A DNA stretch of 64,000 bases from Tessaracoccus timonensis (lineage in GTDB: Bacteria > Actinomycetota > Actinomycetes > Propionibacteriales > Propionibacteriaceae), in the NCBI RefSeq assembly GCF_900343145.1, contig NZ_LT996886.1:1-64000 (forward strand), given 5' to 3'. This document shows positions 1 through 64,000 of this stretch, piece after piece. The first letter of the stretch is position 1. Each line of letters begins with the position of its first letter. The notes under the pieces were generated by a model that saw nothing but the letters and a program-made list of their open reading frames with translations, searched no databases and was not told the DNA's origin. The position numbers were made by a program, and so were the translations under genes.

Positions 1-100
1 ATCAACGTCGAGGCAAGGAATCACGCGCACGGAAACACCCATAAGGAATAACGTACCGCCCGCGCGGATGTGGTGGTGTGGCTGTCGTCATTGCGAGACG

Positions 101-142
101 GGATTTCGATACGCGCCCTGCGGGCGCTACTCAATCGCCGGG
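101..142. repeat. REP-like palindromic repeat, copy 1
   Basis: The unit reads GATTTCGATACGC, then a short GCCC-TGC-GGGC hairpin, then GCTACTCAATCGCCGG. A second copy with compensating changes in the hairpin (GCCGCC-TAC-GGCGGC) lies at 298-340. The conserved flanks and the co-varying stem are typical of repeated extragenic palindromes of actinobacterial chromosomes. The family name is inference; copy number elsewhere in the genome cannot be seen here. Confidence 0.6.
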
Positions 143-207
143 GGGGCGACCGACACCCGACCGTCAAGTAGGCCCGAAGGGCCGTATCGGGGCGTGCCGC
201 GCGAAAA

Positions 208-287
208 AACTTCATAATCCGTATGCAGATGCGATGAAGGGCCTGATTTAGGGGTGTTAGATCAATCTGCGTACGGATTTTGAAGTT
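208..287. repeat. Long inverted repeat, possible stem-loop or small mobile element
   Basis: The arms at 208-230 and 265-287 are inverted copies of a 23-base sequence containing CTTCA, AATCCGTA and GCAGAT, with two mismatches and a 34-base loop. The whole structure sits between the two REP-like units in an otherwise gene-free stretch of 393 bases. It could be an RNA hairpin, a miniature element or a protein-binding site. I see no coding potential that would explain it, and nothing else recognisable in bases 1-100. Confidence 0.55.
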
Positions 288-297
288 CAACGGTGGG

Positions 298-386
298 TGA
301 TTTCGATACGCCGCCTACGGCGGCTACTCAATCACCGGGGCGGGCGCTACTCAATCACCGGAGCGTGAGGCTACTCGACCGCCGGA
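298..386. repeat. REP-like repeat copy 2 followed by tandem half-units
   Basis: A full unit (298-340) is followed by two further copies of its right arm. The core GCTACTCAATCACCGG occurs at 323 and 346, and a variant GCTACTCGACCGCCGG at 370, so the spacing is 23-24 bases. The array stops 8 bases before the helY stop codon on the opposite strand, so it lies directly in the 3' region of the helY message and may form its 3' end. This is visible sequence structure; function is inferred only from position. Confidence 0.55.
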
Positions 387-393
387 GCGGGCT

Positions 394-3123
394 CTAGTCG
401 TCGCCCATCTCAGCGGCGATCACTCCGCGGCGCATCTGGTCGATCGCAAGGCGGGCGGTGCGGCGGAGGTCGCCGGGGCCGGCGGCCTGGGCCACCTGAC
501 CGCAGAGGTCGATCACCTGGCGCACCCAGCGCACGAAGTCGCCCGGCGCGAGCGACGAGTTGCGCAGCACCTTCGCGAGTTCCTGGCCGCTCGCCCAGCG
601 CCACACCGCAGACGCGAAGCCAATGTCGAGGTCGCGGGCGCGATCGCGGCGGTGGCGTCGCTCGATGATGCCCACCTCACGCCATAGATTCCGAAGCTCG
701 CTCTGGGTGCGCTCGCTGGCCGCGTCGGGCATGCGGGGGTGCTCCGCGTCGCGACCTGGGCGCGATTCGTACACCAGCGAACTCAGTACGGCAGCGAGCT
801 GCGCCGGGTCAAGCTCGTTCAGAATCCCGCGACGAATCGCCTCCGCCGCGACGAGATCCAGCTCGTTGTAGATGCGTCGCAGCATCTGCCCAGCCTCGGT
901 GAGCTCCTCACCGTCGAGGTATCCCAACTCCGTGAGCACATCGCAGACATGGTCAAACTGCACACCGAGCGAATTCGCACGCCCCAACACGGACGCCTCA
1001 GCGCGTTGCGACTCCCGCTCCAAACGCAGAATCTTCGCCGCAGCAACAGCGTGAATCTCTCGGTCCTCACACGCGTGACACGGATGCGCCCGAATCGCCA
1101 TGCGCAACCGCTGAATCTCCGCAGCGTGCGACTCGTCGGTGGGCACGTCATCCACGTCGGGTGGATCGAGCTCGTCGGTTTTCGCCGCAAGCGCCGCGAT
1201 CAGCGCGCGCCTGTCCGAGCGCTCCTTCAAACGGAAACGCTTCGGCACCCGGATGCGCCCGTGCGCGCTCACCGGCCCCGCGAAATTATGCGGTTCGAGC
1301 TTCAACACCGTGTGATCTGCGGAGATCGTCTGCACCCATGGCTGCGCGCCCTTGGCCGGCTTCCTCCCAGTGCGCAACGTCACACTCCAGCCCTGCTTGG
1401 GCACCCAAATCACGTCGCCCGGCAGGAGGCTCGCAATCGAATCGGCCGTCTGCGCCTGCCGCTCCGCCCGACGATGCTTCGCCGAACTAGCTTCAAGCCG
1501 CGACACATCGTCGCGCAGCTGCGCGTACTCCATGAAGTCGCCCAGGTGGCACTGCACGGTCTCCTGCAGCTCGGTGAGGTCGAGTTTCCGACGCCGGTCC
1601 TGACGCGCCGCCTGCACCACCGTCTTGTCCGTGAGGAACTGCGAGAACGACTGATCCAGCATCTCCCGCGCCCGCTCGCGTCCCATCGTCGCAATGAGGT
1701 TCACCGCCATGTTGTAGCTGGGCGCGAAACTCGACTTCAACGGATACGTGCGCTTCGACGCGAGCCCCGCCACCGCGCGCGGGTCCATGCCCGGCTGCCA
1801 GCACACGACGGCGTGCCCCTCCGTGTCGATGCCGCGCCTGCCAGCGCGCCCGGTCAGCTGGGTGTACTCCCCCGCCGTGATGTCGACGTGCGCCTCACCG
1901 TTGTACTTCGACAGCTTCTCCAGCACGACGGTGCGCGCCGGCATGTTGATGCCCAGCGCGAGGGTCTCCGTCGCGAATACGATCTTGAGCGCACCCGTCT
2001 GAAAGCCCTCTTCGACGATGGCCTTGAACGCCGGTATCTGGCCGGCGTGGTGGGCGGCAATGCCGTGCGTGAGCGCCAGGCGGAAATCCTCGTAGCCGAG
2101 CGCGTCGAGATCCGTCTTCGACAGCGCAGCCGCGTGCTTGTCGGCGATAGCCCCCAGCATGGCCGCTTCGTGCGGTTCGGTCAGCACCACGCCGGAGCGC
2201 AGCACCTGCTGGACCGCGCCGTCGCAGCCTGCCCTCGAGAAGATGAAATGGATAGCGGGCAGTAGTTTCGCGGCGTGGAGCGCGCGGGCCACATCCACTC
2301 GGTTCGTGCGCGGCGTAGAGAACCGACGATGCACCTCGCCGCCGAATTGTCCCCGACGTGGCTTACCGCGCCCGCTGCGCCCGCGCGGGTTGCGTGCGTC
2401 GTCGCGCACCCGCATCGACTCGTTCTTGCTCACCTTGAGCAACTCGCGGTTCACCTTCGCTGCCCGCTGCGACGGCGCCTCCTGCGCGGTGGGCGCGACA
2501 CCGTCGAACAAATCGACCAGCTTTCGCCCCACCAGCACGTGCTGATACAGCGGCACGGGCCGACGTTCGCTCACGACGGTGGCGAACCCGCCTCGCACCT
2601 CGTCGAGCCACGCGCCGAAATCTTCGACGTTGCTCACCGTCGCGGAGAGCGCCACGAGCTGCACGGAGTCTGCCAGGCCAAGAATGACTTCTTCCCACAC
2701 GGCGCCGCGGAAGCGGTCGGCGAGGTAGTGCACCTCGTCCATCACGACGTAGCCGAGGTCGCGCAGCGTCGGCGATGCGGCGTAAATCATGTTGCGCAGC
2801 ACCTCGGTGGTCATCACCACGATCTGCGCTTCCGAATTCACCGACTGGTCGCCCGTCAGCAGGCCCACGCGCTCGGGCCCGTACCGCGCCACGAGATCGT
2901 GATACTTCTGGTTCGACAGCGCCTTGATCGGCGTGGTGTAGAAACACTTCCGGGATTCCTCGACCGCCATGAATACGGCGAACTCCCCCACCACCGTCTT
3001 GCCGGCGCCGGTTGGCGCGGCGACGAGCACGCCCTTGCCGTCGGCGAGCGCCTTGCAGCCCTCGATCTGGTAGTCGTCGAGCGGAAACGAGTAGCCTTGC
3101 GCGAATTCGTCGATGAGGTTCAT
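394..3123 (-). CDS. helY: HelY, Ski2/Mtr4-type DEVH-box RNA helicase
   Basis: Protein of 909 residues. Helicase superfamily 2 motifs are visible: Walker A APTGAGKT (36-43), DEVH (129-132), SAT (160-162) and QLTGRAGRRG (422-431). The long C-terminal half resembles the Mtr4/Ski2 accessory region, so the likely role is ATP-dependent unwinding of RNA or RNA-DNA structures in the cytoplasm. A basic, glycine-rich insert lies near 240-265. The ATG at 3123 is chosen because it overlaps the stop of the upstream lipid kinase gene by 4 bases (ATGA); a longer reading frame starts 33 bases earlier but would run into that gene. It is last in the pafB-pafC-tatA-tatC-helY order known from other actinobacteria, here with a lipid kinase gene inserted. 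Confidence 0.93.
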   Translation of the reverse strand: MNLIDEFAQGYSFPLDDYQIEGCKALADGKGVLVAAPTGAGKTVVGEFAVFMAVEESRKCFYTTPIKALSNQKYHDLVARYGPERVGLLTGDQSVNSEAQIVVMTTEVLRNMIYAASPTLRDLGYVVMDEVHYLADRFRGAVWEEVILGLADSVQLVALSATVSNVEDFGAWLDEVRGGFATVVSERRPVPLYQHVLVGRKLVDLFDGVAPTAQEAPSQRAAKVNRELLKVSKNESMRVRDDARNPRGRSGRGKPRRGQFGGEVHRRFSTPRTNRVDVARALHAAKLLPAIHFIFSRAGCDGAVQQVLRSGVVLTEPHEAAMLGAIADKHAAALSKTDLDALGYEDFRLALTHGIAAHHAGQIPAFKAIVEEGFQTGALKIVFATETLALGINMPARTVVLEKLSKYNGEAHVDITAGEYTQLTGRAGRRGIDTEGHAVVCWQPGMDPRAVAGLASKRTYPLKSSFAPSYNMAVNLIATMGRERAREMLDQSFSQFLTDKTVVQAARQDRRRKLDLTELQETVQCHLGDFMEYAQLRDDVSRLEASSAKHRRAERQAQTADSIASLLPGDVIWVPKQGWSVTLRTGRKPAKGAQPWVQTISADHTVLKLEPHNFAGPVSAHGRIRVPKRFRLKERSDRRALIAALAAKTDELDPPDVDDVPTDESHAAEIQRLRMAIRAHPCHACEDREIHAVAAAKILRLERESQRAEASVLGRANSLGVQFDHVCDVLTELGYLDGEELTEAGQMLRRIYNELDLVAAEAIRRGILNELDPAQLAAVLSSLVYESRPGRDAEHPRMPDAASERTQSELRNLWREVGIIERRHRRDRARDLDIGFASAVWRWASGQELAKVLRNSSLAPGDFVRWVRQVIDLCGQVAQAAGPGDLRRTARLAIDQMRRGVIAAEMGDD

Positions 3124-4031
3124 GCGACGACCACCTGCAGCGCCCCGGGGTCGCACTCGAGCACAGCTGGGACGTCGCCGAGCTCCTCGCCGTCGCCCAT
3201 CAAAAAGACGCCGTCACCGTCGATCTCCACCCGCTTCGCCCGCATCAACTCGACCGCAGGATGCTCCACAAACTTGCCTGAATACATGCTGGGCAGCATC
3301 CGCAGCAGCGTGCCGCGCCCGACCGGGCTCACGAGCGTGAGGTCCAGGTACCCGTCGGTGGGGTCGGCGACAGGGCTCATGCGCATGCCGCCGCCGATGA
3401 TGCCGGTGTTGCACACCGCGACGAACATGCCTTCAAAATGGCGTGGCTCGCCGTCGATCACCAGCCGATACTGCAGTGGCGTGAACCCCATGAGCTCACG
3501 CATCGCGATCACGCCGTAGCTGAGCGAGCCGAAGCGCAGACGGGTGTCGTTCGTCGCGCGATTGACGCGCGCGTCGTAACCGGAGCTGACTGCGGCCCCG
3601 ACGTAGCGCTCCCCCACGCTTTCGCTGCGCACTTTGGTGAGGTCGAGGTGTTGCGTTCGGCCCGCCGCGATGGCGGCGAGTGCGTCGTCAATGCTCGCGA
3701 TGCCGAGGGCTCGCGCGAAATCGTTGCCCGTGCCTGCCGGGATGATCGCGAGCGTCGCGTCGGTATGTGCGCAGCCGTTCAGACCGAGGTGGGCCATACC
3801 GTCGCCGCCCACCACCACGACGGTGTCGCCCTCTCGCGCGCTCGCTGCGGCGGCGCTGATGCGGGCTTCGGCGTCGACCCAACTCGTCGAGGTGATGACG
3901 AGCACTTCCGCCGACGGCAGCGTCGCGCGGAGTTGCGCGACAATCTTCGGCAGTTTCCGCCCGGCGCGGCCACCGCCCGAGCGTGGGTTGACGACGAGCG
4001 TGACGAGCTGTGGCTTGGCGAGTTCGTTCAC
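3120..4031 (-). CDS. Diacylglycerol-kinase family lipid kinase
   Basis: Protein of 303 residues with the catalytic-domain hallmarks of the DgkB/YegS/sphingosine kinase family: NPRSGGG (15-21), the nucleotide-binding GGDG (75-78) and PAGTGNDFAR (98-107). Such enzymes phosphorylate diacylglycerol or related lipids at the inner membrane face. The exact substrate cannot be told from the sequence. The start is GTG, overlapping the tatC stop by 4 bases (GTGA), and the stop overlaps helY in the same way, so translation of tatC, this gene and helY is probably coupled. The gene interrupts the usual tatC-helY adjacency. Confidence 0.88.
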   Translation of the reverse strand: MNELAKPQLVTLVVNPRSGGGRAGRKLPKIVAQLRATLPSAEVLVITSTSWVDAEARISAAAASAREGDTVVVVGGDGMAHLGLNGCAHTDATLAIIPAGTGNDFARALGIASIDDALAAIAAGRTQHLDLTKVRSESVGERYVGAAVSSGYDARVNRATNDTRLRFGSLSYGVIAMRELMGFTPLQYRLVIDGEPRHFEGMFVAVCNTGIIGGGMRMSPVADPTDGYLDLTLVSPVGRGTLLRMLPSMYSGKFVEHPAVELMRAKRVEIDGDGVFLMGDGEELGDVPAVLECDPGALQVVVA

Positions 4032-4900
4032 TGCGTCTCGGGGGCGTCGATATCGGGGTTGAACTCTGCGTACGACTCCTCGGTGATGCCTCTGCGTTTG
4101 TCGATGATGCGGCAGATGAGCTCTGCGACGAAGAACAGCAGCGTCATGGGAATGACGAGCGAGAGCATCGAGAAGGGGTCGACGGTGGGAGTCACCACCG
4201 CCGCGAAAATGGTGGAGCCCAGCACCACGAGCTTGCGGTACTTGCCGAGCTGGAAGCCGTGCACCACGCCACCGAGGTTCAGCATCACCAGCAGCACCGG
4301 CAGCATGAACGAGACCCCGAACACGAGCATGATCATGACCTGCTTCTGCAGGAAATCCACCATGTCGAGCAGGTTCTTAATGTCGAAACCTTGTGGGGTG
4401 AACCCCACCATGATGGCGACGCCACGCGGCCAGATGATGTACCCCAGCCAACAGCCCAAAAGGAAGAGCGGGGTCGCCGCCGCGACGAAGGTGAGGACGT
4501 ATTTCTTTTCGTTCTTCAGCAGCGCAGGAGCGAAGAAGGCCCAGATTTGGTAGAGCCAGATGGGGCTCGTGAACACCATTCCAGCGAGCAGGCATGCCAC
4601 CACGGCGAGCGTGAACGGCGACACCACGTTTTGCGCGGTGAGCACGATCTCCGCCGTGCCGTTCGTGTTCTCTTCTACCCATTGTTTGGCTTGGTTGAAA
4701 GGATTCGTCACGAACGGCACGAGGCGCTCATAGACGAAGCCACACGCGATCGCTCCGATCGCAATGGCGACAACGGAGACGGTCAGGCGATAGCGCAGCT
4801 CCCGGAGGTGATCCATGAGCGACATGGTTCCTCCGGGGCCACCCTTGGGAGGCCGTAGCCACGCGAACCGGCGCGGCTTCGACGCTGTGTCAGATGACAA
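4028..4900 (-). CDS. tatC: Twin-arginine translocase subunit TatC
   Basis: Polytopic membrane protein with about six hydrophobic segments and the conserved TatC N-terminus MSLMDHLRELRYR. TatC is the receptor that binds twin-arginine signal peptides and, with TatA, exports folded proteins. Two starts are possible. A TTG at 4900, nine bases after tatA, gives 290 residues with a basic leader. An ATG at 4825 gives 265 residues and has a much better ribosome-binding site (GGAGGAACC before ATG). Extensions before MSL are common in actinobacterial TatC, so the longer form is listed, but the start is uncertain. Confidence 0.93.
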   Translation of the reverse strand: MSSDTASKPRRFAWLRPPKGGPGGTMSLMDHLRELRYRLTVSVVAIAIGAIACGFVYERLVPFVTNPFNQAKQWVEENTNGTAEIVLTAQNVVSPFTLAVVACLLAGMVFTSPIWLYQIWAFFAPALLKNEKKYVLTFVAAATPLFLLGCWLGYIIWPRGVAIMVGFTPQGFDIKNLLDMVDFLQKQVMIMLVFGVSFMLPVLLVMLNLGGVVHGFQLGKYRKLVVLGSTIFAAVVTPTVDPFSMLSLVIPMTLLFFVAELICRIIDKRRGITEESYAEFNPDIDAPETQ

Positions 4901-4909
4901 GGCCCGTCT

Positions 4910-5146
4910 TTACTGCTCGGGGCGCTCAACAGGCTCGTCGACGACCTGCGCGTCGGTGTGCGTGGGCGCCTTCTTCGGAGCATCCACCGACTTCTGGTCG
5001 TCTGTGGTGACCTCTTCCTTGAACTCGCGGATCGAGCGTCCAACGCCCTTACCGACGCCAGCGAGGCGCGAACCACCGAAGAGCACCAGCACCACGATCA
5101 AGATGATGATGGCTTCGGGCCAGCCGATGAACAGTGGAATGGGCAT
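4910..5146 (-). CDS. tatA: Twin-arginine translocase subunit TatA
   Basis: Protein of 78 residues with the TatA layout: a short N-terminal hydrophobic helix ending in LVLFGGSRL, an amphipathic stretch (GVGKGVGRSIREFKEE) and an acidic polar tail. It forms the protein-conducting part of the Tat system. The ATG at 5146 is preferred over an in-frame GTG at 5155 because AGGTGG sits six bases before it and the product then begins directly before the helix. The gene precedes tatC by nine bases or more, as is usual. Confidence 0.93.
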   Translation of the reverse strand: MPIPLFIGWPEAIIILIVVLVLFGGSRLAGVGKGVGRSIREFKEEVTTDDQKSVDAPKKAPTHTDAQVVDEPVERPEQ

Positions 5147-5148
5147 AG

Positions 5149-5358
5149 TTACCACCTTTCGTTACTTGGGACAGTGTAATCGCGTTTGTGCAAGGCCGCC
5201 TCGTCGAGGATGCTTTGCAGCCTGGTCACTCGCTCGGCCAGCAACCGGGCCTCGCTGCCAAAGCGACTCAGCTTCGGCTTCAACCGTGACGCGTACACGA
5301 CAAGCACAATCAGCCCGGCGACACCCACCATCGCGAGGATCAGCGCAGACCAGATCAT
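5149..5358 (-). CDS. Small single-pass membrane protein of unknown function
   Basis: Protein of 69 residues with an N-terminal hydrophobic helix (residues 2-23) followed by a basic, charged segment predicted to be helical. It sits between pafC and tatA; the stop is two bases before the tatA start, and an alternative TTG nine bases upstream overlaps the pafC stop. No catalytic motif is visible. The N-in/C-in anchor with a cytoplasmic helix recalls small actinobacterial proteins of this locus, but no function can be assigned. Confidence 0.7.
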   Translation of the reverse strand: MIWSALILAMVGVAGLIVLVVYASRLKPKLSRFGSEARLLAERVTRLQSILDEAALHKRDYTVPSNERW

Positions 5359-5363
5359 GGCAG

Positions 5364-6281
5364 TCAACGGTAGTACTCCAGCGCCTCGCGTGCCATCTCC
5401 CGCGCCAGTTGGGTGACGCGTTCGTCGGAAACTTCCACGACGGCGCTTCCCAGCCGCAGCAGCAGTCGGGCCGCCCAGTCGAATGAGACGAGCGGGAACG
5501 TGATGCGCCACAGCTCGCCCACCTGCTCGCACGCCGTCGTCGGGTGGTAGTCGGCGCACCACCTGCCCGCCTGCGTCACCGTGATGGTGAGCTCAGTGGG
5601 CGCGTCGCTGAACCAGGTGGCGAGCTCGTCGGGCACCGCACGCGGGGTGACGGGTTCGTCGAGCAGATTCACCTCGACGATGCGGTCCAGGCGGTAGGAA
5701 CGCCACGCTTCACGCGTGCGGCTCCATGCGTCGAGGTAGGCGTAGCCGCGGTCGGTGCGCAGCCGCGTCGGCTCCACGGTGGCCTCGCGCACCTCGCCTC
5801 GGCCTTCCCTGCGGTAGCTGAGCCAGCAGGCCACACCCGCCGAGACGGCCTCGTGCAGCGTTGCGCGGACGTGTTCGTCGCCGGCGTCGACGTCGATTTC
5901 GACGCTCGCGGGCGCATCCTTCGACAGGGCTTCAAGCTTCCTGAGCGCCGACCTGGCGCCCGCGTCGTCGCCTCCCAGCTCCAGCACCATGCGCAGCGCG
6001 ACGACGAGGCTCGCGGCCTGCGCTCCGGTGAGGCGCATGGGGCGCCCGAGTGCGTCAAGGTTGGTGGCGAAAATGTGTCCATCTTCCCGCGCACCGCCCA
6101 GATCTACCTCGAACAGGTCGCCATAGAAGCCGCCTGGTAGTCCGACGAACTGCAGGATCGAGAGGTCGGCAAGCACACGCTGCTGGGTGATGCCGAACTC
6201 GTCGGCCACCTCTGCGACGGTCACCCCCGGGTGGGCGTTGAGGAACGGCACCAGGTGCACGAGGCGTTGCAGCTCAGTCAT
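5364..6281 (-). CDS. pafC: PafC, WYL-domain DNA-damage transcription activator subunit
   Basis: Protein of 305 residues. It has an N-terminal winged-helix region (about 1-60, including VAEVADEFGITQQRVLADL) and a central WYL-type domain (about 140-200, ACWLSYRREGRGEV). With PafB it forms the heteromeric activator of the LexA-independent DNA-damage response known from mycobacteria. The ATG at 6281 overlaps the pafB stop by 8 bases. The order pafB-pafC-tatA-tatC-helY is that of mycobacteria, which supports the assignment. A possible target promoter lies at 47163-47185 in this window. Confidence 0.9.
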   Translation of the reverse strand: MTELQRLVHLVPFLNAHPGVTVAEVADEFGITQQRVLADLSILQFVGLPGGFYGDLFEVDLGGAREDGHIFATNLDALGRPMRLTGAQAASLVVALRMVLELGGDDAGARSALRKLEALSKDAPASVEIDVDAGDEHVRATLHEAVSAGVACWLSYRREGRGEVREATVEPTRLRTDRGYAYLDAWSRTREAWRSYRLDRIVEVNLLDEPVTPRAVPDELATWFSDAPTELTITVTQAGRWCADYHPTTACEQVGELWRITFPLVSFDWAARLLLRLGSAVVEVSDERVTQLAREMAREALEYYR

Positions 6282-7206
6282 GCGTACCTCCGGCCAGGGC
6301 CGTGAGCCGTTCGACGACGGACTCACGCAGGTGGTCGGGCGCGAGCACGAACGCGTTGGGGCCGGCCGCGCAGACTTCCGTGATGATCATGTCGTCGTTG
6401 AAGCCCCGCACCTCGCGGGCGACGAAACCTTCAGGCAAGGGATCTGTCCAGGTGGCTGGCGAGGAATCCGTGAGCAACTCGGGAGCGTCACGAACCGCAA
6501 TCACGGCGCTGGCCTGCGCGGAGGAGGTTGGCGCAAGGTATTCGGTGAGGTCGTCTGGCACCTGGAAGGCGTCGTCGGGCCCCACCGCGCGGGCCACACC
6601 GTCGATGCGGGAGAGCTTGAACCGCCTGGGTGCCTGCCGGTCGACATCGAAGCCCAGCACCAGCCACAGGCCGCGCCGCTGCGAGAGCTGCCAGGGCTGC
6701 ACCCGACGCGTCCGCCCGCCATACTCGAATTCGACGCAGCGCCTCGCCAGCTGCGCTTCGTAGATGACGTCGAACGAGGGTTCTGTCGCGGGAATGTGTG
6801 CGCGTACATTCGGCAGGCGGTCGAGGTCGGGAGCGGCCCCTGCCGCGCGCAGCCGCTGAATCGCCGTCGACGTGGCTTCCGCCCCGACGGAGGTCTGCCA
6901 GGCGTGCGCAGCAAGACCGATGGCCACCAGCTCGTCGCGGGTGAACTCCACGTCGGGGAGCTCAAACTCGAGACGGTCGATGCGATACCCGTCCTCGTCC
7001 GTCGAGTCGGGGTCGTTGCTGCCGGTGCGCAGCGGAATGCCGAGGGCGCGAAGCTCTGCTTTGTCGCGCTCGAAGGTGCGCTCAAAACTCGCGGTGCGGG
7101 CGTAGCCATCGACCATCTCGCGGATCTCGGCTTTGGAGAGGAAGCGTTTCGTCGTCAGCAGCGCGATGAGCAGGTTCAAAATACGTTCCGACTTCGCGGC
7201 CGACAT
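6274..7206 (-). CDS. pafB: PafB, WYL-domain DNA-damage transcription activator subunit
   Basis: Protein of 310 residues with an N-terminal HTH (ERILNLLIALLTTKRFLSK begins it) and a WYL-type domain in the middle (RCVEFEYGGRTRRVQPW). It pairs with PafC. The ATG at 7206 has an excellent ribosome-binding site (GGGAGGA). A candidate -10 (TAGGCT, 7253-7258) lies about 45 bases upstream. The gene that precedes pafB in mycobacteria, the Pup ligase pafA, is not here: the next gene upstream is the divergent gluQ. Confidence 0.9.
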   Translation of the reverse strand: MSAAKSERILNLLIALLTTKRFLSKAEIREMVDGYARTASFERTFERDKAELRALGIPLRTGSNDPDSTDEDGYRIDRLEFELPDVEFTRDELVAIGLAAHAWQTSVGAEATSTAIQRLRAAGAAPDLDRLPNVRAHIPATEPSFDVIYEAQLARRCVEFEYGGRTRRVQPWQLSQRRGLWLVLGFDVDRQAPRRFKLSRIDGVARAVGPDDAFQVPDDLTEYLAPTSSAQASAVIAVRDAPELLTDSSPATWTDPLPEGFVAREVRGFNDDMIITEVCAAGPNAFVLAPDHLRESVVERLTALAGGTHD

Positions 7207-7294
7207 CGCGCTCCTCCCTTCCGCTCCTTGGGCACAGGTGATTCCTTGCAGAAGCCTACCTGCACCCATCGCGATCGCTGCCCAACTGAGCGGC

Positions 7295-7300
7295 TACGGT
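7295..7300 (+). promoter_or_regulatory. -10 element of leaderless gluQ
   Basis: TACGGT fits the actinobacterial TANNNT -10 and lies six bases before the gluQ ATG, which predicts a transcript that begins at or near the start codon. No ribosome-binding site is visible in front of that ATG. The -35 region is not recognisable. Confidence 0.5.
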
Positions 7301-7306
7301 GATGCA

Positions 7307-8185
7307 ATGCACGTGGATCGCTACGCCCCTTCCCCCACCTCCGACCTGCACCTCGGCAACCTCCGCACGGCGCTCGCCGGATGGCTGCTGGCTCGCGCGG
7401 CGGGTGGCAGGTGGTTGATGCGCGTGGAGGACCTCGACGAGGCCCGCGTGCGCGCCGCCGGCGACGCGGAGCGCCGCAACTTGAACGACCTACGTCGACT
7501 CGGGCTCGATTGGGATGACGAGGTGATCCGGCAATCCGAGCGCCACGACCTCTATCGAGACGCCATCGCCTCACTCGGTGACCGCGTATTCGAATGCTTC
7601 TGCACGCGTCGCGAGCTCGCCACGGCGGCCTCCGCGCCCCACGGCGACGACGGATTCCGCCCCTACCCCGGCACATGCCTGCGCCTCACCGACCGCGAGC
7701 GCGACGAGCGAAGAGCTGAGCGCCGCCCAGCGCTCAGGGTCAGGGCCGACGGCGCCACGTACCGGGTGCACGACCGCTTCGCATGCGAGGTGGAGGCCGT
7801 CGTCGACGATTTCGTGCTGGTCCGCGGCGACGGGCAGTTCGCGTACAACCTGGCGGTCGTCGTCGACGACATCGCCACCGGGGTAACGCACATCACTCGC
7901 GGCGACGACCTGTTGTCGTCGGCTCCGCGCCAGGCGTGGCTCACGGCTCAGCTGGGCGCCACGCCCGCGAGCTACACCCACGTCAGCCTCGTGATGGGCA
8001 CCGACGGGCACCGCCTCGCCAAGCGCAACGGAGGTGTCACGCTCGACGAGGCGGGCGGGCCGGATGTGGTCTTCCCGTGGCTCGCGCAGTCGCTCGGGCT
8101 CGGCCCCTGCGGCGATGCCGCAGAGGCACTCGCCAACATGCCTGCTGACTACGAGTTTTGGACGTCGAGAATATCGATCACGTAG
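7307..8185 (+). CDS. gluQ: Glutamyl-Q tRNA(Asp) synthetase
   Basis: Protein of 292 residues, close to the usual 290-300. It resembles the catalytic half of glutamyl-tRNA synthetase: a HIGH-type motif in APSPTSDLHLGN, zinc-site cysteines (CFC near residue 92, GTC near 117) and a KMSKS-like LAKRNGG near the C-terminus. The anticodon-binding domain is absent. Such enzymes glutamylate the queuosine base of tRNA(Asp). The start is the ATG six bases after a -10, so the message is probably leaderless. The last 37 bases overlap the convergent FKBP gene. Confidence 0.9.
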   Translation: MHVDRYAPSPTSDLHLGNLRTALAGWLLARAAGGRWLMRVEDLDEARVRAAGDAERRNLNDLRRLGLDWDDEVIRQSERHDLYRDAIASLGDRVFECFCTRRELATAASAPHGDDGFRPYPGTCLRLTDRERDERRAERRPALRVRADGATYRVHDRFACEVEAVVDDFVLVRGDGQFAYNLAVVVDDIATGVTHITRGDDLLSSAPRQAWLTAQLGATPASYTHVSLVMGTDGHRLAKRNGGVTLDEAGGPDVVFPWLAQSLGLGPCGDAAEALANMPADYEFWTSRISIT

Positions 8186-9198
8186 ACGAGGGTCTGCCCC
8201 GGCTCGAGGGCGGGCGCCGTCGTGCGGCCCTCGGGGTAGGCCAGCGCGGGCGGTACTACCAGCAACACGCGGGAGCCCGCGGTGGCGCCGACGAGGCCCT
8301 TCTTCCAACCCTCAATGAGGCCCGAGAGGTGACCCGTCTGAGGAGCCCAGGCATCCTCAAATTCCTTGCCGTCGGCCCACTTCCAGGAGCGGTACTTCAC
8401 CTGCACGACGCTCTTCGCGGTGACCTCGGTGCCGGAGCCCTTGATGAGCGTCGCCTTCTTGAGCTCTCCCGGCGCCTGCGCATTGGTGTCGACTTTCGCG
8501 GTGGGCACGCCCTTTGCATCGACGCTCACCGTAGGCATTCCCTCGACGGGAGGCTGCTCCTCACCGGTAGCCTCCTCGAAGTTGGCCGAGACGATGTCGA
8601 CGACGAACAGCAGCGAGTCGCCTGGCTTGATCGAGCCATCCGCGTTGCCCTCGGGGTACCCGTCGGCGCTGGGCATGCCGATGAGCACGCGCGAGCCGAC
8701 GGTCTGCCCGTCGAGCCCCTTCCTGAAGCCCGGCACCACCTGGCCGAGCGCGAAGGTGAGCGGCGAGCCGGACTCGTACGACGAGTCGAAGACCTTGCCC
8801 GTCGACCCGTTCACACCGACGTAGTTGACGGTGACGACCGAATCCTGGGTGAGCTTCTGCTTGCCATTGGAGGGCTTCAGCACCTTCGTCGTGGTTTCCT
8901 TGATGGCCCACGGCGCCTTGAACTTGACCTCAGGCTTGGCACCATCGGTGACCGTGATGCCTTCCAGATCAGTGGATGGCTGCACGCTGACGCTCGGTTC
9001 CGCAGAGGGAGACTCGGATGCCGACGGCGACGCCGACGGGGAACTCGACTCCTGGGCCGTAGCCGACGCAGACGCCGACACGCTCGGCTGAGTCGTCTCC
9101 GTATCGGTGCCCTCCGACGGAGAGCACGAGGCGAGCAGGGCAATGGATGTCACCGCAGCCAGTGCGATGGAGAAAGCCTTCGATATTGACACGCGCAC
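8149..9198 (-). CDS. Lipoprotein with two FKBP-type peptidyl-prolyl isomerase domains
   Basis: Protein of 349 residues. It has a basic N-terminus, a hydrophobic signal and a lipobox ending in Cys25 (ALLASC), then a low-complexity Ser/Thr/Pro/Ala linker (about 27-70). Two FKBP domains follow: one around 110-215 (VVTVNYVG, GQVVPGFRKGLDG) and one around 255-349 (VVQVKYRS, LIEGWKKGL). It probably acts outside the membrane, helping fold exported proteins. The second domain departs from the canonical active site more than the first. The start is GTG at 9198. The 3' end overlaps gluQ by 37 bases. Confidence 0.9.
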   Translation of the reverse strand: MRVSISKAFSIALAAVTSIALLASCSPSEGTDTETTQPSVSASASATAQESSSPSASPSASESPSAEPSVSVQPSTDLEGITVTDGAKPEVKFKAPWAIKETTTKVLKPSNGKQKLTQDSVVTVNYVGVNGSTGKVFDSSYESGSPLTFALGQVVPGFRKGLDGQTVGSRVLIGMPSADGYPEGNADGSIKPGDSLLFVVDIVSANFEEATGEEQPPVEGMPTVSVDAKGVPTAKVDTNAQAPGELKKATLIKGSGTEVTAKSVVQVKYRSWKWADGKEFEDAWAPQTGHLSGLIEGWKKGLVGATAGSRVLLVVPPALAYPEGRTTAPALEPGQTLVYVIDILDVQNS

Positions 9199-9214
9199 GA
9201 TGGTACCTCGATCC

Positions 9215-9949
9215 TCACAAACCTACGATGTCGAGCAGCTTGCCCAGCTCGTCGCGAGTCAACTCGCGGGTCTCCCCCACCGGCAGCTGGCCGAGCCTGA
9301 CGGGGCCAATGCCGATGCGGGAGAGCCTGTCGACGGGGTGCCCGACAGCCTCCATCATGCGTCGCACGATGTGGTTGCGGCCTTCGTGGAGCGTGATGCG
9401 CACCAGCGACTTCGACTCGGTGCTCGACAGCAGCTTCATCTGGTCAGGCTTCACCGGCCCATCGTCGAGACGAATGCCCTTCTCCAGTCGGCGAATCACC
9501 TTGTTATCAACGATTCCAGCAACCTCGGCCACGTAGGTTTTCTTCACCTCGTAGCTCGGGTGAGCCAGGCGGTGCGCAAACTCCCCGTCGTTGGTGAGCA
9601 CGATCAGGCCCTCGGTCTGCGTGTCCAGACGCCCGACGTGGAACAAGCGGCTGGTGCGTGGCGGGATGTAGTCTGCCAGCGTGGTGCGTCCTTCCGGGTC
9701 TTCCATCGTCGACACCACGCCGCGGGGCTTGTTGAGCACCAGGTAGACGTGGTTGCGCGGCGAAGGGATGCGCGAGCCATCGACACGGATGGTGTCGCGC
9801 TCCGGGTCGACGCGGGTGCCGAGCTCGGTGACGATGACGCCGTTCACCTCCACACGCCCCTCGACGATCATCTCCTCGCTTGCCCGCCTCGATGCGAGGC
9901 CGGCGGCAGCGAGCACCTTCTGCAGGCGCACGCCTTCGGTTTCACTCAT
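9215..9949 (-). CDS. rluB: 23S rRNA pseudouridine synthase of the RluB/RsuA family
   Basis: Protein of 244 residues with an N-terminal S4 RNA-binding domain (VRLQKVLAAAGLASRRASEE) and the RsuA-family catalytic motif GRLDTQTEGL carrying the nucleophilic aspartate. It converts a uridine of 23S rRNA to pseudouridine. The ATG at 9949 overlaps the scpB stop by 8 bases. The scpA-scpB-rluB order is widely conserved in Gram-positive bacteria and supports RluB over other family members. Confidence 0.92.
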   Translation of the reverse strand: MSETEGVRLQKVLAAAGLASRRASEEMIVEGRVEVNGVIVTELGTRVDPERDTIRVDGSRIPSPRNHVYLVLNKPRGVVSTMEDPEGRTTLADYIPPRTSRLFHVGRLDTQTEGLIVLTNDGEFAHRLAHPSYEVKKTYVAEVAGIVDNKVIRRLEKGIRLDDGPVKPDQMKLLSSTESKSLVRITLHEGRNHIVRRMMEAVGHPVDRLSRIGIGPVRLGQLPVGETRELTRDELGKLLDIVGL

Positions 9950-10508
9950 CGATCTTCCCTTCCTGGGCAACCGCACCCAGTTCAGCCTCCAAGGCTACGG
10001 CGTCGGGGAGCCACGGCGCCAAGTCGGGCAGCTCGTCGAGGCTATTCAATCCCAATTTTTCGAGGAACAGCGGCGTGGTGGCGAACGTCACGGCCCCCGT
10101 GTCCGGGTCTTCTCCCGCCTCGCAGATCAACCCGCGCAGCACGAGCGTCTTCACCACACCATCGACGTTCACCCCACGCACGCCAGCGATGCGGCCTCGA
10201 GATACAGGCTGCAGGTACGCCACCACCGCGAGCGTCTCCAGTGCCGCTTGGCTGAGCTTCGCCCTCTGATTGGACAAGAGCCATGCCTCGATGATGTCCG
10301 CCACGTCCTCGACCGTCGCGAACCGATAGCCACCTGCCACTTGCACCAGCCGAATACCGCGATCGTGCTCCTCATAGAACCGAGCGATGTCGTCGAGCTG
10401 GGCCTCGACGTCGCTCACTGGTGCGTCCACCGCGGAGGCCAACGCGTCGTCCGACATCGACTCCGTAGCCATGAGCAACAGCGCCTCGAGCGCACGAGAA
10501 AGGCTCAC
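9942..10508 (-). CDS. scpB: Segregation and condensation protein ScpB
   Basis: Protein of 188 residues made of two winged-helix modules, with the conserved core ALETLAVVAYLQPVSRGRI and the VRGVNVDGVVKTLVLRGLI segment. ScpB dimers bind the ScpA kleisin in the SMC condensin complex. The GTG start at 10508 shares one base with the scpA stop codon. SMC itself is not in this window. Confidence 0.93.
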   Translation of the reverse strand: MSLSRALEALLLMATESMSDDALASAVDAPVSDVEAQLDDIARFYEEHDRGIRLVQVAGGYRFATVEDVADIIEAWLLSNQRAKLSQAALETLAVVAYLQPVSRGRIAGVRGVNVDGVVKTLVLRGLICEAGEDPDTGAVTFATTPLFLEKLGLNSLDELPDLAPWLPDAVALEAELGAVAQEGKIDE

Positions 10509-11338
10509 TAGTCCTCCAGTTCAGGTTGTGCTTCGTATTCGTCCGCCACGTCGACGGCTGCCTCGTCACCCGCCGTCCACCGGATGCTGAGCTCGCCCAG
10601 CGGGTTGAGCTGCTCGAACGAGACCTGCTGGTGGCGAAACAGCTCCAGGATGGCCAAAAACCTGACGACGGTCACGAGCCGGTCTTCACCCTCCACCAGG
10701 GAACGGAACGTGGCTGCCCCCTCCCGATGCAATCGCGCCCCGACGAGCTGCACCTGCTCGGTGAGGCTCACCGTCGCTTGGTGCAGATGGGTGAGGGTGA
10801 CCGTCGGTACTTCCTTAGGCGCCATCGACATTGCGGCGAGCTGCGCGATCTCCTCGGGTGTGGCGTGGAGCTCCACTTCCGGCAGGACGGCGACGAAGCG
10901 CTCCTCCAAGCCGCCAGGGCGGTAGTGGCGGCGGCTGGCGCCGTCGATCGTCTCCTCGATCCAGGCGGCAAGCTGCTTGAACGCGCGGTATTGCAGGAGC
11001 CTGGAGAACAGCAAGTCGCGGGCTTCGAGCGCGGCGATGTCCTCCGGGTCTTCGGCTTCTGCCCCCGGCAGTAGGCGGGCGCATTTGAGGTCGAGCAGCG
11101 TGGCTGCCACGACAAGGAACGAGCTGGTGAGCTCCAAGTCCCAGTCACCCTCGCGCACGTGGGCGATGAACTCGTCGGTGACCTTGCTCAGCGCCACTTC
11201 GGTGACGTCCATCTCGCGCCTGGCGATGAGCTGCAGCAGCAGGTCAAAAGGGCCCTCGAAGTTCGTCAGGTGGACGCTGAACCCGGCCACCTGCTCGTGG
11301 TGTTCGGGCGGCTTCGCGTGGGAGCGACGCTTAGCCAC
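10508..11338 (-). CDS. scpA: Segregation and condensation protein ScpA (kleisin)
   Basis: Protein of 276 residues with the ScpA N-terminal signature FSVHLTNFEGPFDLLLQLI, which binds SMC, and a C-terminal winged helix (VTVVRFLAILELFRHQQV). It bridges the SMC heads in condensin. The GTG at 11338 is chosen because its eight-base overlap with the preceding gene matches the other junctions of this operon; an open frame extends about 95 bases further upstream but only as out-of-frame overlap with that gene. Confidence 0.93.
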   Translation of the reverse strand: MAKRRSHAKPPEHHEQVAGFSVHLTNFEGPFDLLLQLIARREMDVTEVALSKVTDEFIAHVREGDWDLELTSSFLVVAATLLDLKCARLLPGAEAEDPEDIAALEARDLLFSRLLQYRAFKQLAAWIEETIDGASRRHYRPGGLEERFVAVLPEVELHATPEEIAQLAAMSMAPKEVPTVTLTHLHQATVSLTEQVQLVGARLHREGAATFRSLVEGEDRLVTVVRFLAILELFRHQQVSFEQLNPLGELSIRWTAGDEAAVDVADEYEAQPELED

Positions 11339-11672
11339 GGAGCTCTTGAACGAGCGCGGAGTCGGCTCCGTCCTCGTACATGTCGCGGAGCGCCAGCGCC
11401 ACCGCGGCTCGCACGAGGCGCCCGCGGTCCACACGGATGCTGTGCTGGCGGCGGAGCTCGAGATTGGCGTCTTCGAGAGCGAGCAGTTCCTGCTCAGAGA
11501 AGTACACCGTGATCTTGTGGTCGTGCTTCACCCTCCCCGACGATGTGGGTCGCCCCGGGCGTTCGTCGCGCCGTTCGGGGGCTGCAGGTTCCGGGGCGCT
11601 CGGTGCCTCAGGAGCAGCGTCGGTGGCTCGAAACAGCTCCGAGGCGCCCGGCAGCGATGCTCGCTTAGCCAT
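11331..11672 (-). CDS. ParA-linked ribbon-helix-helix-like protein
   Basis: Protein of 113 residues. The first 45 are low-complexity (Ala/Pro/Glu/Arg). The rest (KITVYFSEQELLALEDAN, then DRGRLVRAAVALALRDM) has the strand-helix-helix pattern of ribbon-helix-helix DNA-binding proteins. It lies between parA and scpA with 8-base overlaps at both ends, so it is almost certainly co-translated with them. It may be the DNA-binding or regulatory partner of this ParA. That role is inference; no characterised homologue is recognised. Confidence 0.75.
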   Translation of the reverse strand: MAKRASLPGASELFRATDAAPEAPSAPEPAAPERRDERPGRPTSSGRVKHDHKITVYFSEQELLALEDANLELRRQHSIRVDRGRLVRAAVALALRDMYEDGADSALVQELRG

Positions 11673-12534
11673 GCTGCACTCTGAGCAGCACCTCGCGGGC
11701 AAGCTGACGATATGCCTGGGCGCCCGGCGACGACGACGCGTACGACGTGATGGGTTCGCCAGCGACGGTGGTTTCGGGGAAGCGCACAGTGCGCTTAATG
11801 ACGGTGTGGAACACCTTGTCACCAAAGGCTTCGACGATGCGCTCCAGCACCTCACGCGCGTGTAGCGTACGCGAGTCGTACATGGTGCCGAGCAGGCCGA
11901 GTACCTTGAGGTCCGGGTTGAGGCGGTCCTGCACCTTCTCAATGGTGTCGGTGAGCAATGCGATGCCGCGCAGCGCAAAGAACTCGAGCTCGAGTGGCAT
12001 GATGACCCAATCGCTCGCGGTGAGCGCGTTGATGGTCAGCAGCCCGAGGCTCGGCGCGCAGTCGATGAGGATGTAGTCGTACTGGCTGCGCAGTGTGTTC
12101 AGCACTCGCTGGAGCGTCTGCTCGCGGGCGACCTCGCTCACCAGTTGCACTTCGGCCGCTGAAAGGTCGATGTTGGCGGGGAGAATGTCGAGCCCTGGTG
12201 TGGAGGATTCGGTGATGACTTCCTCGGGCGAAAATTCGCGACTCAGCAGCAGGTTGTACACGGAGCGCTCAAGCGTGTGCGGGTTGATGCCGAGCCCGAC
12301 GGAGAGCGATCCCTGTGGGTCGAAGTCAACCAAGAGCACCTTGCGCCCCGTCTCGACGAGACACGCGCCGAGGTTGATCGTCGTGGTGGTCTTCCCTACC
12401 CCGCCCTTCTGGTTGGTGAGGGCGATGATGGTTGCACGCTTCGGCCCATCACCCACCGGCTCAGGTTCGGGAAAATCGGGCAGGGGCCGACCCGTCGGGC
12501 CGATCTCCCCGTCGAACAACGATTCCTCAGCCAA
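11665..12534 (-). CDS. parA: ParA-family ATPase
   Basis: Protein of about 289 residues with the deviant Walker A KGGVGKTTTT, the ParA motif LLVDFDPQGSL and the switch region ILIDCAPSLG. Such ATPases position chromosomes or other cargo. Its place before scpA-scpB, with a small RHH-like protein instead of ParB, separates it from the classic origin-proximal parAB pair. Two starts compete. TTG at 12534 has a strong site (AAGGAG, six bases away). ATG at 12558 lies eight bases after a -10 (TAGGAT), so it could be used on a leaderless message and would add eight residues. Confidence 0.9.
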   Translation of the reverse strand: MAEESLFDGEIGPTGRPLPDFPEPEPVGDGPKRATIIALTNQKGGVGKTTTTINLGACLVETGRKVLLVDFDPQGSLSVGLGINPHTLERSVYNLLLSREFSPEEVITESSTPGLDILPANIDLSAAEVQLVSEVAREQTLQRVLNTLRSQYDYILIDCAPSLGLLTINALTASDWVIMPLELEFFALRGIALLTDTIEKVQDRLNPDLKVLGLLGTMYDSRTLHAREVLERIVEAFGDKVFHTVIKRTVRFPETTVAGEPITSYASSSPGAQAYRQLAREVLLRVQHG

Positions 12535-12599
12535 GGCGTTCTCCTTCCGGGCGTACATTTGTCGACATCCTACTCGTTTACGGACCGAGCGTACTCGCT

Positions 12600-13511
12600 C
12601 TAGGCGCGCGGGTGCGCAGCAGTGTGTACCTCGCGGAGTTGGTCCACCGTGACGAGCGTGTAAATCTGCGTCGTCGCCACCGACGAGTGCCCCAGCAGCT
12701 CCTGCACCACGCGCAGGTCGGCCCCACCAGTGAGGAGATGCGTGGCGAACGAATGGCGCAGTGCATGCGGGGATACGTCCGCGGTCAGCCCTGCCTTCTT
12801 CACCGCATCCTGCATCACCGCCCAGGCGCTCTGCCGACTCAGCCGTCGGCCTCGCTGGTTCAGGAACAAGGCATGGTCTGCGTTCGTTGCCTTCTGCGCG
12901 AGGCCCGGGCGCGAGCGCACGAGGTATGCGTCGAGCGCCTTCCGGGCGTAACTGCCGAGCGGCACGATGCGCTCCTTGTCGCCCTTCCCGACGAGCCGCA
13001 GCCCCAACTCCGTGTCACGCAGTACGGGCGCCACGTCGTCGATGTCGAGATTGCAGACCTCGCTCACGCGGGCACCCGTCGAATAGAGCAACTCCAACAA
13101 GGCGGCGTCTCTCACACCGATGGGCTCCGTGATGTCGGGAGCTGCGAGCAGCCGCGTGACCTCGTCGACGGTGAGCGCCTTCGGCAGGCGCGACTCGAGC
13201 TTCGGCAGCGAGATCTCCTTCGCGGGGTCATCGCGCGTCGTCCCCTCCGCCTGCGCGAAGGCGTGGAAGTTGCGTACGGTCACCAAGCCGCGCGCGACGG
13301 ATGACTTCGCCACCGCCTGCGAGCGCTCTCGCACAAACTCGGAGACGTCGGTGGGAGTCACTTCGCCCACGTCGTCGATGCCTCGACGACCGAGGAAATC
13401 GACATAGTTTGCGAGGTCGCGACGGTAGGCGGCGACAGTGTTCGTCGACAATCCGCGCTCCACACGGATGTGCCCGAGGAAATCCTCGACGGCAGCCTGC
13501 ATCGATGTCAT
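12600..13511 (-). CDS. xerD: Tyrosine recombinase XerD
   Basis: Protein of 303 residues, typical for XerD. An N-terminal SAM-like core-binding domain (1-90) is followed by a catalytic domain with all expected residues: Arg148 (STGARVSE), Lys in GKGDKER, His249 and Arg252 (HALRHSF), His275 (LLGHSS) and nucleophile Tyr284. With XerC it resolves chromosome dimers at dif. The ATG at 13511 overlaps the Nudix gene stop by four bases. Its position before parA-scpAB is usual for actinobacteria. No adjacent integrated element suggests a phage integrase. Confidence 0.93.
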   Translation of the reverse strand: MTSMQAAVEDFLGHIRVERGLSTNTVAAYRRDLANYVDFLGRRGIDDVGEVTPTDVSEFVRERSQAVAKSSVARGLVTVRNFHAFAQAEGTTRDDPAKEISLPKLESRLPKALTVDEVTRLLAAPDITEPIGVRDAALLELLYSTGARVSEVCNLDIDDVAPVLRDTELGLRLVGKGDKERIVPLGSYARKALDAYLVRSRPGLAQKATNADHALFLNQRGRRLSRQSAWAVMQDAVKKAGLTADVSPHALRHSFATHLLTGGADLRVVQELLGHSSVATTQIYTLVTVDQLREVHTAAHPRA

Positions 13512-14128
13512 TCGCGAATCGCCCAGGGTGCGTCGACGTCACGCAGCTCGTCGATGCGTCCGGACAGGCGGGCGGTCTCCAACGCCAAGATGCCTGCCAC
13601 CAGCGTCGGCGACTGGCATCGGCCCGCGTAGACGGCGTCGACGAGTTCGGTCCGGGGGGCGCGCCCCACCGACATCTCCCGTTCCTCTCCCTCAAGGACG
13701 AACTCTGCGGGGCGTGCGGCAGGAGATAGTTGGCGCGCCAGGAAGATGCGCAGCGATTCTTGGCAGCCACCCGGCGTCGTGACGATGTCGATGAGCACGT
13801 CCCACCTTGCTGCCTGCAGCTGGGCTTCCTCGGCCAGCTCACGTGCGGCGGCTTCGTACCACGGTTCACCAGGGACATCGAGCAGGCCGGCGGGAATCTC
13901 GACGAGCTCCATGCCGACGGGGTGGCGGTATTGCCTGAGCACCGCAATCTCGTCGCGTTCCTCGTCCCACGCAACGATGGCAACCGCGCCCGGATGGGTA
14001 GTGAATTGGCGCACCATCGTGTCTCCCGATGGGGTATCGATGACCTCTTCGACGAAGCTCATCACCCGCCCCTCGGCGAGCACCTCGCGCGACTGCACCG
14101 GCCACTGTTGACGTTGATCTTCGATCAT
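13508..14128 (-). CDS. Nudix hydrolase, ADP-ribose pyrophosphatase type
   Basis: Protein of 206 residues with a Nudix box read as GEPWYEAAARELAEEAQL, and the YRHPVGMELVEIPAG strand-turn typical of ADP-ribose pyrophosphatases. The canonical box has Gly after the EE pair, where this one has Ala-Gln, a mild deviation. The reaction would be hydrolysis of ADP-ribose or a related nucleoside diphosphate. The ATG at 14128 has a GGGAG site six bases before it. It is the first gene of the xerD-parA-scpAB-rluB run. Confidence 0.88.
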   Translation of the reverse strand: MIEDQRQQWPVQSREVLAEGRVMSFVEEVIDTPSGDTMVRQFTTHPGAVAIVAWDEERDEIAVLRQYRHPVGMELVEIPAGLLDVPGEPWYEAAARELAEEAQLQAARWDVLIDIVTTPGGCQESLRIFLARQLSPAARPAEFVLEGEEREMSVGRAPRTELVDAVYAGRCQSPTLVAGILALETARLSGRIDELRDVDAPWAIRE

Positions 14129-14206
14129 GTTGCTCCCATCCTTCGCCTCGAGAATCCATCGTAGCTAGCCGAAATGAACCCTGAGAAGGCTAGATTCAAC
14201 CGCATC

Positions 14207-15064
14207 ATGGAATCCGACATCGAACTCAGCATCCTCGAGCAGGCGATCATCGCGCCTCCGGTGACGCTGGGCTCACTCGCTCACGACCTCGAGGTTGGCG
14301 TCAACGACCTGACGCCTCACATCAAGCGACTCACGCACACTGGCGTGTTGGAGATCGCCACCACCTCCGACGGCAGCCAGTTGGCGCTCGCCGCGGGAAC
14401 ACCGAGCGCGGTGAATGCGACGATGCCCCACTCCCCTGTAGTCGACGCGTGGCTACTCATGCACGAGGCATGCGCTGGGCACGGCACGCGGGCGCTGCAC
14501 GCTCCGTCGGAATTTGTGCACATCGCGGCCAGCTTCGCGCGCACCGCGACCGGACTCACACTCCTGCTGCCACCGGCGCCCGACCCACTCGCCGCGCAGA
14601 TATATAGCCACTATCTGGAGGCCGCCAAGCACGCGTCACGCCAGGGGCTCACGCCCAACCTTCTCATTGCTAAGAGCCTGCTCACGTCCGCAGAGGGCCA
14701 GCGGTGCTGCGACGCCGTGGCCAGCCTGGGTGCCGAAATCCGCTCAGCACGGCACGTCGACGTGCCGCTGATTGCGTGGGAGGGTGTCGGGCTCGCCCTC
14801 ATCCTTCCCGACCAGGTCATCGCTGGCATGCTCGACGTGCGCGAGTACGTGGCAGCGACGTTCCAGGCCGGGCGCAAACTCCAGGAGCTCTCACGTGACA
14901 CCGTGATCGAGATGCTCTCCGAAGGCAATACCGACGCGGTATCCGCCCGCAAATTGGGCATGTCAGAGCGACAGTTCCGACGCCACGTCTCCAACCTGAT
15001 GCAGGAGCTAGGCTCGTCGAGCCGCTTCCAGGCTGGCATCGAAGCCGCCCGCATGATGCGCTGA
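14207..15064 (+). CDS. HTH transcriptional regulator, orphan LuxR-type C-terminus
   Basis: Protein of about 285 residues. The N-terminal 55 residues look like a winged helix (SLAHDLEVGVNDLTPHIKRL). A central region of unknown fold follows, and the C-terminus has a LuxR-like HTH (LSRDTVIEMLSEGNT, then SARKLGMSERQFRRHVSNL). It resembles TrmB/LuxR-type regulators with a phospholipase-D-like middle domain; the ligand is unknown. Start chosen at 14207 because a -10 (TAGATT, 14191-14196) ends ten bases before it; an in-frame ATG at 14174 lies upstream of that -10. The gene is flanked by unrelated genes. Confidence 0.75.
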   Translation: MESDIELSILEQAIIAPPVTLGSLAHDLEVGVNDLTPHIKRLTHTGVLEIATTSDGSQLALAAGTPSAVNATMPHSPVVDAWLLMHEACAGHGTRALHAPSEFVHIAASFARTATGLTLLLPPAPDPLAAQIYSHYLEAAKHASRQGLTPNLLIAKSLLTSAEGQRCCDAVASLGAEIRSARHVDVPLIAWEGVGLALILPDQVIAGMLDVREYVAATFQAGRKLQELSRDTVIEMLSEGNTDAVSARKLGMSERQFRRHVSNLMQELGSSSRFQAGIEAARMMR

Positions 15065-15122
15065 CGTTCGCAGTGCGAGCCGTGCTCCCACACCTATCGA
15101 TGCGCTGTGGCAAGGTTGCTCC

Positions 15123-15527
15123 ATGTCGAACATTCCCGAATGGGCCGCGGAACTCACCAGTCCATTGGATGCCAAGCTCGGCATCACGCTGCTCGAACTC
15201 GCACCCGATCGGGTGGTCGCGCGTATGCCGGTGGAGGGCAACCAGCAACCCCTGGGCCTGCTGCATGGCGGCGCCACCGGCGCTCTGGTCGAGTCTGCCG
15301 CGTCGATCGCGGCCATCACCCACGCCCGGACGATGGGGAAATTAGCGGTGGGCGTCGATCTTCATGTCACGCACTTGGAAGCCGTGACTGCAGGTGCAGT
15401 GACAGCGACGGCGACGGCCGTCCGTCTTGGACGCACCGTCGCCGTATACCGAGCGGAGGTTCGAGATGACGCCGGGCGAATGACCGCAGTTGGTCAACTC
15501 ACCTGCCAGCTGGTCGAACCTCGCTGA
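15123..15527 (+). CDS. PaaI-family hotdog thioesterase
   Basis: Protein of 134 residues with a single hotdog fold. The conserved motif LGLLHGGATGALVESAAS contains the HGG turn and the acidic residue on the following helix that are typical of PaaI/YbgC-like thioesterases. It would hydrolyse an acyl-CoA or aryl-CoA; the substrate cannot be told. It ends six bases before the convergent pdtaR stop. Confidence 0.85.
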   Translation: MSNIPEWAAELTSPLDAKLGITLLELAPDRVVARMPVEGNQQPLGLLHGGATGALVESAASIAAITHARTMGKLAVGVDLHVTHLEAVTAGAVTATATAVRLGRTVAVYRAEVRDDAGRMTAVGQLTCQLVEPR

Positions 15528-15533
15528 GGGCTG

Positions 15534-16124
15534 CTACTTACGCTTGTTGTGGTTGATGACGCCTTCTGCGACGTCACGCATCGACTTACGCAGATCCATG
15601 GCAGTCTTCTGAATCCAGCGGAACGCTTCTGGTTCAGTAAGGCCGAGGTCTTGCTGCAGGATGCCCTTCGCCTGGTCGATGATCTTGCGAGACTCGAAAC
15701 GCTCTTCCAGCGACGCCAGCTCGTCTTCGATGGCCTTAATCTCTTGGAACCGCCCCAGCGCAAGCTCGATGGCAGGGACCACGTCGGACGCGTCGAAAGG
15801 CTTCACCACGTACGCCATCGCACCCGCGTCGCGGGCTCGTTCGACGAGGTCGCGCTGGCTGAAGGCGGTCAACATCACGATGGGGGCAATGCGCTCCTCT
15901 GCGATGGTTTCGGCGGCAGAGATGCCGTCGAGTTTCGGCATCTTCACGTCCATGATGATGAGGTCAGGCTGCAACTCACGCGCCAGCTCGATAGCTTCCT
16001 CACCATCGCTGGCCTGACCAGTGACCTCGTACCCCTCCTCAGTTAGGAGTTCCACCAGATCAAGGCGAATCAGCGCCTCATCCTCAGCCACCAGCACAGT
16101 TGGCTTCTTCTTCGCTTCAGTCAT
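15534..16124 (-). CDS. pdtaR: PdtaR-like ANTAR response regulator
   Basis: Protein of 196 residues. The receiver domain (8-125) has the acidic pocket Glu14-Asp15 and phosphoacceptor Asp59 (LIIMDVKMP), plus the conserved Lys in YVVKPFD. The C-terminal ANTAR domain (RKIIDQAKGILQQDLGL, then EAFRWIQKTAMDLRKSM) binds twin hairpins in mRNA leaders to prevent termination. The partner histidine kinase is not in the window. The location near pyk matches the mycobacterial neighbourhood. A -10-like TACGAT lies upstream on the minus strand. Confidence 0.92.
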   Translation of the reverse strand: MTEAKKKPTVLVAEDEALIRLDLVELLTEEGYEVTGQASDGEEAIELARELQPDLIIMDVKMPKLDGISAAETIAEERIAPIVMLTAFSQRDLVERARDAGAMAYVVKPFDASDVVPAIELALGRFQEIKAIEDELASLEERFESRKIIDQAKGILQQDLGLTEPEAFRWIQKTAMDLRKSMRDVAEGVINHNKRK

Positions 16125-16237
16125 TCAGCTTCCTCACTTGCTCCGCAACGGCGGTTCTGAGATATCGTACTGCGATCCACCAAAGTCTGCTCGAATCGCA
16201 TGAACTACCCTCGGTATGGCACAATGTTCCCTTGCTA

Positions 16238-16320
16238 GCCCGGGTGGCGGAATGGTAGACGCGCTCGACTCAAAATCGAGTGGCCGCAAGGCCGTAGGGG
16301 TTCGAATCCCCTGCCGGGTA
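16238..16320 (+). tRNA. tRNA-Leu (anticodon CAA)
   Basis: The 83-base cloverleaf begins GCCCGGG and ends with discriminator A at 16320. The D arm is GCGGAATGGTAGACGC. The anticodon stem CTCGA/TCGAG encloses loop CTCAAAA with anticodon CAA. The long variable arm is GGCC-GCAA-GGCC, as expected of class II leucine tRNAs. The T arm is AGGGG-TTCGAAT-CCCCT. CCA is not encoded. In the acceptor stem base 1 pairs G-U and position 7 is G opposite G66, a mismatch that should be checked against the assembly. Confidence 0.96.
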
Positions 16321-16327
16321 CTTCACA

Positions 16328-16377
16328 CGAAACGGTGGGTGGCCGCGTGCAATCTCGCGTGACCACCCACCGTTTCG
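16328..16377. terminator. Bidirectional terminator between tRNA-Leu and pyk
   Basis: A perfect 15-bp stem (CGAAACGGTGGGTGG paired with its complement at 16363-16377) encloses a 20-base loop with an inner CGCG pairing. It lies exactly between the tRNA (plus strand) and the end of pyk (minus strand). There is no clear U-tract on either strand, as often seen in actinobacterial terminators. Confidence 0.75.
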
Positions 16378-16388
16378 CATTACAGCTG

Positions 16389-17813
16389 TCAGTGCTCGTC
16401 GAGCTCCTTGATGCGGTGGACGCGCAGGTTGTTGGTCTTACCCACCACGCCCATCGGCAGGCCGGAGAGAATCACAACGCGCTCACCAACCTCGATCATG
16501 CCGTGGCTGCGCAGGTAGTTGTCGAGCGACTCGACCATCTCCTCCTGCGCCTCAAAGTGCGGAGTCACGACCGTATCGACACCCCACGAGAGGGTCATCT
16601 GCTGACGCGTGGCTTCTTCCGGCGAGAACACGAGCATCGGGATGGGAGAACGCAGACGCGACAGACGGCGTCCGGTGTCACCCGACTTCGTGAAGGCAAC
16701 GAGATAGCGAGCCTTGAGGCGCTCCGCAACCTCCGCGGCTGCCTTGGCCAGGATGCCACCCGTGGTGTGCGGGTCCCAGTCGATGTGGTGGATCTCCTCG
16801 TGGCCCTCCTTCTCCGTGGTCTCGACAATGCGAGCCATGGTGGCGACGGTGAGCACCGGGTAGTCACCGACGGAGGTCTCACCGGAGAGCATCACCGCGT
16901 CGGCGCCGTCGAGGATGGCATTGGCGACGTCGGAGGCCTCCGCACGCGTCGGGCGGGGGTTGGAGATCATGGAGTCGAGCATCTGGGTGGCGACGATCAC
17001 CGGCTTTGCCCACTTGCGTGCGGCGCGGATGATCTGCTTCTGCACCAGCGGGACGTCCTCAAGCGGAAGCTCGACGCCCAGGTCGCCACGAGCAACCATG
17101 AACGCGTCGAAGGAATCGATGATGGCCGGCAGGTTCTCGATGGCCTGCGGCTTCTCGAGCTTCGCAATCACCGGGGTGCGGCGACCTTCCTCGTCCATGA
17201 TTTCGTGCACGCGCTTGATGTCGTCGCCGGAACGCACGAAGGACAAGGCGATCATGTCAACGCCGTGCTGGAGTGCCCAGCGCAGGTCGTTCTCATCCTT
17301 CTCGGACAGCGCTGGCACGGAGACTGCCGCGCCGGGAACGTTGATGCCCTTGTTGTTGGACACTGGGCCTTCGACGGTCACTTCGGTGACGATGTCGTTG
17401 CCGCTTACTTCCTTGACGCGCAAGCCGACCTTGCCGTCGTCGATGAGGAGTGAGTCTCCTGGCTTCACATCACCAGGCAGCCCCTTGTAGGTGGTGGAGA
17501 CCCGTTCCTTGGTGCCGACGATGTCGTCGGTGGTGATGGTGAACTGGTCGCCGTTTGCGAGCGGATACGGTTCGTCGCTCTCGAACTTGCCAAGGCGAAT
17601 CTTCGGACCCTGCAAGTCAGCAAAAACGCCGACGGTCTGGCCGGTGATTTGGGCCGCTTCCCGGACGTTCTGCAGGCGGGTGAAGTGTTCGGTGTAGTCG
17701 CCGTGGCTCATATTCAAGCGGGCGACGTTCATGCCCGCCTGGATGAGTTCCACAAGACGATCGACGGATTCGGTTGCTGGGCCGAGGGTACATACAATCT
17801 TTGCTCTACGCAC
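16389..17813 (-). CDS. pyk: Pyruvate kinase
   Basis: Protein of 474 residues, usual length. Pyruvate kinase signatures are present: RRAKIVCTLGPATES at the N-terminus, AGMNVARLNMSHGDY, the catalytic lysine region VIAKLEKPQA, and FMVARGDLGVELPLE. It makes ATP and pyruvate from phosphoenolpyruvate in glycolysis. The GTG at 17813 is preferred because it begins the family's conserved N-terminus and lies seven bases after a -10, so the message is probably leaderless; the frame stays open for 90 bases upstream. Confidence 0.96.
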   Translation of the reverse strand: MRRAKIVCTLGPATESVDRLVELIQAGMNVARLNMSHGDYTEHFTRLQNVREAAQITGQTVGVFADLQGPKIRLGKFESDEPYPLANGDQFTITTDDIVGTKERVSTTYKGLPGDVKPGDSLLIDDGKVGLRVKEVSGNDIVTEVTVEGPVSNNKGINVPGAAVSVPALSEKDENDLRWALQHGVDMIALSFVRSGDDIKRVHEIMDEEGRRTPVIAKLEKPQAIENLPAIIDSFDAFMVARGDLGVELPLEDVPLVQKQIIRAARKWAKPVIVATQMLDSMISNPRPTRAEASDVANAILDGADAVMLSGETSVGDYPVLTVATMARIVETTEKEGHEEIHHIDWDPHTTGGILAKAAAEVAERLKARYLVAFTKSGDTGRRLSRLRSPIPMLVFSPEEATRQQMTLSWGVDTVVTPHFEAQEEMVESLDNYLRSHGMIEVGERVVILSGLPMGVVGKTNNLRVHRIKELDEH

Positions 17814-17820
17814 GAGCCCA

Positions 17821-17826
17821 ACCCTA
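17821..17826 (-). promoter_or_regulatory. -10 element of leaderless pyk
   Basis: On the minus strand TAGGGT is followed by seven bases and then the GTG start of pyk. No ribosome-binding site precedes that GTG. This fits initiation at or next to the start codon. A -35 is not obvious. Confidence 0.5.
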
Positions 17827-17906
17827 CTAGAGACTTTGCGCGAACCGGAGGGGGCATCGAGTTGTGACACGCATCGGACGTATTGCTGCACGATCGTCCA
17901 CACTCA

Positions 17907-18830
17907 TCAAGCATCCGTGCGGACGTGCTCCAACGCTGCACGCAAATCGTCGGGATACTCCGAATAGAACCGAACGGGTTCGCCGGTGCCTGGGTGGACG
18001 AATCCGAGCTCGACGGCGTGCAGCCACTGCCGCTGCAACCCCAGCGTCTCCGCCAACGTGGGGTCTGCGCCGTACAAGGGGTCGCCAGCGCACGGGTGCC
18101 CAATCGCGGCCATGTGCACGCGAATCTGATGCGTCCTGCCGGTTTCAAGATGCACTCGCAGGAGGGTGGCTCGACGGTGCGCCTCCAGCGTGTCGTACTG
18201 CGTGACGGCGTGCCGGCCGCCATCGACCACCGCCATCTTCCAGTCGTGGCCGGGATGACGTCCGATCGGCGCCTCAATCGTGCCCTGAAACGGGTCCGGG
18301 TGCCCCTGCACGAGCGCATGGTACACCTTGTCCACTGTCCGGTCTCGAAACGCCTGCTTCAGCACGCTGTATGCGTGCTCACTTTTCGCGACGACCATGA
18401 CGCCCGACGTGCCGACGTCGAGGCGCTGCACAATGCCCTGCCGTTCCGCCGCACCCGACGTCGCGATCGGCACGCCGACATGCAGCAGGTGTTCGACTAC
18501 GCTCGGCCCCTCCCATCCGAGGCTCGGGTGTGCCGCCACCCCGACGGGCTTGTCCACCACGACGATGTCTGCGTCTTCGAAGAGGATGCGTAAGCCCTCC
18601 GCAACGCGTGGCTCGATGCTCAGCGGGGCGGGCGCAGTGGCGTCCGATATTTCCAACATGGCGCCTGCCGTCACGCGCTGCGAACCCTTCGCTACGGTTG
18701 CGCCATCCAACGTGAGGCCGCCGGCTTCCAGCATGATTTCGATCTTCGACCTGCTGTAGCCACTGATCCGAGCCGCAACGACGTCGACGCGTTCTCCGTC
18801 GAAGGCGTCCGGGACGAGGAACACGCTCAT
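17907..18830 (-). CDS. rluD: RluA-family 23S rRNA pseudouridine synthase
   Basis: Protein of 307 residues with an N-terminal S4-like domain (ERVDVVAARISGYSRSKIE) and the RluA-family motif RLDVGTSG with the catalytic aspartate, plus HQIRVHMAAIGHP. It isomerises uridines in 23S rRNA. The start overlaps the lspA stop by four bases. The lspA-rluD pairing is common in Gram-positives, which favours RluD, but other RluA members are possible. Confidence 0.88.
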   Translation of the reverse strand: MSVFLVPDAFDGERVDVVAARISGYSRSKIEIMLEAGGLTLDGATVAKGSQRVTAGAMLEISDATAPAPLSIEPRVAEGLRILFEDADIVVVDKPVGVAAHPSLGWEGPSVVEHLLHVGVPIATSGAAERQGIVQRLDVGTSGVMVVAKSEHAYSVLKQAFRDRTVDKVYHALVQGHPDPFQGTIEAPIGRHPGHDWKMAVVDGGRHAVTQYDTLEAHRRATLLRVHLETGRTHQIRVHMAAIGHPCAGDPLYGADPTLAETLGLQRQWLHAVELGFVHPGTGEPVRFYSEYPDDLRAALEHVRTDA

Positions 18831-19369
18831 GCTCGATTCCCCTCGGCCTCCTCGGCTTCCTCAGCTCGACGTTCCTCGCCTGTGAAGCTCATGATGATCA
18901 GCAGCGCCGCGGCAGCCGTGATGCAGATGTCTGCCACATTGAAAATGGCGAAGCCACGCAGCTGGATGAAGTCGACGACATGCCCGTGCAACGCCGCTGG
19001 TGGGCGGACGATGCGGTCGACGAGGTTGCCCGTGATGCCCGCGAGCAGCAGCCCCAGCGTGAGTGCATGCCAGCCTCGGGTGATTCTGGGGAGCCCGACG
19101 AAGATGCACGCCGCAGTGGCCGCGATGGCAAACATCGAGAACACAACGGTTGCGCTCTCCCCCATTCCGAACGCGGCACCGGGGTTGAAAATGAGTTGCA
19201 GCCTGAGAACTCCAAGCGCCCAAGCGCCGGGGACGCCCGGCTCCAGGTACGCCAATGCCGCCAGCTTCGTGAGTTGGTCAACGGATAGCCCCAGAAGCCA
19301 CAGCCCTGAGGCGATGAGCACAAGCGCGCGGTTCAGCGCCGTTCCTCGCGCTGCTTGCACCGCACGCAT
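18827..19369 (-). CDS. lspA: Lipoprotein signal peptidase LspA
   Basis: Protein of 180 residues with four transmembrane segments and the conserved blocks of signal peptidase II: VDQLTKLAALAYL, FNPGAAFG, GITGNLVDRI and FNVADICI. The catalytic aspartates lie in the last two blocks. It cleaves the signal peptide of diacylglyceryl-modified lipoproteins such as the FKBP protein and the sugar-binding protein in this window. The start is uncertain: ATG at 19369 overlaps the upstream DksA-like gene by 37 bases; a GTG a few codons further on would shorten the N-terminus. Confidence 0.93.
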   Translation of the reverse strand: MRAVQAARGTALNRALVLIASGLWLLGLSVDQLTKLAALAYLEPGVPGAWALGVLRLQLIFNPGAAFGMGESATVVFSMFAIAATAACIFVGLPRITRGWHALTLGLLLAGITGNLVDRIVRPPAALHGHVVDFIQLRGFAIFNVADICITAAAALLIIMSFTGEERRAEEAEEAEGNRA

Positions 19370-19749
19370 AGCGTTGCGCGCGGGAACACTTGGAGTCGCC
19401 CCTTGCCGATCGGTTCGCCGCACACCTCGCAATACCCGTACTCGCCGGCGTCGAAGAGGCTCAGCGCTTGGCGCAGCTGGTCGGCCATCTCCTTCACATT
19501 GGCCGCAAGCGACAGCTCCTGGTCACGTTCGAAGTTGCTCGACCCGACGTCGGCCGGATCACGGCCCGCACCGTCGTTGCCGCCTGTCAGGAATTCTGCG
19601 AGATCCGCCTCATTTTCTTCGACGCGCTTCTCGACGCGTTCTAGTTCAGCGACGAGCTCGTCGCGCTGCTCCTGAATTTCCTCAGGAGTCCAGGGATCTT
19701 CGCCTTCCAGGACGGGCAACGCCACGTCGCGTGACTTCTGTTCAGCCAT
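19333..19749 (-). CDS. DksA/TraR-family zinc-finger protein
   Basis: Protein of 138 residues with an N-terminal coiled coil (about 20-50), an acidic middle and a C-terminal four-cysteine zinc finger (CEVC, then CVRC 17 residues later). Family members bind RNA polymerase through the secondary channel, but actinobacterial versions of this size are poorly characterised and the DxxDxA coiled-coil tip of E. coli DksA is not evident here. It lies between divIVA and lspA. Confidence 0.85.
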   Translation of the reverse strand: MAEQKSRDVALPVLEGEDPWTPEEIQEQRDELVAELERVEKRVEENEADLAEFLTGGNDGAGRDPADVGSSNFERDQELSLAANVKEMADQLRQALSLFDAGEYGYCEVCGEPIGKGRLQVFPRATLCVRCKQREERR

Positions 19750-19819
19750 GGTGAGACCTTCTCGTTCGGGTACTGTGCAGGGGATCGTACACCACGACTT
19801 GAGTGGCCTACAAAGAGCG

Positions 19820-19852
19820 GCGAGGCCGCACCATAGGAAGGTACGGCCTCGC
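19820..19852 (-). terminator. Hairpin downstream of divIVA
   Basis: The arms GCGAGGCCGCACC and GGTACGGCCTCGC pair over 13 positions with one mismatch around a 7-base loop, starting 23 bases after the divIVA stop on the minus strand. A weak U-rich stretch (CTCTTTGT) follows. It probably ends the division-gene transcript before the DksA-like gene. Confidence 0.65.
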
Positions 19853-19874
19853 GATGGCGTAGGAAGCGTCGAAA

Positions 19875-20873
19875 CTACCGCTCGTCGCTACCCGCGAGGG
19901 CATCCAGGCGGGGGGTATCCGACTGGGCCTGGGCCAACTCGGGCACATCCTGCGGCTCGGGGCGGTCTTCGCCCAGCGAGGTGAGGAGCTTCTGCAGCGA
20001 ACCAGTGAGATTGGCGCGGTACTGCGATTCGAAGTTGCGCAGCGCGCCCACCTTGTCAGTGAGTACGCCCTGCTCGCGCTCGAGCTCGGCGAACAGCTCG
20101 GTGCGCTTCGCTTCCGTGTCGGAGTCGAGACGCGCGGCGCGACCCTCCGCGTCGGAGGTCATCTGCTCGGCGTTCACGCGCGCCTCGGATTCGATGCGTT
20201 CCGCACGGGTGCGGGCGTCCGTCTTGATTTCGGTGGCACGCTGCTCCGCATCAGCCAGCTTACGCGACGCCTCGGCCTCAGCCTCAGATACCAGGGTGGA
20301 GGCCTGCTCCGTCGCAATCTGCACGAGCCTCGTGACCGCGGGTGCGGCGTCCTCTGCGGTGTGCACGGTGAGTGCCTGCGGCTGGCCGGCGGCGCTCGTG
20401 ATGCGATCGTTACGCGACTGGTTCAGCTCGCTGCGGGTCTGCTCAAGCTGCGCACGCAGCTGAGCGTTCTGCTCCTCGAGCTGGCGCTTCTGCTGCTGCA
20501 GATCCTGGTTCGCGGCCTCGAGACGGCGAAGCTGTTCGTCGTCCTGCCCAACGGCAGGGGCGGCTTCCGTGGGCTGCGCAGGCTGATGCCCGCTACGTGC
20601 GCGCTCCAGCTCTTCACGGAGCTTCTGGAGCTCTTCGTCCTTCGCGGCGATCTGCTGACGGGCCTCGTCGAGTTCACCGCCGTTGTCAACTGGCGCCCCG
20701 GTTGATGCGGATTCGAGCTCCCGACGCATCACGTCGCGATCGTTCTCGAATGCGGCGAAGCTCTCCTCCACCTTGTCGATGAAGTTGTCAACGTCTGCTA
20801 CCGCGTAGCCCGTTTCGCGCGGACGTGCCATGCGAAAGCGGATCCGACGCACCTCTTCAAGAGTGAGGCTCAT
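19875..20873 (-). CDS. divIVA: DivIVA/Wag31 polar growth and division protein
   Basis: Protein of 332 residues. The first 55 form the membrane-binding DivIVA domain (TLEEVRRIRFRMARPR, then GYAVADVDNFIDKVEESF). Long coiled-coil stretches follow, rich in Glu, Gln, Arg and Ala (about 95-165 and 195-290), and the tail is acidic. In actinobacteria it marks cell poles and recruits the elongation machinery. The cluster position after ftsZ-sepF-yggT is canonical. A -10-like TAACCT lies about 35 bases upstream, so it may also have its own promoter. Confidence 0.95.
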   Translation of the reverse strand: MSLTLEEVRRIRFRMARPRETGYAVADVDNFIDKVEESFAAFENDRDVMRRELESASTGAPVDNGGELDEARQQIAAKDEELQKLREELERARSGHQPAQPTEAAPAVGQDDEQLRRLEAANQDLQQQKRQLEEQNAQLRAQLEQTRSELNQSRNDRITSAAGQPQALTVHTAEDAAPAVTRLVQIATEQASTLVSEAEAEASRKLADAEQRATEIKTDARTRAERIESEARVNAEQMTSDAEGRAARLDSDTEAKRTELFAELEREQGVLTDKVGALRNFESQYRANLTGSLQKLLTSLGEDRPEPQDVPELAQAQSDTPRLDALAGSDER

Positions 20874-20977
20874 GTGCGCTCCAAACTATGAGAAAAACTC
20901 GGTCGTTTATCAGGTTAGCTTAGCGGCATTCGTCGAATCATTCTAAGGGAGCAGGCCAATCCCTCGTCCAGGACACA

Positions 20978-21262
20978 TCAAAACGGAATGAAACGCAGCA
21001 ATACCTGGCACACCTGCAGCCCAATAATGAGCACGAGCACTGACATATCGAGTGCCACATTGCCGATACGAAGCGGTGGCACAGCCCGCTGCACCCATCT
21101 GATCGGCGGATCGGTGATGGTGTAGATACCCTCCACGAGCACCAGCACGAGACCCTTGGGCATCCAGCCGGGAGAAAACTGGGGAATCCAGGAAATGAAG
21201 ATACGCCCGATCAGAATCCACACGTACAACGTGAGGATCCACCAGCAGACGAAGGCAAACAC
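20978..21262 (-). CDS. YggT-family membrane protein
   Basis: Protein of 94 residues with two hydrophobic segments (about 4-25 and 70-90) separated by the YggT hallmark GIYTITDPPIRWVQRAVPP. The family is conserved beside ftsZ in actinobacteria and cyanobacteria and has been linked to division or osmotic tolerance; the molecular role is not established. The GTG start lies two bases after the sepF stop. Confidence 0.9.
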   Translation of the reverse strand: MFAFVCWWILTLYVWILIGRIFISWIPQFSPGWMPKGLVLVLVEGIYTITDPPIRWVQRAVPPLRIGNVALDMSVLVLIIGLQVCQVLLRFIPF

Positions 21263-21264
21263 CG

Positions 21265-21753
21265 TCAGCTCTGGTTGAAGAAGCCGCCCGACGCGATGCG
21301 TTCCTTGTCTTCGGGGCCGACGACGAGACCCGCAGGGCAGAGCAGGAACACCTTCGTCGAGACGCGCTCGATGTTGCCCCGCAGCCCGAAGATGAGACCG
21401 GCGGCAAAGTCGACAAGCCGTTTGTCGTCGCCCTCCTCCATATCGGAGAGGTTCATGATCACGGGCACACCGTCGCGGAAGTTCTCTCCGATGACACGCG
21501 CTTCGTTGTATGAACGGGGACGGACGCTCACGATACGGCTCAAGTCGGCCACCTCCGGTTCTTGGCGAGTCTTGGCAGGCGTACGTGGGCGGGTGGGTTG
21601 TTGCACCGGCAAGGCAGCGCTCGCCTCGTCGCTCAGTTCCTCGTCACCGACGATGACCTCGTCGGTCAAATCAGCGGACAGCTCATCGTCGGGTCCGTCG
21701 TATCGACCGTCATCGACCAGGCCCATCCATGCCGCAAGGCTTCGAACTCCCAC
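21265..21753 (-). CDS. sepF: SepF, FtsZ membrane anchor
   Basis: Protein of 162 residues with an N-terminal amphipathic helix ([11 protein letters not shown]), an acidic linker (15-60) and the SepF core ([44 protein letters not shown]). It tethers FtsZ filaments to the membrane in organisms that lack FtsA. The start is GTG at 21753. The genes that usually lie between ftsZ and sepF in actinobacteria (a laccase-domain protein and a YggS-type PLP protein) are missing; only 97 bases separate the two. Confidence 0.93.
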
Positions 21754-21850
21754 TGTCGCCTCCTGCAGAGAACTACGTACCCTTGAAGGCTAGCAAGCCA
21801 CATGCAAAAGCATCGGGTGCGACGCGCAGGAGATCAGCCCCGATTCGACC

Positions 21851-23005
21851 TTACTTCATGAAGTCAGGCACGTCGAGATCGTCGTCGGCAGGACGAGGGG
21901 CCATGGGGCGCGGCGACGGCATGGGGCCGGCCTTCGGAGCATCACTGGATTCCTTGGGCGCTTGAGCAGGCTGGCCAGGGCGCTTCTGGTGATCCGACGG
22001 GTTCCCCTGCGGCGCACGCTGCTGGGCGGCGGGCTGCTGCTCACGCTTCTTCGGGGCGCCGCCATCGAAGCCGGCGGCGATCACCGTGACGCGCACCTCG
22101 TCGCCGAGGGCATCGTCGATGACGGTGCCCCAGATGATGTTGGCTTCGTCGTGAGCCGCTTCCTCGATGAGCTTGGCGGCGCCGGAAACCTCCAACAGGC
22201 CGAGATCGGAACCGCCGGCGACCGAGAGCAGGACGCCGCGAGCACCGTCGATGCTGGCTTCGAGCAGCGGCGAGCTGATGGCCATTTCGGCAGCGACACG
22301 GGCGCGATCTTCACCCCGTGCCGACCCGATGCCCATGAGCGCGGAACCAGCCTGGCTCATGATGGATTGCACGTCGGCGAAGTCGAGGTTGATCAGGCCA
22401 GGCGTGGTGATGAGGTCGGTGATGCCGGACACACCTTGCAGCAGCACCTGGTCGGCAGACTTGAACGCATCGAGGATGGAGACTTCGACGTCGGTCATCT
22501 CCAGGAGCTTGTCGTTCGGGATAACTATGAGGGTGTCGACTTCTTCGCGCAGGTTGTCGATACCGGCATCGGCCTGCGTGGAGCGACGCTTGCCCTCGAA
22601 CGAGAAGGGGCGTGTGACCACACCGATGGTGAGGGCGCCCAGCGAGCGGGCGATCTTCGCGACGATGGGTGCGGCGCCCGTACCCGTGCCTCCGCCTTCA
22701 CCAGCGGTGACGAACACCATGTCAGCACCCTTCAGCGCCTCTTCGATCTCGTCGGAGTGGTCTTCAGCTGCCTGGCGGCCCTTGGACGGGTCAGCGCCGG
22801 CGCCCAGTCCGCGCGTCAGTTCGCGGCCGATGTCAAGCTTGACGTCCGCGTCACTCATGAGCAGCGCCTGCGCATCCGTATTCACTGCGATGAACTCCAC
22901 ACCCCGCAGCCCGGCCTCGATCATGCGGTTGACGGCGTTGACGCCGCCACCACCGACGCCGACGACCTTCAGCACAGCTGGGTAGTTCTGAGATGCGCTT
23001 GTCAT
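21851..23005 (-). CDS. ftsZ: Cell division GTPase FtsZ
   Basis: Protein of 384 residues. The N-terminal GTPase domain has [15 protein letters not shown] and the tubulin signature GGGTGTG (104-110). The T7 synergy region is [12 protein letters not shown] proline- and glutamine-rich linker (about 315-370) ends in the C-terminal peptide [11 protein letters not shown] that binds SepF. It polymerises into the division ring. ATG at 23005 has AAAGG six bases upstream. The gap of 133 bases to ftsQ holds a perfect palindrome and candidate promoter, so ftsZ is likely transcribed separately as well. Confidence 0.97.
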
Positions 23006-23102
23006 TGTCTGCCTTTCGGCCAAGGGGAGACTTTCTTCCCATGAAGGCTATGGATAAAACGGTGCATCGTCCAACACACAACGCCCAAAAGGCTCAACTT
23101 GT

Positions 23103-23119
23103 CTCAAGTATTACTTGAG
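23103..23119. promoter_or_regulatory. Perfect 17-bp palindrome upstream of ftsZ
   Basis: CTCAAGTATTACTTGAG has 8-bp arms around a single central base. It lies 98 bases upstream of the ftsZ start and 19 bases after the ftsQ stop. On the minus strand it contains TAATAC, which could serve as a -10. The arrangement suggests an operator overlapping an ftsZ promoter. The protein that binds it is unknown. Confidence 0.6.
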
Positions 23120-23138
23120 GGTTTGCCGCCTCCCGCCA

Positions 23139-23855
23139 TTATTTCGTGGTCGGGTGTGTGGGTGCGGAGACGTCGTACACCTTCGCATCGACGCTCAGCA
23201 GGGCTTCGAGGACCTCTGATTTGAGCTCGGATTCGTCGGCGCTCCCCCACACAATCGAGCGGCGATCTGCAAGGCTTACTTCAATGCGGTCCACAGACTT
23301 AGCGCGGATCAGGGTGATCTGTTTCTTTGCTGCCTCCGGGATGTGCGTCGCAACGGTAGCCACATCGCGACGGATGCGGGTGTCGTCGCGAGTGAGCTTG
23401 GCTTCTGGCAGTGACTTTGCGCGTGCCTGTCCAGCGCGGAATTCCACTCCCTCGGCGTCGATCCACACAAAGGCGCCGTCCTTCGCGAGCTGATAGACAG
23501 CTACGCGCTCACTCACCTGGATGCGCACGGTATTTGGGTAATCCACCTTCACTTCAGCGCTGCGCACCTCGGGGAGCTCCTCGACGCGCTCCCGGATGGC
23601 ACCGGTGTTGAGACGGGCGAGCGGCACGTTCTTGGGGACCGCAGCGGCTTTCTTGATGGCATCGCTGGTGAGCAGTTGCTCCCCTTCCACCACGGTTTCT
23701 TCTGCAGAGAAGGTAGTGGAGAGCAGGAACAACCAGATGAGGAACACCGCCAGCGCGACGACGAGGACCCCTACGCCAAGACCGATCCACAGTTTCAGAC
23801 GCCGCTTGAAACGCTGATCGTGCACGAACTTCGCGAACTGCCTGGGGCTACTCAC
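23139..23855 (-). CDS. ftsQ: Cell division protein FtsQ
   Basis: Protein of 238 residues: a basic cytoplasmic start, one transmembrane helix (about 24-47), a POTRA domain (VEGEQLLTSDAIKKAA onward) and a C-terminal FtsQ beta domain. It bridges FtsL and other divisome proteins outside the membrane. The GTG start overlaps the murC stop by eight bases. Confidence 0.93.
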   Translation of the reverse strand: MSSPRQFAKFVHDQRFKRRLKLWIGLGVGVLVVALAVFLIWLFLLSTTFSAEETVVEGEQLLTSDAIKKAAAVPKNVPLARLNTGAIRERVEELPEVRSAEVKVDYPNTVRIQVSERVAVYQLAKDGAFVWIDAEGVEFRAGQARAKSLPEAKLTRDDTRIRRDVATVATHIPEAAKKQITLIRAKSVDRIEVSLADRRSIVWGSADESELKSEVLEALLSVDAKVYDVSAPTHPTTK

Positions 23856-25284
23856 GTTGCTCCAGCAGCGTCGCGAGCATCGGGCCGACGAGGGTCACGT
23901 CGCCTGCCCCGAGCGTGATGACGAGATCGCCCGGACGCGCGATGTCGTTGAGCACGTCGGGAAGATCGCGCTTGTCCTGGACGAATCGCACATCGCGAGC
24001 GCCATGCTTGCGGGCGGCGTCGACCACGATCTGGCCGGTCACGCCGGGGACCGGGTCTTCGCGGATAGCTTCGATGTCGTTGACGACGACGATGTCCGCG
24101 CCCGTCAATGCCTCTCCAAAGTCGTCGCAGAAATCGAGCGTGCGAGAAAACAGATGCGGCTGGAAGCAGGCAATGAGCCTGCCGTCCAAACCCGTCGCTT
24201 CGTTGCCCGCCTCCGTCGCACGGCGTCCAGCGGAGAGCGCTGCGCGGATCTCCGTCGGGTGGTGTGCATAGTCGTCGTAGACCCGCACCCCCGCAGTGTT
24301 CGCGACGAGCTGGAAGCGTCGCAACGTACCCACGAAGGTTTCCAGCGCCTCGACCGCGCTCGCGTGCGGCAGTCCGACGGCGCGCCCCACCGCGTACGCC
24401 GCGGCGGCGTTGGCGAGGTTGTGGTTGCCCGGCACTTGCAACTCAATGCTGCTCGAGCTGTGGCCGTCGGTGATCGTCGCGACGGAGCCCGTCGCGGTGG
24501 GCTGCACATCCAGGAAACGCACGGTGGCGTCGTCGGCTTCGCCGTAGGTGACCACGTCGCGCCCCTCACCGATGAGGCGCTCGGCGAGCGCTCGTCCGCC
24601 GTGATCGTCGATGCCGATGATGATGGTCTCGACCAGAGGCTGCGTGGCGAACTGGTAGAAACCCTCGGCGTAGGCGGCGGGCGTGCCCCAGTTATCGAGG
24701 TGATCGGCCTCGACGTTCGTGATGACAATGATCTTCGTCGGATACTGCAGGAAAGAGCCGTCGGATTCGTCCGCTTCGACGACGAAGGGGTCACCGCTGC
24801 CGATGGCCGAGCTGACGCCGGTGGTAACCAACGGCCCGCCGATGACATAGCTCGGCTTCGTCCCGGCTTCGCTCAACATCACCGCAGTCATGGCGGTGGT
24901 GGTGGTCTTTCCGTGCGTGCCGGTGATGGCGATGCCAGTACGCCCGAGCATGAGCGCAGCGAGCGCGGCCGAGCGATGCCAGACCCGCAGGCCCCGGCGT
25001 CGCGCCTCCATGAGCTCGACGTTGCTCTCGCGTACCGCTGAGGAAATCACGACGGTCTGCACGTCGTCGGCGATCTGGGCGGGATCGTGGCCGACGTACA
25101 CCGTCGCGCCTGAGCGTTCCAGCTCGCGCAGCGCTCTCGAATCGCTCTGGTCTGAGCCGGTGACCTTGATTCCTAGTTCGATGTAGAGCCGCGCGATGCC
25201 GCTCATCCCGGCACCACCCGCAGCAATGAAATGCACGGGGCCTACGTCGGAAGCCGGCTCAATGTGGACAGGAGTGACCAGCAT
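23848..25284 (-). CDS. murC: UDP-N-acetylmuramate--L-alanine ligase MurC
   Basis: Protein of 478 residues with the Mur ligase signatures: an N-terminal Rossmann region FIAAGGAGMSGIA, the ATP-binding GTHGKTTT, VVEADESDGSFL, the VEADHLDNWG segment and the C-terminal DDYAHHPTEI. It adds L-alanine to UDP-MurNAc. ATG at 25284 has GAGG in front and follows the murG stop by four bases. Confidence 0.96.
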   Translation of the reverse strand: MLVTPVHIEPASDVGPVHFIAAGGAGMSGIARLYIELGIKVTGSDQSDSRALRELERSGATVYVGHDPAQIADDVQTVVISSAVRESNVELMEARRRGLRVWHRSAALAALMLGRTGIAITGTHGKTTTTAMTAVMLSEAGTKPSYVIGGPLVTTGVSSAIGSGDPFVVEADESDGSFLQYPTKIIVITNVEADHLDNWGTPAAYAEGFYQFATQPLVETIIIGIDDHGGRALAERLIGEGRDVVTYGEADDATVRFLDVQPTATGSVATITDGHSSSSIELQVPGNHNLANAAAAYAVGRAVGLPHASAVEALETFVGTLRRFQLVANTAGVRVYDDYAHHPTEIRAALSAGRRATEAGNEATGLDGRLIACFQPHLFSRTLDFCDDFGEALTGADIVVVNDIEAIREDPVPGVTGQIVVDAARKHGARDVRFVQDKRDLPDVLNDIARPGDLVITLGAGDVTLVGPMLATLLEQRE

Positions 25285-25288
25285 GGCC

Positions 25289-26374
25289 TCATCCCTTTCT
25301 GTCGATAACCTCGAGCACTGCGCGCGCCATCGCATCGGCTGCATCAGCCGGGTACATCGCGCGCGCTCGCTCGGACATCGCTTCCAGTGTGCCCTCGGTG
25401 CGGAGCAGTTCGAGCACCCGATCAGACAGCACTTCGGCAGTCAGCTCGGATTCTGGGAGCAGCACTCCCCCGCCCGCTTCGACGAGCGCGGCCGCATTCT
25501 TGCCTTGCTCACCGTTGCCCCACGGCAGCGGAATGAAGATGACGGGGAGCCCGCTGATCGCGGTTTCCATCACGGTGCCGGCGCCCGCTCGACCCACCAT
25601 GAGGTCAGCGGCTGCGTAGGCACTCGCCATGTCGTCGACGAACGCCACCGGCCGATATTGGGCCCCGGAAGCATGGGTGATGGTGGGGTCACTGTCGAAA
25701 TTCTTCGGGCCCAGCACATGCAAGATCTGAATGCCCTCACCGAGGATGTCGTCGCGCGCTTCTGCGACGGCCTGGTTGATGGCCTGAGCGCCCTGTGATC
25801 CCCCACTGACGAGCAGCGTGCGGCGGTCCGGATCGAGCCCGAAGAGCGCCCGAGCCTCGCTCTGGCTCACCTGCGGGTGTGTGATGCGACGGTTGATCGG
25901 CATGCCCACGAGTGTGGGGTTGCCAGGCATGGGGGTGTCGAACGTGGTGCCGACGAAGCTCGCCCACCTGGCCCCGATCTTGTTGGCGATGCCGGGGATG
26001 TGGTTGGCCTCATGCACCAGCACCGGCACCTTCATCCAACGCGCAGCAAGGTAGACGGGGATGGAGACGTACCCACCAAAACCGACGACGGCGTCGGCCT
26101 TCCTCTCCCGAAGAATGGCCTTCGCCTCCCGCACCGCTTTGGTGAGCCGGTACGGCAGTTTGAGCAGATCGAGGTTGGGTTTGCGGGGCAGCGGCACGGG
26201 GGTGATGAGCTCCAAGTCAAGCCCCGCCTCAGGAATGACCCGCACTTCAAGACCGCGCGCCGTGCCCACGGCGACGAGTTCGTCGACGCCGAGCTCAGTG
26301 AGCGCCTGAGCGGTGGCGATCAGAGGCGAAGTATGTCCGGCGGTACCTCCGCCTGCGAGGACCACGCTGGTCAC
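25289..26374 (-). CDS. murG: UDP-GlcNAc:lipid I transferase MurG
   Basis: Protein of 361 residues with the GT28 glycine loops GGGTAGHTSP and LVSGGSQGAQAIN, and the nucleotide-binding GRAGAGTVMETAISGLP. The usual PLPH before GNGEQ reads PLPWGNGEQ. It makes lipid II at the inner membrane face. The GTG start overlaps the ftsW stop by four bases. Confidence 0.96.
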   Translation of the reverse strand: MTSVVLAGGGTAGHTSPLIATAQALTELGVDELVAVGTARGLEVRVIPEAGLDLELITPVPLPRKPNLDLLKLPYRLTKAVREAKAILRERKADAVVGFGGYVSIPVYLAARWMKVPVLVHEANHIPGIANKIGARWASFVGTTFDTPMPGNPTLVGMPINRRITHPQVSQSEARALFGLDPDRRTLLVSGGSQGAQAINQAVAEARDDILGEGIQILHVLGPKNFDSDPTITHASGAQYRPVAFVDDMASAYAAADLMVGRAGAGTVMETAISGLPVIFIPLPWGNGEQGKNAAALVEAGGGVLLPESELTAEVLSDRVLELLRTEGTLEAMSERARAMYPADAADAMARAVLEVIDRKG

Positions 26375-27612
26375 GATTCTCCTTTCGTCGCGGCCATGAC
26401 GCTCGTCATGCGAGGACGTTTGCTGCGCTTACGCTTCTTGGCAGCGAGATAGCGACGCGCTTCGGGCGTCGCTTTGGCACACGCCAGCAGCACACCAACT
26501 CCGAGCAGGTTCGCCAACAGCGCGGAACCACCATAGGACAGAAACGGCAGCGGGACGCCGAGCACGGGCAGCAGGTGCAGCACCACGAAGATGTTGATGA
26601 TGGCCTGGATGAGGAACCATCCGGTGATGCCGCCAGCCGCGATTCTGCCGAACAGCGAATCGGAGCGCAGTGCGATCTGAAATCCGGCGAAGGCGATGAG
26701 CGCGAACGCGAGGATCACTGCCAGTACGCCAAACAGCCCGAGCTCTTCCCCGATCACCGCGAAGATGTAGTCAGTGTGGGCAGCGGTTTTCAATCCGCCC
26801 CACTTCTGCTTACTGGCTCCGAGCCCGAGGCCCCACCATCCGCCGGAAGCGAGTGCGTACAGCGCGGACATCGGCTGGGCTGAGAGGTCGGTGTTCGACG
26901 CGGGATCGAGGAAGATTTTGATGCGGTCCATCCGGTTGCCCGAGCCGTACACGAGCAGACCGACGAGGGTGGCCGCCAGGACACCGAAGGGCAACAGGAG
27001 CTTGATGGGCGTGCCGACGAACCACAACACGAGCGCCAAGATGGCGGCGACAATCATGCCGGTACCCAGATCACGCCCCGCCAACACAAGAACGAGCACG
27101 ACAGTAGACAAGCCGAACGGCCACACGAGATGTCGAAGGTCGTGGATGAGATGGCGCTTGCGATGCAGTACCGCAGCCGAAAACACGATGATGGCGAGCT
27201 TCGCGAACTCGGAGGGCTGAATTTGGACAGGGCCGATGGCCAGCCAGTTCTGGTTGCCGTAGTTGTGCACACCCATCGGGGACACGACAAGGATCAATAG
27301 CACCGTTGCCAGCGCCCACGCCGGCCAGCCAATGCGGATGAGGAGGTCGATGCTGAACTTGGAGAGCAGCCAGGCTCCCAGCAGTCCGACGAGGAGGAAC
27401 GAGAATTGACGGATGGCGAAGTAGTACGGGCTGTAGTCCCACCCTTGGGCCAAGGGAGCGGAGGCAGACAGCACCATGAGCGTGCCGAGCCCGACGAGGA
27501 ACCCAACGCTTCCGATGACGAACCAGTAGGGCGCCATGGGCGCGTCGACGAGTGCGCGGAACTGGTGTCGCGTCGAGGATGTGCGCGGGCCCGACGGGGC
27601 TTCGACGGCCAT
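26371..27612 (-). CDS. ftsW: FtsW, SEDS peptidoglycan glycosyltransferase
   Basis: Protein of 413 residues with about ten transmembrane helices and SEDS-family motifs: NWLAIGPVQIQPSEFAKLA, GRDLGTG, AHTDYIFAVIGEELG and GVPLPFLSYGGSALLANLLG. It polymerises lipid II during division together with FtsI. ATG at 27612 is preferred over an ATG five codons earlier because GGAAGGA lies in front. The C-terminal tail is very basic. Confidence 0.96.
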   Translation of the reverse strand: MAVEAPSGPRTSSTRHQFRALVDAPMAPYWFVIGSVGFLVGLGTLMVLSASAPLAQGWDYSPYYFAIRQFSFLLVGLLGAWLLSKFSIDLLIRIGWPAWALATVLLILVVSPMGVHNYGNQNWLAIGPVQIQPSEFAKLAIIVFSAAVLHRKRHLIHDLRHLVWPFGLSTVVLVLVLAGRDLGTGMIVAAILALVLWFVGTPIKLLLPFGVLAATLVGLLVYGSGNRMDRIKIFLDPASNTDLSAQPMSALYALASGGWWGLGLGASKQKWGGLKTAAHTDYIFAVIGEELGLFGVLAVILAFALIAFAGFQIALRSDSLFGRIAAGGITGWFLIQAIINIFVVLHLLPVLGVPLPFLSYGGSALLANLLGVGVLLACAKATPEARRYLAAKKRKRSKRPRMTSVMAATKGES

Positions 27613-27626
27613 GCGACTTCCTTCCA

Positions 27627-29081
27627 CTAGCGCGATTGCAGGTAATCCTTCACCGCGGCGGCGAAGGCGTCTCCGCGTGCCGCATACCCACTGAACATGT
27701 CCAGCGAGGCTCCGCCAGGAGACAGCAACACGACATCACCATCCGAAGCGATCTCTCCAGCCAATCGCACCGCCTCGGCCATGACACCAGTGTCGGATGA
27801 ATCGAGCACGTGGACGGGGATCTCGGGCGCGTGTCGGGCGAGCGCGTCGGCAATGACCTGACGGTCGATGCCGATCACGATGGCTGCACGCATGCGCTTC
27901 GCGTGCGCGTCGATGAGTTCATCGAACGAAGTTCCCTTGGTCTGTCCGCCCGCGATCCACACGAAGTGGTCGAAGGCTTGCATGGCTGAGTTCACAGCGT
28001 GGGGATTGGTGGCTTTGGAGTCGTCGATCCAACGAATGCCGCCCTGCTCCGCCACAGTGCTGATCCGGTGCCCGCCCAGCTGCACGTCGCGCAGCCCTTG
28101 AGCCACCGCTTGCGGACGTACCCCGAAGCTGCGCGCCAGCGCGGCGGCTGCGAGGGCGTTGGCGATGTTGTGGGGAGCGTGCGGCTGGACATCGTCGATG
28201 CTCGCGACTTCGAGCGCGGACGTGGCGCGCTGCGCAACGAATGCCCTATCGACGAGGAGGTCGTCGACCACGCCCATCATCGAGCGTGCTGGGGTGCCGA
28301 GCGTGAACCCGATGGCGCGAGCACCCTCCTGCACTTCTGCTTCCTCAACCATCCGTTCGGTGACGGGCTCGTCGGCGTTGTACACGCACGAGTGGCTCAC
28401 GCGCTCGTAGATGCGGGCCTTGTCTGCTTGGTAGCGCTGGTAGCCGTCGGGGCCGGGATACCACTCGAGGTGGTCTTCGTGAATATTGAGCACTGCGGCA
28501 GAGTGCAGCGCGACGGTGTGCACATAGTGCAGCTGGAAGCTCGACAACTCGATCACGAACACGTCGTAGTGTTCTTCGTCCAGCACGGCCTCGATGATGG
28601 GGCGCCCGATGTTGCCAACCTCGGCCACGGTGAGCCCGTCGGCCCTGAGCATCGCGGTAGTCATCTGCGTGGTGGTGGTTTTGCCGTTGGTGCCGGTGAT
28701 GCCAATCCACGGCACGGCGCGGTCAGGCTGCATCATGCGCCACGCCAGTTCGATGTCGCCCCAGACGGGGATGCCGGCGTCGTGGGCAGCCTGTAGGAGC
28801 GGAGCATCGGGACGCCAGCCTGGCGACGTCACTACGAGGTCAGTGCCCTTGGGCAGCGCTGCGGTGGAGCCGGGGCCGGTGGTCACCGTCGCCCCGAGTA
28901 CGCGCAGCAGTTCGGCCTTGTCGTGGTGGCGGTCGGCGTCGTCGAGCACCGTCACCTGGGCGCCCAGCTCCAGCAGACCATCGGCGGCGGAGAAGCCTGT
29001 CACACCGAGCCCGGCGACGACGGCGTGTACGCCCGACCAGTCGGAGAGCCGGTTCATGCCGGCCAAGCGGGCCCCACTCAC
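27627..29081 (-). CDS. murD: UDP-N-acetylmuramoylalanine--D-glutamate ligase MurD
   Basis: Protein of 484 residues with the Mur ligase ATP site [14 protein letters not shown], the conserved [24 protein letters not shown] and the C-terminal [11 protein letters not shown] motif. It adds D-glutamate to UDP-MurNAc-L-Ala. The GTG at 29081 is chosen because it overlaps the mraY stop by four bases; an ATG eight codons later is possible. Confidence 0.95.
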
Positions 29082-30148
29082 TGACCCACCACCCATTCGG
29101 CGTAGAAGATGCCGAGCGCCAGAGCCACGAACAGTCCACAGATAATCCAGAACCGGATGACGACGGTGACCTCCTGCCACCCCTTGAGCTCAAAGTGGTG
29201 GTGAATCGGGGTCATCTTGAAGATGCGTTTGCCCTTGGTGAGCTTGAAGTACGACACCTGCAGCATCACTGAGCCTGCCTCGAGCACAAACAGCAGGCCG
29301 ATGATCACCGCGAGCAGCTCGGTGCGCGTCATGACGGAGATGCCGGCGAGCGCGCCACCGATGGCGAGCGACCCGGTGTCGCCCATGAAGATCTTGGCCG
29401 GCTTGGCATTCCACCACAGGAATCCGAAACACGCGGCCGCGATCGAGATTGCGACGACGCCCAGGTCGTAGGGGTCGCGCACCAAATAGCAGCGCGGGCC
29501 GGCCGTCGACGTGCGCCCGCACCACTGGTTCACCTGCCAGATGGAGATGAGGGTGTAGGCCGCGAACACCAGCGATGCGGAGCCGGCCAGCAAGCCGTCG
29601 AGGCCATCAGTGAGGTTCGTCGAGTTCGACCATGCCGCGACGAGGAAGGCGATGAAGGCGATGGCTACCACCGTCGGCAGGGCAAGCCAGGTGATGTCGC
29701 GCAGGAACGAGATGGCGTTGGAACCAGGCGTTGCACCGCGAGTTCCAGGGAAATGCAGCACTGCCCAGCCGAAGATGCCGCCGATCAGAAACTGTCCGAG
29801 GAGTTTACCTTTCGGCGTGAGGCCGAGACTGCGTTCCTTCGCAATCTTGGACCAATCGTCGAGGAAGCCGAGCCCACCCATGGCGAGCGTGAGCCCGATG
29901 AGCAGCATGCCGGACAGCGTCGGCGGGTTCCACAGCACGAGGTGGCTCACGAAGTACGCGAACGTCATCGCCAGCACGATGACGAGGCCGCCCATCGTCG
30001 GGGTGCCGCGTTTCACCTGGTGCGAGTCCGGCCCATCTTCACGGATGAACTGCCCGTACCGTTTCTTGGTGAGGTAACGGATGAGCACCGGTGTCCCCAC
30101 GAGGGTGAACACCATCGACAGGCCTCCGGCCAACAGGATGTTGATCAC
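29078..30148 (-). CDS. mraY: Phospho-MurNAc-pentapeptide transferase MraY
   Basis: Protein of 356 residues, ten predicted transmembrane helices, with the family blocks [29 protein letters not shown] and the cytoplasmic [11 protein letters not shown]. It forms lipid I on the inner face of the membrane. The GTG start overlaps the murF stop by four bases. Confidence 0.96.
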
Positions 30149-31566
30149 TGTGCTTCCTCCAAGGCTGCTGCGACCTGTTCGAGGCCCACGGCTCTAGATC
30201 CTTTCACGAGTACGACGTCGCCTGCGCCGGGCGCGAGGTGGCGTGCCACCTCGTCGCGAGTGACCACGACGCATTCCGGCACACCTTCGGCTGCGCCTTC
30301 GACAATCGCTGACGCAAACTCTCCGACAGCAATGACCTTACTGAACCCGAGGTCCGCGCAGCGTCGTCCGATGCCGACGTGAGCATCGTACGCGTTCGCG
30401 CCCAGCTCAAGCATGTCGCCGAGCACCGCCGTCGCCGTCGCGCCCGGATGGGCTTCGCGGTTGATGTCTACCATCTCAGCCACGGTGTTCAGCGCAGCGG
30501 TGACGGATTCCGGATTCGCGTTGTACGCGTCGTTGACGAGCAGGGCACCAGAGGCTAGTTCGCTGAGCGCCATGCGCCAATCCGAGCGCGCGACCGCCGC
30601 GCTGAGGGCAGCAGCGACGCGCTCCACGTCCATGCCTGCGATCACACCGACGGCAGCCGCGCTCAGCGCGTTACCCACCTGGTGGCGCCCCACGACGCTC
30701 AGGGCGACGGGGGCGCTGCGGGTGCCCTGATCGTCGCTCACCTCCAACGTGAACCGCGGGCGGCTCACTGCGTCGATAGTGATGTTACGCGCTGTGATGC
30801 GCAGTGCTCCCTCGGGCAGTGCGCCCGTCCCGACCCAGGCGATGCGCGCCTTCGTCTTCGACGCCATCGCCCGTACATGCTCGTCGTCGGCGTTGAGCAC
30901 GGCCCAGCCGTCGTCGGAAAGGTCTTCGACGATCTCCGATTTCGCCCGGGCGGTCATCTCGATGCCCCCGAACTCCCCGGCGTGCGCAGAGCCGACATTC
31001 AGCGCGACGGCGATGTCGAGCGGGACGAGCGACGTCAGCCATTTGATGTGCCCGATGCCTCGCGCACCCATCTCGCTGACAAGGAACTGTGTGGCCTCTC
31101 CCACGCGACAGGCAGTGAGCGGCACTCCGATCTCGTTATTGAGGCTGCCGCTGGGAGCCACCGTCTCGCCTGCTTGTTCGAGCACTTGAAAGATGAGGTC
31201 TTTGGTAGACGTCTTTCCCGACGATCCCGTCACGCCGATCGACAGCATCCCCCGGGCTCGAGCCTCCTTCACGACCCCTCTGGCGATCCAGCTGAGCGTC
31301 TGCACGGAATCCTCACCCAGCAGGTGCGGCACGTCGGCGTCGGTGACATACATGCCGACGACGGCACTCGCCCCCGCGTCCTGTGCAGCGGCAGCGAAGG
31401 AGTGGCCATCCACTCGCTCCCCGGGGATGGCGACGAACACTGCTCCGGGCGTGACCGCTCGGTTGTCGGTCACCACGTCGGGCCCGACGAGCACGTCGTC
31501 ACCCACCACCTCTACGGCGGCCGGCTGCATGAGTGCCACAAGTTCAGAGAGTTTGCGCTGTTTCAC
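30145..31566 (-). CDS. murF: UDP-MurNAc-tripeptide--D-Ala-D-Ala ligase MurF
   Basis: Protein of 473 residues with TDNRAVTPGAVFVAIPGE near the N-terminus, the ATP site GVTGSSGKTSTKDL and the C-terminal LVNDAYNANPESV motif characteristic of MurF. It adds D-Ala-D-Ala to the peptidoglycan precursor. The usual GTNGKT is GSSGKT here, which is common in MurF. The GTG start overlaps murE by four bases. Confidence 0.96.
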   Translation of the reverse strand: MKQRKLSELVALMQPAAVEVVGDDVLVGPDVVTDNRAVTPGAVFVAIPGERVDGHSFAAAAQDAGASAVVGMYVTDADVPHLLGEDSVQTLSWIARGVVKEARARGMLSIGVTGSSGKTSTKDLIFQVLEQAGETVAPSGSLNNEIGVPLTACRVGEATQFLVSEMGARGIGHIKWLTSLVPLDIAVALNVGSAHAGEFGGIEMTARAKSEIVEDLSDDGWAVLNADDEHVRAMASKTKARIAWVGTGALPEGALRITARNITIDAVSRPRFTLEVSDDQGTRSAPVALSVVGRHQVGNALSAAAVGVIAGMDVERVAAALSAAVARSDWRMALSELASGALLVNDAYNANPESVTAALNTVAEMVDINREAHPGATATAVLGDMLELGANAYDAHVGIGRRCADLGFSKVIAVGEFASAIVEGAAEGVPECVVVTRDEVARHLAPGAGDVVLVKGSRAVGLEQVAAALEEAQ

Positions 31567-33068
31567 CGTCGTTCCTCCTGCAACTTCGCCCAGGCGTCGC
31601 GGGCCACCTCAACATCATCGAAGTCGACGACATGGTCGGCCAATATCTGCCCTTGCTCGTGCCCCTTGCCCAAGATGGCGACCACCTCATCGCGCTCGGT
31701 GTGTGCGAGCGCGTGGGCGATCGCGTCCGCTCGCCCCGCCACTTCTACTACCTCAGCGCCATGCCCGTGTGCCCCTTCGAGGGTGGCTGCGCGGATGGCC
31801 GCTGGGTCTTCGGTGCGCGGGTTGTCGTCGGTGATTACCACCTGCTTGCTGTGGCGCGCGGCCGCAGCTCCGATGAGCGGGCGTTTCACCGGGTCGCGGT
31901 CTCCCCCACAACCCACCACGGTGGTGAGCGGCCCGAGCTGCGCGAGCTCTTCAACGGCGGCCTCCACCGCCTGCGGGGTGTGCGCGAAGTCGACGAAGAC
32001 GAGCGGGGCGGCGTCGTCGAGGATGGCGCGCTGCATGCGACCTGGCACCTGCGCTTGCCGCAGACCTTCCACAGCCCGCTCGGCGTCGAAGCCTGCGGCC
32101 TCGAGCATGGCGAGGGCAAGCACCGCGTCGATCATGTTGTGCATGCCAGGCAGTGCCAGTTCGACGGTGAGCTTCCGCCCACCCCGGCGCACTGTGCCTC
32201 GCGTTCCCAACCGGCCGTGCGGGATCACGTCGGAGAGTATCCAGTCGGCGTCGCGCGTGCCCACGGTCGTGAGCCGCATCGCGCCCTGCGCACGCACCTG
32301 CTCGGCCAGCTCGACGCCGCGTTCGTCGTCGATCCAGATCACGGCGGCATCGGCACGGCCAGGCTCGAACAGCTTGCGTTTCGCGGCGAAGTAGTTCTCG
32401 AGCGTGTGGTGGTAGTCGAGGTGGTCTTGGCCAAGATTCGTGAAGCCGACGACGTCGAAGTGCATGCCCTGCACTCGCTCGAGCGCCAGTGCGTGCGACG
32501 ATACCTCCATCGCGACGGCGCTCGCACCGCGTTCGAGCATCACGGCGAGCTGCTGCTGCAGATCCGTCGCCTCCGGGGTGGTCACCGTGGTGCTGCGCGC
32601 CTCGAGCGCAACATCGTCAAGGCGTGCACCGAGGGTGCCGATGGTGCCCACCGACGAGCCGAGAGAGCGCAGCGCCTGGGCGATGAGGGCGACGGTCGTC
32701 GTCTTGCCGTTCGTGCCCGTCACCCCGAATGCGGTGAGGTGCTCCGTCGGGTGACAGTAGAAGGCCGCAGCCGCATCTCCGAGCGCCCGACGGGCATTGT
32801 CCACTACCACCAGCGGCACATCAATATCGCCGACGATCGCAGCACCGTCGCCGTCAGTGAGCACCGCCGCGGCACCAGATGCAACGGCTTGCCCCACGAA
32901 CCGCGCGCCGTGCGTGCGCTGGCCCGGCAACGCGGCGTACAACCAACCGGGGTGGACGTCTCTGGAATCCAGTGTGATCCCAGCAATAGCCACGTCTGCC
33001 GCAGCCTCAGGCAGCAACTGCCGAAGGCTCACGGCACCGGATGAATGTGCATGCATGTCGGGCATCAT
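31563..33068 (-). CDS. murE: UDP-MurNAc-dipeptide--diaminopimelate ligase MurE
   Basis: Protein of 501 residues with the ATP site [11 protein letters not shown] (115-125) and the amino-acid-selective motif DNPR at 415-418 (DDNPRTEDP). That motif is the one of diaminopimelate-adding enzymes, not the L-lysine type. In this family of bacteria the residue may be LL- rather than meso-diaminopimelate; the motif alone does not distinguish them. ATG at 33068 overlaps the ftsI stop by four bases. Confidence 0.96.
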   Translation of the reverse strand: MMPDMHAHSSGAVSLRQLLPEAAADVAIAGITLDSRDVHPGWLYAALPGQRTHGARFVGQAVASGAAAVLTDGDGAAIVGDIDVPLVVVDNARRALGDAAAAFYCHPTEHLTAFGVTGTNGKTTTVALIAQALRSLGSSVGTIGTLGARLDDVALEARSTTVTTPEATDLQQQLAVMLERGASAVAMEVSSHALALERVQGMHFDVVGFTNLGQDHLDYHHTLENYFAAKRKLFEPGRADAAVIWIDDERGVELAEQVRAQGAMRLTTVGTRDADWILSDVIPHGRLGTRGTVRRGGRKLTVELALPGMHNMIDAVLALAMLEAAGFDAERAVEGLRQAQVPGRMQRAILDDAAPLVFVDFAHTPQAVEAAVEELAQLGPLTTVVGCGGDRDPVKRPLIGAAAARHSKQVVITDDNPRTEDPAAIRAATLEGAHGHGAEVVEVAGRADAIAHALAHTERDEVVAILGKGHEQGQILADHVVDFDDVEVARDAWAKLQEERR

Positions 33069-35074
33069 TCAAAGGTTAGCGGCTCTCGTGTCGCCTTGGT
33101 GGTGGAGGGCAGAACGTTGTACCTGGGCAGCGCTACCTGCAGCACCTGATTGACAACGGGCAACGCCAGGCGGCTACCCAGGTTGCCATTGGCCGGCTGG
33201 TCGATCACCACGTACACGAGAATCTGCGGATCCTCGGCAGGCGCAACCCCCACGTACGACGCGGTGAACCCCTTGTAGCACTTGCACTTGGAGTTGTAGC
33301 GCTGGGCTGTTCCCGACTTGCCGGCCACGCGGTAGCCGGGAATCGCCCGCTCCTCGGGGTCGGCCATGGTGACGGCTTCCATCATGTTGACGGTCATGGC
33401 GGAAGCTTCCTCCGAGATGACCTTGCGGCTCGTCGGTTCCTTGCGTTCCAGCTCATTACCTTCGGCGTCCTTCGCCGACTTGATGATGGTCGGCTGATGG
33501 TACGTACCGCCGTTCACCACGGATGCGAGCGCGCCGGCCATCTGCACGGCGTTGACAGACAGGCCCTGCCCGAACGAAACCTGGTCACGCGTGTAGTCAG
33601 CCATGTCAGCTGAAGGAAGGTGACCCTTTGCCTCGCCGGGCAGCCCGACACCCGTACGATTCCCCAGGCCGAAGCTCGAGAGGTAGCTGTGCAGCTGCCC
33701 CTTATCCATCTGACGAGCGAGTTCGATGGTGCCGATGTTCGACGACTGCGCGACGACGCCCCGGGCGGTGAGCTGCAGCGTGCCGTGCTCGAACGAGTCG
33801 CGGACGTAGCCGGAGCCCGAAGCGATCTTCTCCGGCACCCGAACCTTCGTATCAGGTGTGACGAGGCCCTGGTCTGCTAGCGCTGCCATGGTGAGCACCT
33901 TCTGGGTCGAGCCGGGCTCGTACGCCTGGGTGACAGCACGGTTGCCGAGGTCCTCCTGATCCGCCGCACCAGGGTTAGACGAGTCGAAGGTAGGCAGCAC
34001 AGAGAGCGCGAGGATCTCACCGCTCTTGACGTTCATCGCCACTGCGGTACCTGTCTTAGCGCCGGCCTTCTGGATGCCTTGGGCCAAGAACTGGTCGGTC
34101 ATCCATTGCAAGTCGGAGTCGATCGTGAGCTGGTAGCTCGCGCCGTTCTTCGCAGGCACCATGGTGTTCGTCCCCAGCGGGATACGTCCATATGTGGAGC
34201 GATCGAACGTGCTCGTGCCGTTGATGCCCTGGATCTCCTTCTCTAGTGCGAATTCGAGCCCGCTCGCGCCGTCGCCCTCGCCGTTGACGAAGCCCACGAC
34301 GTTGGAGCCCGTCGTGCGGTTGGGATAGGAGCGGATCGGGTCTGACTCGCCGAACACGCCGTACCAACGCTTGGCCCCGCGCTCACCAACATCCTCCCCG
34401 CCGACACCAGCGTTCATGTCGTCTTGGATGCGGGTGAAGGTGTGAGCGGACACGCGTCGCGCCACCACTTCATACTGCGAGCGCTTCCCTGTCTTCTTGT
34501 CGCGACGGTCGAAGATCTCGAGGTAGTCCTCCTTGCGTCCACCGAGGTGCTTCACCAGGATGTCGGCCACCGCTCCTGGTGCCGCTGCGGCCTCAGCCTG
34601 CTTCTGCGCCGACATCTTGAACCGCTTGTCAGCGCCGTTGGTCTTGATCATGTCGGGGTCGACGAAGATCATGAATCCCGGCTCTGTTTCTGCGAGCACG
34701 ACCCCGTTACGGTCCGTGATGGCGCCGCGCTGGGCGGGAACGTCGCGGGAGGTCTGCATCTTCTTAGCCGCCTCTGCGGCGAACGCCTGCGGGTCGAGAG
34801 CCTGTAACTGGAACGCCCGCGCCCCGGCAACACCCAGCATCAACGCCACCACGACGAGGAACACACTCAGCCGAGTGCGCGCTTTGCCGAGCGTCACGAC
34901 ACGCTTGCCATGCGTCTTGTAGCGCACTCCCGACGCGCTGCGCCTGGATGATGCGGTATCGACAACCTTCGTACGCCCCGGCTTCCCCGACGAACGGCGC
35001 GCGGACTTCGTCGCGCCCTTTGCGGGTGCGCGACGTGTGTTCGCGGCGCTAGTGTGCGAGCGCTTCGTCATCAT
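33065..35074 (-). CDS. ftsI: Division transpeptidase FtsI (class B penicillin-binding protein)
   Basis: Protein of 669 residues. A long basic cytoplasmic region (1-67) precedes one transmembrane helix (about 69-88), then the pedestal domain with RGAITDRNG, and the transpeptidase domain with the serine nucleophile Ser389 (GSTQK), SSN (444-446) and KSGT (586-589). It cross-links septal peptidoglycan. A pair of cysteines near 597-599 (KCKC) is unusual in an extracytoplasmic enzyme. The start overlaps the ftsL-like gene by four bases. Confidence 0.96.
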   Translation of the reverse strand: MMTKRSHTSAANTRRAPAKGATKSARRSSGKPGRTKVVDTASSRRSASGVRYKTHGKRVVTLGKARTRLSVFLVVVALMLGVAGARAFQLQALDPQAFAAEAAKKMQTSRDVPAQRGAITDRNGVVLAETEPGFMIFVDPDMIKTNGADKRFKMSAQKQAEAAAAPGAVADILVKHLGGRKEDYLEIFDRRDKKTGKRSQYEVVARRVSAHTFTRIQDDMNAGVGGEDVGERGAKRWYGVFGESDPIRSYPNRTTGSNVVGFVNGEGDGASGLEFALEKEIQGINGTSTFDRSTYGRIPLGTNTMVPAKNGASYQLTIDSDLQWMTDQFLAQGIQKAGAKTGTAVAMNVKSGEILALSVLPTFDSSNPGAADQEDLGNRAVTQAYEPGSTQKVLTMAALADQGLVTPDTKVRVPEKIASGSGYVRDSFEHGTLQLTARGVVAQSSNIGTIELARQMDKGQLHSYLSSFGLGNRTGVGLPGEAKGHLPSADMADYTRDQVSFGQGLSVNAVQMAGALASVVNGGTYHQPTIIKSAKDAEGNELERKEPTSRKVISEEASAMTVNMMEAVTMADPEERAIPGYRVAGKSGTAQRYNSKCKCYKGFTASYVGVAPAEDPQILVYVVIDQPANGNLGSRLALPVVNQVLQVALPRYNVLPSTTKATREPLTFE

Positions 35075-35631
35075 TCACCTCCAGAGGTGCTTGTGGGCTG
35101 CGTTGTAGGGGTTGGACTCGGCACGGACGATGCCGACGGCTGAGGTGCGGCAGGCTGCTGTGCGGCGACGACGTCCTCGGGGCGTTCGCTGGGCTCCTCC
35201 GGCTTCGGAGTAGGCGGCACAGGCGACGGCGTCACCACCGGACTGGGCGACGGAGACGGCGAAGGCGTCGGCTGAGGCTTGTGCCTACGAAGCTCAGGGA
35301 ATTCGTTGCCGCGCACCTTCGTCGGTTCACCAAGCACCTTGCCCGAATCCAGCATGACGAACGCGGGGTACGGGTTGGGCACCATGTTGAGCTCGCTGGC
35401 GCGCATGGCGAGAGAGCCCGTGCTGGAGAGCCCCTCGAGTTGCGTTCGCAGCGACGCGGATTCGTACTCGAGCTTCTTCGCCTCGGTTTGCAGCTTGGTG
35501 AGCTCGTTGGCCTGCGCCCCGATCGACGTCGTCACGACGAGCACGCCGGCGAGCCCCAACCCGATAATGGCGACGATGATCAGGGCGAACCTGACCGTCG
35601 AGATAGTCCCTTTGGTGGTTGTTCCGCTCAT
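35071..35631 (-). CDS. ftsL: FtsL-like division protein with a Pro/Ser/Thr-rich tail
   Basis: Protein of 186 residues. A transmembrane helix (about 13-36) is followed by a short coiled coil (ELTKLQTEAKKLEYESASL) and then the MVPNPYPAFV segment typical of actinobacterial FtsL-like proteins. From about residue 115 the protein is a low-complexity tail of Pro, Ser and Thr with some Glu. Topology and position between rsmH and ftsI mark it as FtsL; sequence identity in this family is always low. The start overlaps rsmH by four bases. Confidence 0.82.
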   Translation of the reverse strand: MSGTTTKGTISTVRFALIIVAIIGLGLAGVLVVTTSIGAQANELTKLQTEAKKLEYESASLRTQLEGLSSTGSLAMRASELNMVPNPYPAFVMLDSGKVLGEPTKVRGNEFPELRRHKPQPTPSPSPSPSPVVTPSPVPPTPKPEEPSERPEDVVAAQQPAAPQPSASSVPSPTPTTQPTSTSGGE

Positions 35632-36566
35632 GAACGCTCCCTGACCCTCTTGGCGATCCGCAGCCGCGCCGAAGCGGCCCGCGAGTTGGCTTCGATTTCG
35701 CTGTATTCAGGGCGCTCGGCGCCCTTGGTGACGAGCGTGAACGCCGCTCGCATGTGTTCCGGCACGACGGGAAGGTTGCGCGGCGCGCTGTCGCTCGACG
35801 CCTGCGCGAACACGCGCTTGACGAGGCGATCTTCCAGCGAGTGGTAGCTCAGCACCGCGAGCTGCCCGCCAACAGCGAGCGCGTGCATCGCTGCGGGCAG
35901 GACGCCTTCGAGCGCGTCGAGCTCGTGGTTCACCTCGATGCGCAACGCCTGAAACGTGCGCTTGGCGGGGTGCCCGCCCGAGTACCGGGCCGCTGCTGGG
36001 ATGGCGTCGCTGATGACACGCACGAGCTGGGCCGAGGTCTCGAGTGGGCGAGCCTCGACGATGGCTCGCGCGATGCGATCCGCGAAACGCTCCTCGCCGT
36101 ATCGCTTGAGGATGCGCGCGAGGTCAGCCACGTCGTAGGTGTTCAGCACGTCGGCGGCTGTTTCACCCTCCTGCTGATTCATGCGCATATCCAGCGGAGC
36201 ATCGACGCGGTACGTGAAGCCGCGTGCTTCCCGATCAATCTGCAGCGACGACAGTCCCAGGTCCAGCAAGATTGCGTCGACGCGCGTGAGCCCGAGGCTG
36301 GAAAGCACGTCGGGCAGCTCGTCGTAGACGGCGTGCACAAGAGTGAGTCGGTCCTCGTACTCCGCCAGGCGCTCCGCGGCGACCTGGAGGGCGTCGGTGT
36401 CGCGATCGATGCCAATCAGTCGCGCGTTGGGGTTCGCCGCCAGCATCGCCTTGGCGTGCCCGCCGAGGCCGAGTGTGCCGTCGACGTACACCGCCTCCGG
36501 GTGCTGCAGGGACGCAGAGAGGACGTGAACGATGCGGTCCCGCATGACCGGCACGTGTACGTCCAT
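35628..36566 (-). CDS. rsmH: 16S rRNA m4C1402 methyltransferase RsmH
   Basis: Protein of 312 residues with the MraW/RsmH blocks HVPVMRDRIV, DGTLGLGGHA, ILLDLGLSSLQID and the C-terminal YHSLEDRLVKRVF. It methylates C1402 of 16S rRNA using S-adenosylmethionine. ATG at 36566 has GGAAGGG in front. A 139-base gap with no open frame of note separates it from mraZ; on the minus strand it holds a 6-bp hairpin (CCCCGT, ACGGGG). Confidence 0.95.
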   Translation of the reverse strand: MDVHVPVMRDRIVHVLSASLQHPEAVYVDGTLGLGGHAKAMLAANPNARLIGIDRDTDALQVAAERLAEYEDRLTLVHAVYDELPDVLSSLGLTRVDAILLDLGLSSLQIDREARGFTYRVDAPLDMRMNQQEGETAADVLNTYDVADLARILKRYGEERFADRIARAIVEARPLETSAQLVRVISDAIPAAARYSGGHPAKRTFQALRIEVNHELDALEGVLPAAMHALAVGGQLAVLSYHSLEDRLVKRVFAQASSDSAPRNLPVVPEHMRAAFTLVTKGAERPEYSEIEANSRAASARLRIAKRVRERS

Positions 36567-36705
36567 CTCTCGACCCTTCCAATGTGATTGACGTGCAGTT
36601 GTGCATTGCTGTGCTGCGTCCTGCCCCCTGGTCCCCGTCCGCCTGGCGACCTGACAACGGGGAAGAAAAGTCAGGGAGCCAGCCGGACGAGCACCGGGGA
36701 GCAGG

Positions 36706-37137
36706 TCACGGCGGTGGAGGCATGAATTCCTCATCGAGCTCGGAGAAGCCAGCCTCGCTGGCCTCGGAGTACTCGGCCCAGCGCTCGGCGTCCCAGATCT
36801 CGGCGCGGGTACCGGCGCCGATCACGACGACGTCGCGGTGGAGCCCGGCGTAGTTGCGCAGAACCTGCGGAATGGTGACCCGCCCCTGCTTGTCGGGGAT
36901 TTCGAAGCTCGCGCCAGCGGCGAGCATGCGCTGGTAGTCGCGCACCTGCTTCACCGTCGTCGGAGCCGACGAGACCGGTTCCATCAACTGCTCGAAGGCC
37001 CGAGCGGTGTAGACGGCCAGCGCGTGCTCTTGCGTTCGGGTGACGACGCAGCCATCGGCGAAGTCGTCGCGGAACTTCGCGGGCAGGATGAGGCGCCCTT
37101 TCTCGTCGAGCTTCGGCGTGTACGTACCGAGGAACAT
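36706..37137 (-). CDS. mraZ: Transcriptional regulator MraZ
   Basis: Protein of 143 residues with two SpoVT-AbrB/MraZ repeats: MFLGTYTPKLDEKGRLILPA at the N-terminus and FEIPDKQGRVTIPQVLR in the second half. MraZ binds short direct repeats in front of its own operon and tunes division and cell-wall gene expression. The matching repeats are present at 37171-37200. A longer in-frame ATG exists upstream, but ATG at 37137 starts the family's conserved sequence. Confidence 0.95.
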   Translation of the reverse strand: MFLGTYTPKLDEKGRLILPAKFRDDFADGCVVTRTQEHALAVYTARAFEQLMEPVSSAPTTVKQVRDYQRMLAAGASFEIPDKQGRVTIPQVLRNYAGLHRDVVVIGAGTRAEIWDAERWAEYSEASEAGFSELDEEFMPPPP

Positions 37138-37170
37138 CGGGCACCTCCTTCCTCCAATCTGGGCCCATTC

Positions 37171-37200
37171 CACTCCACTTGCCCCCACTTTACCCCACTT
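37171..37200 (-). promoter_or_regulatory. MraZ-box repeats upstream of mraZ
   Basis: Three 10-base units end at 37180, 37190 and 37200 and on the minus strand read AGTGGGGTAA, AGTGGGGGCA and AGTGGAGTGG. The exact 10-base period and the GTGG core match the known MraZ operator design of repeated TGGG-type boxes with five-base spacers. A looser fourth unit may begin at 37201. The site lies 34-63 bases before mraZ and in the 189-base interval shared with the divergent moxR gene. Confidence 0.8.
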
Positions 37201-37326
37201 CCCACCACCTTTCTCCCCATATTGGGCGTGTTCCTCCCCGGAATCGAGATCGCTGAGTTCTGGCTTGCCCGCGAGGCCAGTACGCTTAGTGCGACATCAC
37301 CGATTCCGACAGGAGATCTGCCCGAA

Positions 37327-38283
37327 GTGAATGCACCGAACATCGCCGCGGTTGCGCAGCTGGCTAACGCGGTCAGCACCGAGATGGCCCGCGTGATTGA
37401 AGGCAAGCCACGTCAGATCCGCACCGCGGTGACCGTGCTCCTGGCAGGCGGCCATCTCCTCATCGAAGATGTGCCCGGTGTCGGTAAAACCGTGCTCGCG
37501 AAGGCACTCGGACGCTCCATTGCCGGCGACGTGAAGCGCATCCAGTTCACGCCTGACCTGCTACCCGCCGACGTGACGGGTGTCTCTGTGTTCAACCAGC
37601 AAACCCGCGAGTTCGAGTTCAAGCCAGGCGGCATTTTCGCCAACATCGTCTTGGGCGACGAGATCAACCGAGCCTCCCCCAAAACCCAGTCGGCTCTGCT
37701 CGAGGCCATGGCGGAGCAGCAGGTGTCCGCCGACGGCCGCACCCACCACCTCAGCCAGCCGTTCATGGTGATCGCCACCCAGAACCCCATTGAGATGGAG
37801 GGCACCTATCCCCTCCCCGAGGCCCAGCGTGACCGCTTCATGGCGCGTATCCAGATGGGCTATCCCAGCAAAGAGTCGGAGTCGGCCATGTTGCTGGCGC
37901 GGGCGAGCGGCGATCAGCTCGCCAAGGTCAACGCCGTCACGTCGGTGGAGCAGGTGAACCAAGCGACGCGTGCGCTCGAGGGCATCTACGTCGCGCCCAT
38001 CATCGCCGACTACATCGTGAGCATCGTCGAAACGACGAGGAATCACCCCGAGCTTCGGCTTGGCGCAAGCCCTCGCGCGTCGCTACACCTCATGCAGGTG
38101 GCACGTGTGGAAGCGGCCCTTGCCGGGCGCGACTACGTGATCCCCGAAGACGTCCAGTCGCTCGCCGTGGAGGTGATGGCGCATCGGGTGATCACCACCG
38201 TCGAGGCGCAGATCGCTGAGCGCTCCGCCGAGACGATCATCGCCGACGTCGTCCGCTCGGTTCCGGCCCCCAGAAGAGGCTGA
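37327..38283 (+). CDS. MoxR-family AAA+ ATPase
   Basis: Protein of 318 residues with Walker A in LLIEDVPGVGKTVLAKAL, Walker B LGDEINRASPKTQSALLEAM and the sensor region TQNPIEMEGTYPLPEAQ, all standard for MoxR ATPases. These act as chaperones for partner proteins, commonly of the DUF58 type encoded next. The GTG at 37327 is eleven bases after AGGAG, rather far, so the start could be improved. It is divergent from mraZ. Confidence 0.92.
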   Translation: MNAPNIAAVAQLANAVSTEMARVIEGKPRQIRTAVTVLLAGGHLLIEDVPGVGKTVLAKALGRSIAGDVKRIQFTPDLLPADVTGVSVFNQQTREFEFKPGGIFANIVLGDEINRASPKTQSALLEAMAEQQVSADGRTHHLSQPFMVIATQNPIEMEGTYPLPEAQRDRFMARIQMGYPSKESESAMLLARASGDQLAKVNAVTSVEQVNQATRALEGIYVAPIIADYIVSIVETTRNHPELRLGASPRASLHLMQVARVEAALAGRDYVIPEDVQSLAVEVMAHRVITTVEAQIAERSAETIIADVVRSVPAPRRG

Positions 38284-38289
38284 CTCCTC

Positions 38290-39528
38290 TTGCTTCGTGG
38301 TGCGAGGCCGACGCTACGCGGCTGGATGCTGTTGCTCGTGGGCACGGTGCTGGTAGCCGCGGCGGCAGCCGTCGGTGAGCCTGACCTGGTGTGGGTCGGG
38401 CTGTTCTTGCTTGTCTTGCCACTGCTGAGCCTCATCATGGTGTTGCTGCTGCACCCCAAGCTTGAGTTTTCACGCACGATCCACCCGGCACAGGTCACCG
38501 TCGAGGAGACTGCCGAAGCGGTGGTGCGCCTCCGCAACACCAAACCGCTCGCTGCGACGACGCTGGAGCTCTACGACATGGCGCCCGAACCGCTCGGGGG
38601 TGGCGCCAAGTTCTCGGTCATGCGCGCGTTCGGGCGGTGGGAACAAGCCGTCCGCTACCAGATCGAATCGCAGCAGCGTGGGCGGTTCCTCGTCGGCCCG
38701 CTGAAGGCGAGGGCAGGAGATCCGTTGGGGCTCGCCGTGGCGATCGTCCGCCCCCGCGGCGAGCCGACGTTGCTGCGCGTCACGCCGAAGATCTGGCCAC
38801 TGGTGGACGCGATGCGCGGCATGGGCGTCGGTGCGACGGGAGAATCGTCGCCGCATCTGACGGGCGCTGCGGGCCAAGACGACGTGCTCGTGCGCGAGCA
38901 TCGCCACGGCGACGACATCCGTCGCGTGCACTGGCGCATGACGGCGAAGCAGGGTGAACTCATGGTGCGCCTCGAGGAGCACCCGTGGGACCCGTCCGCA
39001 CTCCTCATTGCCGACACGCGGCGCGTGAGCCACGTCGGGACAGGCCCGCAGTCGAGCCTCGAGTGGGCTATCTCGGCCGCGACGAGCGTGGCCGTCAAGC
39101 TCGCTGACGAGCGCTATCACATCGTCATTGCTGGGGGTTCGGGAACCATCTTCGAACCTCGGCAGCTAAAGGGCCCGGCACAGCGCCAGGCAGTGATCGA
39201 CGCGATGACCGACGCAGGCGCATCCAACGAACACGACCTGAGCGCGATTTTCGCGGAGTCTGAGTCGCTCGACGCCACCGGCAGCCTCGCGTTCTTCGGG
39301 GGGCTACTCACGGTGCAAGACGCCGCTACCCTGACAGCCATTGGTCAGCGCATGGCCAAGCCATTCGCGGTCGTGATGGACGCAGCTGCCTGGAGCGAGC
39401 CCTCGTCGGAGCATCACGACGCTGTGCAGTTGCTGCAGCGCCATGGTTGGGCTGTGGAACAGTACGGGCCTGGGGCTTCCTTCACGAAGGCGTGGGCGCG
39501 CGCCATGACGAGGCGGGGTGCCGCATGA
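38290..39528 (+). CDS. DUF58 (VWA-like) membrane protein
   Basis: Protein of 412 residues with two N-terminal transmembrane helices (about 10-55) and the DUF58 signature around REHRHGDDIRRVHWRMTAK, followed by a von Willebrand A-like region. It is the usual MoxR partner; the pair is thought to assemble or regulate an envelope complex, but the mechanism is not known. The start is TTG at 38290. The stop overlaps the transglutaminase gene by four bases. Confidence 0.88.
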   Translation: MLRGARPTLRGWMLLLVGTVLVAAAAAVGEPDLVWVGLFLLVLPLLSLIMVLLLHPKLEFSRTIHPAQVTVEETAEAVVRLRNTKPLAATTLELYDMAPEPLGGGAKFSVMRAFGRWEQAVRYQIESQQRGRFLVGPLKARAGDPLGLAVAIVRPRGEPTLLRVTPKIWPLVDAMRGMGVGATGESSPHLTGAAGQDDVLVREHRHGDDIRRVHWRMTAKQGELMVRLEEHPWDPSALLIADTRRVSHVGTGPQSSLEWAISAATSVAVKLADERYHIVIAGGSGTIFEPRQLKGPAQRQAVIDAMTDAGASNEHDLSAIFAESESLDATGSLAFFGGLLTVQDAATLTAIGQRMAKPFAVVMDAAAWSEPSSEHHDAVQLLQRHGWAVEQYGPGASFTKAWARAMTRRGAA

Positions 39529-41693
39529 GCCATCGAAAGAATGTGCTGCTGCCCCTCATGATCGCCATCGCGGCGTGGGCGTCGATCCTGCCGATGAACA
39601 CCCTCATCACCGGGCACGATCACCTCACCGTCGCTGCGGGCGCGGCCGGTGTTGTGGGAGTGGTCGGTGTGCTCGGTGCGCTCACCAAGCTGGGGCGAGG
39701 GCTCACCTACGCACTGCAGGTGCTGGCCGCCGTGGCGTTCGCGCTGTGGCGCTCGACCACGCTCTTCCCCGACGAGCCCTTCCCCTCGACGGTCATCGAG
39801 CTGTGCCGCTCCGGGGCCGAGGTCATTAATGCGTCTCAGCCCCCCGTGAAGGGCGTCGCGGGCGTCGTGTTCTTGGTGCTGCTGTTGACACTGCTCGTGC
39901 AGCTGATTGTGGAATTGCTCGCGACGGTGCTGGACCAGCCGTCGTGGACATTCGCCCCGCTCTTCCTGAGCTACATCGTGGCTGCGATCGCCAGCCATGA
40001 TGAGTTGACGCTTAGCGCCTTCGCAGCAGTCGCGGCCGCCTATGTGCTGGTGTTGGTGACTGCCACGAGTGTCGGCGACGGGTACCGCGCCGAAGGCGCT
40101 TCTCGGGCCGGCGCATTCCACGCCACGCGCGCACTGTTTGCGGCGGTGCTTGCCGTCGCGGCCATCGGAAGCGCCGTCGCACTGCAGCCGCTCATTCCGC
40201 TCGGTGAGAAACAGCCGTGGCAGGGAGCGGGATCGGGGCCCATCCGCTTGAGCGATCCCACGGTGGAGCTGAACAAGAATCTGCTCCGTCCCGAGGACCG
40301 CCCTGTGCTGACGTATCGCACACCAGACGGCGAACCCGTCTACCTGCGCACAGTGGCGCTGCCGAATCTCACCTCGAACGGTGCTGGTTTGACGCAGATG
40401 AAGCTGCGCACCAGGGGCTTGGCAGAGTCCTACGACGCGCCGGGGCGGGACGTCACCGTCGATGTACAAATGGAGAATGTGCCATCCGAGTACTTGCCTG
40501 TGCCGTTCGCGGTCGACAGCTTCGATGCTCGGGGCTCCTGGGCGTACGACCCGGCAACGCTGTCGGTCGTCGCTACCGGCAAGGATCGCGCGCAGGCGAC
40601 GGTGGGGCTCGGCTACTCTGCGCGCGCTGTCGTACCGAATCCCAGCAAGGAAGATCTCGACGATGCCACCGCCGGCACCGACGTCGATGCCATCACTACC
40701 GCGGTGCCCGGTGTCGATGACCGTGTGGTGGAGTTGACGAAGCAGGTGGTGGGAGACGCCGACACCGACGGCCAGAAGGCGCAGGCCATCCAAAAGTTCC
40801 TGCGCAGCGACAAGTTCAACTACTCGATTGAGGCTCCCCAGCATGCTTCGCTCGATGTGATCTCGTCGTTTGTCTTGGAAGACCGCAACGGCTACTGCAT
40901 CCACTTTGCATCTGCGATGATGACGATGGCGCGCATCGAAGGCATTCCATCCCGCATGGCCGTGGGGTTCAACCCCGGAAGCCGGATGGATGACGGGTCC
41001 TTCCAGGTGACCTCACACAACATGCACGCGTGGCCCGAGCTGTATTTCCAGGGGCTCGGTTGGGTGCCGTTTGAGCCCACGCCGTCGGTGGCCGGGCCAC
41101 CGGCCTACACCGACCCCGACGCGCCCTCGACCGCCACGCCAACGCCGTCGCCCTCCCCTAGCCCCAGCCCGACGCCATCGTCATCGGCGGCCGCTGATCC
41201 GACGCCAAGCTCGAATGCATCCCCAACACCGACGCCTACCGGCGTTCCGTCCAAGCAACCTGTTCCGGTGCCGACGTCGAGTTCTTCTTCCGCCTGGGTG
41301 CCCGTACTGCTTGGGGCGCTGGGCGTGCTGGTGCTGCTCGCCCTGCCCTGGCTCATCCGCGAAGGCTTCCATCGCTGGCGCCTGCGCGCAGGGCAGGAGC
41401 CGCGAGGGTTGGCCGATGCCGCGTGGCGCGAGGTGCACGCCATATTCACCGACGCGGGATTGCCATGGCCCGACGGGTCGCCCGGCCCTGCCGCACGAGC
41501 TGCGGCAGATTCGGTGCCCTCCGGCGACCTCCTCACTCAGGTGGCGGACACCGTCGAACGTGTTACGTTCTCGCGTGACGGTGCTGACGTCACCCAGCTG
41601 CCACAGCAGGTGGCCGCACTGCGACGCAGCATGACGAGCAGCGTGCCGTGGTGGCGAAAGTTCTGGCCACGCTCGCTGTGGCGATGGCGCTGA
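39525..41693 (+). CDS. Transglutaminase-like membrane protein (TgpA type)
   Basis: Protein of 722 residues. Five or six N-terminal transmembrane helices (to about residue 200) precede an extracytoplasmic region with a transglutaminase core: NGYCIHFASAMM gives the catalytic cysteine and HNMHAWPELYF the histidine, followed by WVPFEPTP. A Pro/Ser/Thr-rich linker (about 530-590), one more helix and a cytoplasmic C-terminal domain follow. Whether it acts as a protease or a cross-linking enzyme is unknown. The ATG overlaps the DUF58 stop. Confidence 0.88.
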   Translation: MSHRKNVLLPLMIAIAAWASILPMNTLITGHDHLTVAAGAAGVVGVVGVLGALTKLGRGLTYALQVLAAVAFALWRSTTLFPDEPFPSTVIELCRSGAEVINASQPPVKGVAGVVFLVLLLTLLVQLIVELLATVLDQPSWTFAPLFLSYIVAAIASHDELTLSAFAAVAAAYVLVLVTATSVGDGYRAEGASRAGAFHATRALFAAVLAVAAIGSAVALQPLIPLGEKQPWQGAGSGPIRLSDPTVELNKNLLRPEDRPVLTYRTPDGEPVYLRTVALPNLTSNGAGLTQMKLRTRGLAESYDAPGRDVTVDVQMENVPSEYLPVPFAVDSFDARGSWAYDPATLSVVATGKDRAQATVGLGYSARAVVPNPSKEDLDDATAGTDVDAITTAVPGVDDRVVELTKQVVGDADTDGQKAQAIQKFLRSDKFNYSIEAPQHASLDVISSFVLEDRNGYCIHFASAMMTMARIEGIPSRMAVGFNPGSRMDDGSFQVTSHNMHAWPELYFQGLGWVPFEPTPSVAGPPAYTDPDAPSTATPTPSPSPSPSPTPSSSAAADPTPSSNASPTPTPTGVPSKQPVPVPTSSSSSAWVPVLLGALGVLVLLALPWLIREGFHRWRLRAGQEPRGLADAAWREVHAIFTDAGLPWPDGSPGPAARAAADSVPSGDLLTQVADTVERVTFSRDGADVTQLPQQVAALRRSMTSSVPWWRKFWPRSLWRWR

Positions 41694-41752
41694 TTGGTAC
41701 GGACGCAAACTCGGCATACAATGACCGGTACATCTCTCCCAAGGAGTCGTGC

Positions 41753-42178
41753 ATGGAGCTATCCGAACAGGAGCGCAAGCTTCTCGAGCAGCTTGAAGCT
41801 TCCCTCAAAGCTGAGGATCCGGGTTTCGCTGACACGCTCAGTGGGCGCGGCCAAGTGCGCATTCACCGTCGCCGCGCGGCGATCGCCGGGCTGGCGTTCA
41901 TCGTCGGCCTCGCTGCGCTGCTCGGGGGCATCCAGATTCATCCTGCGGTGAGTATCGCGGGGTTCGCCGTGATGCTGGCGGGGGCTATCGTCGGCATTAA
42001 TTCCTGGCAGCGGGTGCAGGGCGAACCAGACCCTGCGCAGCGCAATCCTGATGACACCGACGGTGGCGGCAGCGGCGCATCCGCACCGCGGCCTTCTGCT
42101 TCGTCGTCGAGCCAAGACTTCATGGCGCGCTTGGAAGAGCGTTGGAAGAAGCGCCAGGAGGGCGGCGGGCAGCCGTAA
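41753..42178 (+). CDS. DUF3040 membrane protein
   Basis: Protein of 141 residues: the N-terminal MELSEQERKLLEQLEASL box of DUF3040, two transmembrane helices (about 43-82) and a Gly/Ser/Asp-rich C-terminus. DUF3040 genes are regularly found near mraZ in actinobacteria but have no assigned function. ATG at 41753 has a perfect AAGGAG six bases ahead. It converges on dinB with only nine bases between the stop codons. Confidence 0.88.
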   Translation: MELSEQERKLLEQLEASLKAEDPGFADTLSGRGQVRIHRRRAAIAGLAFIVGLAALLGGIQIHPAVSIAGFAVMLAGAIVGINSWQRVQGEPDPAQRNPDDTDGGGSGASAPRPSASSSSQDFMARLEERWKKRQEGGGQP

Positions 42179-42187
42179 CGCCTGCGT

Positions 42188-43339
42188 TCATCTGGCAAGC
42201 CTGGCTCGACGCACGGCGTTCGGCCCGAACCGGAGCGCGAGCTTGTCGATGGCAGCCTCAGCGTCGCGCCACCCGTGTTCTGGTTCGTCCAGTGCCGGCT
42301 GTTCGTAGGCCGTTTCGTTCGGTATGAGCTTGCCCACTCGCACACCCACCCGCCGGATGCGTGCCCGCTGCAGATGCAGGCGTCGAAAGAGCCGCATGGC
42401 TTCAGCGAAGATGGCGTTGGTGGCGTCCGTCGGAGGAATGGAACCCGTGCGGGTTACCGTCTGGAAGTCTGCAAACCGCACCGACAGCGTGATCTGACCG
42501 CCCACCATGTGTTGCGCTCGCATTCTCGACGCGGTGCGCTCGGCCATGCGCAAGATTTCCGTCTCGACAGCGAGCTCGTCGTCGGTGTCGAACGGGAAGG
42601 TCTCTTGCGCACCAACGCTGCGTTCTTCTGGCTCGCGCGCGATAACGGCGCGTTTGTCGTAGCCCCACGCTAAATCGAGGAGTTGTGCCCCTTGCGAGCC
42701 CAACGCCCGCTGCAGCGTCTGGCGTTTCGTCATGGCGACATCGCGGATGGTGACGAGGCCGAGCTGGTGGAGTTTGCTCGCCGTCGCTTCCCCCACGCCC
42801 CAGATGGCTTCCACCGGAAGCGGGTGCAGGAAGCTCACGACCTCGTTCGGCTGCACCGCCAGCAACCCGTCGGGTTTGGCTTGCTTGGACGCGAGTTTAG
42901 CGACGAATTTGTTGGGCCCGATGCCCACCGAGCAAGGCACGCGCTGCTCGTCCATCACCTGCGCGCGAATGCGCTCCCCCACCGCGACAGGGTTACCGCC
43001 CAGCCGGCGCATCGCCATCGTGAGGTCGAGGAAGGCCTCGTCGATGGAGGCCATCTCCATGCGGTCGGTGATTGTGCAGAAGATCTCTTTGATGCCGTTG
43101 GATACCTGCTCGTAGCGGTCGAAATCGGGCGGAACCACGTGGGCTGCCGGGCACAAGCGCCTAGCTCTGCTCGTCGGCATACCTGCACCAATGCCGTAGG
43201 CCCGGGCGGGATAGTTAGCCGAGAGCACCACGCCGCGCCCGTCGCCTCCGACGAACATCGGCACCGCCGCCAGCTCTGGACGGCGCGCGATCTCTACCGA
43301 CGCGTAGAAGGCATCCATGTCGATATGTGCGATGATCAT
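42188..43339 (-). CDS. dinB: DNA polymerase IV (DinB-type Y-family polymerase)
   Basis: Protein of 383 residues. The catalytic acids are intact: Asp7 and Asp9 in HIDMDAFYASVE, and Asp100-Glu101 in SIDEAFLD. A helix-hairpin-helix region (PVEAIWGVGEATASKLHQLG) and a little-finger domain follow. It therefore looks like an active translesion polymerase, not the inactive ImuB that accompanies DnaE2 elsewhere. Its ATG overlaps the dnaE2 stop by four bases, so the two are co-expressed. Confidence 0.93.
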   Translation of the reverse strand: MIIAHIDMDAFYASVEIARRPELAAVPMFVGGDGRGVVLSANYPARAYGIGAGMPTSRARRLCPAAHVVPPDFDRYEQVSNGIKEIFCTITDRMEMASIDEAFLDLTMAMRRLGGNPVAVGERIRAQVMDEQRVPCSVGIGPNKFVAKLASKQAKPDGLLAVQPNEVVSFLHPLPVEAIWGVGEATASKLHQLGLVTIRDVAMTKRQTLQRALGSQGAQLLDLAWGYDKRAVIAREPEERSVGAQETFPFDTDDELAVETEILRMAERTASRMRAQHMVGGQITLSVRFADFQTVTRTGSIPPTDATNAIFAEAMRLFRRLHLQRARIRRVGVRVGKLIPNETAYEQPALDEPEHGWRDAEAAIDKLALRFGPNAVRRARLAR

Positions 43340-46300
43340 CGGCCGATGCTCCCTGGGCTGGAGTGCCAGAGTTTGCGGGCTGTGCTCTGCTGCGGCGCGT
43401 GATAGCTGGCGGGCTCGGCGTCGATGATGCGCTGCACCGCGGCGACGGCTTCACCAGGATGGTGTGCGCGTTCGAGCGCATCGCGCCAGTGCGCGTAGAT
43501 ATGTTCCAAGCTCCATGCTCCCGTGGCGCGAAGCGAGACGCCGCTGCGCCCAGTGCGCCGGACGGTGCCACGCACCAACAACAGCCAAGAGTTGAACACC
43601 GTCGTGGAATACGGGCCCTGCACGTCTTCGAAGAACGTGGCATCGCTCACGCCGGTGGAGTCGTCGAGGGAGAGGAACACCACCCTGCGCCCCGAGCGAA
43701 CCGGGGGCGTCTGCGTGGCCACCTTCACCCCTGCCACCAGCACTTCCGCGCCTTGCCGTTGGCGGCCAAGGAGCTGTGCAGGTGTGACGCTGAGCGCGCG
43801 CAGCAAGGGCAGGTATCGCGTGATCACGTGACTGCTCGCGTCCAGACCGAGCACCTCCAGCTCGGCCCGAATGCGCTCGTCAGGCCCCATTTCAGGCAGG
43901 CCCGTGGGTGTGACGTCGAGGCAGTCGGATTCTGTGAACGTGAAGGCGTCCTGACCTTCCAACTGCTTGCCCGTGCCTGCATGGAGGTCGGCGATGGTGA
44001 GCAGCACATCGCGCCGGGTAACCTGAGCGTGGCTGCGCAGCTCGCCTGCGCACCCGATGCCGTAGAGCGAGTCGAACCCGCCGGCCAACGTGAGATGCTC
44101 AGCGGTGGTGCGGCTGGTGCGCGCGCGTTGCCAGAAATCGGTGACCGACGTGAACGGCTGGGCGTCCACGATGCGCGCCACCTCGTCGTCGGTGACGCCT
44201 GCCACGTCGGACAAGGAGAGCCGGATGCCCCAGCCGCCGTCGACGTGTTCGGCGCGGTAGCTGCCCGTGGATGTGTTGACGTCGAGGCTCAGCACCGCAA
44301 CCCCCATCTGCCGCGCTTCTTCGAGCAGCAGCCGTTTCGGGTACATGCCCGGATCGTGGGTGAGGATGCCGGCGAGAAAATGTGCCGGGTGGTGCCGCTT
44401 CAACCACGCTGATTGGTAGGTGGGCAGCGCAAATGCGGCGGCGTGTGCCTTGCAGAACCCAAACGAGGCGAACGACACCAGGACCTCCCACACGCGCTCG
44501 ATCACCTCGCTGGCGTATCCCCGCTCGCTTGCGCACCGCCGGACCCAGCGCTCTATCTCGTGTTGGTTGTTCCTATCCGCAAGTGCGCGACGGACCTCGT
44601 CGCCCTTCGCGAACGAGCACCCCGTGACGGCGGCGACGAGCCGGATGATCTGCTCGTGAAACACCACCACCCCGCACGTTTCTTCGAGGAACGGCTGGAA
44701 ATCGGCGTGGAGGAACTCCGGTGTGCGCAGGCCCTGGCGCGCGTCGACGAAGGGCGTAATCATGTCGGACTTCACCGGGCCGGGGCGGAAGAGGGAGATG
44801 TCGATCGCGATGTCGTCGAAACTGCGTATGTCGAATTTGCCGACGAGTTCTCGCTGCCCTGGCGACTCAATCTGGAAGCAGCCGAGCGTGCGGCGCTCGG
44901 CGATCATCTGGTACACCTCCTCATCGTCGAAGGGCTCGAGCGCGTCGATGTTGGGGGCGCTGCCCGTGGTGCGCTCGAGTTCATCGAGTGCGTACGCCAT
45001 CGCTGACTGCATGCGCACGCCCAGCACGTCGAGTTTCATCAGCCCCAGGTGCTCGACGTCATCTTTGTCGAACTGGCTCATGGGGTGCCCCTGAGCGCTG
45101 AGCTCGAGCGGAGTACGGGTGGCGAGGGTGGCGTCGGAGAGCACCACGCCGCAGGGGTGCAGCGCCACATGGCGCGGCAGCCCGTCGAGAGATTCCACCA
45201 GGGTGAACAACCGCTCGAGGCGCGCCTCCCCCATGCCGGCATTGCGGAGCTCGGGAAGCTCTCGGATGGCGGTGCGGGCATCGCGGGCCCGGATGCGCGG
45301 GAACGCTTTCGCCATGGCGTCGATCTCGCTCGGGGGAAGGCTGAGCGCTGCGCCGACGTCGCGTACAGCGTGCCGCACTCGGTAGGTTTCGAGCATTGCG
45401 ACGCAGGCCACCCGGGCGCTGCCGAAGCGCTTGAATATGCCGTCGTAGACCTCGGTGCGGCGCGCGGATTCGACGTCGAGATCGATATCTGGCAAGGCCC
45501 TTCGAAGTGGTGACAGGAAACGCTCCATGAGAAGGCCGTGCCGCATCGGGTCGACGCCGGAGATGCCGAGCGCGTAGTTGACGAGCGAGCCCGCGCCAGA
45601 GCCTCGGGCGGCGCAGCGAATGCCCATCTCGTTCACCATCTGCACCACGTCGGCGACCGTCAGGAAGTACGCATCGAAGCGAAGGCCCGCGATGGTTGCC
45701 AGCTCGTCGTCGAGCCGTGCCGCGGCGTCGGGGGTGACGACGCCGTACCGCGCGGCCAGGCCCGCCTCGCAGCGGGCGCGCAGTGCGCGAGGTGCGTCGT
45801 CGCGGGTAGTGCCGAGGGTTTCGAGCTCGGGCAGGCGAACCTCGCCGAGGCCGACGTCGTGACGCGGGCTGAGCGTGCAGCGCTCCGCGAGCGCCTCGGT
45901 GGCAGCGAGCAGCACTTCGGTGCTGGCCCCTGCGAGCCGAGCGACCTCGTCGACGGCGCGGCGCATCTCCTGTTTGCCCTTCAAGTAGCCCTCGGCGTTG
46001 ATGCGGTCGATGTTGCCGGCCCGCAGCGGCACACGTCGCCTGGCTGCGTCGAGCACGTCGCAGGTGGCGGCCTGCTCAGGACGCGCCATGCGCACCATGT
46101 TCGTCGCGACGACGGGCACCCCCGCCTGCTGCGCGGCGCGCACGAGCCCCGCGGCCTGGTGTGCAGACGCGACGCCTCGGCCAGGCGTGTGATGGTTCGT
46201 CATCGCGACGGTGAGCCCGCCTGCCAGCGCATCGCGCCAGCGCCGGATTTCGTTGACGGCGCCGTCGAACCGAGCGTCGAGCAGCAGCCTCCCGACTGGG

Positions 46301-46740
46301 GAATCAGCGCCAAGCCCGACGATCACGTCGCCGCCTGCTGCGTGCTCGGCAATGCGTTCTAGGGTGACCCGTGGGGTGCCACGACCCGCAGCGTGCGCGG
46401 CACTGATGAGCGCACACAGTTGCCCCCATCCGGCTCGCGAGGTGGCCCACAGCGTGACCCGAGGGAGACGATGGTCGCGGAGCGCCCCGCCCTTCACCGC
46501 AGCGGGGCGGCGCACGGGAACCCAGCCGTCGGGAACCACAGAGAGGCTTGCCCCGATGATGGGCGCAACCCCCACTTGTGAGCACGCGTTCGCGAAGCGA
46601 ACAGCGCCGTAGAGGCCGTCGCGGTCGGTGAGCCCAACGCGCGTCATGCCAAGCTCGGCAGCCCGCGTGACGAGCTCGTCGGGGTGTGAGGCCCCGTACT
46701 GCATCGAGTAGCTGGAGCAGGCTTCAAGGTGGGTGAACAC
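43336..46740 (-). CDS. dnaE2: Error-prone DNA polymerase III alpha subunit DnaE2
   Basis: Protein of 1134 residues, C-family polymerase. The PHP domain occupies the first 250 residues, beginning FTHLEACSSYSMQYGASHPDE. The catalytic acids lie in LPDIDLDVESARR, and a C-terminal OB-type domain is present. In other actinobacteria DnaE2 performs damage-induced mutagenesis with partner proteins. The GTG at 46740 has GGAGG in front and follows the upstream gene's stop by one base, which sets the start. Confidence 0.94.
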   Translation of the reverse strand: MFTHLEACSSYSMQYGASHPDELVTRAAELGMTRVGLTDRDGLYGAVRFANACSQVGVAPIIGASLSVVPDGWVPVRRPAAVKGGALRDHRLPRVTLWATSRAGWGQLCALISAAHAAGRGTPRVTLERIAEHAAGGDVIVGLGADSPVGRLLLDARFDGAVNEIRRWRDALAGGLTVAMTNHHTPGRGVASAHQAAGLVRAAQQAGVPVVATNMVRMARPEQAATCDVLDAARRRVPLRAGNIDRINAEGYLKGKQEMRRAVDEVARLAGASTEVLLAATEALAERCTLSPRHDVGLGEVRLPELETLGTTRDDAPRALRARCEAGLAARYGVVTPDAAARLDDELATIAGLRFDAYFLTVADVVQMVNEMGIRCAARGSGAGSLVNYALGISGVDPMRHGLLMERFLSPLRRALPDIDLDVESARRTEVYDGIFKRFGSARVACVAMLETYRVRHAVRDVGAALSLPPSEIDAMAKAFPRIRARDARTAIRELPELRNAGMGEARLERLFTLVESLDGLPRHVALHPCGVVLSDATLATRTPLELSAQGHPMSQFDKDDVEHLGLMKLDVLGVRMQSAMAYALDELERTTGSAPNIDALEPFDDEEVYQMIAERRTLGCFQIESPGQRELVGKFDIRSFDDIAIDISLFRPGPVKSDMITPFVDARQGLRTPEFLHADFQPFLEETCGVVVFHEQIIRLVAAVTGCSFAKGDEVRRALADRNNQHEIERWVRRCASERGYASEVIERVWEVLVSFASFGFCKAHAAAFALPTYQSAWLKRHHPAHFLAGILTHDPGMYPKRLLLEEARQMGVAVLSLDVNTSTGSYRAEHVDGGWGIRLSLSDVAGVTDDEVARIVDAQPFTSVTDFWQRARTSRTTAEHLTLAGGFDSLYGIGCAGELRSHAQVTRRDVLLTIADLHAGTGKQLEGQDAFTFTESDCLDVTPTGLPEMGPDERIRAELEVLGLDASSHVITRYLPLLRALSVTPAQLLGRQRQGAEVLVAGVKVATQTPPVRSGRRVVFLSLDDSTGVSDATFFEDVQGPYSTTVFNSWLLLVRGTVRRTGRSGVSLRATGAWSLEHIYAHWRDALERAHHPGEAVAAVQRIIDAEPASYHAPQQSTARKLWHSSPGSIGR

Positions 46741-46741
46741 G

Positions 46742-47008
46742 CTAATCCTCCACGCCCTGCAGCTGCCAGTCGTCGTTTCCGACGATGCGGGCAAGCTCGT
46801 AGACACCGCGCCAGGCGTGCCCGCTCTCGGCTTCGACGCGCCACACCTCGCGCTCTTCGACGCCTGGTGCCGCAGGGTTTCGCCACCACGGAGACGATTC
46901 TCTCGTGAGGGTCTGCACGGTGAGCACACGCAGCAGACGCCCGCGCCAGACGAACTGGGTTGGAACGTCGCGAAACTGTACGGTGACGGGTTCTTGATAG
47001 ATACGCAT
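46742..47008 (-). CDS. DUF6504-like small protein of the translesion cassette
   Basis: Protein of 88 residues, beginning MRIYQEPVTVQFRDVP, rich in Arg and Trp (RWRGR-like and WWRNP segments, WRGVYELAR). It resembles the small protein commonly found before dnaE2 in actinobacteria. It is likely part of the translesion response but has no known activity. ATG at 47008 has GGAAGG in front; an open frame continues 220 bases upstream through the structured leader, which argues against the longer form. Confidence 0.8.
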   Translation of the reverse strand: MRIYQEPVTVQFRDVPTQFVWRGRLLRVLTVQTLTRESSPWWRNPAAPGVEEREVWRVEAESGHAWRGVYELARIVGNDDWQLQGVED

Positions 47009-47040
47009 GGCAGCCTTCCGGGGAACGTTCGATTGTGTTG

Positions 47041-47094
47041 CTCGACCCGGGAACCTCGGCCGGCTGCAGGGGTCGAGTCTGCAACCGGCCGAGG
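47041..47094 (-). promoter_or_regulatory. Leader hairpin with potential pseudoknot before the translesion cassette
   Basis: On the minus strand, CCTCGGCCGGTTGCAG (47094-47079) pairs with CTGCAGCCGGCCGAGG (47069-47054): sixteen pairs including one G-U. The nine-base loop ACTCGACCC contains CTCGACCC, which is fully complementary to GGGTCGAG at 47048-47041, five bases after the stem. This is the geometry of an H-type pseudoknot. It lies in the roughly 148-base leader between the inferred transcription start and the DUF6504 gene. It may control elongation or translation. No known riboswitch is recognised. Confidence 0.6.
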
Positions 47095-47139
47095 TGGCCC
47101 ACACCGGTGAGCGCTCGACTAGAGCTTCCCCAAGGTAAT

Positions 47140-47153
47140 CGAACGCCTGTCCG
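47140..47153 (-). promoter_or_regulatory. LexA-like box of the translesion promoter
   Basis: CGGACAGGCGTTCG differs from the Gram-positive/actinobacterial SOS consensus CGAACRNRYGTTYG at one position. It begins about 4 bases downstream of the predicted start point of the promoter at 47163-47185, a place where a repressor would block transcription. LexA binding is inferred from the match. Confidence 0.55.
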
Positions 47154-47162
47154 GTATGAATA

Positions 47163-47185
47163 ACTATAAGCGCCCCCTCTGACAA
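47163..47185 (-). promoter_or_regulatory. PafBC-type DNA-damage promoter of the translesion cassette
   Basis: On the minus strand TTGTCAGAG is followed by eight bases and TATAGT. The RecA-independent damage promoter described in mycobacteria and shown to depend on PafBC is TTGTCRGTG-N8-TANNNT, so eight of nine positions, the spacer and the -10 agree. A TTGACG at 47189-47194 lies too far upstream (20-base spacer) to be a normal -35. Genes for PafB and PafC are in this window. Confidence 0.65.
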
Positions 47186-47263
47186 TTCGTCAACCCCCAG
47201 TGTTTCCCCTTGCCAGCCGGCTCTGAGCACACTTCAGCTCGCGCGTTCAAGAGCATTCGCGCA

Positions 47264-47269
47264 TAGACT
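47264..47269 (+). promoter_or_regulatory. -10 element of the gene at 47277
   Basis: TAGACT fits TANNNT and lies seven bases before the ATG at 47277, with no ribosome-binding site between, so the message is probably leaderless. Confidence 0.45.
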
Positions 47270-47276
47270 GCCGAGC

Positions 47277-48401
47277 ATGATCATCGTCGAGGGAAGCACG
47301 CTGGCAGGGATGGCCGTCGCGGCCCGCCTGGCCAGGCTTGGGCACGACATGGTGCTCTCCGGCGACGACGCCCCGCAAGCGCCGCTCGACCACTTCGAGC
47401 TTCCCGCCGCGTGGCGTGATCTCTTCAAGAAAACCGGGCGTCCGCTCGTCGGGTCGCTCGGCTCGCTCGGGCTCTCGCTCGCGCCGGCCCCGCCGGTGAC
47501 GTATCTCCTCCCCTGCGGCACCGAGCTGGTGCTGCCCGACGAGCGTGGCGGCCAGTACTACGCCATCCGCGACGCACTCGGCCAAGCCCAGGCTGAGCGC
47601 TGGCGCGATCTCGTCGACGAACTCGACGACGTGTGGGCCGCGCTGCGCCGCTTCGGCGTCGAAGCCGCAGACACCCCCGCCAGCGCCGACGACCGTCGAG
47701 CGCTCTGGCTACACCGCACGCTGGCAGACGTTGCAGACCGCGCCGGGAAGATGGCGCCGATCATCCTCGCAGAAGCTCACTTCGCAGGCACCGATTCACA
47801 CAAGGCGCCGGCGCTTGTCGCGGTACGGCAATCCATCGTGCGCATCTTCGGGCGCCACCGCCTCGTCGACGAACAGGGCCGCACGGCAGACGCGTCGGCC
47901 CTCATCTCGTTGCTGGAACGCCGCCTCACCGAACGATTCGTCCGACGAAGCCCCGCACCGCCCGGCGGGGTCACCGTCGACGTACGGCCAGCACTGCCCC
48001 AAGGCCGCTGGCGCCGACCCCGCCCCGCGCTCACCCCCGCCGCCCAGCCCGCGGAACCCGGTGCGGCGGCGGAGATCGTCGACCTCACTGGGCCGGCCCC
48101 CATCCGCACTATCCGTGGCGAGCAGCGCGCCACGCGCCTCGACTACACGCAGGCCACACCCAACATCGACGCCGGCCTCGCGCCCGACGACGCCCGCCGC
48201 TGGCTGCACCGCCCCACCCCGAGCGCCCACCACGCCAGCGCGGCCTGCGTCGCCGGTGGCGCGCCGTGGGCAGAGCTGATGAGCGCAGCGCTCACCGTCT
48301 ACGCGCTGCACGAGGAACTCACGGGCGAAGACTGCCGCCCGACGAACCGTGCCTTCACCATGCCGCCTATTCGTCGCGAGGCTCCGGGTCACGACGCGTA
48401 A
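47277..48401 (+). CDS. Degenerate Rossmann-type (FAD/NAD oxidoreductase-like) protein
   Basis: Protein of 374 residues not recognised with confidence. The N-terminus (IIVEGSTLAGMAVAARL) has the spacing of an amine-oxidase/phytoene-desaturase dinucleotide-binding loop, but the GxGxxG glycines are replaced by GSTLAG, so cofactor binding is doubtful. The middle is Ala/Arg-rich and has no clear motif; the C-terminus has a YALHEELTGEDCRPTN helix. It is probably leaderless. It overlaps the convergent CcdA gene by 35 bases. The divergent neighbour is the translesion cassette, but no functional link is evident. Confidence 0.7.
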   Translation: MIIVEGSTLAGMAVAARLARLGHDMVLSGDDAPQAPLDHFELPAAWRDLFKKTGRPLVGSLGSLGLSLAPAPPVTYLLPCGTELVLPDERGGQYYAIRDALGQAQAERWRDLVDELDDVWAALRRFGVEAADTPASADDRRALWLHRTLADVADRAGKMAPIILAEAHFAGTDSHKAPALVAVRQSIVRIFGRHRLVDEQGRTADASALISLLERRLTERFVRRSPAPPGGVTVDVRPALPQGRWRRPRPALTPAAQPAEPGAAAEIVDLTGPAPIRTIRGEQRATRLDYTQATPNIDAGLAPDDARRWLHRPTPSAHHASAACVAGGAPWAELMSAALTVYALHEELTGEDCRPTNRAFTMPPIRREAPGHDA

Positions 48402-49182
48402 CCGCCCACCACGCCAACAACCCGACAATCAGCGCGAGCACCAGCAGCACCGCCACGTCGGGGATGGCCTCGGCCCAGCGCCACAGCGTCGACTCCAGCT
48501 GCAGCTGCTGCGTCGCGTCGAAGATGCCACCCAGCGCGCCGGTGGCGTCGCTGGCGAGAAACAGCACGCCCATCACGACGAAGAGCACGCCCGCCACAAG
48601 GCCCCACACCGTCGTGCGCAGCGGGCCGACGGTGACCTCGCGCGGCTGCAGCCGCTCCGCCATGCGCCCCGCGTCCCAGAACAGCGCCAGCAGCGCGAGC
48701 GGCACCACCATGCCTGCGGCGAAGAGGGAGAGCATCATGGCCCCGTATAGCCACGAGGCAGATACGGCGACGAATGTCAGCACCGCGCCGAGTAGCGGCC
48801 CAGTACAGGCGCCGGCCAAGCCGTAGACAGCGCCCAGTGCGAGGATGGCGAGCCCGCTCGTCCCGCCCTGCGAGCGCAGCCCGGGCATGGGGATGGAGAT
48901 GCCAGCCATGGTGAGTACGCCGATGACGATGAGCGCCACGCCGCCCACCACCGCGATCGCGTGGCGATGGGTGATCAGGATGGAGCCGAGCGTTCCGGCG
49001 GCCATGCCGAGCGGGACGAGGGTGAGCAGCATGCCCAGCATGAACAGGCCTACCCTGCCGAGCAGCGTCGCTTTGCGGGTGCCGAACGCGATGGCGAAGA
49101 AGCTCGGCAACAGCATGGCCGAGCACGGGCTGAAGATGGCCGCCACCCCACCGAGGAACGCGGCCGCCCAACCGAGCGTCAC
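48367..49182 (-). CDS. CcdA/DsbD-family thiol-disulfide membrane transporter
   Basis: Protein of 271 residues with six or seven transmembrane helices. The two halves carry the redox cysteines in FSPCSAMLLPSFF and LAGACTGPLLGAV, the CcdA arrangement. It would pass electrons from cytoplasmic thioredoxin to an extracytoplasmic partner, probably the DsbA-like protein encoded just before it. The GTG start overlaps that gene's stop by four bases. A charged C-terminal tail (RRDPEPRDE) is cytoplasmic. Confidence 0.87.
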   Translation of the reverse strand: MTLGWAAAFLGGVAAIFSPCSAMLLPSFFAIAFGTRKATLLGRVGLFMLGMLLTLVPLGMAAGTLGSILITHRHAIAVVGGVALIVIGVLTMAGISIPMPGLRSQGGTSGLAILALGAVYGLAGACTGPLLGAVLTFVAVSASWLYGAMMLSLFAAGMVVPLALLALFWDAGRMAERLQPREVTVGPLRTTVWGLVAGVLFVVMGVLFLASDATGALGGIFDATQQLQLESTLWRWAEAIPDVAVLLVLALIVGLLAWWAVTRRDPEPRDE

Positions 49183-49976
49183 GATTCTACCTTCGCCAGC
49201 TCCGCATCGATGGTCTGCTTGAATACCTCCGCGGGCTGCGCTCCCGAGATGAAGTGCGTGTGCACGAGGAATGACGGCACGGAGCTCAGCCCGAACTGCT
49301 GCGCTTCGTACGACTCGGCCAGCACCGCGTTGCGCAGATCCTCCGAGCCTAGATCTTCCTTGAACTTCGCCATGTCAGCTACGCCCACGCTCTGCGCAAC
49401 CTCCGTGACGACTGCCTCGTCGACGGGCGGGTGACCCTTGTTGGGCAGCTTCACAAACAGCGCGTCCATGAACTCGATCTGCTTACCCTGCTTGCCTGCG
49501 GCGCGCGCCGCGATGGCGGCGTATTCCGAGTCAGGCCCGAACACGGCAAAGTCACGGAATTCGATGCGCACCTTGCCTTCATCGACGTAAGACTGCAGCT
49601 GAGGGAGCGTCTCCTCGTTGAACGCAGAACAGAATGGGCAGCGGTAGTCGAACCACTCCGTGATCACGACGGGCGCGTCGACGTCGCCGATCGCCGCCGG
49701 GTCGTCGGGATTGCGCTTGGGAATGGAGAGCAACAGTTCCTCTTGCGATTGGTCCTGGTCGCCTTGGTCCTGCTCCTCGCCGCTTGGTGCTTCCTCCGGC
49801 GCGCCGCCTGTCGCGTCGTCGGGCGAGGGGGCAGCTGCTGGCGCGGAGCTCGTCGGGCTCGAAGTCGCCGACGTTGCTGCGCCGCCGCGAGAAGTGAGGA
49901 GCGCCGCACCACCGATCATCAATACGGCAATGACAACGCCAACCACGATGTACAGCGGCTTAACCTTGTGCTCCAC
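49179..49976 (-). CDS. Membrane-anchored DsbA-like thioredoxin-fold protein
   Basis: Protein of 265 residues: one N-terminal transmembrane helix (about 8-28), a long Ser/Ala/Pro/Glu/Gln linker (30-80), and a DsbA-type domain with active-site CPFC at 113-116 and the cis-proline region SSVPSFLV. It would catalyse disulfide exchange in exported proteins. The start is GTG at 49976. It forms a two-gene operon with the CcdA-like transporter. Confidence 0.9.
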   Translation of the reverse strand: MEHKVKPLYIVVGVVIAVLMIGGAALLTSRGGAATSATSSPTSSAPAAAPSPDDATGGAPEEAPSGEEQDQGDQDQSQEELLLSIPKRNPDDPAAIGDVDAPVVITEWFDYRCPFCSAFNEETLPQLQSYVDEGKVRIEFRDFAVFGPDSEYAAIAARAAGKQGKQIEFMDALFVKLPNKGHPPVDEAVVTEVAQSVGVADMAKFKEDLGSEDLRNAVLAESYEAQQFGLSSVPSFLVHTHFISGAQPAEVFKQTIDAELAKVES

Positions 49977-50051
49977 GTACGCACCTTTACTGTTTCCGGG
50001 GCGAGAACGGGCTAAACTGAACAGTCAGCCTATTCTCGAGTGAGGATCACA

Positions 50052-52244
50052 TTGACCATATCGCGGGATGCACTAGAGCACGAGATCGCGGTCGAGCAGG
50101 CGCACGTCGATACGGTGTACGCCAACCTGGACATCGCCGCAGCGAGCGCGAAGGAATTGGCGCGGCAGGGGCGGGAAATTTTCGTCAGCGATCGTGCTGA
50201 CTTCGTGCGCGAGGAAGACGGCACCGCGCTGTTCGAGCGCGACGCGTTCGCTTACCAGGCCGCTCGCCGGATGGCGGTGCTCGACGCCGAACACGAGGGC
50301 CTAGTATTCGGGCGACTCGATCTCACAGACGGCGAAACCCGCTACGTCGGACGCCTCGGAGTACGCGACGACGACTACGAGCCGCTCGTGATCGACTGGC
50401 GCGCTCCCGCCGCCGAACCGTTCTACCGCGCCACCCAGGTCAACCCGATGGAAGTGATCCGTCGACGGGTGTTGCGCTGCCGCGAAGAGCGCGTGCTGGG
50501 CCTCGAAGACGACCTGCTCGACACCTCCGTCGAGACCGACCTCCCCATCTTCGGCGAGGGCGCGCTCATGGCCGCCGTCACCCGCTCGCGAGGCCGTCAG
50601 ATGCGCGACATCGTGGCCACCATCCAGGCCGAACAGGACGAGGCGATTCGCGCACCGTACCGTGGGGTCACCGTCATTGCGGGCGGCCCGGGCACCGGAA
50701 AGACCGTAGTGGCGCTGCACCGCGCCGCCTTCCTGCTCTACACCAACCGCGCGAAGCTCGAGCGCGGCGGCGTGCTGGTCGTCGGCCCTAGCGCCGTGTT
50801 CATGAACTACATCGAGCGCGTGCTGCCCAGCCTCGGCGAAGACTCCGTCACGCTGAAGGCCATCGGGCAGGTGGCGACGGATACCGTCGGGATGGCGAGC
50901 GAACGCACCGACGAAGCCCTCGCCGCCACAGTCAAGGGCTCGTGGGCGATGCTCAAGGTGCTCCGTCGGCTCGTGCGCCTGCCCATCAACGACGAGGACA
51001 CTGCCCGTGTGCGGGTCACGATCAAGGGCGAGGTGCTCACCTGCGAGGGCAGAGAGCTCGAACTCATTCGCGATCAAGTCCTCGCCTCCACACGCTTCAA
51101 CCAGGGCCGCGAGCAGGCGCGCGAGCTCATCGTCGAAGCTCTCGCCGCGAAGCTCCCCGACGACGTGGATGTGGAAGACACCAATGTGCCCGACTACATC
51201 CGCGAGCACCCGTCGCTCACGATGTTCATGCACGCCTGGTGGCCGGTGCTGAGCGCTCCCAGGGTGTTGGCGCGCCTGGCTGATCCGGCCGTCGTTACGA
51301 AGGTGGCGCGCGGGCTCAGCAGGGACGAGCAACGAGCGCTCGTAGAGTCCTACGCGTGGCTCGAGAGCGTCGACCCGGTGCAGGAGACCCCGCGCCGCTG
51401 GTCCATCGCTGATATCGCACTGCTCGACGAGCTCGTCAGCATCCTTGGCCCAGAGCCGGAAGAAGAGGAGTTCGACCCGCTCTCGATGCTCGACGACGAT
51501 GTGAACGACCTCGTCAGCGTCACCGACCGCATGGCGAAGCGGGATGCGGACGACCTCGACGACGACCCCCAGCACACCTACGCCCACATCCTCGTCGACG
51601 AGTCGCAGGACGTCACGCCCATGCAGTGGCGGATGCTTCGCCGACGTGGCCCCCAGGCTTCCTGGACCATCGTCGGCGACCCGGCCCAGTCGTCGTTCCC
51701 CCGCCCGGAGGAGACGCAGAAGGCGCTCGACGAGATCGTCGGGCGTGGGCAGTACCGGCGCTTCGTGTTGTCCACCAACTACCGCTCCCCCAGCGAGGTA
51801 TTCGATCTTGCCTCGAAGGTCATTACGAAGGTGCATCCCGACGCGCTCCTGCCCCGGGCTGTGCGCAGCACCGGCGTCGAGCCGAAGATGCTGCACACTG
51901 CATCAGACGCACTCGACGACACCCTGCGCGCAGAACTGCTGGAGCTGGCCGGGCAAGTGGTGGGCACCATCGGCGTGATCGTGCCGCCGTCGAGGCTGGA
52001 AGCCATGACGAAGCTCGTGCTGGGCGACCCGCGGCTGGCGGCGTTCGAGGAACGCCTCCTCATCGTCACTGCACTGCAAGCGAAGGGCCTGGAGTACGAC
52101 GGGGTGTGCGTCGTCGCTCCCGACGAGATCATCGCCGAGGCGCCAGGAGCTGAACGGGTGCTCTACGTCGCGCTCACCCGCGCCACGCAGCGTCTCGTGA
52201 CCATTGACGTCGACTCGTCGGACTGGCGCGAGCTCCTCGACTAA
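50052..52244 (+). CDS. HelD/HelR-type UvrD-like helicase acting on RNA polymerase
   Basis: Protein of about 730 residues. An N-terminal helical arm (AHVDTVYANLDIAAASAKEL) is followed by a split UvrD-type ATPase: Walker A GGPGTGKT near residue 212, Walker B ILVDESQDVTPMQW, and the C-terminal ALTRATQRLV. This architecture is that of HelD/HelR, which displace stalled RNA polymerase; some relatives confer rifamycin tolerance. TTG at 50052 has GAGG six bases ahead; a GTG at 50040 would add four residues but has no such site. Candidate -10 elements are TAAACT (50013) and TATTCT (50031). The IS30 element begins 39 bases after its stop. Confidence 0.88.
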   Translation: MTISRDALEHEIAVEQAHVDTVYANLDIAAASAKELARQGREIFVSDRADFVREEDGTALFERDAFAYQAARRMAVLDAEHEGLVFGRLDLTDGETRYVGRLGVRDDDYEPLVIDWRAPAAEPFYRATQVNPMEVIRRRVLRCREERVLGLEDDLLDTSVETDLPIFGEGALMAAVTRSRGRQMRDIVATIQAEQDEAIRAPYRGVTVIAGGPGTGKTVVALHRAAFLLYTNRAKLERGGVLVVGPSAVFMNYIERVLPSLGEDSVTLKAIGQVATDTVGMASERTDEALAATVKGSWAMLKVLRRLVRLPINDEDTARVRVTIKGEVLTCEGRELELIRDQVLASTRFNQGREQARELIVEALAAKLPDDVDVEDTNVPDYIREHPSLTMFMHAWWPVLSAPRVLARLADPAVVTKVARGLSRDEQRALVESYAWLESVDPVQETPRRWSIADIALLDELVSILGPEPEEEEFDPLSMLDDDVNDLVSVTDRMAKRDADDLDDDPQHTYAHILVDESQDVTPMQWRMLRRRGPQASWTIVGDPAQSSFPRPEETQKALDEIVGRGQYRRFVLSTNYRSPSEVFDLASKVITKVHPDALLPRAVRSTGVEPKMLHTASDALDDTLRAELLELAGQVVGTIGVIVPPSRLEAMTKLVLGDPRLAAFEERLLIVTALQAKGLEYDGVCVVAPDEIIAEAPGAERVLYVALTRATQRLVTIDVDSSDWRELLD

Positions 52245-52283
52245 CCCCTCAACGTGTGAGATCTGTTGCGGTTTTCCGCCGGC

Positions 52284-53530
52284 GGGTTCTAGGGGTGGTG
52301 GCAACACCTGCTTGTGGGAAGGGGTTGTTTGTGGGTTTGGGTTTTGGTCGTGGCCGGTTGAGGTTTGAGATGGGTTCTCAGCATCGGTTGGAGGAGTTCT
52401 GGCAGGCTCGGCGTATGGGTATGACTGCGGATGCGTTGGCGGTCGAGATGGGCATGTCTGCGCCGGGTGTGAGGAAGTATCTACGACGCACCGGCGGGAT
52501 TGCGCCGGCTGCGTGGAAGGACCCGGATCGGGTGTTGTCGTTCGAGGAACGACTTCGGATCAAGGAACTCTTGAGTGAGGGTTGCTCGTTGAGGGAGATC
52601 GGTCGTCGATTAGGGCGCAGCGCTTCAACGATCTCGCGTGAGGTTCGTCGTGCTGGTGGTAGCCCATCGGTGCGTAGCCGGTACTCGGCTGCTGCTGGGC
52701 AGCGGGCAGCCTATGAGCGTCGACGGCGTCCGAAAGCGTTGAAGATCCCTTCGAACCCGCGCCTGCTGGGATTGGTGCAAGCTGGGTTAGATGAACGACT
52801 CTCGCCCGAACAAATCTCGGGACGATTACGTCGTGACCATCCCGATCGTGAGGATCTTCAGGTGAGTACTGAGACCATCTACAAGACCATCTATCTGCAA
52901 GCCAGAGGCGGATTGAAGCGCGAGTTGCAGACCCTGACCCGAACGGGACGGACCATCCGATATCCCAAACGCAACACCGGGGAACGTCGTGGCCGGATCA
53001 AGGGCATGATCTCGATTTGGGACAGGCCCTTGGAAGCCTTGGACCGTTCGATTCCTGGGCACTGGGAAGGCGACCTGATCGTCGGGGCCGCAGGGCGCTC
53101 AGCGATCGCGACGATCGTTGAGCGGCACTCGAACTTCCTGATCCTCGGCTGGCTCGATCCAGAGTTGAACCGGGTCGAGGCCACCGAGCAAGCCCTCATC
53201 AAGAAACTCGGGACATTGCCGGCATCACTGCGCTCGACGCTGACATGGGACCAAGGCAAAGAAATGGCCAACCACCGCAACATCAGCATCGCTACCGGGA
53301 TCGAGATCTACTTCGCCGACCCGCACTCGCCCTGGCAACGAGCCAGCAACGAAAACACCAACGGCCTACTGCGCCAATACTTCCCCAAAGGCACCGACCT
53401 CAGCCGCTACAGCCAAGAAGACCTCGACTACGTCGCCGACCAAATGAACCGCAGACCCCGCAAACGCCTCGACTACGCCACCCCCTACGAGATACTCTCA
53501 ACACACCTGTTGCAATGACCCCTAGAACCC
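52284..53530 (+). mobile_element. Complete IS30-family insertion sequence
   Basis: The element is 1247 bases long. Its ends are 27-base inverted repeats beginning GGGTTCTAGGGGT, with 22 matching positions; the transposase stop codon lies inside the right repeat. A GC dinucleotide flanks both ends (52282-52283 and 53531-53532), consistent with a two-base target duplication. The single open frame is intact, so the copy may be active. Confidence 0.88.
52370..53518 (+). CDS. IS30-family transposase
   Basis: Protein of 382 residues. N-terminal HTH segments (EERLRIKELLSEG, LREIGRRLGRSASTISREV) precede a DDE catalytic domain: Asp in HWEGDLIVG, Asp in TWDQGKEMANH and Glu in NENTNGLLRQY, all typical of IS30. 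ATG at 52370 is chosen because GAGG lies six bases ahead and because the open frame upstream extends outside the element. It shows no frameshift. Confidence 0.94.
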   Translation: MGSQHRLEEFWQARRMGMTADALAVEMGMSAPGVRKYLRRTGGIAPAAWKDPDRVLSFEERLRIKELLSEGCSLREIGRRLGRSASTISREVRRAGGSPSVRSRYSAAAGQRAAYERRRRPKALKIPSNPRLLGLVQAGLDERLSPEQISGRLRRDHPDREDLQVSTETIYKTIYLQARGGLKRELQTLTRTGRTIRYPKRNTGERRGRIKGMISIWDRPLEALDRSIPGHWEGDLIVGAAGRSAIATIVERHSNFLILGWLDPELNRVEATEQALIKKLGTLPASLRSTLTWDQGKEMANHRNISIATGIEIYFADPHSPWQRASNENTNGLLRQYFPKGTDLSRYSQEDLDYVADQMNRRPRKRLDYATPYEILSTHLLQ

Positions 53531-53534
53531 GCGC

Positions 53535-53785
53535 TCAGGCACCGCGTACAAACTCAGGCGTCTTCTTCCCGACGGCCACGCTGCCCGTCGACGGTGTACC
53601 CCTGTGCCCCCGTCCGCTTGGCACACGAGGGAGGCCAGTTCCGTGCCCATCCGGGCGGCGTCGAGGAGTGACGTGCCCTCGGCGAGCCCGGCGGCGACGG
53701 CACCCACGAATGCGTCGCCGGCTCCGGTCATGTCGACGACGTCCGCCTCGATCGCGGGCAGGTATTGGTATCTTCCAGCGCCGAT
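53535..53785 (-). pseudogene. Remnant of a PfkB/ribokinase-family sugar kinase
   Basis: Only the C-terminal part remains. One frame encodes YLPAIEADVVDMTGAGDAF followed by VGAVAAGLAEGTSLLDAA; the GAGDAF motif with its catalytic aspartate is diagnostic of PfkB kinases. Near 53610 the reading shifts by one base to a second frame that continues GTPSTGSVAVGKKTPEF to a stop at 53535. Upstream of about 53785 no kinase sequence is recognisable and an in-frame stop appears. The IS30 element sits five bases from the stop. The rest of 53786-53900 holds nothing I can identify. Confidence 0.75.
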
Positions 53786-53900
53786 GCCTTGAAATCAATG
53801 GACGCGTTGGATTGAACGAAGCGAATACATCTGACGATCGCCGGCGATCGACTGGCGGGGCGAAAGAATCTCGCTGCGTGATGGGATATGGAACGAAATC

Positions 53901-53931
53901 GTGGGCGCCACCTGTATACAAGGGCACCCAC
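53901..53931 (-). terminator. Hairpin after the sugar ABC transporter genes
   Basis: GTGGGCGCC and GGCACCCAC pair over nine positions with one G-U-type mismatch around a 13-base loop, 24 bases beyond the permease stop on the minus strand. GATTTCGTTCC follows on that strand, a weak U-tract. Probable intrinsic terminator. Confidence 0.55.
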
Positions 53932-53954
53932 GGGATGAATCGGGTGACAAGCGC

Positions 53955-54806
53955 TTAGCCCTTCGTGGCACCTCCCGCGAGGCCAGCGACGATGTAGCGC
54001 TGGAGGAAGATGAATACCAAGAGGACCGGCGCCGCGATGATTGTGGCTACAGCCATAAGATCATTCCAGTTGGTGCCGTACTGACCGATGAGCCGGTTTA
54101 GGGCCACGGTGAGCGGTTGCACGGACTGATCTGTGAGCAGCGTCAGCGCATACGTAAACTCGCCCCAAGTCATCAGGAATGCGAACGATGCAATCATGAT
54201 CACGCCTGGCCGAATCGTCGGGAGGATGATACGGGTGATGGTCTGCCAAGTGGACAGTCCGTCGAGCTGAGCTGCCTCCTCAACCTCGATCGGGAACTGC
54301 TTGAAATAGGGTCGCAGCAGGATGACGGCAAACGGCAACACAGCCGAGATATCCGCCAAGATAATCGAGTAGAACGTGTTGGTGAGGCTCACCTGACGGA
54401 ACATCACGAACATCGGGATCGAAATCGCGATTGCCGGTAGAAGCTGCACCACGGTAAGCATGACCATCATGCTCGTGGTGATTCGTGTACGCAGCCGGGC
54501 CACGGCATATGCCGAAGGGATTGCGATGAGGAGGGTCAGGATGAGCACCGACGTCGAGATGATGACTGAGTTGCCGAGTGCCTGCCAGATCCCGTACTGA
54601 TCACCCAGCGCCGCCTTGTATGAGTCGAAAGTGAGCGGGCTCGGGATGAACTGTGGAGGATCCGAGAACATGCCCATGCTCGTCTTCAAGGAAGTGTTGA
54701 TCATCCAGTAGACAGGGAAGAGATAGAGAAGCGCAATTACCCAAGCCACAAAGGACTTGATGATGGCCTTGCGGGATTGCTTGCTTGTGCGTGCAGGTTT
54801 CGACAT
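53955..54806 (-). CDS. Carbohydrate ABC transporter permease, MalG type
   Basis: Protein of 283 residues with six transmembrane helices and the EAA loop VEEAAQLDGLSTWQTITRII that contacts the ATPase. It belongs to the CUT1 group of importers for oligosaccharides. The start shares one base with the stop of the upstream permease. Sitting beside xylose genes suggests import of a xylose-containing sugar. No ATPase gene is present in the window, so a shared MsiK-like ATPase elsewhere is likely. Confidence 0.92.
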   Translation of the reverse strand: MSKPARTSKQSRKAIIKSFVAWVIALLYLFPVYWMINTSLKTSMGMFSDPPQFIPSPLTFDSYKAALGDQYGIWQALGNSVIISTSVLILTLLIAIPSAYAVARLRTRITTSMMVMLTVVQLLPAIAISIPMFVMFRQVSLTNTFYSIILADISAVLPFAVILLRPYFKQFPIEVEEAAQLDGLSTWQTITRIILPTIRPGVIMIASFAFLMTWGEFTYALTLLTDQSVQPLTVALNRLIGQYGTNWNDLMAVATIIAAPVLLVFIFLQRYIVAGLAGGATKG

Positions 54807-55753
54807 CAGAACTCCTCCTCATCGAGGCTCTTCACGTAGAACCAACTCAGGGCTAAAGGCAAGACGAGTGTGAGCATCGACGCTGCTGCACCATTGCCGA
54901 ACTCGAAGACCGAGAAGGTTTTTAGATACGTGTAGACGGGCAGCGTGGTTGTCGAGTCGACGGGGCCACCGCGCGTCATCGTGTAGATCAGATCAAACAC
55001 CTTGTAGGTGTTGATGACGCCTAGGAGCAACACCGAAATGGTGACGGGCTTCATCATTGGGAATGTGATGTGCCAGAACTGCTTCCATCGCACTGCACCA
55101 TCAACCGATGCGGCCTCGTAGAGTGAGTCATCAATCGTGTGCAGACCGCTCAGCAGCAGCAGCATATTAAACGGGATACCCACCCATAGATTCGCAATGA
55201 TGACCGCTGCCATGGCAGTCGTGCCGACCGTCAGCCAGCGAATCGGCTGGTCGATGAGGCCCAAGGACTGAAGGAAGTAGTTGATTACCCCGTAGTCCGA
55301 GTCAAACATCCACTTGAATATCGTGCCGGTGACGACGGGAGGGAGAATCCAACCAACGAGCAGCAGGGCACGGATGGGGCCGTTACCAGGGAATGGCCGA
55401 CGGAAGAAAATCGCCAAAGCAAAGCCGATGATGTACTGCGTCACGAGGCAAGCGATGGTGAAAATCAGACTGAGCAAGATCGCGTTGTAGAAACCGGGAT
55501 CCTTAAAGGTCTGAATGTAGTTCTCGAAGTTGTTGAACGCCATATTCCCCGTGATCAGATTGGCGCCGTTCGCATCGGTGAGGCTCAGGTAGGCGTTGTA
55601 GATCAGGGGAAAGGTCATGAAGACCAAGATGTAGACTATTGCGGGTGCCGCCATGAGCAGCCCCAAGCGCTTCAGGGAGCGTTCCTTGGCGCTCATCTGC
55701 TGCTTGGGGCTACTGTGGCGTGTTGCCGTTTCAGTGGACACGACGATTACCAA
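54806..55753 (-). CDS. Carbohydrate ABC transporter permease, MalF type
   Basis: Protein of 315 residues with six transmembrane helices, the CUT1 permease fold and an EAA-like loop (YEAASVDGAVRWKQFWHITF). It pairs with the MalG-type permease. TTG at 55753 directly follows the stop of the binding-protein gene and has GGAG five to six bases ahead; a GTG four codons later is the alternative. Confidence 0.92.
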   Translation of the reverse strand: MVIVVSTETATRHSSPKQQMSAKERSLKRLGLLMAAPAIVYILVFMTFPLIYNAYLSLTDANGANLITGNMAFNNFENYIQTFKDPGFYNAILLSLIFTIACLVTQYIIGFALAIFFRRPFPGNGPIRALLLVGWILPPVVTGTIFKWMFDSDYGVINYFLQSLGLIDQPIRWLTVGTTAMAAVIIANLWVGIPFNMLLLLSGLHTIDDSLYEAASVDGAVRWKQFWHITFPMMKPVTISVLLLGVINTYKVFDLIYTMTRGGPVDSTTTLPVYTYLKTFSVFEFGNGAAASMLTLVLPLALSWFYVKSLDEEEF

Positions 55754-56983
55754 TCACGCTCCGAGCAGCGGCTTGATGGTGCCGAATGCGTCCCTGGCAG
55801 CCTGCTCGGGGGTCTTGGAGCCGGTTAGCGCTTCCTGGATCGAGAGCTGGACGGCTTCGGAGATCTTGGCGTACTCCTTGCCATAAGCGCGGGATTGGGC
55901 GATTTCGAGCTGCTTCTCGAACACCTGCATATTCGGGTCGCTGGCGGCGTCGAGCTTGCCTGCGAGGTCAGTACGCGACGACAGCTGTCCAGAAGCGTTG
56001 CAGAAGATCTTGGCGCCCTCAGCACCCGTGATGAACTTCAGGAAGGTGATCGCGGCTTCGCGCTCCTTGCCTTCTTGGAACGCAACCACGTTTTCTCCAC
56101 CAAGACCGGTGGCAGCTGCCTTGTGCTTGGGCAGCGGAACGACACCCCACTGAAAATCCACGTCAGTGAGGTTCGGCAGCTCCCATGGGCCATTGAACAT
56201 CATCGCAACCTTCTGTGTGGTGAACTGTGTGCGGCAGTCCTCCTGCGTCCAGTTGCTGACAGAGGGACTCATATACCCTGCATCGATCAGGCCCTTGAGA
56301 TATCCGAGAGCCTCTCCGCCTGAAACGTCGTAGTTATCCAAGTCGCCGCCTGCTTGCCAGACGAACGGCAGCACTTGGAAGGTCGATTGCTCGGACTTGA
56401 CACCGGAGACTGCAAGTCCCGTCACACCGGCGGTCGACAATGCCTGCGAGACTGCGGTTAGTTCATCCCAAGTGGTGGGCGGTTGGAGCCCTGCCTTGTC
56501 CAACATGTCCTTGTTGTAGAACAAGGACAGATTGTTGGAGTTGAGCGGCAGCCCGTAGTTCTTGCCATCCAGCGTGCCGGAGTTCCACGGGCCCTCGTAG
56601 AAGTCGTCCTTCATGTCCGCAACGTCACTGGTGATGTCGGTGAGCAGGCCGAGCGCCGCGAAGTTCTGGTTGTCGACGTTGTCGCAAATTGCCAGATCGG
56701 GAACTGAACCGCCGACGCCACCCTGAACGAGGGACTTGGAGAGATCGGCAAATGCGAATGAGGTCCGATTCACCGTGATCTCAGGGTTGGTCTTCTTGAA
56801 TGCTTCGAGAACGGCCTCCATCGCATCGTTGGAAGCGCCCTGGCCCAAGTAATCCCAAAGTTCGATAGTGACGTTGCCGCCACCGCCACCTCCGTTGCCG
56901 GCTCCTCCTCCGGAGCAAGCCGTGAACGTCCCGGCCACCGCAAGACCTGCGGCGCCCATGAGAAGTGTGCGTCGATTCAACAT
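55754..56983 (-). CDS. Extracellular sugar-binding lipoprotein of the ABC importer
   Basis: Protein of 409 residues. The signal peptide ends in a lipobox with Cys23 (AGTFTAC), followed by a Gly-rich linker and a family 1 solute-binding fold (VTIELWDYLG, YGLPLNSNNLSLFYNKDML). It captures sugar and delivers it to the permeases. ATG at 56983 has GAGGAGG seven bases upstream. The first gene of the three-gene import operon, it has its own promoter at 57133-57162 and a leader of about 140 bases in which I see no clear structure. Confidence 0.92.
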   Translation of the reverse strand: MLNRRTLLMGAAGLAVAGTFTACSGGGAGNGGGGGGNVTIELWDYLGQGASNDAMEAVLEAFKKTNPEITVNRTSFAFADLSKSLVQGGVGGSVPDLAICDNVDNQNFAALGLLTDITSDVADMKDDFYEGPWNSGTLDGKNYGLPLNSNNLSLFYNKDMLDKAGLQPPTTWDELTAVSQALSTAGVTGLAVSGVKSEQSTFQVLPFVWQAGGDLDNYDVSGGEALGYLKGLIDAGYMSPSVSNWTQEDCRTQFTTQKVAMMFNGPWELPNLTDVDFQWGVVPLPKHKAAATGLGGENVVAFQEGKEREAAITFLKFITGAEGAKIFCNASGQLSSRTDLAGKLDAASDPNMQVFEKQLEIAQSRAYGKEYAKISEAVQLSIQEALTGSKTPEQAARDAFGTIKPLLGA

Positions 56984-57132
56984 GTGTATTCCTCCTCAGG
57001 AATTGTGCTCAGCGGTGAGTCTTGTGTTGTCGATGGCTCTGAGGTACCTGCCCCTCCATTTCGTATGACGCGGGTGAAGGAACCGGCTCCTGAATAGGGC
57101 CTCCAGATCGAACCGTCTTTGTTCTGTGGAAA

Positions 57133-57162
57133 AACATAATACAGGCTGGGTAAGCGCGTCAA
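57133..57162 (-). promoter_or_regulatory. Promoter of the sugar import operon
   Basis: On the minus strand TTGACG (57162-57157), an 18-base spacer and TATGTT (57138-57133) form a good vegetative promoter. It lies just after the end of the ROK gene on the same strand. An A/T-rich stretch over and after the -10 could carry an operator, but no clear palindrome is seen. Confidence 0.6.
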
Positions 57163-57199
57163 CACAAGGGGGTGATTGTTGCGCGGAGAGGCGGCGAGG

Positions 57200-58432
57200 T
57201 CACGTCGAGGAGACGTGTTCCTTGTCAGTGGTGCCCGTGGTCCATGCGGCCGGATCGAGCAGGATGCGTTCCAACGCTACGTATGCAGCGCCTGTTGCGG
57301 CGCTTGAGCGGTCGGATGGTAGAACCAACAGCTTTGGCTCAGCAAAGGGGCGAATGAGCAGGCGGCGGTCGAGTTCAGAGCGAATGAACGGCCCGAGGTG
57401 TTTCGCGAACTGGCCGAGCACGCCGCCAAGGACGATATTGCTGACGTCTAGGAGGTTCGCAGCGTTTGCGAGCGCAATGCCAAGCGCGCGCCCAGCGTTG
57501 CTGAGAGCGTATACGGCGTGGGGATCATGCTGCTCGAGCTTGACCAGCAGTTCATCGAGAGTCTTACTGCTGGAGTGCTCAAGGAGGGCTTGGCTACCTG
57601 CGTAACGTTCGAGGCATCCGTTAGCTCCGCATGGACAGGCAGGACCGTCGGAGTTGACGCACATGTGCCCAATCTCTCCAGCCCAGCCGCGACTTCCGGT
57701 CTCCAATTGGCCCCGCCTCACCAGTGCTGATCCGATGCCAACCTCACCTGAGATGTAGATGAACGTATCCAGGTTGCTGTGCTTGCCGGGTGCGATTCGG
57801 GCGGCTAGAAACGCGCTGGCGTCGGCCTCATTTGAAGCGTGAATAGCGACCCCCGCCAGCCCGGGCAGGTTGATCATGCCCATAAGTAAGGGGATGTCAA
57901 TGTTGTTCCACTTGAGGTTGGGTGCTCGGAGAAGACGATTGTTTGATGCGTCCACCAAGCCGGGGAGTGCTAGGTGAATGCCGGCCAAGGTCGCGGAGGC
58001 AGGAAGTACTGCTATGCACTGTGCAACGAGTGGACGCAGTGACGCCATCACGTCTTGCGGTTTGGCTCCAGTGAACTCGCCTTCGGCCTGTGCTCCTGAC
58101 ACAACCGTGCCGGAGAGGTCAACGAGGCGGACGGCGAGGCGTCCGACGTTGATCTCGAGTCCGAGAGCCATGAAGTGTGTCGCAGGGGCGAGAGGAACCG
58201 AGGGCCGTCCACGCCTGGTCGTTGGTTGCGGAGCAAGCTCTCGCACTATGCCAGCATCGACGAGCTCATCGATGAGCCGTGACGCCGTCGCACGGGTCAT
58301 ACCAGTGGCCTTGGCAACGTCAGCGCGGGACACGGGCTCGGCTGCATTGAAGAGATACTGGGCCACCAAGGCGAGGTTGCGATCACGAAGGAGACCTTGG
58401 TTGGCAACCTTCTTTACCGGATTTTGTTTCAT
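57200..58432 (-). CDS. ROK-family transcriptional repressor (XylR-like)
   Basis: Protein of 410 residues. An N-terminal winged helix ([31 protein letters not shown]) precedes a ROK sugar-kinase-like domain with the zinc motif [12 protein letters not shown] and an upstream histidine (GEIGHMC). Repressors of this group control xylose and related sugar genes and are released by the sugar. It is divergent from xylA and upstream of the import operon, so it may repress both. ATG at 58432 lies nine bases after TATATA, so the message may be leaderless. Confidence 0.88.
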
Positions 58433-58435
58433 GGG

Positions 58436-58465
58436 TTGACTTATATACCTTCGTGGGGATAAATT
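58436..58465 (+). promoter_or_regulatory. Promoter of xylA
   Basis: TTGACT (58436-58441), an 18-base spacer and TAAATT (58460-58465) form a vegetative promoter about 36 bases ahead of xylA. The interval overlaps the ROK gene's own promoter on the other strand and contains inverted ACTTA and TAAGT elements (58439-58443 and 58475-58479), a possible operator. Confidence 0.6.
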
Positions 58466-58500
58466 CGGACGAAACTAAGTATCTCAGCGAGGAGAATTGT

Positions 58501-59664
58501 ATGCAGGATCACAGGTTCTCATTTGGACTCTGGACAGTCGGCTGGCTGGGGACGGACCCATTCGGTACGGACACGCGGGAAGCGTTCGAGCCTTGGGAAT
58601 ACGCAGACAGGCTGGCAGAGCTCGGTGCATGGGGGATTACTTTCCACGACAACGACGTCTATCCATTCGATGCCGACGAAGCGACAGCGCGTAGTCGTGT
58701 CGCCAAGCTGAAGGATGCGGCGGACAAAGCAGGCCTTGTCATCGAGATGGTTACGACCAATACGTTCAGCCACCCCATGTTCAAGGACGGCGGGCTGACA
58801 TCGAACGATCGCTCCGTCCGCAGATATGGCCTCAAAAAGATCCTCAACGCGGTCGATATCGCCGCAGAAGTGGGTGCTACGACTTTCGTCATGTGGGGCG
58901 GGCGCGAGGGCGCTGAGTATGACCCATCCAAGGACCTCTTCGCTGCTCACGCACGCTATGCCGAAGGTCTCGACACCGTTGCCGGCTATATCAAGGAACA
59001 GGGATACAACCTCCGCATCGGTCTCGAGCCCAAGCCGAACGAGCCGCGCGGTGACATCCTTCTCCCTACCATTGGTCATGCTCTGGGGCTCATCGCGACG
59101 CTTGAGCACGGTGACATCGTTGGCCTCAACCCTGAAACCGGTCATGAACAGATGGCCAACCTCAACTACACGCATGGACTGGCACTGGCGCTATACGCGG
59201 ATAAGTTGTTCCACATTGACCTCAATGGTCAGCGTGGGCTGAAATACGACCAAGATCTCGCGTTCGGCCATGGCGATCTCATGAGTGCATTCTTCACCGT
59301 TGACCTTCTGGTGAACGGTTTCCCAGCATCACCCAGCGCAACCCGCTATGAGGGACCGATCCACTTCGACTACAAGCCGAGCCGGACGGAAGGTGAGCAA
59401 GGCATCTGGGACTCGGCTAAGGCCAACATGGAGACCTTCCGGATGCTGGCGGAACGGGCCAAGGCCTTCCGCGAGGATCCTGTGACGCAGGAGCTCATGC
59501 AGGAAGCTTCGATCTTCGAATTGGCGGAGCCGACTCTGGCGGATGGGGAAACGATTGCGGACCTTCGTGCTGCGGAGATGCCGGATCCGGATGAAAAGGG
59601 CAAGCGGGAATACCGCTTCGTCGAACTCCAGCAGGTTGCGCTTCAGCATCTGCTGAACGCATGA
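58501..59664 (+). CDS. xylA: Xylose isomerase
   Basis: Protein of 387 residues, the compact class I type of actinobacteria. Catalytic residues are visible: His49 and Asp52 (FHDNDVYPF), the metal and substrate ligands Glu176 and Lys178 ([11 protein letters not shown]), and Glu212 and His215 (NPETGHEQM). It converts D-xylose to D-xylulose. ATG at 58501 has GAGGAG ahead. First gene of xylA-xylB-xylosidase. Confidence 0.96.
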
Positions 59665-59679
59665 CGTAAAGGGCTCATC

Positions 59680-61074
59680 ATGACCTTGGTTGCAGGCGTG
59701 GACAGCTCAACCCAATCTTGCAAGGTCCTGATAGTGGATTCGGAATCTGGTGCCATCGTACGGTCTGGTTCCGCTCCCCATCCTGGGGGCACAGAAGTTC
59801 ACCCAGATGCGTGGTGGGCAGCTTTTCGACAGGCCGTCGAGCATGCAGGCGGACTCCGGGACGTTGCCGCGCTGAGTGTTGGCGGCCAGCAGCATGGCAT
59901 GGTTGTCTTGGACCAGCGCGGCAACGTCATTCGTCCCGCCCTCCTCTGGAACGACACGCGCTCCGCCCAAGCTGCAGCCGATCTTCGACGCGAGTTCCGC
60001 GATTGGGCGAGCGTGACGGGGAGCCTGCCACTCGCGTCCTTCACCAACACCAAGCTGCGTTGGCTCGCGGACGCTGAGCCTGCGAATGCTGACCGGATGG
60101 CCGCAGTAGCGCTGCCTCATGACTGGCTGACATGGAGAATCTCGGGTGGAAATGAGCTCGACTCTCTGACGACTGACCGGTCGGATGCCTCTGGCACTGG
60201 CTACTATGATGCGTATCGTGATGAGTACCGGCGCGACCTCCTCGCCCTCGCGCTGCGGCGGGATGCCGATGACATCGTGCTGCCACGGGTGCTCGGGCCT
60301 TGGGAGTCAGTGGCGGGACAGAATCTGTTGCTCGGTCCTGGAGCAGGCGACAACGCAGGTGCTGCGCTAGGTGTGGGCCTCAGGCCGGGTGAAACGAGCA
60401 TCTCTTTGGGCACCTCTGGCGTCGTCGCAGCTGTTTCCTCGCAACCGATAGTGGATGAATCCGGTGAAGTGAATGTGTTCGCGGATGCCACAGGGCTTTG
60501 GCTACCACTCACCGCAACGCTCAATGCAGCACGGATCCTTGACGCGGTCTGCCGATTGCTCGAAGTGGACCACGAAGAACTGTCACGTCTGGCGCTCTCT
60601 GCAGCCCCCGGTGCGGAGGGGCTTGTGCTAGTCCCTTGGTTCGAGGGGGAGCGGACTCCCAATCTGCCCGATGCCACCGCCTCATTCCTCGGAGCGACGC
60701 TGGGCAACATGTCACGTGAGAACGTGGCACGGGCCGCCGTGGAGGGCCTCATTTGTCTCATGGGCACAGGTCTCGCCGGAATCGAACGACTCGGACTTGA
60801 GATTACTCGTGTGAAGTTGCTCGGTGGGGCGGCTAAGTCACACGCTATACGGTCCATCGCCCCGGCGGTATTGGGCGTCCCTGTTGACGTCCCAGCCCCT
60901 GCGGAGTATGTGGCGCTCGGGGCAGCCCGGCAAGCTGCTTCGTGTCTCTCTGGTCGTGAGGTGATCTGGCCCGTGCACGATCAGGAAACGTTCGAAGCCG
61001 AGCCAGTGCCATGGGTGCTTGACCGATATCAAGAGCTGTCGGGCACTGTGGCTGTGAGCATGGGCTGGGCCTGA
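59680..61074 (+). CDS. xylB: Xylulokinase
   Basis: Protein of 464 residues of the FGGY kinase family: VAGVDSSTQSCKVLIVD phosphate loop, GGQQHGMVVLD, LLWNDTRS, LPHDWLTW, the catalytic GAGDNAGAALG and the ATP-site LLGGAAKS. It phosphorylates D-xylulose to xylulose 5-phosphate for the pentose phosphate pathway. It follows xylA by 15 bases. Confidence 0.95.
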   Translation: MTLVAGVDSSTQSCKVLIVDSESGAIVRSGSAPHPGGTEVHPDAWWAAFRQAVEHAGGLRDVAALSVGGQQHGMVVLDQRGNVIRPALLWNDTRSAQAAADLRREFRDWASVTGSLPLASFTNTKLRWLADAEPANADRMAAVALPHDWLTWRISGGNELDSLTTDRSDASGTGYYDAYRDEYRRDLLALALRRDADDIVLPRVLGPWESVAGQNLLLGPGAGDNAGAALGVGLRPGETSISLGTSGVVAAVSSQPIVDESGEVNVFADATGLWLPLTATLNAARILDAVCRLLEVDHEELSRLALSAAPGAEGLVLVPWFEGERTPNLPDATASFLGATLGNMSRENVARAAVEGLICLMGTGLAGIERLGLEITRVKLLGGAAKSHAIRSIAPAVLGVPVDVPAPAEYVALGAARQAASCLSGREVIWPVHDQETFEAEPVPWVLDRYQELSGTVAVSMGWA

Positions 61075-61133
61075 CCACACTGAACTGATCTCGAACGCCT
61101 GCAGTGATGCTGGCGGCAGTAGAAGGAATGGAA

Positions 61134-63200
61134 ATGGAAGTATTCAAGACTCTGGATAACGGAATCGAATGGACAGGCCATGGTGAGACCTTGAAGGTCT
61201 TGGCATGGGGGCCGAACTCGGTGCGTGTGCTGTCTCGGATTCAGGAACCGGTTGAGGACTCCCGCTGGGCATTGCAAGATCCGGTGGCATCCGAATGCAA
61301 GGTACAGATCGATGGGTCGCGTGCATCGCTCACGGTCGGCAGGTTGCGGGTTGTCCTCAATGCTCACGAGGAGTGGGGGCTCGGCTTGCAGTACCAGACA
61401 TTCCGTTGCCATCTCCGGTTCGAGAATGCGGAGACGGGCGAGCTGCTATTTGAGGAGCGTGGCCACGGTGGATCGTTGCTGCTGAAGGCGCGCGAATTTC
61501 AGGCGCTGCCAGGGGGCGCGCACAAAGCGACGCTCTCGTTGACAACCCGTGCTGACGAGGTCGTATGGGGCATGGGCCAGTATCAAGATGGCACAGGGGA
61601 TCTCAAGGGTCATAGCCTCGAGTTGGCTCAGCGGAACTCTCAAGCCAGCGTCCCGTTCTTCCTTTCGAGTGCTGGCTATGGGTTTCTGTGGCACAACCCC
61701 GCTATCGGTCGGGCGACGTTCAGTCGTACCCTCACGCAGTTCGACGCGGAGGCTACAAGGCAGTTGGACTACTGGGTTGTTGGTGGTGACACCCCAGCGG
61801 AGATCATGCGTGAATACGGTGAAGCGACGGGCTTTGCACCGGAAATGCCTGAGTACGGCTTGGGCTTCTGGCAATGCAAGCTGCGTTATTGGAACCAAGA
61901 GCAGTTGCTCGAGGTCGCTCGGGAACATAGGCGCCGTGGACTTCCTTTGGATGTCATCGTCGCGGACTACTTCCACTGGCCCAAGCTCGGCGACTACCGT
62001 TTCGAGGATGAGTTTTGGCCCAATCCGAAGGCGATGGTCGATGAGTTGCAAGAGATGGGCGTCGAACTCATGGTTTCGGTGTGGCCCCAGATCTCCCATG
62101 AGTCAGAGAACTACGTTGAGCTCGCCAAGAACAACATGTTGGTCCATGCTGATCGTGGCCCACAGACACACATGAGTTTCGAAGGTCCCAGCGCCTTCCT
62201 CGACGTCACGAATCCTCGAGCGCGTGATTGGCTATGGCAAATTCTCAAGCGAAACTACCGTGATAGTGGCATCAAGCTCTTCTGGCTGGACGAGGCCGAG
62301 CCCGAATACAGTACCTACCAGTTCGACAACTACCGATACCATGTGGGTCCCAATGTTCAGGTGGGTAACATCTATCCGCAGGCCTATGCGCGGGCCGTGT
62401 ACGAAGGGCAGCAGGCTACTGCGCAGGAGCCGAGCATGAGCCTCCTCCGATGCGCTTGGGCTGGCTCGCAGCGCTACGGCGCACTGGTCTGGTCGGGAGA
62501 TATCAGCAGCACCTTCGAGGCCCTCGCTGACCAAATCGTGGCAGGCATTCACATGGGCGTAGCCGGCATCCCATGGTGGACCACAGACATCGGCGGTTTC
62601 CACAATGGCAACATCGAAGATCCCAAGTTTGTCGAGCTGCTGATTCGCTGGCTGCAGTTCGGTGCGTTCTGCCCGGTTATGCGTCTACATGGTGACCGAG
62701 AGCCATACGAAGAGGTCAGCACAGCGACAGGTGAATATCGTCTGCGCAGTGGTGCAGACAACGAGCTTTGGGCCTACGGGGACGAGGCATTCGACGTCAT
62801 GGCCCCGTACCTACACCTCCGCGAGGCCATGCGCTCGTACACGCGTGACCTCATGCGCCAGGCGCACGAGGAGGGCGCCCCGGTTATGCGCGGGCTCTTC
62901 TATGAGTTCCCCAACGACCCCAACGCATGGCAGGAGACCACTGAGTACATGTTCGGCGCGGCGTTGCTCGTCGCGCCCGTCATTGAACAGGGTGCTCCTA
63001 CCCGCGAAGTGTATCTACCGAACGGGGCGCAATGGGTCTCACCTTGGGACGGTGAGCTCCATGAAGGCGGCGCATCCGTCACAGTAGACGTGCCAATCGA
63101 TCGGCTTCCGATCTTCGTACGCAAGGACCGAGAAGAGCTGCTCCCAGCAGAGTTCTTCAAGTGGTTCGAGGGTCGTCGCGTGGCGGCAGAGGGCAGCTAG
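61134..63200 (+). CDS. GH31 alpha-xylosidase-type glycoside hydrolase
   Basis: Protein of 688 residues, family GH31. The nucleophile region is FWLDEAEPEYS and the acid-base region LVWSGDISSTFEAL; the LPLDVIVADYFHWPKLGDY block is also typical. It has no signal peptide, so it acts in the cytoplasm on an imported xyloside such as an isoprimeverose-like fragment. Its place after xylA-xylB favours xylosidase over glucosidase. ATG at 61134 has AAGGA six bases ahead. Confidence 0.88.
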   Translation: MEVFKTLDNGIEWTGHGETLKVLAWGPNSVRVLSRIQEPVEDSRWALQDPVASECKVQIDGSRASLTVGRLRVVLNAHEEWGLGLQYQTFRCHLRFENAETGELLFEERGHGGSLLLKAREFQALPGGAHKATLSLTTRADEVVWGMGQYQDGTGDLKGHSLELAQRNSQASVPFFLSSAGYGFLWHNPAIGRATFSRTLTQFDAEATRQLDYWVVGGDTPAEIMREYGEATGFAPEMPEYGLGFWQCKLRYWNQEQLLEVAREHRRRGLPLDVIVADYFHWPKLGDYRFEDEFWPNPKAMVDELQEMGVELMVSVWPQISHESENYVELAKNNMLVHADRGPQTHMSFEGPSAFLDVTNPRARDWLWQILKRNYRDSGIKLFWLDEAEPEYSTYQFDNYRYHVGPNVQVGNIYPQAYARAVYEGQQATAQEPSMSLLRCAWAGSQRYGALVWSGDISSTFEALADQIVAGIHMGVAGIPWWTTDIGGFHNGNIEDPKFVELLIRWLQFGAFCPVMRLHGDREPYEEVSTATGEYRLRSGADNELWAYGDEAFDVMAPYLHLREAMRSYTRDLMRQAHEEGAPVMRGLFYEFPNDPNAWQETTEYMFGAALLVAPVIEQGAPTREVYLPNGAQWVSPWDGELHEGGASVTVDVPIDRLPIFVRKDREELLPAEFFKWFEGRRVAAEGS

Positions 63201-63222
63201 GCCATATCGACATGGCTGCTAC

Positions 63223-63270
63223 GAGGGCTACTCGCTGCACCGGTCATGCGCCGGGCAGCAGATAGCCCTC
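63223..63270 (+). terminator. Stem-loop after the xylose operon
   Basis: GAGGGCTA pairs with TAGCCCTC, and inside it GCTGC pairs with GCAGC, giving a two-part stem 22 bases after the xylosidase stop. A clear U-tract is missing. Probable end of the xylose transcript. The next gene-free 168 bases show nothing else I can name. Confidence 0.5.
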
Positions 63271-63438
63271 CTCCGCTAATCAAGCAACAAAGGAGGTCGA
63301 GACGGTCTTCGGTATCAGGCTGGAAGTCTGGTGGGGCTCGTGGTTCTTGGGTATTGGCCTGACCCCCTTTTGTAGGTCCAGTCATTGTGGGAGTTGTCTT
63401 GTTGCTCGAGGCCTTGGGGCGGGGAGACTGGTCAGATT

Positions 63439-63723
63439 ATGACGAACAGAAGGAAGCGTCACACGCCGGAGCAGGTGGTTCGTAAGCTCGGGCAGGTTGA
63501 CAGGCTGCTCGCTGATGGCGCTGATGTCGCGGCGGTATGTCGCGAGCTGGGCGTGTCCGAGCAGGCGTACTACCGGTGGCGGAACCAGTACGGCGGGCTG
63601 AAAGCCGACGACGCGAAACGGCTCAAGGAACTCGAGAAGCAGAACGCCACGCTGAAGTGGCTGCTGGCCGAGGCGGAGCTCGAGAAGGCCGCGCTGAAGG
63701 AGTTGGCGGAGGGAAACTTCTAG
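63439..63723 (+). CDS. IS3-family transposase OrfA
   Basis: Protein of 94 residues with an HTH (VAAVCRELGVSEQAYYRW) and a leucine-zipper-like C-terminus (LKELEKQNATLKWLLAEAEL), the standard OrfA layout. At its end lies G-GGA-AAC (63711-63717), a canonical -1 slippery heptamer in the correct phase, two codons before the stop, so an OrfAB fusion is expected. Confidence 0.92.
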   Translation: MTNRRKRHTPEQVVRKLGQVDRLLADGADVAAVCRELGVSEQAYYRWRNQYGGLKADDAKRLKELEKQNATLKWLLAEAELEKAALKELAEGNF

Positions 63724-64000
63724 GCTCGGGCAGACGCCGCGCCGCCATCCGCTCACCTGATCCGGGCACTGCGGGTGAGTGAGCGGATGGCGTGCCGTCT
63801 GGCCGGGCTGTCGCGCTCCGCCTACCGGCGCCCCCTGTACCGGGAAACGGCCGCGGATCCGGACCGGGCATTACGCGACTGGCTCCGGGCGTACGCGAAG
63901 AAGCACCCAAGATGGGGATACCGCAGGGCGTATCACGACGCCCGCGCAGAGGGCTGGATGGTGAACCACAAGAAGATCCAGCGGCTGTGGCGCGAGGAGG
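63724..64000 (+). pseudogene. IS3-family transposase OrfB, partial and possibly frameshifted
   Basis: OrfB-like sequence (RVSERMACRLAGLSRSAYRR, then HPRWGYRRAYHDA) runs to the window end in the same frame as OrfA, with a possible GTG start at 63775. The -1 frame reached by slippage gives the expected GRRRAAI linker but then meets a stop at 63780-63782. To join the two conserved parts a +1 shift near 63750-63762 is required. Either the copy is damaged or there is a sequencing error. The DDE residues lie beyond the window. Confidence 0.7.

Follow-up and report, generated by a model that had tools for sequence, protein, structure and literature searches.

Is the error-prone polymerase operon of Tessaracoccus timonensis preceded by a regulatory RNA and, if so, how would such an RNA act? 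SOS mutagenesis is seen mainly as a matter of transcriptional control, exerted by LexA, RecA and, in Actinobacteria, also PafBC. The original prediction for this locus placed a structured leader with a potential H-type pseudoknot, at 47041-47094, ahead of a DUF6504-dnaE2-dinB operon. The window, by which we mean the whole stretch of DNA analysed, comprises 64,000 nt (assembly GCF_900343145.1, contig NZ_LT996886.1, positions 1-64,000).

Operon and leader in the window

The three genes of the operon lie on the minus strand: a DUF6504 gene at 46742-47008 (PF20114, Pfam E 3.5e-13), a dnaE2 gene of the error-prone polymerase III alpha type at 43336-46740 (assigned by Pfam, with a putative GTG start) and a dinB gene of the polymerase IV type at 42191-43339 (Pfam IMS E 6e-48). 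The DUF6504 stop codon lies one base ahead of the proposed dnaE2 start and the dnaE2 stop overlaps dinB by ATGA. In the surroundings, the adjoining divergent ORF of 374 aa (47277-48401, plus strand) had no Pfam match at E 0.001, and an mraW RNA (RF01746, scoring 50.6 for a gathering score of 50) is present at 36609-36712 on the minus strand.

The leader, of about 150 nt on the minus strand, runs from a putative PafBC/LexA-type promoter to DUF6504-dnaE2-dinB. Folded over 149 nt, it reaches -78.3 kcal/mol (z -5.35 relative to 200 dinucleotide shuffles, none of which was equally stable). The motif TTGTCAGAG-N8-TATAGT at 47185-47163, which has similar sites in the leaders of relatives, resembles what we take to be the PafBC promoter motif; we therefore place the probable transcript start, which would lie upstream of 47041, near 47156. 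A scan with the plain sigma-70 consensus gave no promoter at this site. The LexA-like operator CGGACAGGCGTTCG (47140-47153, minus strand) is one base away from CGAAC-N4-GTTCG, presumably the LexA operator consensus, and many relatives come nearer to it; judged by its sequence, the promoter thus carries the operator expected of a leader in the SOS (LexA) regulon.

Three hairpins are predicted in the minus-strand transcript. P1 is formed by a 5' arm (ACCGG and GCGTTCGA, 47139-47155) and a 3' arm (TCGAGCGC and CCGGT, 47103-47118), both defined by fold and sequence; since the LexA operator is within the 5' arm, a single stretch would serve as DNA operator and as RNA stem. The P2 region (47124-47135) carries the motif GGGGAAG at 47125-47131 and forms, in the window copy, merely a three-pair hairpin, CUU-GGGG-AAG. 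P3 (47053-47095) has a 17-bp stem and the loop ACTCGACCC at 47070-47078. It is followed by a linker, UCCC at 47049-47052 (UUCCC with 47053), which resembles an anti-Shine-Dalgarno sequence, by the partner of the P3 loop, GGGUCGAG at 47041-47048, which may have an alternative partner near the Shine-Dalgarno sequence, and by UUCCCC and the Shine-Dalgarno sequence GGAAGG (47014-47019), together 47014-47025. No terminator-like site, that is, a hairpin followed by a U run, was found within 46950-47300, and we rejected an intrinsic terminator or attenuator.

The originally predicted hairpin is present, with small corrections: its arms (47079-47095 and 47053-47069) are 17 nt long, not 16, and 94% complementary with one G-U pair around a 9-nt loop. 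The claimed complementarity of the loop to eight downstream bases is exact, GGGTCGAG at 47041-47048 matching at 100%. That it exceeds chance also held: we scanned the window, on either strand, for stems of 16 or more pairs whose loop has an 8-nt complement in the 35 bases that follow, and only the P3 site was returned (in two adjacent registers); 10 mononucleotide shuffles of the window yielded five such stems, none with a loop complement. The structured element is larger than 47041-47094.

Conservation and distribution of the RNA

We searched 146 relatives with DnaE2 and inspected the DNA upstream of the returned loci. Twenty-one leaders are built alike, each having a PafBC-like promoter, a LexA box and hairpins as well as a Shine-Dalgarno context that is conserved; 19 of them were used to build the covariance model R1. 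For the tests of pairing, 70 oriented loci were reduced to 59 copies by removing five duplicates, the degenerate L081, L110 (judged a chance match) and then L061, L094, L099 and L104, each of which lacks one of the two loop motifs. These motifs are GGGGAAG in the P2 loop and UCGACCC within the 9- or 10-nt P3 loop; since they served in choosing the copies (with GGUUCGGAAG-like variants of the P2 motif accepted), it is partly by design that they do not vary among the 59.

When arms were paired with their own partners or with swapped ones from other copies, all three stems matched better with their own (z -22.7 for P3, n=59; -12.1 for P1, n=52; -6.7 for P2, n=59; controls 0.4 and -0.9). P3 could be followed column by column in 36 of the 59 copies, the other 23 being unpaired in the fixed 9-nt-loop register; in these 36, the paired cells amount to 97%, compared with 69% in shuffled versions. 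Both tests cut the arms at the loop and are independent of A5, an alignment of 40 rows that was fitted to the model and is biased towards its structure. On A5, P3 shows compensated changes at 18 of its 20 pairs, 97.6% of cells paired and a covariation score of 0.622 (0.187 shuffled, at most 0.112 slid). A5 was used because MAFFT misplaced the arms in alignment A2, on which RNAalifold did not recover P3. All the leaders compared are related sequences and not independent of one another. UCGACCC is also placed in a hairpin more often upstream of dnaE2 (31 of 64 occurrences) than in coding sequence (13 of 103).

As these comparisons of sequence show, a conserved structured RNA sits in leaders of SOS-type translesion-polymerase operons. 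The predicted structured leader before DUF6504-dnaE2-dinB is thereby upheld: the RNA precedes the same operon in many relatives, and its stems, checked there for conservation and covariation, display both.

R1 matched 25 of 39 genomes of the genus and, at E 0.01, 73 of 198 genomes of the family, spread over 19 of its 29 genera. Within the genus, the leader occurs in 24 of the 29 genomes with dnaE2 and in none of the 10 without; this count leaves out the match in G033, which is weak (E 0.006) and located away from its dnaE2, takes the sole DnaE2-search match near 1e-101 to 1e-105 in three of the ten for housekeeping DnaE, and includes, among the five dnaE2 genomes without a credible match, G035, whose contig starts inside dnaE2 so that its leader cannot be judged. 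At least three leaders, inspected in full (L014, L017 and L173), belong to the same operon without the RNA. A second covariance model, R2, matched 97 of 391 genomes of the order (E 1e-4), 36 of 394 of the class (E 1e-3, including the likely chance matches L120, L124 and L150) and 2 of 396 in the phylum sample (E 1e-4), these two being the window itself and L120, a chance hairpin in our judgement. Of 80 named dnaE2 loci found by protein, 76 were usable; a LexA-like box lies upstream in 73 of the 76, a UCGACCC hairpin in 31, and box and hairpin 15-170 nt apart in 25. P3 is missing from about two thirds of named dnaE2 loci: the RNA is common in some lineages and not universal.

A DUF6504-type start, assigned by pattern, follows 48 of the 59 copies (the calls for L084 and L103 are probably wrong). 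The other copies examined precede HEPN_SAV_6107, methyltransferase or dinB genes, except for those before DUF4245 and ribosomal L21 genes; the RNA is thus placed ahead of the same genes, as expected of a cis-acting leader. Among the exceptions, L097 and L148 (genus g24) have the RNA with a LexA-like box before the ribosomal protein L21 gene (PF00829), in genomes where the DnaE2 search gave no match, and L092 (G053) is a copy without GGGTCGA upstream of a DUF4245 gene (PF14030). The degenerate L081 (G012:C107:5026-5158) is a second copy without LexA box, before an ORF that looks purD-like by eye.

Other actinomycete families have modular variants of the leader, recognised by their motifs. Beyond the family, GGGGAAG hairpins also favour their own arms (swapped-arm z -6.8, n=16, a set made of permuted leaders, family f20 and two others, of which L158 folds poorly). 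In the permuted loci, picked by eye in other families, CUUCCCC follows the GGGGAAG hairpin in six of seven; as background, 19 of the 133 GGGGAAG occurrences in the collected loci, true cases included, have CUUCCCC no more than 140 nt away.

The arrangements observed in these families can be briefly described. In L114, L129, L151, L153, L154, L159 and L160 the order is permuted, with the LexA box followed by the UCGACCC hairpin and then the GGGGAAG hairpin. In family f20 (L119, L122, L123, L128, L152, L155 and L156; genomes of 5.3-7.3 Mb), a LexA-like box is followed by a GGGGAAG-loop hairpin and a terminator-like hairpin, and no gene is apparent close by; this unit is perhaps a stand-alone damage-induced small RNA, and of the three in G628 two lie near opposite ends of the contig. 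A different leader type precedes this operon in Modestobacter, Geodermatophilus and Blastococcus (L188, L194, L200 and L202): CUUCCCC stands downstream of the LexA box and upstream of a GGGGAG-type Shine-Dalgarno sequence and, in L194 and L200, resembles a hairpin loop. A third recurring, loop-like motif, UUCGCGG, stands between LexA box and P3 in L112, L115, L127, L149, L185, L189, L219, L235 and L240. Finally, the UCGACCC hairpin is followed by three or four GGGTCGA copies in L117, L127, L219, L240 and L247; the copies are close together except in L219.

The strand downstream of P3 and its candidate partners

The motif GGGTCGA (GGGUCGA in RNA), which had no role in choosing the 59 copies, follows P3 in 45 of them and is missing from 14. 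The seven core pairs that it can form with the loop are invariant and therefore neither support nor oppose loop pairing. The eighth pair is C-G or U-A in 32 of the 45, U-G in 4 and unpaired in 9 (Fisher p 0.0036). We also asked, for the dnaE2 loci identified through their protein, whether GGGTCGA is present in the 330 nt that come after the LexA-like box: it is in 18 of 25 loci that have P3 and in 14 of 48 that do not (p 0.001). Four permuted motifs, pooled as a control, show no such difference (5 of 25 and 9 of 48).

H-type pseudoknots are formed when bases of a hairpin loop pair with the flank of the stem, and the leader is like them in that its loop is complementary to its own 3' flank. It differs in its stem, predicted at 15-24 pairs across copies, and often in the linker, 27 of the 45 copies having no spare base between GGGTCGA and the fully folded P3. 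With so long a stem and no spare base, the loop could pair only if the lower stem opened or a second molecule took part; on simple geometric grounds, the loop helix and a complete P3 probably exclude each other in one molecule. The proposed pseudoknot is accordingly retained in part: the match between loop and flank is kept in most copies, with a tendency to covary at the eighth pair, but formation of a pseudoknot on the intact, whole stem is doubtful.

The same strand has a second candidate partner. The linker is UUCCC in the window and CUUCCC or CUCCC in many other copies; together with GGGUCGA it is complementary to the Shine-Dalgarno region, which in some copies includes CGACC or CGAUCC directly before it. 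Tested against swapped partners, the linker strand prefers its own Shine-Dalgarno region (z -3.5, p 0.0002, n=46/48; mid-spacer control z 0.4). With the loop pairing imposed, the Shine-Dalgarno sequence became more accessible in the computation, going from 0.29 to 0.37 (n=42, p 0.003). The rise exceeded 0.05 in 23 of the 42 leaders, while accessibility fell in 7 and stayed nearly the same in 12; that of a control block changed little. Accessibility was 0.26 in 46 leaders with the RNA and 0.46 in 16 without (p 0.0003), the latter all being shorter and two of them one locus (L015, L173); shuffling the RNA-bearing leader gave 0.32 against 0.26 for the native one (p 0.013). These computed effects are modest. 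Pairing of the P2 loop with the linker or the Shine-Dalgarno region was considered and rejected: complementarity goes beyond shuffles, without covariation (z 0.8 and 0.2).

A strand with two partners fits these results better than an H-type pseudoknot on an intact stem, and translational control through the 3' strand of the leader appears probable from the covariation and the models.

Explanations and meaning

We propose, with somewhat better than even confidence, that the leader represents a new family of structured RNAs that act in cis: driven by a LexA/PafBC-type promoter, it would govern how DUF6504-dnaE2-dinB is translated. The promoter would give a transcript carrying P1, P2, P3 and the 3' strand, made of the linker and GGGUCGA, for which there would be two alternative partners. 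Placed on the Shine-Dalgarno region, this strand would hide the DUF6504 start; placed on the P3 loop, with the lower part of P3 opened, it would leave that start freer. The dnaE2 and dinB genes would follow DUF6504 by translational coupling because the genes abut or overlap, and the junctions of the operon fit such coupling. Against this proposal stand the P2 loop without covariation, the copies lacking GGGTCGA (14/59) or an eighth pair (9/45), the operons without the RNA in L014, L017 and L173, and the RNA before the L21 gene in two genomes.

No family of Rfam 15 accounts for the leader. At gathering scores, Rfam 15 found in the window only mraW and tRNA, both elsewhere; at E up to 5, four loci gave only sbcD (L012; opposite strand, 20 bits of the 40 needed) and sR30 (inside a gene, 16.4 of 38), neither credible; and at E up to 1, eight loci gave no match. 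The promoter type and gene content are those of the LexA/PafBC DNA-damage promoters of Actinobacteria, whose known control is transcriptional; the leader differs by the RNA-level control proposed here. In translational riboswitches, a folded domain and a 3' strand with competing partners act on a platform that sequesters the Shine-Dalgarno sequence. The leader is alike in its conserved upstream fold and in the competing 3' strand partners and Shine-Dalgarno target proposed for it, and differs in its position immediately downstream of a LexA operator that is also part of P1, and in having no known ligand and no credible Rfam 15 match. PafBC and RecA-NDp promoters have been described in the actinobacterial DNA-damage response (PMC6789036). 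Our literature search, which covered few subscription journals and included PMC6789036 and PMC11077062, turned up neither this leader nor RNA-level control of these operons.

The best-surviving alternative, a tentative one, is that a postulated protein, perhaps a product of the operon like DUF6504 or a HEPN protein, binds the invariant loops and represses or stabilises the message, with GGGUCGA as an additional site or helper. The motifs GGGGAAG and UCGACCC stay the same on stems that vary, as for recognised loops, UCGACCC is kept without GGGUCGA in genus g18 and some other copies, and most copies precede DUF6504 or HEPN genes; the covariation between linker and Shine-Dalgarno region is left unexplained by protein binding itself. 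Slightly more speculative still is an enlarged version of translational control, in which the leader would be a sensor that, once the SOS promoter has fired, licenses error-prone repair, and would be assembled from interchangeable hairpin modules with the loops GGGGAAG, UCGACCC, UUCGCGG and CUUCCCC in varying order across Actinomycetes; the GGGGAAG module would also exist as a stand-alone small RNA driven by a LexA box, and CUUCCCC anti-Shine-Dalgarno elements could be its targets in trans.

It is unlikely that the leader has no Shine-Dalgarno switch and works only through transcription pausing, Rho-dependent termination or RNA stability. Such a role would suit the strong GC-rich hairpins and the terminator-like hairpin behind GGGGAAG in family f20, but the window leader has no terminator-like site and the swapped-partner result at the Shine-Dalgarno region is not predicted. 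We give very little credit to the idea that the inverted TCGACCC/GGGTCGA are DNA operators of a further regulator, with an incidental hairpin: the 7-mer is invariant and GGGTCGA is tandem in some leaders, yet the P3 stem varies with compensation, needless for an operator, UCGACCC is enriched in hairpins upstream of dnaE2, and the distance between the 7-mer copies varies. Leader peptide, dispersed repeat and chance are effectively refuted by the P3 covariation and the unphased spacings: the DUF6504 frame is open upstream to 47230 in the window genome, but the motifs are spaced without regard to phase, all three being represented, and any one frame stays open in just 20-23 of 48 leaders, and a REP or MITE is rejected with one match in the window's genome.

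The folded RNA resembles a switch and could be a second lock on damage-induced mutation. If the proposed translational control is true, an RNA switch in the same transcript would add a second, post-initiation control on the making of error-prone polymerases. The leader offers defined compensatory mutations, so that the switch idea is directly testable, and the signal of the switch would reveal what the cell checks before mutating.
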